Source: a virus
IMG/VR virus record: IMGVR_UViG_3300040801_002011
Location: 1 to 22,620 of that record
Strand: one strand, 5' to 3'
Length of the DNA stretch: 22,620 nucleotides
The position numbers and the translations under genes are program-made. The notes beneath the pieces were generated by a model, which was given only the letters and a program-made list of their open reading frames with translations, was not told the origin of the DNA and searched no databases. This document shows, piece after piece, positions 1 to 22,620 of the stretch (positions within the stretch are counted from its first letter, which is position 1; each line of letters begins with the position of its first letter).

Positions 1-4
1 AAAT

Positions 5-301
5 ATGAGCGCAGAATACCCAAATAAATGTTGTCGTTGTGGGCTCTGTTGTCTTACGGAAACATGTCCTGTTGGTCAGGTAACATTTAATATAGCTTTG
101 CACGATCCATGTCCAGCATTAAGTTTTGATTCTAACGGATTAGCTACTTGTGGTCTTGTTGCATATAATCTTGTGCCTATTGGTGATGGTTGCTGCATAA
201 AGGCAAGAGCATACAAGGATGGTGTTGAATACAATTTTGCAGACTTGCCGGAACATTTAAAGCGCAAAGCAGTAAAGGATATGGTGGGATACAATGGGTA
301 A
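5..301 (+). CDS. Cysteine-cluster protein, YkgJ-like (98 aa)
   Basis: A small protein with ten cysteines, most in an N-terminal cluster (C9, C10, C12, C15, C16, C21) and the rest at C36, C49, C63 and C64. The spacing C-C-x-C-x2-C-C followed by CPAL and a later CG resembles the YkgJ-type zinc/iron-chelating family, whose biochemical role is poorly known. A metal site is likely; the function is not known. The C-terminal third is charged and lacks cysteines. The first ATG is only four bases from the window edge, so neither the ribosome binding site nor a possible upstream start can be judged. It overlaps the next gene by 8 bases, which suggests coupled translation. Confidence 0.7.
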   Translation: MSAEYPNKCCRCGLCCLTETCPVGQVTFNIALHDPCPALSFDSNGLATCGLVAYNLVPIGDGCCIKARAYKDGVEYNFADLPEHLKRKAVKDMVGYNG

Positions 302-569
302 AATGGTTAAGTTTGTGAATGATGAAGATAGATCGTTAAAAACTGTTGAGCGATATATAACTGATAGTCTTGAACCGGCTCCGTATTCATATACAGGGCA
401 ATTGGAATTTCTTAGAGAGCATGTAGAAAAAGTTTCAAAAGCATTTGGGAGACTTGTTTCAATCTTGATAGATGACACAACACTCTCAGAAGAGGATCTT
501 AATACAATTATTTCACCTTTGTATGGTGAGAAGGTTGGATTGGTGGATGAGAACAAATATAATGAATAG
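294..569 (+). CDS. Hypothetical protein (91 aa)
   Basis: I do not recognise this protein. It is acidic and mostly helical in appearance, with a central stretch rich in Leu, Glu and Lys (around LEFLREHVEKVSKAF) and an acidic C-terminus. No cysteines, membrane segment or known motif is visible. It starts inside the end of the previous gene; a second in-frame ATG at 303 is an alternative start. It is followed after 11 bases by the possible clamp-loader gene. Its support is the uninterrupted frame, codon use like its neighbours and tight packing. Confidence 0.65.
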   Translation: MGKMVKFVNDEDRSLKTVERYITDSLEPAPYSYTGQLEFLREHVEKVSKAFGRLVSILIDDTTLSEEDLNTIISPLYGEKVGLVDENKYNE

Positions 570-580
570 GAAATTGATAG

Positions 581-994
581 ATGGCAAAGAAAAAGAAAAA
601 TCCGTACCTATCTGACCGAAACCCTTTCGATGAAGTCAAGGCATTATTCTCGAAAGACCAACCACGATTTGAGATCGTACGACCATTTATGGTTATTAAA
701 ATTCTTTCGTTTCTTGCATCCAAAGTCTTATTTGCAATTAAGATTAATGAGCAATCAAACGGAATGCCCAAATGGTTGATGAATATGATCTTAAATGTTG
801 GTGTACCCAAAATAAACAATATTCCGTATCTTAATACGTTTCCTAAAAGACAAGCAAAAACAGATGTCTTGTTACGTGCAAAGATAGCGGAAACGTTTTG
901 CACCAGTCCTTATCATTCAAATCAAATTATTGATTTGTTAAGGATGCAAGACGAGAAACCCGAAGAATATTTTGGGTTAAGAGAGGGGGAATAA
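581..994 (+). CDS. Possible clamp-loader small subunit, T4 gp62-like (137 aa)
   Basis: The protein starts with a lysine run (MAKKKKN). Near residue 32 it has a segment with the pattern PFxVxxxLSFxxxxVLxAxxxN, which recalls from memory the N-terminal pattern of gp62-type clamp-loader small subunits of T4-like phages (PFxVNRxLSxxxxxVxxxNxMN). A proline/lysine stretch (FPKRQAK) and a C-terminal helical pair ending in YFGLREGE also fit the layout and length of that family. If right, it would hold the sliding-clamp loader together with a gp44-like ATPase, which is not in this window. The call rests on pattern memory only; it could be an unrelated phage protein. Confidence 0.4.
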   Translation: MAKKKKNPYLSDRNPFDEVKALFSKDQPRFEIVRPFMVIKILSFLASKVLFAIKINEQSNGMPKWLMNMILNVGVPKINNIPYLNTFPKRQAKTDVLLRAKIAETFCTSPYHSNQIIDLLRMQDEKPEEYFGLREGE

Positions 995-1185
995 TGCGGC
1001 CTTGTGATTGTAAAGACTGTTTCACTGCTCGAAAATTAAATGAACAGGGATTGAAGTTTAATGAATGGAGCATAACCGTTATGCCTAATTCTGTTATTAT
1101 TGAAAATAGCACAACGACTATGCGGATTCCAATGAATCGCTTTAAAGAATTTTCCGAATGGTATTTGGAAGATCAAAAAGTGTAG
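994..1185 (+). CDS. Hypothetical small Cys-containing protein (63 aa)
   Basis: A 63-residue protein of unknown function. It begins with three closely spaced cysteines (MRPCDCKDC) that could bind metal, followed by a beta-rich middle and a charged end. The start is well placed: its A is the last base of the preceding TAA, and a GAGGGGGA ribosome binding site ends a few bases upstream. The overlap suggests translational coupling with the gp62-like gene. I do not recognise the family. Confidence 0.6.
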   Translation: MRPCDCKDCFTARKLNEQGLKFNEWSITVMPNSVIIENSTTTMRIPMNRFKEFSEWYLEDQKV

Positions 1186-1218
1186 TTGTTGACATGCTAT
1201 CGGAGGGAGTAAATCAAA

Positions 1219-1620
1219 ATGGCAGATATTGCAAAATTTTTAGGGAAAGCTTCTCGTGAAACTGACATCGTTAAACAGTTTCAAAAACTTGCCAAAAAAG
1301 CAACTGACAAATGGGCCTTACGACAACTTGAACGTAGACTATTGAAACCTAAACCCCTTCCGCCTTACCACGGACCAAAAACAGGCCGAACAAGTTTCAA
1401 GCAACGGTCTTTGTTGCTTGTTTTTTCAAACAAATCATTCATCGAACGGTTTAAAAAGTTTGTAAAAATAAATACTTACAATACGAATAATACCTACCAT
1501 GTTGAACTTTTTGTGGAGTTATTACGAGTCTTGGAAGATGGTCGTTTAAGTTTTTCAGCAAAAGACAACCGCTTCTATGTTCATGGTAGAAAAAATAAAA
1601 AGATAAAAATAAGATTATAA
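1219..1620 (+). CDS. Hypothetical basic protein (133 aa)
   Basis: A strongly basic protein with no family that I recognise. The N-terminal half is helical and rich in Lys, Arg and Gln; a proline-rich hinge follows (KPKPLPPYHGPK), then a mixed alpha/beta half. It ends in a basic tail, NKKIKIRL, similar in character to the RKIKRR tails on other proteins of this window but not identical. A good ribosome binding site, CGGAGGGAG, lies about ten bases before the ATG. Nucleic-acid binding is plausible from charge alone. Confidence 0.65.
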   Translation: MADIAKFLGKASRETDIVKQFQKLAKKATDKWALRQLERRLLKPKPLPPYHGPKTGRTSFKQRSLLLVFSNKSFIERFKKFVKINTYNTNNTYHVELFVELLRVLEDGRLSFSAKDNRFYVHGRKNKKIKIRL

Positions 1621-1637
1621 AAAACGGAAGGTGCAAA

Positions 1638-3050
1638 ATGAATATTGAAAAAGAAATTCGGATGGAAAGTCTTAAATTTGTGCGGCATAATAAAGATGTT
1701 GTTATTGATCCTAAAATGCCAGCATATGTCAGTCCAAGAATCAGTAGTGAGTATATGGACTGCAGTATGCCAATGACATTTGATAGTTATTCCCATTGTT
1801 CATTAGGTTGTACTTACTGCTTCGCATATATGTTCAAAACAAATAACTCAAGTTTCTCATCGTTGGTGCATGGCACAAAGCCAAAAGATATTATCAAAGC
1901 GATCAATGGAGAACCAACAAATGTCCGTATGCGTAGCTTTCACAAGCATTTTTTTCAAAAACGTTTTCTACTTCATTGGGGTGGAATGGCCGATCCGTTT
2001 TGCAATTTTGAAAAGGCAAACAAAATCGGATATGAATTAATAAAAGGTTTGGGCAAAGCACAATATCCTACCCTTTTCAGCTTTAAGGGTTCGACAATTT
2101 TCAACCAAAAATATACTTCTATATTTGAAAAGTTCGCCTCACAAAAGAATTTTGCCTTTCAGGTTTCAATCATCGCACCCTCTGATGAAGTGTCTAAGAA
2201 AGTTGAGATTGGTGTTCCTGTTACATCCAAACGAATCAAAGCAATCAAGATGCTTTCCGATATGGGTTACTTTACAATCCTAAGATTGCGGCCTTATATC
2301 ATTGGGATTTCTGATGATGGAATTGAGGAGCTTTTGCACAAATGCAAGGATGCTGGTATCAAAGCAGTTAGCATGGAATTTGTGGCGATAGATACGAGAA
2401 GCAACGAGGGTTTAATGAGGCGCTATAAGTATCTCGGTGAACTTATTGGGGTAAAGAATATTATGCGCCACTTCCGTGAATTAAGCCCGATAGAACGTGG
2501 AGGTTACTTACGTTTGAACCGGCTTGTAAAAGAAGATTATGTCAAAACAGTTTACAAATTTTGTGTTGATAATAATATTCTCTTCGCATGTTCTGATCCT
2601 GACTTTAAAGAATTGAATATGTCGGGTAGCTGTTGCGGTATGCCGGATGAATATCCAGAAAACAGGGAGTTGGAAAACTGGACAAAAAACCAACTGACTT
2701 ACCATATTGCAAGGTGTCGCCGTGAATACCATACCAAAGGGAGAATTGTCCAACTCAAGTTTGGCGATGTATTCAATAACGAGGAAGATACCTATCTCAA
2801 TTCTGTTACATTTGGGCAAGACCACATTTGCGTATCAGATATGTGTTCAAGTGAACGATTTGATACACATTACTATCGACATGCTCGCAACACATGGAAT
2901 AACTTACGTTCCCCTGCCAATCCAAGAAATTACTTCCACGGTAAAATTCTGCCCATAAGGAAAGATGAAAGCAACGACCTTGTATATTCTTACAAGCCTT
3001 CCGAATATGAGGAGCGATGGAAAGACGAAGGTATTGACATGAGCAGATAA
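1638..3050 (+). CDS. Radical SAM protein, SPL-like (470 aa)
   Basis: The Fe-S motif C54-x3-C58-x2-C61 (CSLGCTYC) marks a radical S-adenosylmethionine enzyme, which would cleave SAM to start radical chemistry on a substrate. The spacing from the motif to HWGGMADPF (D119), followed by a Glu a few residues on, matches the spore-photoproduct-lyase/COG1533 branch, where the corresponding segment reads xTDPYxPxE. Extra cysteines occur further on (GSCCGMP and several single ones) and could carry a second cluster or a catalytic Cys. It is longer than typical SPL proteins (about 340 aa), with an added C-terminal region of roughly 130 residues. It starts 17 bases after the previous gene with a GGAAGG site. 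The substrate is unknown; DNA-lesion repair, DNA-base modification or RNA modification are all possible. Confidence 0.8.
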   Translation: MNIEKEIRMESLKFVRHNKDVVIDPKMPAYVSPRISSEYMDCSMPMTFDSYSHCSLGCTYCFAYMFKTNNSSFSSLVHGTKPKDIIKAINGEPTNVRMRSFHKHFFQKRFLLHWGGMADPFCNFEKANKIGYELIKGLGKAQYPTLFSFKGSTIFNQKYTSIFEKFASQKNFAFQVSIIAPSDEVSKKVEIGVPVTSKRIKAIKMLSDMGYFTILRLRPYIIGISDDGIEELLHKCKDAGIKAVSMEFVAIDTRSNEGLMRRYKYLGELIGVKNIMRHFRELSPIERGGYLRLNRLVKEDYVKTVYKFCVDNNILFACSDPDFKELNMSGSCCGMPDEYPENRELENWTKNQLTYHIARCRREYHTKGRIVQLKFGDVFNNEEDTYLNSVTFGQDHICVSDMCSSERFDTHYYRHARNTWNNLRSPANPRNYFHGKILPIRKDESNDLVYSYKPSEYEERWKDEGIDMSR

Positions 3051-3065
3051 TAAATTGTGTTTGCA

Positions 3066-3074
3066 TGTTATAAT
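3066..3074 (+). promoter_or_regulatory. Probable extended -10 promoter
   Basis: TGTTATAAT is a perfect extended -10 element (TGn followed by TATAAT) in one of the few real gaps of the window (3051-3130). No good -35 hexamer sits 17 bases upstream, which is usual for extended -10 promoters. Transcription would start near 3081 and give a leader of about 50 bases before the gene at 3131, which has its own AGAGGGGA ribosome binding site. The same nine bases recur in the gap at 9805-9813. Confidence 0.6.
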
Positions 3075-3130
3075 GGGCCTATACTACAAACCGGCATCGA
3101 TGAAGTGTCACAAAAAAAGAGGGGAAAAGC

Positions 3131-3607
3131 ATGAAAGAGAAAGAAATTTTTTACAAAAAGGTTGGGGCGATGTTTGTTCATAATATTAAAGTAACAATTC
3201 CTGTCACATACGATGCACATTTCATAAAAAAGATTTTTCAAATAGTACAGGTTGGATACGATAACCGTATTCCTGGTGAGCAAATGGCAAAAATTGCCAA
3301 CAAAAAAAGACTGACAGGGTTTCCAATACAAGGATCACATTTCAGAGAAATCTTATATTTTTTGATGGGTCGATATGGTTTTCTAATTGGAACATCACAA
3401 AATGGTCAATTTTTTATAACAACACTAAGAGACAGAAGAAAAACGCTCGAATATCTTGAAAAATACAAATTGGGAACAACTACTAAGTATGATTGTGATG
3501 GAAAAAGTTATGAGGCAAAAACAAAAAAGCTTCAATTTTATGAGAATATTACAATAAAAGATATTTTTCAATTTAAAAAATTTCTAAAAAAATATAAGGA
3601 CTTTTGA
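3131..3607 (+). CDS. Hypothetical protein, possible winged-helix DNA-binding (158 aa)
   Basis: The middle of this basic protein reads like a winged helix-turn-helix: a helix with PGEQMAKIAN, a possible recognition helix around GSHFREILYFLMGRYG, then a beta hairpin with FLIGTSQNGQFFITT. The following LRDRRKTLEYLEKY could be a helix packing on it. The C-terminal 50 residues are lysine-rich and end in KKFLKKYKDF. It is the first gene after the extended -10 promoter and has a clear AGAGGGGA site, so it may be a regulator or replication accessory protein. The family is not recognised, and the winged-helix call is from pattern only. Confidence 0.6.
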   Translation: MKEKEIFYKKVGAMFVHNIKVTIPVTYDAHFIKKIFQIVQVGYDNRIPGEQMAKIANKKRLTGFPIQGSHFREILYFLMGRYGFLIGTSQNGQFFITTLRDRRKTLEYLEKYKLGTTTKYDCDGKSYEAKTKKLQFYENITIKDIFQFKKFLKKYKDF

Positions 3608-3610
3608 AAA

Positions 3611-3805
3611 TTGAAAACAAACCCACAAATACGTTATCGGTATTATTATTTTTGCACCAAATGTCAAATAAAACTTGGTACAAATCAATCTGGATATGTA
3701 AAGTGTCCACAATGCCAATCCGGTAGCTGCATTAGGGATTTTGGTGATTACGACGAACCGTTATATATTTATCTTGGTGACAGTTTTAATTGGAATAAAA
3801 AATAA
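3611..3805 (+). CDS. Zinc-ribbon protein, TTG start (64 aa)
   Basis: A small protein with two CxxC knuckles, C15-x2-C18 and C32-x2-C35, plus C40: a typical zinc ribbon. The remaining residues are aromatic and acidic (ending GDSFNWNKK). No ATG lies upstream in frame, so the start is taken as TTG at 3611, ten bases after AAGGA; this is four bases past the stop of the previous gene. Zinc ribbons of this size in phages often bind nucleic acid or polymerases, but nothing here shows which. Confidence 0.6.
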   Translation: MKTNPQIRYRYYYFCTKCQIKLGTNQSGYVKCPQCQSGSCIRDFGDYDEPLYIYLGDSFNWNKK

Positions 3806-3845
3806 AAGGATGGTGAAAGGTTAATCAAAGAGAAGGATATATAAA

Positions 3846-4097
3846 ATGTCAAGCGGAATATCATTTCGGATTGAAACCCATTATGACAATATAAATTTGA
3901 TCCACCATTGGGACTGGGTAATTACTACACACAGCGCCATTGTGAGAAATCGAAGGGCTATCAAGAAAGATAAAAATCAAGCATATGCTTCGCTTGAAAG
4001 GCATGTGAAAAGTTTATTTGGAAAAAAGATTGATCGTTTAAAAGTTAAAAATTGGGCCTTTGATTGTCATGGAAATAGATTCCCGGAGAAAGAATAA
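3846..4097 (+). CDS. Hypothetical protein (83 aa)
   Basis: Not recognised. The first half is beta-rich with several aromatic and His residues (HHWDWVITTH), the second half is strongly basic and helical (RNRRAIKKDKNQAY and KSLFGKKIDRLKVK). A ribosome binding site AAGGA lies at 3833-3837. The 40 bases before the gene contain nothing else that I can identify. The frame is intact and in line with its neighbours. Confidence 0.6.
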   Translation: MSSGISFRIETHYDNINLIHHWDWVITTHSAIVRNRRAIKKDKNQAYASLERHVKSLFGKKIDRLKVKNWAFDCHGNRFPEKE

Positions 4098-4115
4098 TAA
4101 GAAGGAACTAAAAAC

Positions 4116-4301
4116 ATGAAAGAAAAAGAATACGAAGATCAAATTATTAGAACAATGCGAGCGATGCAGTGGGAACGGGTTAAGGGTGGCCTTGAAGCAA
4201 TGAAACAAACATTTTGGGGAGACAGCGGATACTACGATAAGTTTGTTGAACATACCAATAACTTCATCAAAACAATAGAAGATAATGGGTTACAAGAATG
4301 A
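4116..4301 (+). CDS. Hypothetical small helical protein (61 aa)
   Basis: A 61-residue, probably all-helical protein with alternating acidic and basic residues and several aromatic residues (MQWERVKGG, TFWGDSGYYD). No metal or catalytic motif is seen. AGAAGGA lies 10 bases before the ATG. The last four bases (ATGA) are shared with the next start, so the two are probably translated as a coupled pair. Function unknown. Confidence 0.6.
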   Translation: MKEKEYEDQIIRTMRAMQWERVKGGLEAMKQTFWGDSGYYDKFVEHTNNFIKTIEDNGLQE

Positions 4302-4594
4302 GAAAAATTAAAAGACGAGAAAAACCGAAAAGAAAAATCAAACGACGCAAGGTTGAAGTTGATCGCCTCAGTGCTTCTGGCAAATGTAAAGAATGTGGCA
4401 ATTTGTTTTTGTATGCTTTTGAAGGAGATAAGAAAAAGCAAATTGAATCAAAGCCAAAAATGGCTAAACGTTTCAAGGCACTTTTGGATTCGGAGCTTTG
4501 TTTGACCTGTCTTACAGGAGAAAGACATACCATAAAAGCATATGAGCTTATGCAATTACATATCATTAAAGGTGAAAACTTAAAGGCAACCTGA
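4298..4594 (+). CDS. Basic zinc-finger protein with two RKIKRR repeats (98 aa)
   Basis: The first 20 residues carry the hexapeptide RKIKRR twice (residues 2-7 and 12-17), the second time as KRKIKRR. The same peptide ends or begins three other proteins in this window. After the basic leader come C30-x2-C33 (CKECG) and C68-x2-C71 (CLTC), which probably bind one zinc ion, separated by a lysine-rich stretch. It overlaps the previous gene by ATGA and shares one base with the next start. Nucleic-acid or protein docking is plausible; the family is not recognised. Confidence 0.65.
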   Translation: MRKIKRREKPKRKIKRRKVEVDRLSASGKCKECGNLFLYAFEGDKKKQIESKPKMAKRFKALLDSELCLTCLTGERHTIKAYELMQLHIIKGENLKAT

Positions 4595-5295
4595 TGAATG
4601 TTATAAACATCCGTGGTACAACCGGAAGCGGCAAAACTACTATTGTTAGAAATCTGATAAAAGATAACAATTTCTCACCAGCAATTACGCTTTCTGAAGG
4701 AGTTGCGTGTCACATATCAGATAAGTATGTGGTCATAGGACCATATAAAAGCGGTAGTAATTTTGGTGGTGTTGATGCTATCAAGAAAATTTCTTATGTT
4801 GAACCAGCTATTCTAAAGGCGCTTGAGATAAGACCCACGGTTATTTTTGAGGGTTTGTTAATTTCTCACTCCTATGAACGATGGCTGGAATTTTCAAAAA
4901 AGATAAAAGCAATTCAACACGATAACAACTGCAAAGAAGTTGGGATGATATGGGCATTTATAGTGCCTCCATTTAAGGTAAACATCCAGCGCTTGCGGAC
5001 CCGCAATAATATACCACCCAACAAAACACTTCGTGAAATCAAAGGTGACAATTATATTTCTAATTTTATAAAACGTTATCAATCCATTCAACGAATTTTA
5101 AAGAAAGCAAAAATTGATTGTGCATTTGGGCATCTGTCTATACGAGAACTTGATTATATCAACCCAAATAAAGAACTTAAAAATCTATTAAGGAGTGATA
5201 TAATAGGGGCAGAGGTTCTAAAACGTACTGGCAATATTAACGGTTTCTTTAAACATGGAGTCTGTTATGCAAGGCAAAAAAAGAAGAACAATTAG
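4594..5295 (+). CDS. P-loop kinase-like NTPase (233 aa)
   Basis: The N-terminus has a Walker A loop, RGTTGSGKTT (residues 7-16), directly after a short hydrophobic strand, as in small nucleoside/nucleotide kinases. Further on, GPYKSGSNFGGVDAI resembles from memory the substrate loop GxYxxxxGGxDxI of a phage kinase-like family, and TVIFEGLL is a Walker B-like strand. A lid-like basic segment (IQRLRTRNNIPP) follows. The reaction is probably phosphate transfer to a nucleoside, nucleotide or modified base; phage kinases of related fold phosphorylate hydroxymethyl-uracil in DNA, but assignment to that group is not shown. It ends 28 bases inside the next gene. Confidence 0.65.
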   Translation: MNVINIRGTTGSGKTTIVRNLIKDNNFSPAITLSEGVACHISDKYVVIGPYKSGSNFGGVDAIKKISYVEPAILKALEIRPTVIFEGLLISHSYERWLEFSKKIKAIQHDNNCKEVGMIWAFIVPPFKVNIQRLRTRNNIPPNKTLREIKGDNYISNFIKRYQSIQRILKKAKIDCAFGHLSIRELDYINPNKELKNLLRSDIIGAEVLKRTGNINGFFKHGVCYARQKKKNN

Positions 5296-5854
5296 GCGTA
5301 GGGAAAATATCATTGCAATTTATCCAAGCGACTGGGTTGTAGTTGGATTAAAAAACTACAGGAGTTGGTGTAGACTTCCATATCATGGGCATCCAAAAGG
5401 TTGTTCAATGTGGAACAATGGCAAGAAAAATTGTAAATCATCTTTCAGAAAAACGCATACCCTACATGACCAATTCGATGTCAATAAACCATCTTGGTGT
5501 ATATGGGAAGAGTTTGACTTGGGAGCTTATGCTGCCAAAATGAAAGAAGATCACCCTGAGTGGTCATATTATCAATGTAGAAATGTTTTGTATTGGCAAA
5601 CGGCAGTAAAAAAGAAGCGTAATGATAGAGTAAGGAATTTCTTCCGTGATCGGGGCCTCTGGGGGCGCTATGCTGGCATGACAGAGGGTTTTTGTGTTAA
5701 TGTATATGCTACTTTGCGCCATGCTGGTATTAAACTTGACCCAATTAAAAACATACAGAAGATGAAAAAACTTTGCTTCATTATTCCATACAGGGAAGGT
5801 AGCAAGGCAGAGGAAATTCAGAAAAAGGCAGGAAGACAAATTATAATTTATTAA
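5267..5854 (+). CDS. Conserved Cys-rich protein, probable metal/Fe-S binding (195 aa)
   Basis: Start chosen at 5267 because GGAG lies six bases before it; 5255 is an in-frame alternative. A basic N-terminus (MQGKKRRTIRRREN) leads into WCRLPYHGHPKGC (C35, C46), then C56, C78, C104 and C133. Blocks such as FDLGAYAAKMKEDHPEWS, QCRNVLYWQ and GFCVNVYATLRHAGI look like a conserved family that I have met as uncharacterised proteins in bacteria and phages. An Fe-S or zinc site is likely from the Cys pattern. Overlap of 28 bases with the kinase-like gene suggests that the two act together. The function is unknown. Confidence 0.6.
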   Translation: MQGKKRRTIRRRENIIAIYPSDWVVVGLKNYRSWCRLPYHGHPKGCSMWNNGKKNCKSSFRKTHTLHDQFDVNKPSWCIWEEFDLGAYAAKMKEDHPEWSYYQCRNVLYWQTAVKKKRNDRVRNFFRDRGLWGRYAGMTEGFCVNVYATLRHAGIKLDPIKNIQKMKKLCFIIPYREGSKAEEIQKKAGRQIIIY

Positions 5855-5869
5855 GGAAAGGTGAATATT

Positions 5870-6133
5870 ATGACAGAGCAATTGTTTAAAAAGTATCTCG
5901 AAGAAGAAATTGAAGATGCAGTTGTTTTTATCGCATACAATGGAATAAACGGTTTGTTAGAGGATTTTGAAAGTTGGCTCCTAAATAATCGGTACACATA
6001 TTTAGATGAAAAACTTGAATATGTTTGCCAAAATATTGTTACAAGTTACCAATGCGAAAGATGTGGCAAGTTGCATATTGAAGGAGCCCGTTGCCCCGAT
6101 TGTGGTTTTAAAAAAATAACAATCACCTATTGA
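5870..6133 (+). CDS. Small acidic protein with C-terminal zinc ribbon (87 aa)
   Basis: The ATG at 5870 follows GGAAAGG by eight bases and is preferred over an in-frame GTG at 5861. The first 55 residues are acidic and helical (EEEIEDAVVF, FESWLLNN). The end is a compact zinc ribbon, C62-x2-C65 and C75-x2-C78 (CERCG, CPDCG). Such proteins are common in phage accessory regions. No function can be assigned. Confidence 0.65.
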   Translation: MTEQLFKKYLEEEIEDAVVFIAYNGINGLLEDFESWLLNNRYTYLDEKLEYVCQNIVTSYQCERCGKLHIEGARCPDCGFKKITITY

Positions 6134-6140
6134 GGTTGAT

Positions 6141-6395
6141 ATGCCAACAGAACATGAATTGTTTGTAATTGAAGATTTGATGAGAATACTTGGCCAAGGT
6201 ATTGACTATACACTTAGAGACAATGTTGGGCCTAAAGGTTATGCCCTTATTGTTTTTGATTTTCACGAGCCGGGATTATCAAACTATATTTCCAATGCTA
6301 AACGAGAGGACATGATAAAAGCACTTCGGGAAACTGCCAATCGTCTTGAAAAAAATCAAGACGTTCCAGTAATTAGAAATAGGACTATACAATGA
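6141..6395 (+). CDS. Conserved phage hypothetical protein (84 aa)
   Basis: The block GYALIVFDFHEPGLSNYISNAKREDMIKALRE resembles, from memory, a short family frequent in phages of many hosts, with a GxxLLVF strand, a G-x-x-NYISNAxR loop and a helix. No enzymatic residues are known for it. The ATG is seven bases past the previous stop and preceded by GAGGTTG. The stop overlaps the start of the polymerase gene (ATGA, 6392-6395), so it is likely co-translated with the polymerase. Confidence 0.65.
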   Translation: MPTEHELFVIEDLMRILGQGIDYTLRDNVGPKGYALIVFDFHEPGLSNYISNAKREDMIKALRETANRLEKNQDVPVIRNRTIQ

Positions 6396-9300
6396 ATAAC
6401 AAGCAATTGTGCCACCTACACCTCCATACAGAATATAGTCAACTTGACGGTCTTGGCAATGTTGATGAATATGCAACCAGAGCCAAACAAATGGGGTTTA
6501 AATATTTGGCATGTACTGACCACGGCAACATCGATGGTTTGATTAAATTTCAACAAGCATGTATCAAAAACGACATCATCCCAATTCTCGGTTGTGAATT
6601 ATATGTTGTTGAAGATGCGGAACAGTCGATCAAAGAGAAGTCAAAATTACGTGGTCATATCAATGTGCATGTGAAATCACAAAAGGGTTTTGATAACCTT
6701 TGCAAAATGCTTACGTTTGCGAACACCGATGGTTTTTACTACAAGCCCAGAGTAGATTACAAAACCATATTGGAAAACACAGAAGGTTTGTGTTTTTCAA
6801 CCGCATGTTTAATTTCCTTCCTGCGTGTCCTACCAAAAGGCAAGCAATTCTTTTCGGATCTATATGATTGCGTTGGAAAAGATTTGTATTGTGAAATTAT
6901 GCCTCATAGAATCAAACAACAACCAATATGGAATCGTAAGGTCATTCGGGTAGCAAAACGATATGGGTTAAAAGTCTATGCAACAAACGATTGCCATTAT
7001 GTTAAGCGGACACAAGCAATCGGGCAAGAAGTATTGCTTGCTATTCAACGCAAAGCATTATGGAGTGATAAACAACGTTTCAAATTTTCATTAAGAACCT
7101 TCCATTTAAAATCTTGGAAAGAAATGATGGTTGGATTGGTGGAATTTGGACAATACAAAAAAGAATACCTGACCAACACGTTAGAAGTTGCTGAAAAGTG
7201 TTCCGGCTATACTATTCCAAAACGTGATATTGATTTGCCACATATTCCCGGAGTTCCAACAAGAAAGAAAAAAGAGAAAAAGTTTCTCAAACAACTTTGC
7301 TTCGAAGGTTTCAAAAAGAAGTTTGGCAAAAACTTAGCAAGGAATTATGAATATAGCGCAAGGGTAAAGGAAGAATATGATCTTATTACAAAAAAGAATT
7401 TTGAAAGATATTTTCTCATGGTATGGGAACTTATCAACTGGTGTAAAGAAAATAATATTCTTGTTGGTCCTGGGCGTGGGAGTGTCGGTGGCTCCCTTAT
7501 CGCTTACCTCATTGGGATTACAGCCGTCGACCCTATTAAACACAATTTACTTTTTTCTCGTTTTATCAATGAGGACCGCATTGATTATCCTGATATTGAT
7601 ATTGACTTTGAAGATAGCAAAAGACACCTTGTAAGACAACACCTTGAAAGCATGTATGGCGAAGATAATATTGCTGGCGTTTCAAGTTTCAATAGAATGA
7701 AAGCAAGGGCAGCATTAAAAGATGTCGGCCGAGTATTTGGTGTTAAATGGCAAGAAACAGATGTGGTTACAAAACTCATTGAAGATAACGATGAACATAC
7801 CGGTATCCAAGATGCAATTGATGCTTATCAAGAATGTAGAGATTATGCAGAAGAGCACCCACAAGTCATTAAACTTGCAAAACTGCTTGAAGGAACTATA
7901 CGTGGTTATTCTCAACATGCTGCGGCTCTGGTTGTTTCGAAAGAACCGATTGGTACTTCTGGTCGTTGTAATCTATTAACAAACAAACAAGGTGAATCTA
8001 CAGTAAACTGGGAGAAGGAAGATACCGAATATGTTGGGTTGATGAAACTCGATGCGTTGGGCTTAAAACTTTTATCAATACTTTCTGAAACATTACGTTT
8101 AATAAAAGAAAATCAAGGCAAAAATATTGATCTTGAAAAAATAAATATAAATGATAAAAAAGTTCTCAAAGATATTAACGAAGGTAATACTGTCGGTGTG
8201 TTTCAACTTGGAACATGGGCGACAACAAACCTTGTAAAAGAAATGGGCGTTGATGAATTTGACCATCTTAGCGCAACCGTTGCCTTAGTTCGTCCAGGAC
8301 CAGCAAACTCGGGAATGACGGAAGAATACATAAAACGCAAGAATGGTGCAAAATGGGAGCCAATGCACAGTATTTATGAACGGATCACCAAAGATACATA
8401 TGGACTACTTGTCTATCAGGAACAAGTAATGCAAGTTGTTTCTGAGATTGCTGATCTGCCATATTCTACTGCCGATAAGGTTAGAAAAATCATTGGTAAG
8501 AAACGAGATGTAAAAGAATTTAAGAAGTATAAGAAAATGTTTGTTGATGGTTGTAAGAAAACCGGTTACTTTGATAAAAATGAAGCGCTTAGATTTTGGG
8601 CCGGTTTGGAAAAGTGGAGCAAGTATGGCTTTAATAAATCCCACTCCGTTGAATATGCGCTATTAGGATATTGGTGTTCATGGTTAAAAAGATATTTTCC
8701 AACTGAATTTATTTGTGGATCCCTTACCTATGGAGCTAAAGATAAAAAGGCAGAATTAGTTGAGGAAGCATATCGACTTGGACTTACACTTGTTTTACCC
8801 AAAGTTGGAATCTCCCACGCAAATGAATGGACCGTAAAAGACAAACAACTTTTTATACCATTTGAGGAAGTAAACGGTATCGGCCCTAAAAAAGCATTAA
8901 TGGCAGCACAAGCCAAACCAAGAAAGAATAGTATTAAACGGTTTTATAAAAAGAAAAAGAAAGATGAAGTAGAACGGTTTGGTGGAGCATTTGGGGAATT
9001 GCTGAATAGTATTGGTGCCTATGAACCTCATTCAACTTTTAATGTTACCGATGAAGTAAAAAAATTATTTGGTTTTAGAATTACTGCAAACCCAAGAGAT
9101 GAGTATAGAAAATTGTATAATTTGCTTAATGGAAAGATCAGGCTCGACCAACTTGACGATGTTTTAGAAGCAGATTATATAACGATGAAAAAGATTGGTC
9201 GTGAACACCAAATAATCAGGAAAAATAGAACTAATTTTACACGGCATAGAGATTTACATAGTTGTGAATTATGTGAATTGATAGATGAGTGTAAGGCACC

Positions 9301-9796
9301 TGTTCAATTCAGTCCGGGCCTTTATAATGTAATGATTGTTGGCGAAGCACCCGGACCAGAAGAAGATAAGCAACGTGAGGGTTTTGTTGGCCGTAGTGGT
9401 GACAATGTTTGGAAATATTTAAAATCAAAAGGTTACACAAGAAAATTGTTTCATGTAACCAATATTGGAAAATGTTATCCGAGCAAAAGTAGAAAACCAA
9501 ATAAGGAACAGATAGATATTTGTGCTGGCACATATCTATGGGAAGAAATTAAAAATGTTCAACCTAAAGTTATTTTAGCTTTTGGAAATACAGGATTGCA
9601 ATACTTCTTAAATCAAAAATCAGGTATCACCGATATGAGCGGAAGAACAATGTGGCTTGAGAAATTCAATGCATGGGTCGTTTTTTGTATCCATCCTGCC
9701 GCCGCCTTGCATAACCCTGATAATAAGATGTATTACGAGGCCGGTATGAAAAGATTTTGTAAAGTTTTAAGAAGTTTACGCCTTCCTAAAAAATAA
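6392..9796 (+). CDS. dnaE: DnaE-type DNA polymerase fused to family-4-like uracil-DNA glycosylase (1134 aa)
   Basis: Replicative C-family polymerase. Residues 6-270 are a PHP domain with intact metal motifs HLHT (H10, H12) and TDHGN (D43, H44). The palm has PGRGS (360-364), PDIDIDF (400-406; D401 and D403 catalytic) and KLDALG (D554). Fingers continue through FNKSHS and a helix-hairpin-helix (VNGIGPKKA). Where DnaE normally has an OB fold and tail, residues from about 955 form a uracil-DNA glycosylase-like domain: CELC (C958, C961), GEAPG (984-988), FVGRSG, C1028 and C1044, and HPAAAL (H1101). The 16-residue spacing of the last two Cys and the CxxC fit the 4Fe-4S cluster of family-4 enzymes. 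No frameshift is seen; the fusion is one continuous frame. No 3'-5' exonuclease domain of PolC type is present, so PHP may proofread. Confidence 0.93.
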   Translation: MNNKQLCHLHLHTEYSQLDGLGNVDEYATRAKQMGFKYLACTDHGNIDGLIKFQQACIKNDIIPILGCELYVVEDAEQSIKEKSKLRGHINVHVKSQKGFDNLCKMLTFANTDGFYYKPRVDYKTILENTEGLCFSTACLISFLRVLPKGKQFFSDLYDCVGKDLYCEIMPHRIKQQPIWNRKVIRVAKRYGLKVYATNDCHYVKRTQAIGQEVLLAIQRKALWSDKQRFKFSLRTFHLKSWKEMMVGLVEFGQYKKEYLTNTLEVAEKCSGYTIPKRDIDLPHIPGVPTRKKKEKKFLKQLCFEGFKKKFGKNLARNYEYSARVKEEYDLITKKNFERYFLMVWELINWCKENNILVGPGRGSVGGSLIAYLIGITAVDPIKHNLLFSRFINEDRIDYPDIDIDFEDSKRHLVRQHLESMYGEDNIAGVSSFNRMKARAALKDVGRVFGVKWQETDVVTKLIEDNDEHTGIQDAIDAYQECRDYAEEHPQVIKLAKLLEGTIRGYSQHAAALVVSKEPIGTSGRCNLLTNKQGESTVNWEKEDTEYVGLMKLDALGLKLLSILSETLRLIKENQGKNIDLEKININDKKVLKDINEGNTVGVFQLGTWATTNLVKEMGVDEFDHLSATVALVRPGPANSGMTEEYIKRKNGAKWEPMHSIYERITKDTYGLLVYQEQVMQVVSEIADLPYSTADKVRKIIGKKRDVKEFKKYKKMFVDGCKKTGYFDKNEALRFWAGLEKWSKYGFNKSHSVEYALLGYWCSWLKRYFPTEFICGSLTYGAKDKKAELVEEAYRLGLTLVLPKVGISHANEWTVKDKQLFIPFEEVNGIGPKKALMAAQAKPRKNSIKRFYKKKKKDEVERFGGAFGELLNSIGAYEPHSTFNVTDEVKKLFGFRITANPRDEYRKLYNLLNGKIRLDQLDDVLEADYITMKKIGREHQIIRKNRTNFTRHRDLHSCELCELIDECKAPVQFSPGLYNVMIVGEAPGPEEDKQREGFVGRSGDNVWKYLKSKGYTRKLFHVTNIGKCYPSKSRKPNKEQIDICAGTYLWEEIKNVQPKVILAFGNTGLQYFLNQKSGITDMSGRTMWLEKFNAWVVFCIHPAAALHNPDNKMYYEAGMKRFCKVLRSLRLPKK

Positions 9797-9804
9797 CTTT
9801 TATA

Positions 9805-9813
9805 TGTTATAAT
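9805..9813 (+). promoter_or_regulatory. Probable extended -10 promoter for the recombination cluster
   Basis: TGTTATAAT, identical to the element at 3066-3074, in the 58-base gap after the polymerase gene. The expected -35 position (9785-9790) has no good match, so recognition would rely on the extended -10. The start would be near 9820, leaving a short leader with AAAGG at 9841-9845 before the ATG at 9855. It could give separate control of the mediator, ssDNA-binding protein and recombinase genes. Confidence 0.55.
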
Positions 9814-9854
9814 AAAGTCAGAAAGTAGAAAAACAAATATAAAGGCTAAAAAAG

Positions 9855-10346
9855 ATGAGTGATTTTTCAAATGACATTGCGATAAACAAATATAAACTTG
9901 ACGAAGAACTTGTCCAGCAACCCCAAAAGTTTTACGAGTGGGCAAAGGCAGAGGTAATAGCTGGTGAAAAGGTTTCTGAATTAAAAGATGATTTGGAAGT
10001 AATTAAAGCGGAGATGGAAATCCGTATTAGAAGAAATCCAACCCTGTACGATCTGCCAAACAACCCCAAAGAAGGCTTAATTAAAGCGGCTGTGTTGATT
10101 CAAAGAAAGGTTAAAAAAGCCTCTAAACGGTTGATAAAGGCCCAGAGAACGCATGGTTTGTTGAAGAAAGCAGAGAAGTCTTTTGAACACCGGAAAAAAT
10201 CTTTGGAAGGGTTGGTATCAGTAAATATGCAACTGCATTTTGCTACACCAAAAAATGTACCACGACATGATTTTGAAACAGAAAGTACAAGAGGTGAATT
10301 ACTTGATAGAGCTCGTAAGAAAAAAAGGAAGATTAAAAGAAGATGA
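9855..10346 (+). CDS. Possible UvsY-like recombination mediator (163 aa)
   Basis: A highly charged, probably all-helical protein. It opens with a helix pattern around LDEELVQQPQKFYEWAKAEV, continues with IRRNPTLYDLP and NPKEGLIKAAVLIQ, and then has a long basic coiled-coil-like region. This layout, and its place directly before an ssDNA-binding protein and near a RecA-like recombinase, recalls the mediator-type proteins (UvsY and relatives) that load recombinase on coated ssDNA. The identification rests on pattern and context only. The last residues, KKKRKIKRR, form the basic tag shared with three other proteins here. An ATGA overlap or a short gap leads to the next small gene. Confidence 0.5.
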   Translation: MSDFSNDIAINKYKLDEELVQQPQKFYEWAKAEVIAGEKVSELKDDLEVIKAEMEIRIRRNPTLYDLPNNPKEGLIKAAVLIQRKVKKASKRLIKAQRTHGLLKKAEKSFEHRKKSLEGLVSVNMQLHFATPKNVPRHDFETESTRGELLDRARKKKRKIKRR

Positions 10347-10360
10347 ATTGGGGAGATATT

Positions 10361-10501
10361 ATGACATATGTAATTGCAGTACCTTTAAGCGTCGTAGGCT
10401 TTTATTTAGCGGTTAGGATTGCAAGTTACGCTATTTGCAAAAGTATCCACCAAGTATTTAAACCAAAGGAGAAACGTTATGAAAAAGAAAAAAGGTCGTA
10501 A
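10361..10501 (+). CDS. Small single-span membrane protein (46 aa)
   Basis: A short gene overlapped at its 3' end by the ssDNA-binding protein gene in another frame. The first 25 residues form one hydrophobic span (VIAVPLSVVGFYLAVRIA), followed by a basic, presumably cytoplasmic tail ending EKRYEKEKRS. GGGGAG lies five bases before the ATG at 10361. An in-frame ATG at 10343, overlapping the previous stop as ATGA, would add six residues. Its 3' end contains the AAAGGAG ribosome binding site of the next gene, and it overlaps that gene by 23 bases. Function unknown. Confidence 0.55.
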   Translation: MTYVIAVPLSVVGFYLAVRIASYAICKSIHQVFKPKEKRYEKEKRS

Positions 10502-11870
10502 GATGGATTTGCCAAAAAGCAGAAGATCGTCAAAACGCCGGTATCAAAAAGAGCAATTGATTAACCGTGTAAAGCAATCCCAGAAACAAGCGGAAGGCGG
10601 CGGTCTAAGTATTTTGAAACCCGATGTTGATGTAAAGATATGGCGTCCAAACGATGGTTCACATATCATTGACATCATTCCGTATGAAACCGGTAAACAA
10701 AATGTTGAAGGGGATAAGCCTGGGAAGGTACACTATACCTTCCATTATTACATTCACAAAAATGTTGGCCCGAATAATGATTGGTACATTTGCCCAGCGA
10801 GAACATGGGGTGATGAGTGTCCAATCTGTGAACATCGGGCCAAACTACTCGATCAAGGTGCCGACTATGATTCAAAAATTGCACCGCTAAACACCAAGGA
10901 ACGAAACCTTTATAACGTGTTGGTATGGGACAAAGGCGAGGATAAAAAGGGTATCCAAATCTGGGATGTTTCATATCACTATTTTGAAAAGCACGTTATT
11001 GCCCTCAGCAAGAAACCGGCTCGTGGTGGTCGTGCTGAAAAAACCGTTCTCTTTTTCGATGAAGAAGAGGGCAAATCCATTTCATTCACAATTGAACCGG
11101 CCAAAAGTAAAGATGATTACCCTTCATTTGTGGGCCATTCGTTCGATGACCGTGATTATGAATTGGATGAAGATGTACTTGATTCAGCCCATTGTCTTGA
11201 CGAACTCGTCCACAAACCTACTTACGAGGAATTGGAAAAAGCCTTTTGGGGTACGAAAGGTCCTGGTTCTCGTGATGACGATGATGACGATGACGATGAT
11301 GATGATGAAAAAGAAACAAATTGGGAAATGCTGATCGACGACATCGATGATCTTGAAGATCAGGATGAACTCGATGAGTTCTGCGAAGAGAATGGCATTG
11401 ATGTTAAGATGCAGAAAAAGAAATTCAAGAAAAACAAAAAGTCCGTTCGTGCATGGCTGGAAGATGCAGCAGCAAATCAAAGCAATTCAGATGACGACGA
11501 TGACGACGACGATGATGACGACGACGATGAAGTCACCACCGATGACATCGAAGAAATGGACATCGAAGAACTTCTTGAATATTGCGATGATAACGATTTG
11601 AAACCACCGAAGAAAGTGAAAAAGAAAATCAAAAAACTTCGGGCATGGGTTCTTGAACAACTCGATGACGACGACGATGATGACGACGACGATGATGATG
11701 ATGATGAGTCTGAATCCAAATACTCCGTCGATGACATCGAAGAAATGAACAAGCGGCAACTCAAGAAACTTATCAAGGATGAAGGGTTGAAAGTCAATCT
11801 CAAGAAGGCTGGCGATCTTGACGACCTCCAAGATATGGTTATTGACGCACTCGGCATTGACGATGATTAA
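10479..11870 (+). CDS. gp32-like ssDNA-binding protein with three poly-Asp/helical modules (463 aa)
   Basis: The start at 10479 follows AAAGGAG by seven bases. A basic N-terminus (MKKKKGRKM, KSRRSSKRR) precedes a core resembling T4 gp32: H89 and H93 near a zinc site with C105, C114 and C117 (WYICPAR, DECPIC), then an OB-like region to about residue 260. The core would coat ssDNA during replication and recombination. The rest is unusual: poly-Asp runs of 11, 13 and 14 residues (266-276, 338-350, 396-409), each followed by a related 45-60 residue helical module. The modules share a (T/V/I)DDI(E/D)(E/D)(M/L) start, and the first two also have a basic K-rich stretch followed by RAW. T4 gp32 has only one short acidic tail and is 301 residues. 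The gene is followed by a structured intergenic element. Confidence 0.85.
   Translation: MKKKKGRKMDLPKSRRSSKRRYQKEQLINRVKQSQKQAEGGGLSILKPDVDVKIWRPNDGSHIIDIIPYETGKQNVEGDKPGKVHYTFHYYIHKNVGPNNDWYICPARTWGDECPICEHRAKLLDQGADYDSKIAPLNTKERNLYNVLVWDKGEDKKGIQIWDVSYHYFEKHVIALSKKPARGGRAEKTVLFFDEEEGKSISFTIEPAKSKDDYPSFVGHSFDDRDYELDEDVLDSAHCLDELVHKPTYEELEKAFWGTKGPGSRDDDDDDDDDDDEKETNWEMLIDDIDDLEDQDELDEFCEENGIDVKMQKKKFKKNKKSVRAWLEDAAANQSNSDDDDDDDDDDDDDEVTTDDIEEMDIEELLEYCDDNDLKPPKKVKKKIKKLRAWVLEQLDDDDDDDDDDDDDDESESKYSVDDIEEMNKRQLKKLIKDEGLKVNLKKAGDLDDLQDMVIDALGIDDD
11274..11306 (+). repeat. GAY codon repeat, poly-Asp tract 1
   Basis: Eleven consecutive Asp codons mixing GAT and GAC, so the repeat is kept at protein level rather than as a pure trinucleotide run. 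It separates the ssDNA-binding core from helical module 1. Confidence 0.95.
11490..11528 (+). repeat. GAY codon repeat, poly-Asp tract 2
   Basis: Thirteen consecutive Asp codons of mixed GAT and GAC between helical modules 1 and 2 of the ssDNA-binding protein. Confidence 0.95.
11664..11705 (+). repeat. GAY codon repeat, poly-Asp tract 3
   Basis: Fourteen consecutive Asp codons of mixed GAT and GAC between helical modules 2 and 3. The tract lengths rise along the gene (11, 13, 14). Slipped-strand length change between relatives would be expected. Confidence 0.95.
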
Positions 11871-11879
11871 AATTTAACC

Positions 11880-11957
11880 TTGCAAGCGGGGACGTGATGG
11901 CCGTCACGGTCAAGGCAGCGTGTTTACCCTTTTCCACAATGCCGACCCCGCTTGCAA
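11880..11957 (+). ncRNA. Candidate structured RNA, three-way junction
   Basis: A perfect 12-bp inverted repeat (11880-11891 with 11946-11957, TTGCAAGCGGGG and its complement) encloses two further hairpins. One is CGTGA/TCACG (11893-11897 with 11904-11908, six-base loop). The other is GGCA plus GTG paired with CAC plus TGCC (11914-11922 with 11935-11943, a small internal loop between). It is much richer in G+C than the surrounding DNA and lies between the ssDNA-binding protein stop and the NADAR start, which has no strong ribosome binding site. It could be a leader regulator, a small RNA or an elaborate terminator. The T-run after it is weak. It matches no riboswitch class that I recognise. 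Confidence 0.5.
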
Positions 11958-11973
11958 TTCTCTTAGGCATAAT

Positions 11974-12462
11974 ATGAAATACAGAAAAATTATAGATTGT
12001 TTCAAATATCAATATAATTTTCTTAGTAATTTTTACCAAGTTAATATCGAGTGGCAATTTAAAATCTGGCCTTCGGTGGAACACATTTTCCAAGCTTCAA
12101 AAACAAACAAAAAAGTCCAACAAGAAATAATCCGCAAGGTTCCAACCTGTCGTATGGCAAAACAATATGGTAAAGCAATAATACTTCGAGATGATTGGGA
12201 AAAAATAAAAGATACAATGATGTACCTCGCAGTATATCAAAAGTTTTTTCAACATGAATATTTACAGCGCAAATTAATTGATACTGGCATCGCAAAACTT
12301 GTTGAGGGTAATAGTTGGCATGACAATTATTGGGGTGACTGTAAGTGTAGTCGCTGTGCTAATATAAAAGGGCAAAACAAATTAGGCAAAACATTAATGA
12401 CGGTTAGAGCAAGAATCAAAGCACTTCAAAAAGATTTTGATTATAGGAGACTCAATGGCTAA
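11974..12462 (+). CDS. NADAR-domain protein (YbiA-like, 162 aa)
   Basis: The whole protein is one NADAR domain. Visible motifs are YNFLSNFY (14-21), the W-P-S-V-E-H-I-F-Q-A block (31-40, with E35 and H36), a GKAIILRDDW segment, NSWHDNYWGDC, and the C-terminal GQNKLGKTLMTVR. Family members cleave N-glycosidic bonds of ADP-ribose-like or riboflavin-pathway compounds, and some act as antitoxins that remove ADP-ribose from guanine in DNA. ATG 11974 is used because the longer frame from a GTG at 11920 would run through the inverted repeat. It overlaps the recombinase start by 8 bases. A role in undoing ADP-ribosylating host defence is an inference. Confidence 0.85.
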   Translation: MKYRKIIDCFKYQYNFLSNFYQVNIEWQFKIWPSVEHIFQASKTNKKVQQEIIRKVPTCRMAKQYGKAIILRDDWEKIKDTMMYLAVYQKFFQHEYLQRKLIDTGIAKLVEGNSWHDNYWGDCKCSRCANIKGQNKLGKTLMTVRARIKALQKDFDYRRLNG

Positions 12463-13570
12463 TAGAAAGATCAAACGTCGAAAGCAATCTAAAGAAGAAC
12501 AAATGGCAGGAAGTATTGTAAGACGGCGTAAAAAAGCAGATGACCAAAGCTCAGTAGAATTTCTACATTCAGGTTGTACCACTTTAAACCTTGCATTAAG
12601 CGGCAAGGGTGCAAACGGTGGATGGGCAAGGGGTAGGGTCGATAATGTGGTTGGTGATGGCAGTAGTGGTAAAACAATTACTGCTCTTGAAGTAGCTTTT
12701 TGGGCATGGATGAAAGTCAAGAAAATCAAATCCAAAATCTACGGAAAGGTTGAAAAGATTATCATCGTTTACAATAACTGCGAAGGTGTTATGGATTTCC
12801 CGCTGGAGAAAATGTACGGCAAAGAATTTGTAGATGCCGTTGAGTGGGTTTGCATTAAAGAAATTGAATCAATGGGTCGTGATTTTATTTCCAGAATGAG
12901 AGCATTAAAGAAAGGTGAATTTCTACTTTACATTGTAGATTCATGGGATGCCTTATATTCCTCAGCCGACAAGAAACGTTTTGATGATGCAATCAAAGAT
13001 GGGAAGAATGAAGATGGTAGCTATAACCTCGAAAAACAAAAGTATGCTGGAAAGTTCTTTAGCAATGTCTGCGACGACATGGAAGATAATAAGAAGGATG
13101 CAACCCTTTTCATTATATCTCAGGTGCGGCAGAAGATTGGCGTTACTTTTGGAAAAAAGACCTATCGGGCTGGAGGCAAGGCTCTTGATTTTTATACGCA
13201 CCAAGTCGGATGGATCAGAGAACAACAAAAACTTGTCAAAACCAAAAAAGGGCATAAGCGGGTTTATGGGATACGGTCTGAGGTTAAGGTTGAAAGATCG
13301 AAAGTTGCAAAGCCGTTCCGTGAAGCTCAGTTTACGATCCTTTATGATTATGGAATTGATGACATTAACTCTATGGCCGACTTCCTTTACGGATCAGGTT
13401 CTATACGGTGGGATAAAAAGAATAAATTTGCAAGACGAGATTCCTTTGTTACGTTTATCGAAGAAAATAATCTCGAAAAGGAATTGCAAGAAAGAGTAGT
13501 TCGTGAATGGGAAGAAATTGAGGAAGCATTTGAAAGTGATGTAACCAAACGCAAGAAGAGGGTTGTATGA
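12455..13570 (+). CDS. RecA/UvsX-like recombinase (371 aa)
   Basis: The ATPase core has Walker A GDGSSGKT (67-74) after a RecA-like approach (GCTTLNLALSG, RGRVDNVVG), and Walker B LLYIVDSWDAL (D162). A strand ending in ISQVRQ is followed by loop-2-like residues and by the RecA-type segments AGGKALDFY, KVERSKVAKPFREAQF and ILYDYGI. It should form filaments on ssDNA and promote strand exchange for recombination-dependent replication. ATG 12455 follows AGGAGA by four bases; an in-frame TTG at 12437 is less likely. Residues 4-9 are RKIKRR, the basic peptide shared with other proteins here, and the C-terminus is also basic (TKRKKRVV). The stop overlaps the next start as ATGA. Confidence 0.9.
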   Translation: MANRKIKRRKQSKEEQMAGSIVRRRKKADDQSSVEFLHSGCTTLNLALSGKGANGGWARGRVDNVVGDGSSGKTITALEVAFWAWMKVKKIKSKIYGKVEKIIIVYNNCEGVMDFPLEKMYGKEFVDAVEWVCIKEIESMGRDFISRMRALKKGEFLLYIVDSWDALYSSADKKRFDDAIKDGKNEDGSYNLEKQKYAGKFFSNVCDDMEDNKKDATLFIISQVRQKIGVTFGKKTYRAGGKALDFYTHQVGWIREQQKLVKTKKGHKRVYGIRSEVKVERSKVAKPFREAQFTILYDYGIDDINSMADFLYGSGSIRWDKKNKFARRDSFVTFIEENNLEKELQERVVREWEEIEEAFESDVTKRKKRVV

Positions 13571-13785
13571 AATACATAAACACAATAATTTTATTCTGTA
13601 TTCTTATAACACTTATTGCAATTCGGTTCTCAATTTCTGAATTGGCCGAGAATAGAAATTGGCCCCAAAGAGTAACAGAAATTAATCACAATCAATACGA
13701 TGTTGGTGTCACAAGTGGCGGTGTAGTCATGATACCTGATGATGAATTTGGTTATCCTGATTTTGCCATGAGGAAGAAAAAATGA
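13567..13785 (+). CDS. Small membrane-anchored protein (72 aa)
   Basis: An N-terminal hydrophobic segment (TIILFCILITLIAI, about residues 6-19) would anchor the protein in the membrane or act as an uncleaved signal. The rest is soluble and small, with YDVGVTSGGVVMIPDDEF and a basic KKK end. It is coupled to the recombinase gene by ATGA and to the next gene by a 4-base overlap. The family is not recognised. Confidence 0.6.
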   Translation: MKYINTIILFCILITLIAIRFSISELAENRNWPQRVTEINHNQYDVGVTSGGVVMIPDDEFGYPDFAMRKKK

Positions 13786-14030
13786 ACGAACCAATACATA
13801 CTTTTGAAATGACAGTAAACATATACGATGCTTTGCCAAAATTCGTTACTCCTGAATATACAATCTTTGAAGATCGCAAAGGATTTAGGGTCTGCTTAAA
13901 AGATATGCGGGATAATTATTCTTTCGATTGCCAAGTTTTTATATTTGATGAAATAATCACTCACGAAAAACTCAAAACAACAGTATGGTCAAAATATTTT
14001 TTCATGCTGTTCGCAGAAGGAGTTTTATGA
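13782..14030 (+). CDS. Hypothetical protein (82 aa)
   Basis: A small, mixed alpha/beta protein with no family that I recognise (TVNIYDALPKFVTPEYTIFEDRKGFRV). No metal or membrane features are seen. Both ends overlap neighbours by 4 bases, so it sits in a coupled block with the recombinase and the 5'-3' exonuclease genes. Its 3' end carries the AAGGAG ribosome binding site of the exonuclease gene. Confidence 0.6.
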   Translation: MNEPIHTFEMTVNIYDALPKFVTPEYTIFEDRKGFRVCLKDMRDNYSFDCQVFIFDEIITHEKLKTTVWSKYFFMLFAEGVL

Positions 14031-14914
14031 AAACTGTTATTGTTGTTGATTGCTCTGCTCTTGCATACGCCGCATTTTATGCATTTGGACATTTATCATA
14101 CAGTGGAACGGACACTGGTGTTATTTACGGTTTCTTGTCTAAACTGCGTCAAATTGGCGAGAAATTTAAAACAAATGATTTTATTCTTTGTTGGGATGCA
14201 AAGTACACACATCGACACAAGGATTATAAAGATTACAAAAAGAAACGTATCGACAAACGAGATGAAATGACAGAACAAGAAGCAAGAGCTCGCATGTCAT
14301 TTATTGAACAAGTTGACAAACTTCGTGACGATGTAATACCAGCAATGGGTTTTAAAAATAACTTCATGTGTCCAATGTATGAGGCTGATGATTTACTTGC
14401 TGTTTGGGTAAGGCGTATGGATGCAAAAGGATACAAGGTTGTTATGGTTACAAGCGATCAGGATATGTATCAAGTTCTTGATTGTTGTGTTATGTACTCA
14501 CCTGCCAAAAAGGGCAAGCTATTCACGCATGATGACTTGTTAAAAGAATACGGTATTCCTGCTAACAAATGGGCAAAGGCAAAAGCTATTGGTGGTTGCG
14601 ATGGCGATGGAGTAATTGGTATCTATGGAGCAGCCGACCCTAAGAAGCCCACCAGCAAGGTTTTAAAGTATTTGCAAGGTAAGTTAACCAAAGGTGTTAT
14701 ATTTGACCGCATACGAAGCCGCGAGGGGCGTAAAACCATAAGAAAAAACTTGCCCATAGTAACAACGCCATACAAACCTGAATTAATGCCTCGAATGATC
14801 CGGCGTCGAAATCAATTCACCATAAAAAAATTTATCCTTACTTTTGAACTTTATGGTTTTCGATCATTTCTCGAAAGGGATGGATTGGAGAAATGGAAGG
14901 ATGTGTTTTTATAA
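14027..14914 (+). CDS. 5'-3' exonuclease / flap endonuclease (295 aa)
   Basis: Start set at 14027 because AAGGAG lies five bases upstream and the protein then begins with the canonical strand MKTVIVVDCSALAYAAF (D8). Other FEN-family residues are CWDAKYTHRHKDYKDYKKKR (basic arch region), YEADD (E119, D121, D122) and VTSDQDMYQVL (D144, D146). A helix-3-turn-helix-like GGCDGDGVIGIYG (189-201) replaces the usual GDxxDNIPG. It should remove RNA primers and flaps, like T4 RNase H or the Pol I N-domain; the DnaE-type polymerase here has no such domain. Length is close to that of stand-alone family members. The TAA overlaps the next ATG by one base. Confidence 0.88.
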   Translation: MKTVIVVDCSALAYAAFYAFGHLSYSGTDTGVIYGFLSKLRQIGEKFKTNDFILCWDAKYTHRHKDYKDYKKKRIDKRDEMTEQEARARMSFIEQVDKLRDDVIPAMGFKNNFMCPMYEADDLLAVWVRRMDAKGYKVVMVTSDQDMYQVLDCCVMYSPAKKGKLFTHDDLLKEYGIPANKWAKAKAIGGCDGDGVIGIYGAADPKKPTSKVLKYLQGKLTKGVIFDRIRSREGRKTIRKNLPIVTTPYKPELMPRMIRRRNQFTIKKFILTFELYGFRSFLERDGLEKWKDVFL

Positions 14915-15087
14915 TGGAAATAATCTTCTGTTTTATAATAGCAGTTGCAGGAGTAATTGCTGTTATTGGAAATTATTTTTGGGGTAAAGGTCCAAAACTC
15001 TATTACTTTCCAGAACATGATACTTGGTTTATAGTTTCAGAGAAGAAAAAACCAAATGAACCATTGAAAAGAAAATTGGATGTATGA
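14914..15087 (+). CDS. Small membrane protein with LKRKLDV tail (57 aa)
   Basis: One strong transmembrane span at the N-terminus (FCFIIAVAGVIAVIGNYFW), then a short region (YYFPEHDTWFIVSEKKK) and a basic tail LKRKLDV. Similar tails, LKRKIDI and LKRKMDI, occur at 22376 and near 21015. The ATG overlaps the exonuclease stop by one base; an in-frame ATG at 14893 is possible but has a poorly spaced ribosome binding site. Function unknown. Confidence 0.55.
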   Translation: MEIIFCFIIAVAGVIAVIGNYFWGKGPKLYYFPEHDTWFIVSEKKKPNEPLKRKLDV

Positions 15088-15118
15088 ATGATGGTAAACA
15101 AATGTGGAGGTAAAAATT

Positions 15119-15394
15119 ATGGCAAAAGCTGTATTAATGTTGGCTCTCATAAAGGAGAAACTTAATAGTCCAAGACTATCTAAGGACTGCCTTTATTTTG
15201 ATGAAAAGAACGGTCTCAGGGCTGCAAACAGAATAAAGAGGGATCTTAGAAAGGTCCGTGATATGAGCCAAAAAATGTATAAAGAAATATTGGAGGCCCA
15301 AAAAGAAATAAAAAGAAGTCATGGACGAGTAGTTAAACAAAAGGAAAAAAGAAATGCTCCGAAAAATCCGTTTAAGAAACTTTCGGACTCATAA
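15119..15394 (+). CDS. Hypothetical basic helical protein (91 aa)
   Basis: A highly basic, helical protein with probable coiled-coil stretches (NRIKRDLRKVRDMSQKMYKEILEAQKEIKR). GGAGG at 15106-15110 fits an ATG at 15119; a GTG at 15104 is an in-frame alternative that would lie too close to that site. It overlaps the start of the Rad50-like N-half gene by 41 bases, so the two may be made together. The 31 bases before it hold only the ribosome binding site. Not recognised. Confidence 0.6.
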   Translation: MAKAVLMLALIKEKLNSPRLSKDCLYFDEKNGLRAANRIKRDLRKVRDMSQKMYKEILEAQKEIKRSHGRVVKQKEKRNAPKNPFKKLSDS

Positions 15395-16319
15395 AGATTC
15401 CGAACTTAGATTTTGCTCTGGCGTTAATGGTATTATTGGAGTTGGCACTTCTGGAAAAACAAATATACTCAGGGCGCTAAAACTTGTATTCACCAACAGA
15501 CCGTTAGGAACTGGTGTTATTAGTAGATTTGTTATGAAGATCGCTCAGAAAACCACGGTTGATACGTGGTGGTCTGATATAGGTAAAATTACTTATGTCA
15601 AAATGGGCGATCCGAAGTACAGCTATTACAAAGTAAATGATGAAGATCCTTATAGAAAATTTGGGCAGAATACACCTGAGCCAATTGTCAACGCTATCAA
15701 CTTATCGGATATAAATTTTGCCAATCAATTTGATGGGCCATATCTTATTTTTTCTGGTCCTGGTGAAATATCCAAAACAATCAATGCTATTACTGGAGCC
15801 GATGAATTTGATAAATGGATTTCAGAAGTAACTGATCGAATAAAAAGGATTAAATTCAAACTCAAAGACTCAGACTATAGAATTGAAAAATATAGTATTG
15901 ATAGAGACAAGTTGGATGGTCTATCAAGAGTTAAAAATTGGGTTGATAAAGCATCTGCTGCATCGAAAAAATTGCAAGACACAAAAGATGAATTTGACGA
16001 TGTAACTGATCTATACAATACATTAATTGGGTTGAAAGCAAAGGCAGATTTGCACCGGAGAATTGCAGGGTTAGGCAAATACGTCAAAAGTTTAAAAAGA
16101 GTTCGTAAGAAAATGGACTCGTACGATGATGTAATAGAATTATCAGAAACACTTATTCAAAAACGTAAGATATATAAAGAGGCATTGAAAAGGCACAGAA
16201 AATTAGTAAAGAATTTCACAAGAAAATTAATAGAAGAGAGACGATGCCCAACTTGCTTATCTCCGATAAAACAGTCTACAATTCAAAGGTTGAAAAATGA
16301 AATTCGTATTACTAAGTGA
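15354..16319 (+). CDS. SbcC/Rad50-like ATPase, N-terminal half (321 aa)
   Basis: Begins like SMC/Rad50 proteins, MLRKIRLRNFRTHKD, with Walker A GVGTSGKT at residues 29-36. A globular lobe continues to about residue 150. From about 155 to 297 there is a charged helical region compatible with coiled coil, and C298-P-T-C301 forms a zinc-hook motif. The protein then stops after only 20 more residues (ending LKNEIRITK). The return arm, signature motif and Walker B are absent here and appear in the separate gene at 17428-18078. With the Mre11-like nuclease it would process DNA ends. It overlaps the nuclease gene by 23 bases. The frame continues normally to its stop, so this does not look like a recent break. 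Confidence 0.8.
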   Translation: MLRKIRLRNFRTHKDSELRFCSGVNGIIGVGTSGKTNILRALKLVFTNRPLGTGVISRFVMKIAQKTTVDTWWSDIGKITYVKMGDPKYSYYKVNDEDPYRKFGQNTPEPIVNAINLSDINFANQFDGPYLIFSGPGEISKTINAITGADEFDKWISEVTDRIKRIKFKLKDSDYRIEKYSIDRDKLDGLSRVKNWVDKASAASKKLQDTKDEFDDVTDLYNTLIGLKAKADLHRRIAGLGKYVKSLKRVRKKMDSYDDVIELSETLIQKRKIYKEALKRHRKLVKNFTRKLIEERRCPTCLSPIKQSTIQRLKNEIRITK

Positions 16320-17193
16320 CGTTCACGCAAAGTATAAAAACTCAATAGGTCGCAAGGATAATATCGGCAAAACATTTGAAAGCAAATTGCAATATGTTTT
16401 TGACTATGCTCAACAACACAAATGCGCAATTCTACAGGCTGGCGATCTGAATGATAAAGCAAGAGACTGGGATGTTCTCAATTTTCTTATTGATACAATT
16501 AGATCTCATAGTGTTGATTTCTTTTGTGTCTATGGTCAGCATGATTTGTATATGCGCCGTGACCCCGATGAATCGCCTTCTGTATTGTCTGTACTGGCTA
16601 AAACAAATCAGTTTGTGCATATACTTAACAGTGATAAAACAGGATACGCTGGTGTTGACCTGTACGGCTCCAATTGGGGTGAAAAGATACCATATCCAGA
16701 AAATAATAATCGCAAACGTATTCTTGTGTTACATGCACCAATTTCTAAACGTAAAGAATACCCCGGACATGATTATACTTCGCCAGAATATTTTCTCAAA
16801 AAACATCCAGCATACCATTTGGTTTTAGTTGGCGATGTTCATAAAAAAATCTATTGCAAATATCAAAATAGATATTTAATAAATACCGGCCCAATGCTTC
16901 GAGTAGAAGCAACCAAATATAACATGCGACATCGACCATGCTTCTATGTTTACAATTCTGAAAAGCATGAACTTATAAAAGAAATCATTCCGCATAAACC
17001 GGCAAGTGATATTTTGACACGGGACCACATTGTTCAAAAAAATATATCAACGGAAGAACTTGCAGAATTTACACGGACCATTAAAACAATGCGCCCGTTA
17101 GATAAAGGCCGGAGAGAAAGTGTAATAAGATTTTCAAAAGAACTCGGCAACAAAAGAGTTACAAGAATTGTTAAGGAGGTTATAAATGGTTGA
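16297..17193 (+). CDS. SbcD/Mre11-like nuclease subunit (298 aa)
   Basis: A calcineurin-like metallophosphoesterase with the Mre11 motifs LLSDVHAK (D8, H10), AGDLND (D50), YGQHDLY (H82, D83), VLHAP (H146) and VGDVHKK (D180, H182). These bind two metal ions for nuclease activity. The usual GNHD reads GQHD here; Asn to Gln at this position is notable because that residue normally contacts a metal. It corresponds to T4 gp47 and would act with the Rad50-like halves encoded on both sides. AAAGG lies seven bases before the ATG. The end overlaps the next small gene by 8 bases, where a strong AAGGAGG site is embedded. Confidence 0.85.
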   Translation: MKFVLLSDVHAKYKNSIGRKDNIGKTFESKLQYVFDYAQQHKCAILQAGDLNDKARDWDVLNFLIDTIRSHSVDFFCVYGQHDLYMRRDPDESPSVLSVLAKTNQFVHILNSDKTGYAGVDLYGSNWGEKIPYPENNNRKRILVLHAPISKRKEYPGHDYTSPEYFLKKHPAYHLVLVGDVHKKIYCKYQNRYLINTGPMLRVEATKYNMRHRPCFYVYNSEKHELIKEIIPHKPASDILTRDHIVQKNISTEELAEFTRTIKTMRPLDKGRRESVIRFSKELGNKRVTRIVKEVING

Positions 17194-17425
17194 TTCAATC
17201 AGAGAACTCGAAGATAAAGTACAGGCATCCAAAACCACCTGTGCAATTTATGACAAAGAAATAAAAGACATCGAAGCAAAACTTAAAGAAAAAAATATTG
17301 ATATAAAAAATATCGAATCGGCTCTTGATAATATCATTGAATTGATTGACAAGCTTGCACACGAAGAGAAAAAACTTCTTGCCAAAGCCAACAAAGAACT
17401 GCGTCGGGTAGAGAAAAGGTTTTAG
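17186..17425 (+). CDS. Small coiled-coil protein between Rad50-like halves (79 aa)
   Basis: Nearly the whole protein shows a heptad-like pattern of Leu/Ile and charged residues (SIRELEDKVQ, KEIKDIEAKLKEKNIDIKNIESAL, IELIDKLAHEEKKLL), without Pro or Gly. It has a strong AAGGAGG seven bases upstream. It lies between the nuclease gene and the C-terminal Rad50-like half. Its length would roughly fill the missing part of the return coiled coil of the split ATPase, so it may be a third piece of that complex; this is inference. It could also be an independent dimerising protein. Confidence 0.65.
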   Translation: MVDSIRELEDKVQASKTTCAIYDKEIKDIEAKLKEKNIDIKNIESALDNIIELIDKLAHEEKKLLAKANKELRRVEKRF

Positions 17426-17427
17426 AT

Positions 17428-18078
17428 ATGGATATTGATATTGATATTGAAAAAATAGAAAACCGATACAGGAATCTCGAAGAAAAACTTGCCTTTGCTA
17501 AAAGTGAAATCAAATTAGCAAAAAAAGACAAGCGACGCTTTAAAAAGAGACTTCTTAATCACGAGAAAGCACGATGGGTTTTTGCAGAGGTATCAAAGCA
17601 AATCCAAATAGAAACAAAATCTCGTATTGAAAAATTAATCACACTTGCTTTGCGATCTGTATTTGAAAGAGAGTTTACTTTCAAAATGAAACTTGAACAC
17701 AAGGCAAATAAGATTTATGCAATCCCAACAATTATTGAAGGTGGAGAAGAATTTAATAATTTGAAAGAGGATCTTGGTGGTTCAATGGTTGACATTGTAT
17801 CCCTTGCAATGAAAATTGTTCTATGGAGTATGGAGTCACCGCAACGAAGAAATTTATTTATTGTTGATGAACCCTTCCGTTTCACTGGCCGATTAGTAAA
17901 AAAGGCTGGCTATATGTTGAAATATCTTTCAAAAGAATTGAATTTTCAAGTTATTATTGTTACCCACGATGATGAGCTAATTGAAATCTGCGATCGTGTC
18001 TATGGAGTAAGACACGATGGAAATCACTCCATTGTTACTCTAATTAAAGGTAACAAAAGGAAAATCAAGAGACGATGA
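17428..18078 (+). CDS. SbcC/Rad50-like ATPase, C-terminal half (216 aa)
   Basis: Starts with MDIDIDIE, then about 48 residues of charged coiled coil. The C-lobe follows: a helix pattern (ETKSRIEKLITLALRSVFE), the ABC signature-like DLGGSMVDIVSLAM (LGGS at 116-119), Walker B LFIVDEPF (D147, E148) and the switch His in VTHDDE (H180). These residues complement the Walker A of the gene at 15354, so the two should form a working ATPase. From memory, stand-alone C-lobe ATPases of this shape occur in other phages. The protein ends in KRKIKRR, the tag shared with the recombinase, the mediator candidate and a zinc protein. The stop overlaps the J-domain gene start (ATGA). Confidence 0.82.
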   Translation: MDIDIDIEKIENRYRNLEEKLAFAKSEIKLAKKDKRRFKKRLLNHEKARWVFAEVSKQIQIETKSRIEKLITLALRSVFEREFTFKMKLEHKANKIYAIPTIIEGGEEFNNLKEDLGGSMVDIVSLAMKIVLWSMESPQRRNLFIVDEPFRFTGRLVKKAGYMLKYLSKELNFQVIIVTHDDELIEICDRVYGVRHDGNHSIVTLIKGNKRKIKRR

Positions 18079-18482
18079 ATAGACCAATCAATATAATGGA
18101 ATTGTGCCTTTTGTTTGAAGTTGATATTTCAAAGTTGCCAAATCTTATGCAAGCTGGACCACTTCCAGAAGTTGAAAAAAAATTAAAAGAATTTAAAGCA
18201 ATCTTTAAACAAGCATATCGCAAAGCAGCACTTGAATGTCATCCTGATAAAGGAGCAAGTGAAAAACAAATAGCTCGCTTTAAAAAAATGACAGGCATTT
18301 ACAAAGACTTGCAAAAAATTAAGGTTCAAAAAGTTCCTGTACGCAGACCAGCAAGAACAGTTATTATACGGACTGGTGGTTTTGGTGGTTATTATAGTAG
18401 CACGACAAGTTCTACAACTGGGAGTGGTGGTGCAACTTGGCATTGGAGTTCAGGAGGGGGGAGCGATTCAAGTGGAGATTAA
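18075..18482 (+). CDS. J-domain protein with Gly/Ser/Thr tail (135 aa)
   Basis: Residues 40-80 form a J-domain-like hairpin with the invariant HPD at 56-58 (ALECHPDKG) between a basic helix (FKQAYRKAAL) and a third helix (IARFKKMTGIYKDLQ). The HPD loop of such proteins stimulates ATP hydrolysis by DnaK/Hsp70. The C-terminus is a low-complexity stretch rich in Gly, Ser and Thr (GGFGGYY, SSTTSSTTGSGG). No zinc-finger or DnaJ C-domain is present, so it is a mini co-chaperone that may direct host DnaK to a phage complex, possibly the adjacent nuclease-ATPase. The stop lies inside the next gene. Confidence 0.75.
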   Translation: MNRPINIMELCLLFEVDISKLPNLMQAGPLPEVEKKLKEFKAIFKQAYRKAALECHPDKGASEKQIARFKKMTGIYKDLQKIKVQKVPVRRPARTVIIRTGGFGGYYSSTTSSTTGSGGATWHWSSGGGSDSSGD

Positions 18483-19089
18483 GTGGAAACAAAATTATAA
18501 GTATGTTACCGGCGAGACTGCTTATCTTGGCAGATGGAAAGTCGGAAGTGTCTTTTATGATGGCATGGCACCCAAAGGTTCTAAGTTTTGGTGGGTTGCA
18601 CATAGCGACCTTCCGGGCCTACAGATAAAGCGCACCCACTATGAGACACGATCAGAAGTAAAGGCATTGCTTACCAAGGTTATCAAGTTTTGGTTCAAAG
18701 AAGCAGGGATGCCGCTCCCATTGAAACGACGCAAACGTGTAATTGGTATTATAGGAACAAGGAGAAGGGATAGTGATTATGATTTACGTTTGGTTGAAAA
18801 CGAATTTCTTAGACATTATCACAAAGGCGATACTATCTGCTCAGGTCTTTGTCCTAAAGGTGGAGACCGTTTTGCTGTTATCTTGCATAAAAAGTACAAT
18901 ACACCTTGCATCTGGCATAAAGCAGAATGGGATAGGTTGGGTAAATACGCTGGATTTTCAAGGAACGGTCTTATCGCTGAGGACTCGGATGTTCTTATAT
19001 GTTGTGTGGCAAATGATCGCAAGGGAGGTACTGAGGATACGTTGCGCAAATTCAAAAAATTAGGCAAAAAGAATTGGTATATCATATGA
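18472..19089 (+). CDS. SLOG-family (LOG/DprA-like) nucleotide-binding protein with N-terminal domain (205 aa)
   Basis: GTG start at 18472, about eight bases after a purine-rich GGAGGGGGGAG site; no better ATG is in frame. Residues 1-80 form a separate domain (YVTGETAYLGRWKVG, KGSKFWWVAHSDLPG) that I do not recognise. From residue 90 a Rossmann-like SLOG domain follows: VIGIIGTRR (90-98), SGLCPKGGDRFA (124-135), EWDRLGKYAGFSRN, SDVLICC and KGGTEDT (184-190). SLOG proteins bind or hydrolyse nucleotide-type ligands, and several are linked to nucleotide signalling and defence systems. A phage role in sensing or removing a nucleotide signal is possible but unproven. It overlaps its neighbours at both ends. 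Confidence 0.75.
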   Translation: MEIKWKQNYKYVTGETAYLGRWKVGSVFYDGMAPKGSKFWWVAHSDLPGLQIKRTHYETRSEVKALLTKVIKFWFKEAGMPLPLKRRKRVIGIIGTRRRDSDYDLRLVENEFLRHYHKGDTICSGLCPKGGDRFAVILHKKYNTPCIWHKAEWDRLGKYAGFSRNGLIAEDSDVLICCVANDRKGGTEDTLRKFKKLGKKNWYII

Positions 19090-19349
19090 AAAATGTATTG
19101 GAGTTTCGAAAAGGGTCTGATGGTTTAAGAGAAGAACTAAAATATATTAAAAAAATGAATGACGAAGGGTTGATAACAAATTTAATTGTTGTTTATACAA
19201 CCGAAGAAAAAGATAAATCAAAAGTTCCAGATAATTGCACAGAACACCGCTTTTGGCATTTTTGGTTTGGTAACTCATCCTTCCTATGCTTGGGGTTGGT
19301 GGAAAGAATGAGAACAATTATTAACAATTGGATAGAGGATGCAAATTAA
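19086..19349 (+). CDS. Hypothetical protein (87 aa)
   Basis: ATG 19086 overlaps the previous TGA as ATGA. The sequence has a helix (DGLREELKYIKKMNDEG), a strand (NLIVVYTTEE), an aromatic segment (HRFWHFWFGN) and a last helix (LGLVERMRTIINNW). This order recalls small phage proteins of one helix, a strand hairpin and a helix, but I cannot name a family. No catalytic residues are apparent. Confidence 0.6.
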   Translation: MKNVLEFRKGSDGLREELKYIKKMNDEGLITNLIVVYTTEEKDKSKVPDNCTEHRFWHFWFGNSSFLCLGLVERMRTIINNWIEDAN

Positions 19350-19544
19350 ATGAACGGGGTAAAAGTAGAAATTGACCTTGCAGACTTGAAAAAGATCATG
19401 GGCATCTGTGAAAGAATCAGAAACCCAAATGTTCCGTATATGACAAATCAATTAAGCATGGCAAACTTTGCTCTTGATTTAGCTGGAAAAGAAGCGGCAA
19501 TGATCCAAGAAATTATTTATACATATGGCATTAAACACTTATAA
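19350..19544 (+). CDS. Hypothetical small protein (64 aa)
   Basis: Begins directly after the preceding stop, with AGAGGA some 11 bases upstream. The sequence is largely helical (LADLKKIMGICERI, MANFALDLAGKEAAMIQEII). No motif is recognised. It is one of a string of 60-140-residue unknown genes running from here to the terminase gene. Confidence 0.6.
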   Translation: MNGVKVEIDLADLKKIMGICERIRNPNVPYMTNQLSMANFALDLAGKEAAMIQEIIYTYGIKHL

Positions 19545-19558
19545 ACAAGGAGGTATCA

Positions 19559-19987
19559 ATGGACACATTGGGCGGGCCAACAATGGAAGAGGTAAATAGG
19601 CGATTGGAAAATGGCGGGTTTATTTACAAAGAAGCATTTTGCATAATGGAGTATCATTGCAAAAAATGCAACAAATCAGAACTTATTTGGAACTCCCGTG
19701 ATGGTGTTACGCCTTTTATTATTTCATGTTCCTCATGCGGTTCAGAGATGCGGCATATTAATTGGCATGGCGACAAAAGGGATGTTATGCACATTCCAGA
19801 AAAAGGCGAAAGAATTTTTATTAATATGCCAGAAGAAATGCATCTCATCTACATGAGAAAACGTGTCAATAATTTTTGGGATAACCCTTCTATCCCAAAA
19901 CCGGCAGATAAAACTAAGGAAGAGCTTATCCAAGACCTCCACAAAGGTTGGGATAAAAAATCACCTTTTATTATTACATGGGAGTAA
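19559..19987 (+). CDS. Zinc-ribbon protein (142 aa)
   Basis: A strong AAGGAGG seven bases before the ATG supports the start. A short helix (MEEVNRRLENGGF) is followed by a zinc ribbon of C34-x2-C37 (CKKC) and C57-x2-C60 (CSSCG), then a beta-rich part and a C-terminal region with DKTKEELIQDLHKGWDKK. A structural or nucleic-acid-binding role is likely, but the family is not identified. Confidence 0.65.
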   Translation: MDTLGGPTMEEVNRRLENGGFIYKEAFCIMEYHCKKCNKSELIWNSRDGVTPFIISCSSCGSEMRHINWHGDKRDVMHIPEKGERIFINMPEEMHLIYMRKRVNNFWDNPSIPKPADKTKEELIQDLHKGWDKKSPFIITWE

Positions 19988-19991
19988 AATC

Positions 19992-20228
19992 ATGGGTCCT
20001 GCAAAAAAAGAAGAGAACCAAAGGGTATTAATGTTAATCGGAACATATGCTGGAAAATATGTTGATGAACTTCCATCCTATTATCTCAAATGGATTGCAG
20101 AAAATTGGGATGAAGATTCTGCTTTCAAAAAAAAGTATGTTATTGCAGCAGACAAAGAATGGCGATGGAGAGAAGATAATAATTGCCATATTACAAAGGA
20201 GGATTTTGAAGGGGAACAGGTGCAATAA
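19992..20228 (+). CDS. DUF3820-like small protein (78 aa)
   Basis: The segment VLMLIGTYAGKYVDELPSYYLKWIAENW matches the recurring pattern of DUF3820-like phage and bacterial proteins (F/I-G-x-Y-x-G-K-x2-x2-L-P-x-x-YL-x-W). ATG 19992 is chosen over a long upstream extension that would overlap the previous gene. Its TAA shares a base with the next ATG. The molecular function of this family is not established. Confidence 0.6.
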   Translation: MGPAKKEENQRVLMLIGTYAGKYVDELPSYYLKWIAENWDEDSAFKKKYVIAADKEWRWREDNNCHITKEDFEGEQVQ

Positions 20229-20728
20229 TGGCTATTTCTTCACATATGAATCAACCTGTTTTGCTCAGTCCACCAATTAATATTTATTGGTTGGGCTTTA
20301 GATCAGACACGGCAACCCTCTACAGATATGGTTGGGAATTTATTGTTGAGCGTAACGATTACGATATGACTTTTACCATTTGTTTAAAACACGAGCGTGA
20401 CAAAATTTATGGTGTATCAGCAAGAATTGATGATCGTGCGCTAATGGTATATAGTCGTAGGGAACATACACAAAGACAAATGCCACCAGTAGAGATTAAA
20501 ATTGCCTCTAAAATCACCATTGATGAAAGAAGATTTGAACCAGTATCTATGCGACCAGAAATGTCAATGGAAGATGAGATTATGCAATTTGCAGAACCAT
20601 ATTCTATTGAATATTTTTTCAATAAATTTGAAAAATTCAAACTTCCAAAAGGCAAACGAATATATAAACCAGAAACAGATGGAATGAAACGTCGCCTTGA
20701 TATTTTAGTTGGAGAAGAAAACCAATGA
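20228..20728 (+). CDS. Hypothetical protein (166 aa)
   Basis: Not recognised. The N-terminal half looks beta-rich (INIYWLGFRSDTATLYRYGWEFIVE), the C-terminal half has acidic and aromatic helices (MSMEDEIMQFAEPYSIEYFFNKFEKF) and a basic end. The first ATG overlaps the preceding TAA by one base; ATG 20246 is an in-frame alternative start. It is coupled to the next gene by ATGA. Confidence 0.6.
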   Translation: MAISSHMNQPVLLSPPINIYWLGFRSDTATLYRYGWEFIVERNDYDMTFTICLKHERDKIYGVSARIDDRALMVYSRREHTQRQMPPVEIKIASKITIDERRFEPVSMRPEMSMEDEIMQFAEPYSIEYFFNKFEKFKLPKGKRIYKPETDGMKRRLDILVGEENQ

Positions 20729-21015
20729 TAGAGCTTGAAGATATTGTTCCAGCCGCTCCATGTGAAGTGAGAATGGAAAGAAGAGGCGACACATTTGCTG
20801 TCAAAATAATGGGCATTGATGGGCATATGTTTCAAGAATTAAACACTTATACTATCTTGGACGGAGATGTGTTAAATATTACAGGATTGGGCTTTGGAGT
20901 AAAATTTGATGGTGTTGAATGGAGACTGCCAGTAATGAAGAAAAGCGAGTGTGTTTTGCCAAATATAACTCTTAAACGAAAAATGGATATTGATAGTGGA
21001 GGTAACAATGGGTGA
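20725..21015 (+). CDS. Hypothetical protein with LKRKMDI motif (96 aa)
   Basis: A small mainly beta protein (CEVRMERRGDTFAVKIMG, LNITGLGFGVKFDGVEWRLP). Near its end it carries LKRKMDI, then seven residues (DSGGNNG) whose codons include the ribosome binding site of the next gene. The LKRKxDx motif also ends the proteins at 15087 and 22376. Function unknown. Confidence 0.6.
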   Translation: MIELEDIVPAAPCEVRMERRGDTFAVKIMGIDGHMFQELNTYTILDGDVLNITGLGFGVKFDGVEWRLPVMKKSECVLPNITLKRKMDIDSGGNNG

Positions 21016-21241
21016 TAAGATCACATTAAAAGGTCTCGAAGTAATTCAAAGTGGTGTCTTGCAACTTGATTTTAAAAATGAAGATACCGGCAAGATGGAT
21101 CGTTGTTTTGTAACCGTTCAAAAGTTTTTTGAAATGTTTGGTAACTCCATGCATAAGGCCCATATTGAATATGTCAAAAATTTTTTAAGATGTGTTGAAT
21201 ATATGGAAGCAGAAGGATGGGTTAAAGATGAAGAAAATTGA
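21008..21241 (+). CDS. Hypothetical protein (77 aa)
   Basis: ATG 21008 with GGAGG five bases upstream, overlapping the previous gene by 8 bases. The first 40 residues form likely beta strands (KITLKGLEVIQSGVLQLDF), followed by helices (FFEMFGNSMHKAHIEYVKNFL). No known motif. It overlaps the next gene by 14 bases. Confidence 0.6.
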   Translation: MGDKITLKGLEVIQSGVLQLDFKNEDTGKMDRCFVTVQKFFEMFGNSMHKAHIEYVKNFLRCVEYMEAEGWVKDEEN

Positions 21242-21425
21242 TTTGTGTGCAAGAGTAATTTTGCAAACTAAAGATGATATGCCAGAAGAGCTTACTGGCA
21301 ACCTTATATTGGCAATGGAGCAATACCTTAATGGTATGTCATTTGATGCCAAAATCAAAACGGAAGATATTGAATTTCAAACTGTAGTTGCGCCACGCTT
21401 TCACTTTAAACCGGAGGAAAAATAA
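21228..21425 (+). CDS. Hypothetical protein (65 aa)
   Basis: A small protein starting at ATG 21228 (MKKIDLCARVILQ), with AAGGA upstream. A strand-helix-strand pattern is suggested (DMPEELTGNLILAMEQYL, then DIEFQTVVAPRF). No motif recognised. The stop shares a base with the next ATG. Confidence 0.55.
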   Translation: MKKIDLCARVILQTKDDMPEELTGNLILAMEQYLNGMSFDAKIKTEDIEFQTVVAPRFHFKPEEK

Positions 21426-21712
21426 TGGATAAACCACTAAGGGAACAATTCCCACGCAGAGAACAGTCACCAGAGGAATTGGAAATTATTAGGCAACAAA
21501 AAGATGTTGAAAATAGGGATAAGCAAAATGCAAAGATCCGTTGCCCTTGTTGCAAAAAGAATAAATACTTCGATCAATACCTTGGCAACAAAGATTTGGG
21601 AACATTGGTTTGCCCTAATTGTGGGGTCCTATTTCTGGATCAAGCAAAGTTGAAAATAATCAAGAAAAACATATCACAAGCCAAACAAAAAGGGTTGGCA
21701 AAAACACCATAA
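21425..21712 (+). CDS. Zinc-ribbon protein (95 aa)
   Basis: An acidic N-terminal helix (EQSPEELEIIRQQKDVENR) leads into a zinc ribbon with CPCC (C40, C42, C43) and CPNCG (C63, C66), then a lysine-rich helical tail. GGAGG precedes the ATG closely. It resembles other small phage zinc-ribbon proteins; the function is not known. Confidence 0.65.
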   Translation: MDKPLREQFPRREQSPEELEIIRQQKDVENRDKQNAKIRCPCCKKNKYFDQYLGNKDLGTLVCPNCGVLFLDQAKLKIIKKNISQAKQKGLAKTP

Positions 21713-21725
21713 GAGGTGGTATAAT

Positions 21726-21917
21726 ATGGGGAGATTCATAGAAGAAAACAAAAGGATGATTAAAGTTGTAAATGATATATATTCTTTACAAGGCGACCTA
21801 AACAATCCACCCAAGGTTTTTATTGATGATATAGAGTCGTGTGTTTATATCCAAGATTATCATACTCCATATAATGAATTTTATATAAAAAAGAATTTTG
21901 ATGATCTTGCACAATAA
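21726..21917 (+). CDS. Hypothetical protein (63 aa)
   Basis: A small acidic protein with a helical start (FIEENKRMIKVVNDIY) and beta-like second half (KVFIDDIESCVYIQDY). AGAGGTGG lies nine bases before the ATG; this same short gap also contains a TATAAT string. No family recognised. Confidence 0.55.
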   Translation: MGRFIEENKRMIKVVNDIYSLQGDLNNPPKVFIDDIESCVYIQDYHTPYNEFYIKKNFDDLAQ

Positions 21918-21931
21918 AGGGAAAACGAAAA

Positions 21932-22201
21932 ATGCAAGGTGAAACCTGTAAAAAATGTGGGACGTTTTATGAAGATCCTGCTGAGGGTTTCTATTGGGAA
22001 GAGCGTAAACATGGATGGCGGAAACCATGTAAGAAATGCATTGCCGAATATAACAAAACTCCAAAGCAAAGAAAAAAACGCTATCAAGCAAATCTCCGTT
22101 ATCTTAAAACGGAAAGGGGTCAGGAAGCTTCACAACGATCCAATGCAAATAAATTAAAAAAGTATTGGGATGAGAAAAAAAAGAGGAATCTGAATGGATG
22201 A
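21932..22201 (+). CDS. Zinc-binding basic protein (89 aa)
   Basis: Two CxxC pairs (C6-x2-C9, C33-x2-C36) separated by an aromatic, basic loop (FYWEERKHGWR) form a zinc knuckle similar to the N-terminal part found in some HNH endonucleases and phage regulators. No HNH catalytic His is visible. The rest is a long basic helix (PKQRKKRYQANLRYLK) and a KKRNLNG end. DNA or RNA binding is likely from charge. The end overlaps the next gene by 8 bases. Confidence 0.6.
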   Translation: MQGETCKKCGTFYEDPAEGFYWEERKHGWRKPCKKCIAEYNKTPKQRKKRYQANLRYLKTERGQEASQRSNANKLKKYWDEKKKRNLNG

Positions 22202-22376
22202 AATAAATGATGGTTTGAAACCACATTTGGAAACAATGATGTGGGAAGTATTTAAAAAAATTCAGATTCGTGCAAATGGAGATTCTTTACTTTTATTGTC
22301 TGACAAAGATCATCCTGTAGATACTACAAAAAAAGAAACAACCAAGTTACAATTAAAAAGAAAGATTGATATATGA
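22194..22376 (+). CDS. Hypothetical protein with LKRKIDI tail (60 aa)
   Basis: A small helical protein (LKPHLETMMWEVFKKIQIR) with a polar middle and a C-terminus of LKRKIDI, matching the tails of the proteins ending at 15087 and near 21015. It overlaps the terminase-like gene start by ATGA. It sits where small-terminase genes often lie, but its sequence gives no direct support for that role. Confidence 0.55.
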   Translation: MDEINDGLKPHLETMMWEVFKKIQIRANGDSLLLLSDKDHPVDTTKKETTKLQLKRKIDI

Positions 22377-22620
22377 ATATGGACAGAAGAAACTTTTTAA
22401 AAGGTTGGATTCTTGTTGGAACTGGATGTGCAGGACCAAACATTTTTTATCGAATCTGGAAATATTTAACTGATAAAAAAAATATACTTCCAGAAACAAA
22501 CCCTTTATTTTGTGGCGAGCTTGGTGAATATTCAAACGTTGTTTTTCATTTGCATCCATATCAAAAAGAACTGTTTGAATCAATAGAAAAAGGTCATAAA
22601 CTTTGCGTTATTCCAAAAGG
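22373..22620 (+). CDS. Probable terminase large subunit, N-terminal fragment (partial, 82+ aa)
   Basis: The frame opens at an ATGA overlap and runs off the window end. Residues near 60-82 (FHLHPYQKELFESI, then KLCVIPKG) match the adenine-binding and pre-Walker A region of phage terminase large subunits (PxQ, then a strand leading into the P-loop). The Walker A itself would be just beyond the edge. The protein should pump DNA into capsids. The first residues, MDRRNFLKGWILVGTGCAG, look oddly like a twin-arginine signal; a second ATG at 22379 is possible. A helicase of similar layout is an alternative. Confidence 0.6.
   Translation, partial: MNMDRRNFLKGWILVGTGCAGPNIFYRIWKYLTDKKNILPETNPLFCGELGEYSNVVFHLHPYQKELFESIEKGHKLCVIPK

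Follow-up and report, generated by a model that had tools for sequence, protein, structure and literature searches.

A viral DnaE-type DNA polymerase with an apparently intact, conserved C-terminal family-4 uracil-DNA glycosylase domain

The window analyzed here, a 22,620-nucleotide stretch of viral DNA (IMG/VR record IMGVR_UViG_3300040801_002011), encodes on its plus strand a single 1134-residue protein (6392..9796) in which a C-family DNA polymerase of the DnaE type is joined in one open frame to a uracil-DNA glycosylase (UDG) domain. The pocket and iron-sulfur residues of this domain are intact and conserved across the clade. The protein is probably a phage replicase in which a family-4 [4Fe-4S] UDG has taken the place of the OB domain and the tau-binding C-terminal domain (CTD) and would act both as a scanner and remover of uracil and as a DNA-binding module, a reading to which we assign a probability of roughly 0.58. 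The fusion itself has been known since 2013; the intact, conserved state in the window's clade is new.

The fusion gene, whose start overlaps the stop of the upstream ORF, had been described in the original prediction as a continuous frame linking a C-family polymerase to a UDG, and Pfam matches to the PHP, palm, fingers, and UDG domains along the ORF agree with this. The window protein matches the NCBIfam model polc above its cut-off (2e-228), its first ~850 residues are DnaE polymerase, and the solved structures closest to this part are the DnaE enzymes of Taq, E. coli, and M. tuberculosis. The PHP domain (residues 8–171; 6413..6904; PF02811, 2e-34) is followed by the palm/NTPase domain (residues 298–557; 7283..8062; PF07733, DNA_pol3_alpha, 8e-80), in which the catalytic residues D401, D403, and D554, already named in that prediction, are invariant among 25 relatives, and by the fingers domain (residues 561–725; 8072..8566; PF17657, 1.6e-48). 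The remaining core, delimited by profile searches and the structure model (residues 726–950; 8567..9241), comprises an HhH-like segment and a linker, with a conserved VKxLFxFRI motif at about residues 889–897; the linker from the core to the UDG profiles has a median length of 98 residues. Conservation and an alignment with M. tuberculosis DnaE1 indicate that the protein has all nine putative PHP metal ligands (H10, H12, D19, H44, E69, H89, C139, D200, and H202), the last two lying just past the Pfam PHP match. Since this nine-residue site, of the self-proofreading type, is complete, the enzyme may proofread by itself. A C-terminal OB domain, present in at least 97% of C-family polymerases, and a CTD are usual in enzymes of the DnaE type. 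No OB domain was recognized in the window protein by Pfam or in the model, and the UDG fills the C-terminus, in agreement with the UDG variant described in 2013.

The UDG domain spans residues 951–1128 (9242..9775), as delimited by Pfam PF03167, UDG_fam4, PDB 1ui0, and Foldseek. The Pfam UDG match (residues 978–1112, E = 2.4e-25) reaches the superfamily cut-off, and the NCBIfam UDG_fam4 match (1.2e-29, 103 bits) lies below the curated cut-off of 125, and the domain is treated here as a divergent subgroup of family 4. Its best match among solved structures is the Thermus UDG 1ui0 (4e-24). The full-length AlphaFold2 model has a mean pLDDT of 87, rising to about 90 over residues 970–1128; in Foldseek comparisons the UDG region matches family-4 UDGs (1ui1; rmsd 2.1, target-normalized TM 0.83) and the remainder matches DnaE (2hpi, 7pu7), which excludes the possibility, raised with the original prediction, that no UDG fold is present. 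A separate 274-residue model is of low confidence outside the UDG core.

The family-4 motifs singled out beforehand (CELC, GEAPG, FVGRSG, a cysteine pair, and HPAAAL) were all located. Four cysteines, each present in 68/68 fused proteins, are predicted to ligate a [4Fe-4S] cluster: C958 and C961 of CELC (9263..9274), C1028 (9473..9475; C86 of Sulfolobus tokodaii UDG), and C1044, 16 residues further on (9521..9523). The pocket residues are E985 of motif A (GEAPG, residues 984–988; 9344..9346; E42 of S. tokodaii UDG), which is Glu in 62/68 and Gln in the other six, all with GQDPG; the base-stacking residue F998 (9383..9385; F55; Phe in 65/68), which opens FVGRSG (residues 998–1003); the uracil-recognition residue N1024 (9461..9463; N82; Asn in 66/68); and H1101 of motif B (9692..9694; His in 67/68), the first residue of HPA (1101–1103) at the start of HPAAAL. 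In the S. tokodaii enzyme, the uracil base has F55 stacked against it and is contacted on its Watson-Crick face by the Asn position (PMC11078745).

The family-4 UDGs of Thermus thermophilus (1ui0/1ui1) and S. tokodaii (4zby) share with the window's domain the fold, motif A as GE(A/G)PG, motif B as HP(A/S), the four Fe-S cysteines, and the F/N/H pocket, whereas the window's domain is fused to a replicase, and most of its clade has Ser or Thr for the family-4 loop Asn and His or Tyr for the motif-B Arg. The loop residue S1033 (9488..9490), at the position of T. thermophilus UDG N89 and UdgX H109, is Ser or Thr in 52 of the 69 aligned fused rows and Asn in seven. UdgX, which belongs to the same superfamily and has the same [4Fe-4S] fold, carries GEQPG and a KRRIH loop with a nucleophilic His; the window's domain has GEAPG and a loop, KCYPSKSRKPNKE, without KRRIH, so a UdgX identity was ruled out. 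Because the UdgX variant H109S, with Ser at this loop position, excises uracil with turnover (PMC10359453), excision by the window's clade is plausible, albeit not assured.

A search for the same two-domain order found the DnaE-UDG fusion to be encoded by no fewer than 68 distinct virus contigs from metagenomes (IMG/VR scans, duplicates removed; the 68-protein count takes in one N-terminal fusion, L057). All four cysteines, E/Q985, N1024, and H1101 are kept together in 66 of the 68 fused proteins, a set enriched for intact motifs by one IMG/VR scan that used motif-A patterns. In the polymerase-core tree, for which loci were mostly found by polymerase patterns, the window's clade (30 rows, SH-aLRT 100) comprises 23 intact members, three damaged ones, and four without a UDG domain; the nesting of these UDG-free polymerases suggests losses. 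The UDG region is under purifying selection, with dN/dS of 0.05–0.14 in the closest pairs (about 0.1), as in the polymerase region. None of the best 80 bacterial and archaeal genome loci carries a fused copy, all being ordinary UDGs, and the intact fusion therefore appears viral with present sampling.

The original prediction had held that no well-described case of a UDG on a DnaE-type enzyme was known, which was wrong in part. Timinskas et al. (2013) described DnaE proteins from certain strains of Yersinia pestis and Salmonella enterica in which an archaeal-type UDG (PF03167) replaces the OB domain and CTD (PMC3919608). The same architecture occurs in some 30 phage records with annotation, among them SSU5 and phages of Klebsiella, Escherichia, Rhizobium, Pseudomonas (the nickie group), and Stenotrophomonas, and the GenBank record of phage RHEph10 annotates “uracil-DNA glycosylase-like”. 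The SSU5-like phages and phage-plasmids are taken to be the DnaEX-UDG type of 2013, with Salmonella phage SSU5 and Klebsiella phages standing in for it; like the window protein, these proteins (1102–1172 aa) have a DnaE core and a C-terminal PF03167 UDG in place of the OB domain and CTD. They differ in forming a separate clade and in having lost both catalytic residues and a complete Fe-S set, which the window's clade retains. Eleven published-type sequences were compared: nine from phages (SSU5, Klebsiella, Rhizobium, Pseudomonas, and Stenotrophomonas) and two plasmid-borne ones, from Shinella and Acinetobacter. In all of them Asn or Ser stands in place of the family-4 His, and the pocket Asn and a complete Fe-S set are missing, although the Acinetobacter copy still has the first CxxC. 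The Rhizobium and Klebsiella phage matches, with their decayed UDG domains, were thus rejected as equal cases, as was the YerA41 polymerase as a UDG fusion, since the paper describing it does not mention a UDG; a jumbo-phage review likewise makes no mention of DnaE-UDG.

Downstream of the fusion gene, also on the plus strand, lie a conserved gene (phrog_1069, 9855..10346; in 16 of 22 relatives examined), a gp32-like ssDNA-binding protein that contains long acidic stretches of Asp (10419..11870; Pfam gp32, 2.7e-9), a RecA/UvsX-like recombinase identified by profile searches (12437..13570), a 5'-3' exonuclease (13985..14914; Pfam 5_3_exonuc_N, 8e-30), and an SbcC/SbcD-like module (15354..18078; SbcC N-terminal part 15354–16319, SbcD 16297–17193, SbcC C-terminal part 17428–18078). 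Together these genes form a recombination-replication set of the T4 type in which DnaE serves as the replicase. Among related records, all of them fragments, no second UDG was found in 20, no PF00692 dUTPase in 19 with the C-terminal fusion, and no PF08761 protein in 26, the last search having a weak positive control (1/14). The lack of a dUTPase and of a second UDG in these fragments fits a replicase-borne answer to uracil. Beta clamp matches occurred in five of 20 related records (two over the cut-off), so there is no general link with clamp absence; for the AP endonuclease PF01261, a single sub-threshold match was obtained. Partial thymidylate-synthase-like matches were seen in a few related records, and no modification genes were identified in the window.

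The intact pocket, the Fe-S cysteines, and purifying selection would together favor uracil handling. In the mechanism that we propose, the UDG domain, located where the OB domain usually contacts DNA, would hold DNA near the polymerase and scan it for uracil, which could arise when cytosine is deaminated or when dUTP is incorporated, the latter source being considered because the 19 records examined yielded no dUTPase gene. It would then excise the uracil, and the resulting abasic site would pass to repair by the host or the phage; we infer this excision, as well as its place and timing relative to the fork. The same domain would also take over the non-catalytic DNA binding for which the OB domain is normally responsible, in keeping with its occupation of the OB/CTD position. 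Vaccinia UNG, which combines repair with a processivity function in replication, is a precedent (PMC10253040), and the independent linkages of UDGs to replicases described below also speak for this reading. Nothing points specifically to host deaminases, which the original prediction had proposed as a source of the uracil. Several considerations weigh against this reading. With Ser/Thr in the loop and His/Tyr in motif B, the domain may work at a different rate from textbook family 4 or even catalyze another reaction; excision of template uracil ahead of the polymerase would create blocking abasic sites; and the fragments encoding the four clade polymerases without a UDG domain yielded no UDG at any other place, so uracil removal is dispensable.

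It is also conceivable, albeit unlikely, that the domain took the place of the OB domain chiefly as a structural element for DNA binding or processivity and that excision is vestigial. The decayed SSU5-type domain offers a parallel, having lost its catalytic residues while close pairs still show purifying selection on it (omega 0.03–0.18; 0.43 in one more distant pair), which points to a non-catalytic role in that clade; the damaged pockets of L038, L043, and L041 are consistent with such a role in the window's own clade, and Vaccinia UNG again provides a precedent, here for the processivity role. However, pocket and Fe-S residues that a purely structural role would not need are kept in 66/68 fused proteins, and the SSU5-type clade shows that such residues are lost when they are not needed.

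A sensor role, in which binding of template uracil would stall or backtrack the polymerase with slow or no excision, is distinctly improbable. It recalls the read-ahead stalling of archaeal B-family polymerases, and it would account for the retention of the uracil-contacting F998, N1024, and H1101 alongside replacement of the catalytic loop Asn by Ser/Thr, as well as for the Glu-to-Gln change at E985 in six of the 68 proteins; the Glu retained in the other 62 and the turnover shown by UdgX H109S argue against it. Very little weight is given to action on another base of phage DNA, whether unmodified, modified, or host-altered, in the way that Brig1 acts on glucosylated hmC. Specificity can change among members of the UDG superfamily (PMC11078745), and the loop and motif-B changes of the window's clade, together with the thymidylate-synthase-like matches in related records, would be compatible with such a shift, but the uracil-contacting F998 and N1024 match family 4, and the window offered no modification genes. 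The joining of two genes by a sequencing or assembly error has a negligible chance, no point in its favor having been found, and is excluded by the recurrence of the fusion as one frame in 68 distinct proteins, together with purifying selection at the codon level.

If the UDG is active, base-excision repair would be covalently tied to a DnaE-type replicase, and what a replicase does on meeting or making dU could be tested directly. The intact and decayed clades constitute a natural experiment on catalytic versus structural (OB-like or processivity) roles of the UDG fold, a structural role that is likewise debated for poxvirus UNG. An enzyme of the DnaE-UDG type might also find use in uracil-sensitive DNA amplification.

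On the polymerase tree the SSU5-type clade is separate from the window's clade (support 99–100), with UDG-free polymerases between them, and the UDG tree agrees on the two clades (98 and 100); a single origin of both is not rejected (AU p = 0.115). UDGs are linked to phage replicases in other arrangements as well: at the N-terminus of DnaE in L057, as a free gene flanked by the two parts of a split DnaE in L256–L259, and at the N-terminus of A-family phage polymerases (the PaBG group; phiLo, PDB 9qhs). The A-family cases likewise place a UDG fold on a phage replicase, but the polymerase family is unrelated and the UDG sits at the opposite end. A broader scenario, which we hold tentatively and at slightly less than even odds, is that the C-family replicase of the window's lineage carries an active UDG that scans for and repairs uracil at the fork, that the earlier DnaE-UDGs are decayed and excision-dead with the fold kept as a DNA-binding module, and that phages would have recruited UDGs to their replicases several times (at the DnaE C-terminus, at its N-terminus, within split DnaE, and in the A family). 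In L256, a DnaQ-type exonuclease-like gene, recognized by eye, also lies between the split DnaE halves.

Among the contigs compared with the window, L042 and L054 (5950-9423) carry nearly identical polymerase regions (dS 0.04) in their fusions of a DnaE-type polymerase with a uracil-DNA glycosylase (DnaE-UDG), whereas the UDG regions differ at a dS of 0.38. Because the UDG region is far more diverged than the polymerase, this sequence comparison suggests that the UDG domain has undergone recombination or been exchanged.

In L057 (5935-10038), the UDG lies at the N-terminus of DnaE (residues 25-176) rather than at the C-terminus, on a contig in which matches to dUTPase and thymidylate synthase are also present. 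In L256 (3094-8158), DnaE is split into halves that are encoded separately, and a free gene for a family-4 UDG lies between them, an arrangement likewise observed in L257, L258, and L259; L256 additionally carries a gene similar to DnaQ exonuclease.

The DnaE-UDG frames of L223, L237, L247, and L050 are too long or broken up, which suggests that the polymerase core contains inteins or introns. On the Acinetobacter plasmid (L262, 286-4529), DnaE-UDG is interrupted by a NUMOD4 gene, and the plasmid's "uracil-DNA glycosylase family protein" was rejected as a free glycosylase, being the C-terminal part of this interrupted fusion.

Directly past the HhH region, the window's DnaE-UDG contains a conserved motif, VKxLFxFRI (9056-9082; protein residues 889-897). 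The internal clamp-binding motif of DnaE occupies the same place, just C-terminal to the HhH region, and VKxLFxFRI could be a degenerate clamp-binding site.

Elsewhere in the window, a radical SAM protein (1638-3050) with distant likeness to the PA0069/Rv2578c families shares 61-82% identity with copies near DnaE-UDG in six related contigs. The C-terminal half of the gp32-like SSB (10419-11870) includes several long aspartate runs, and a NADAR-domain protein (11920-12462), flanked by the SSB and RecA, was not found in the relatives compared. Further downstream (15354-18078), an SbcC-like ATPase is apparently divided into N and C genes with SbcD between them, an arrangement common to the window, L002, L004, and L006.
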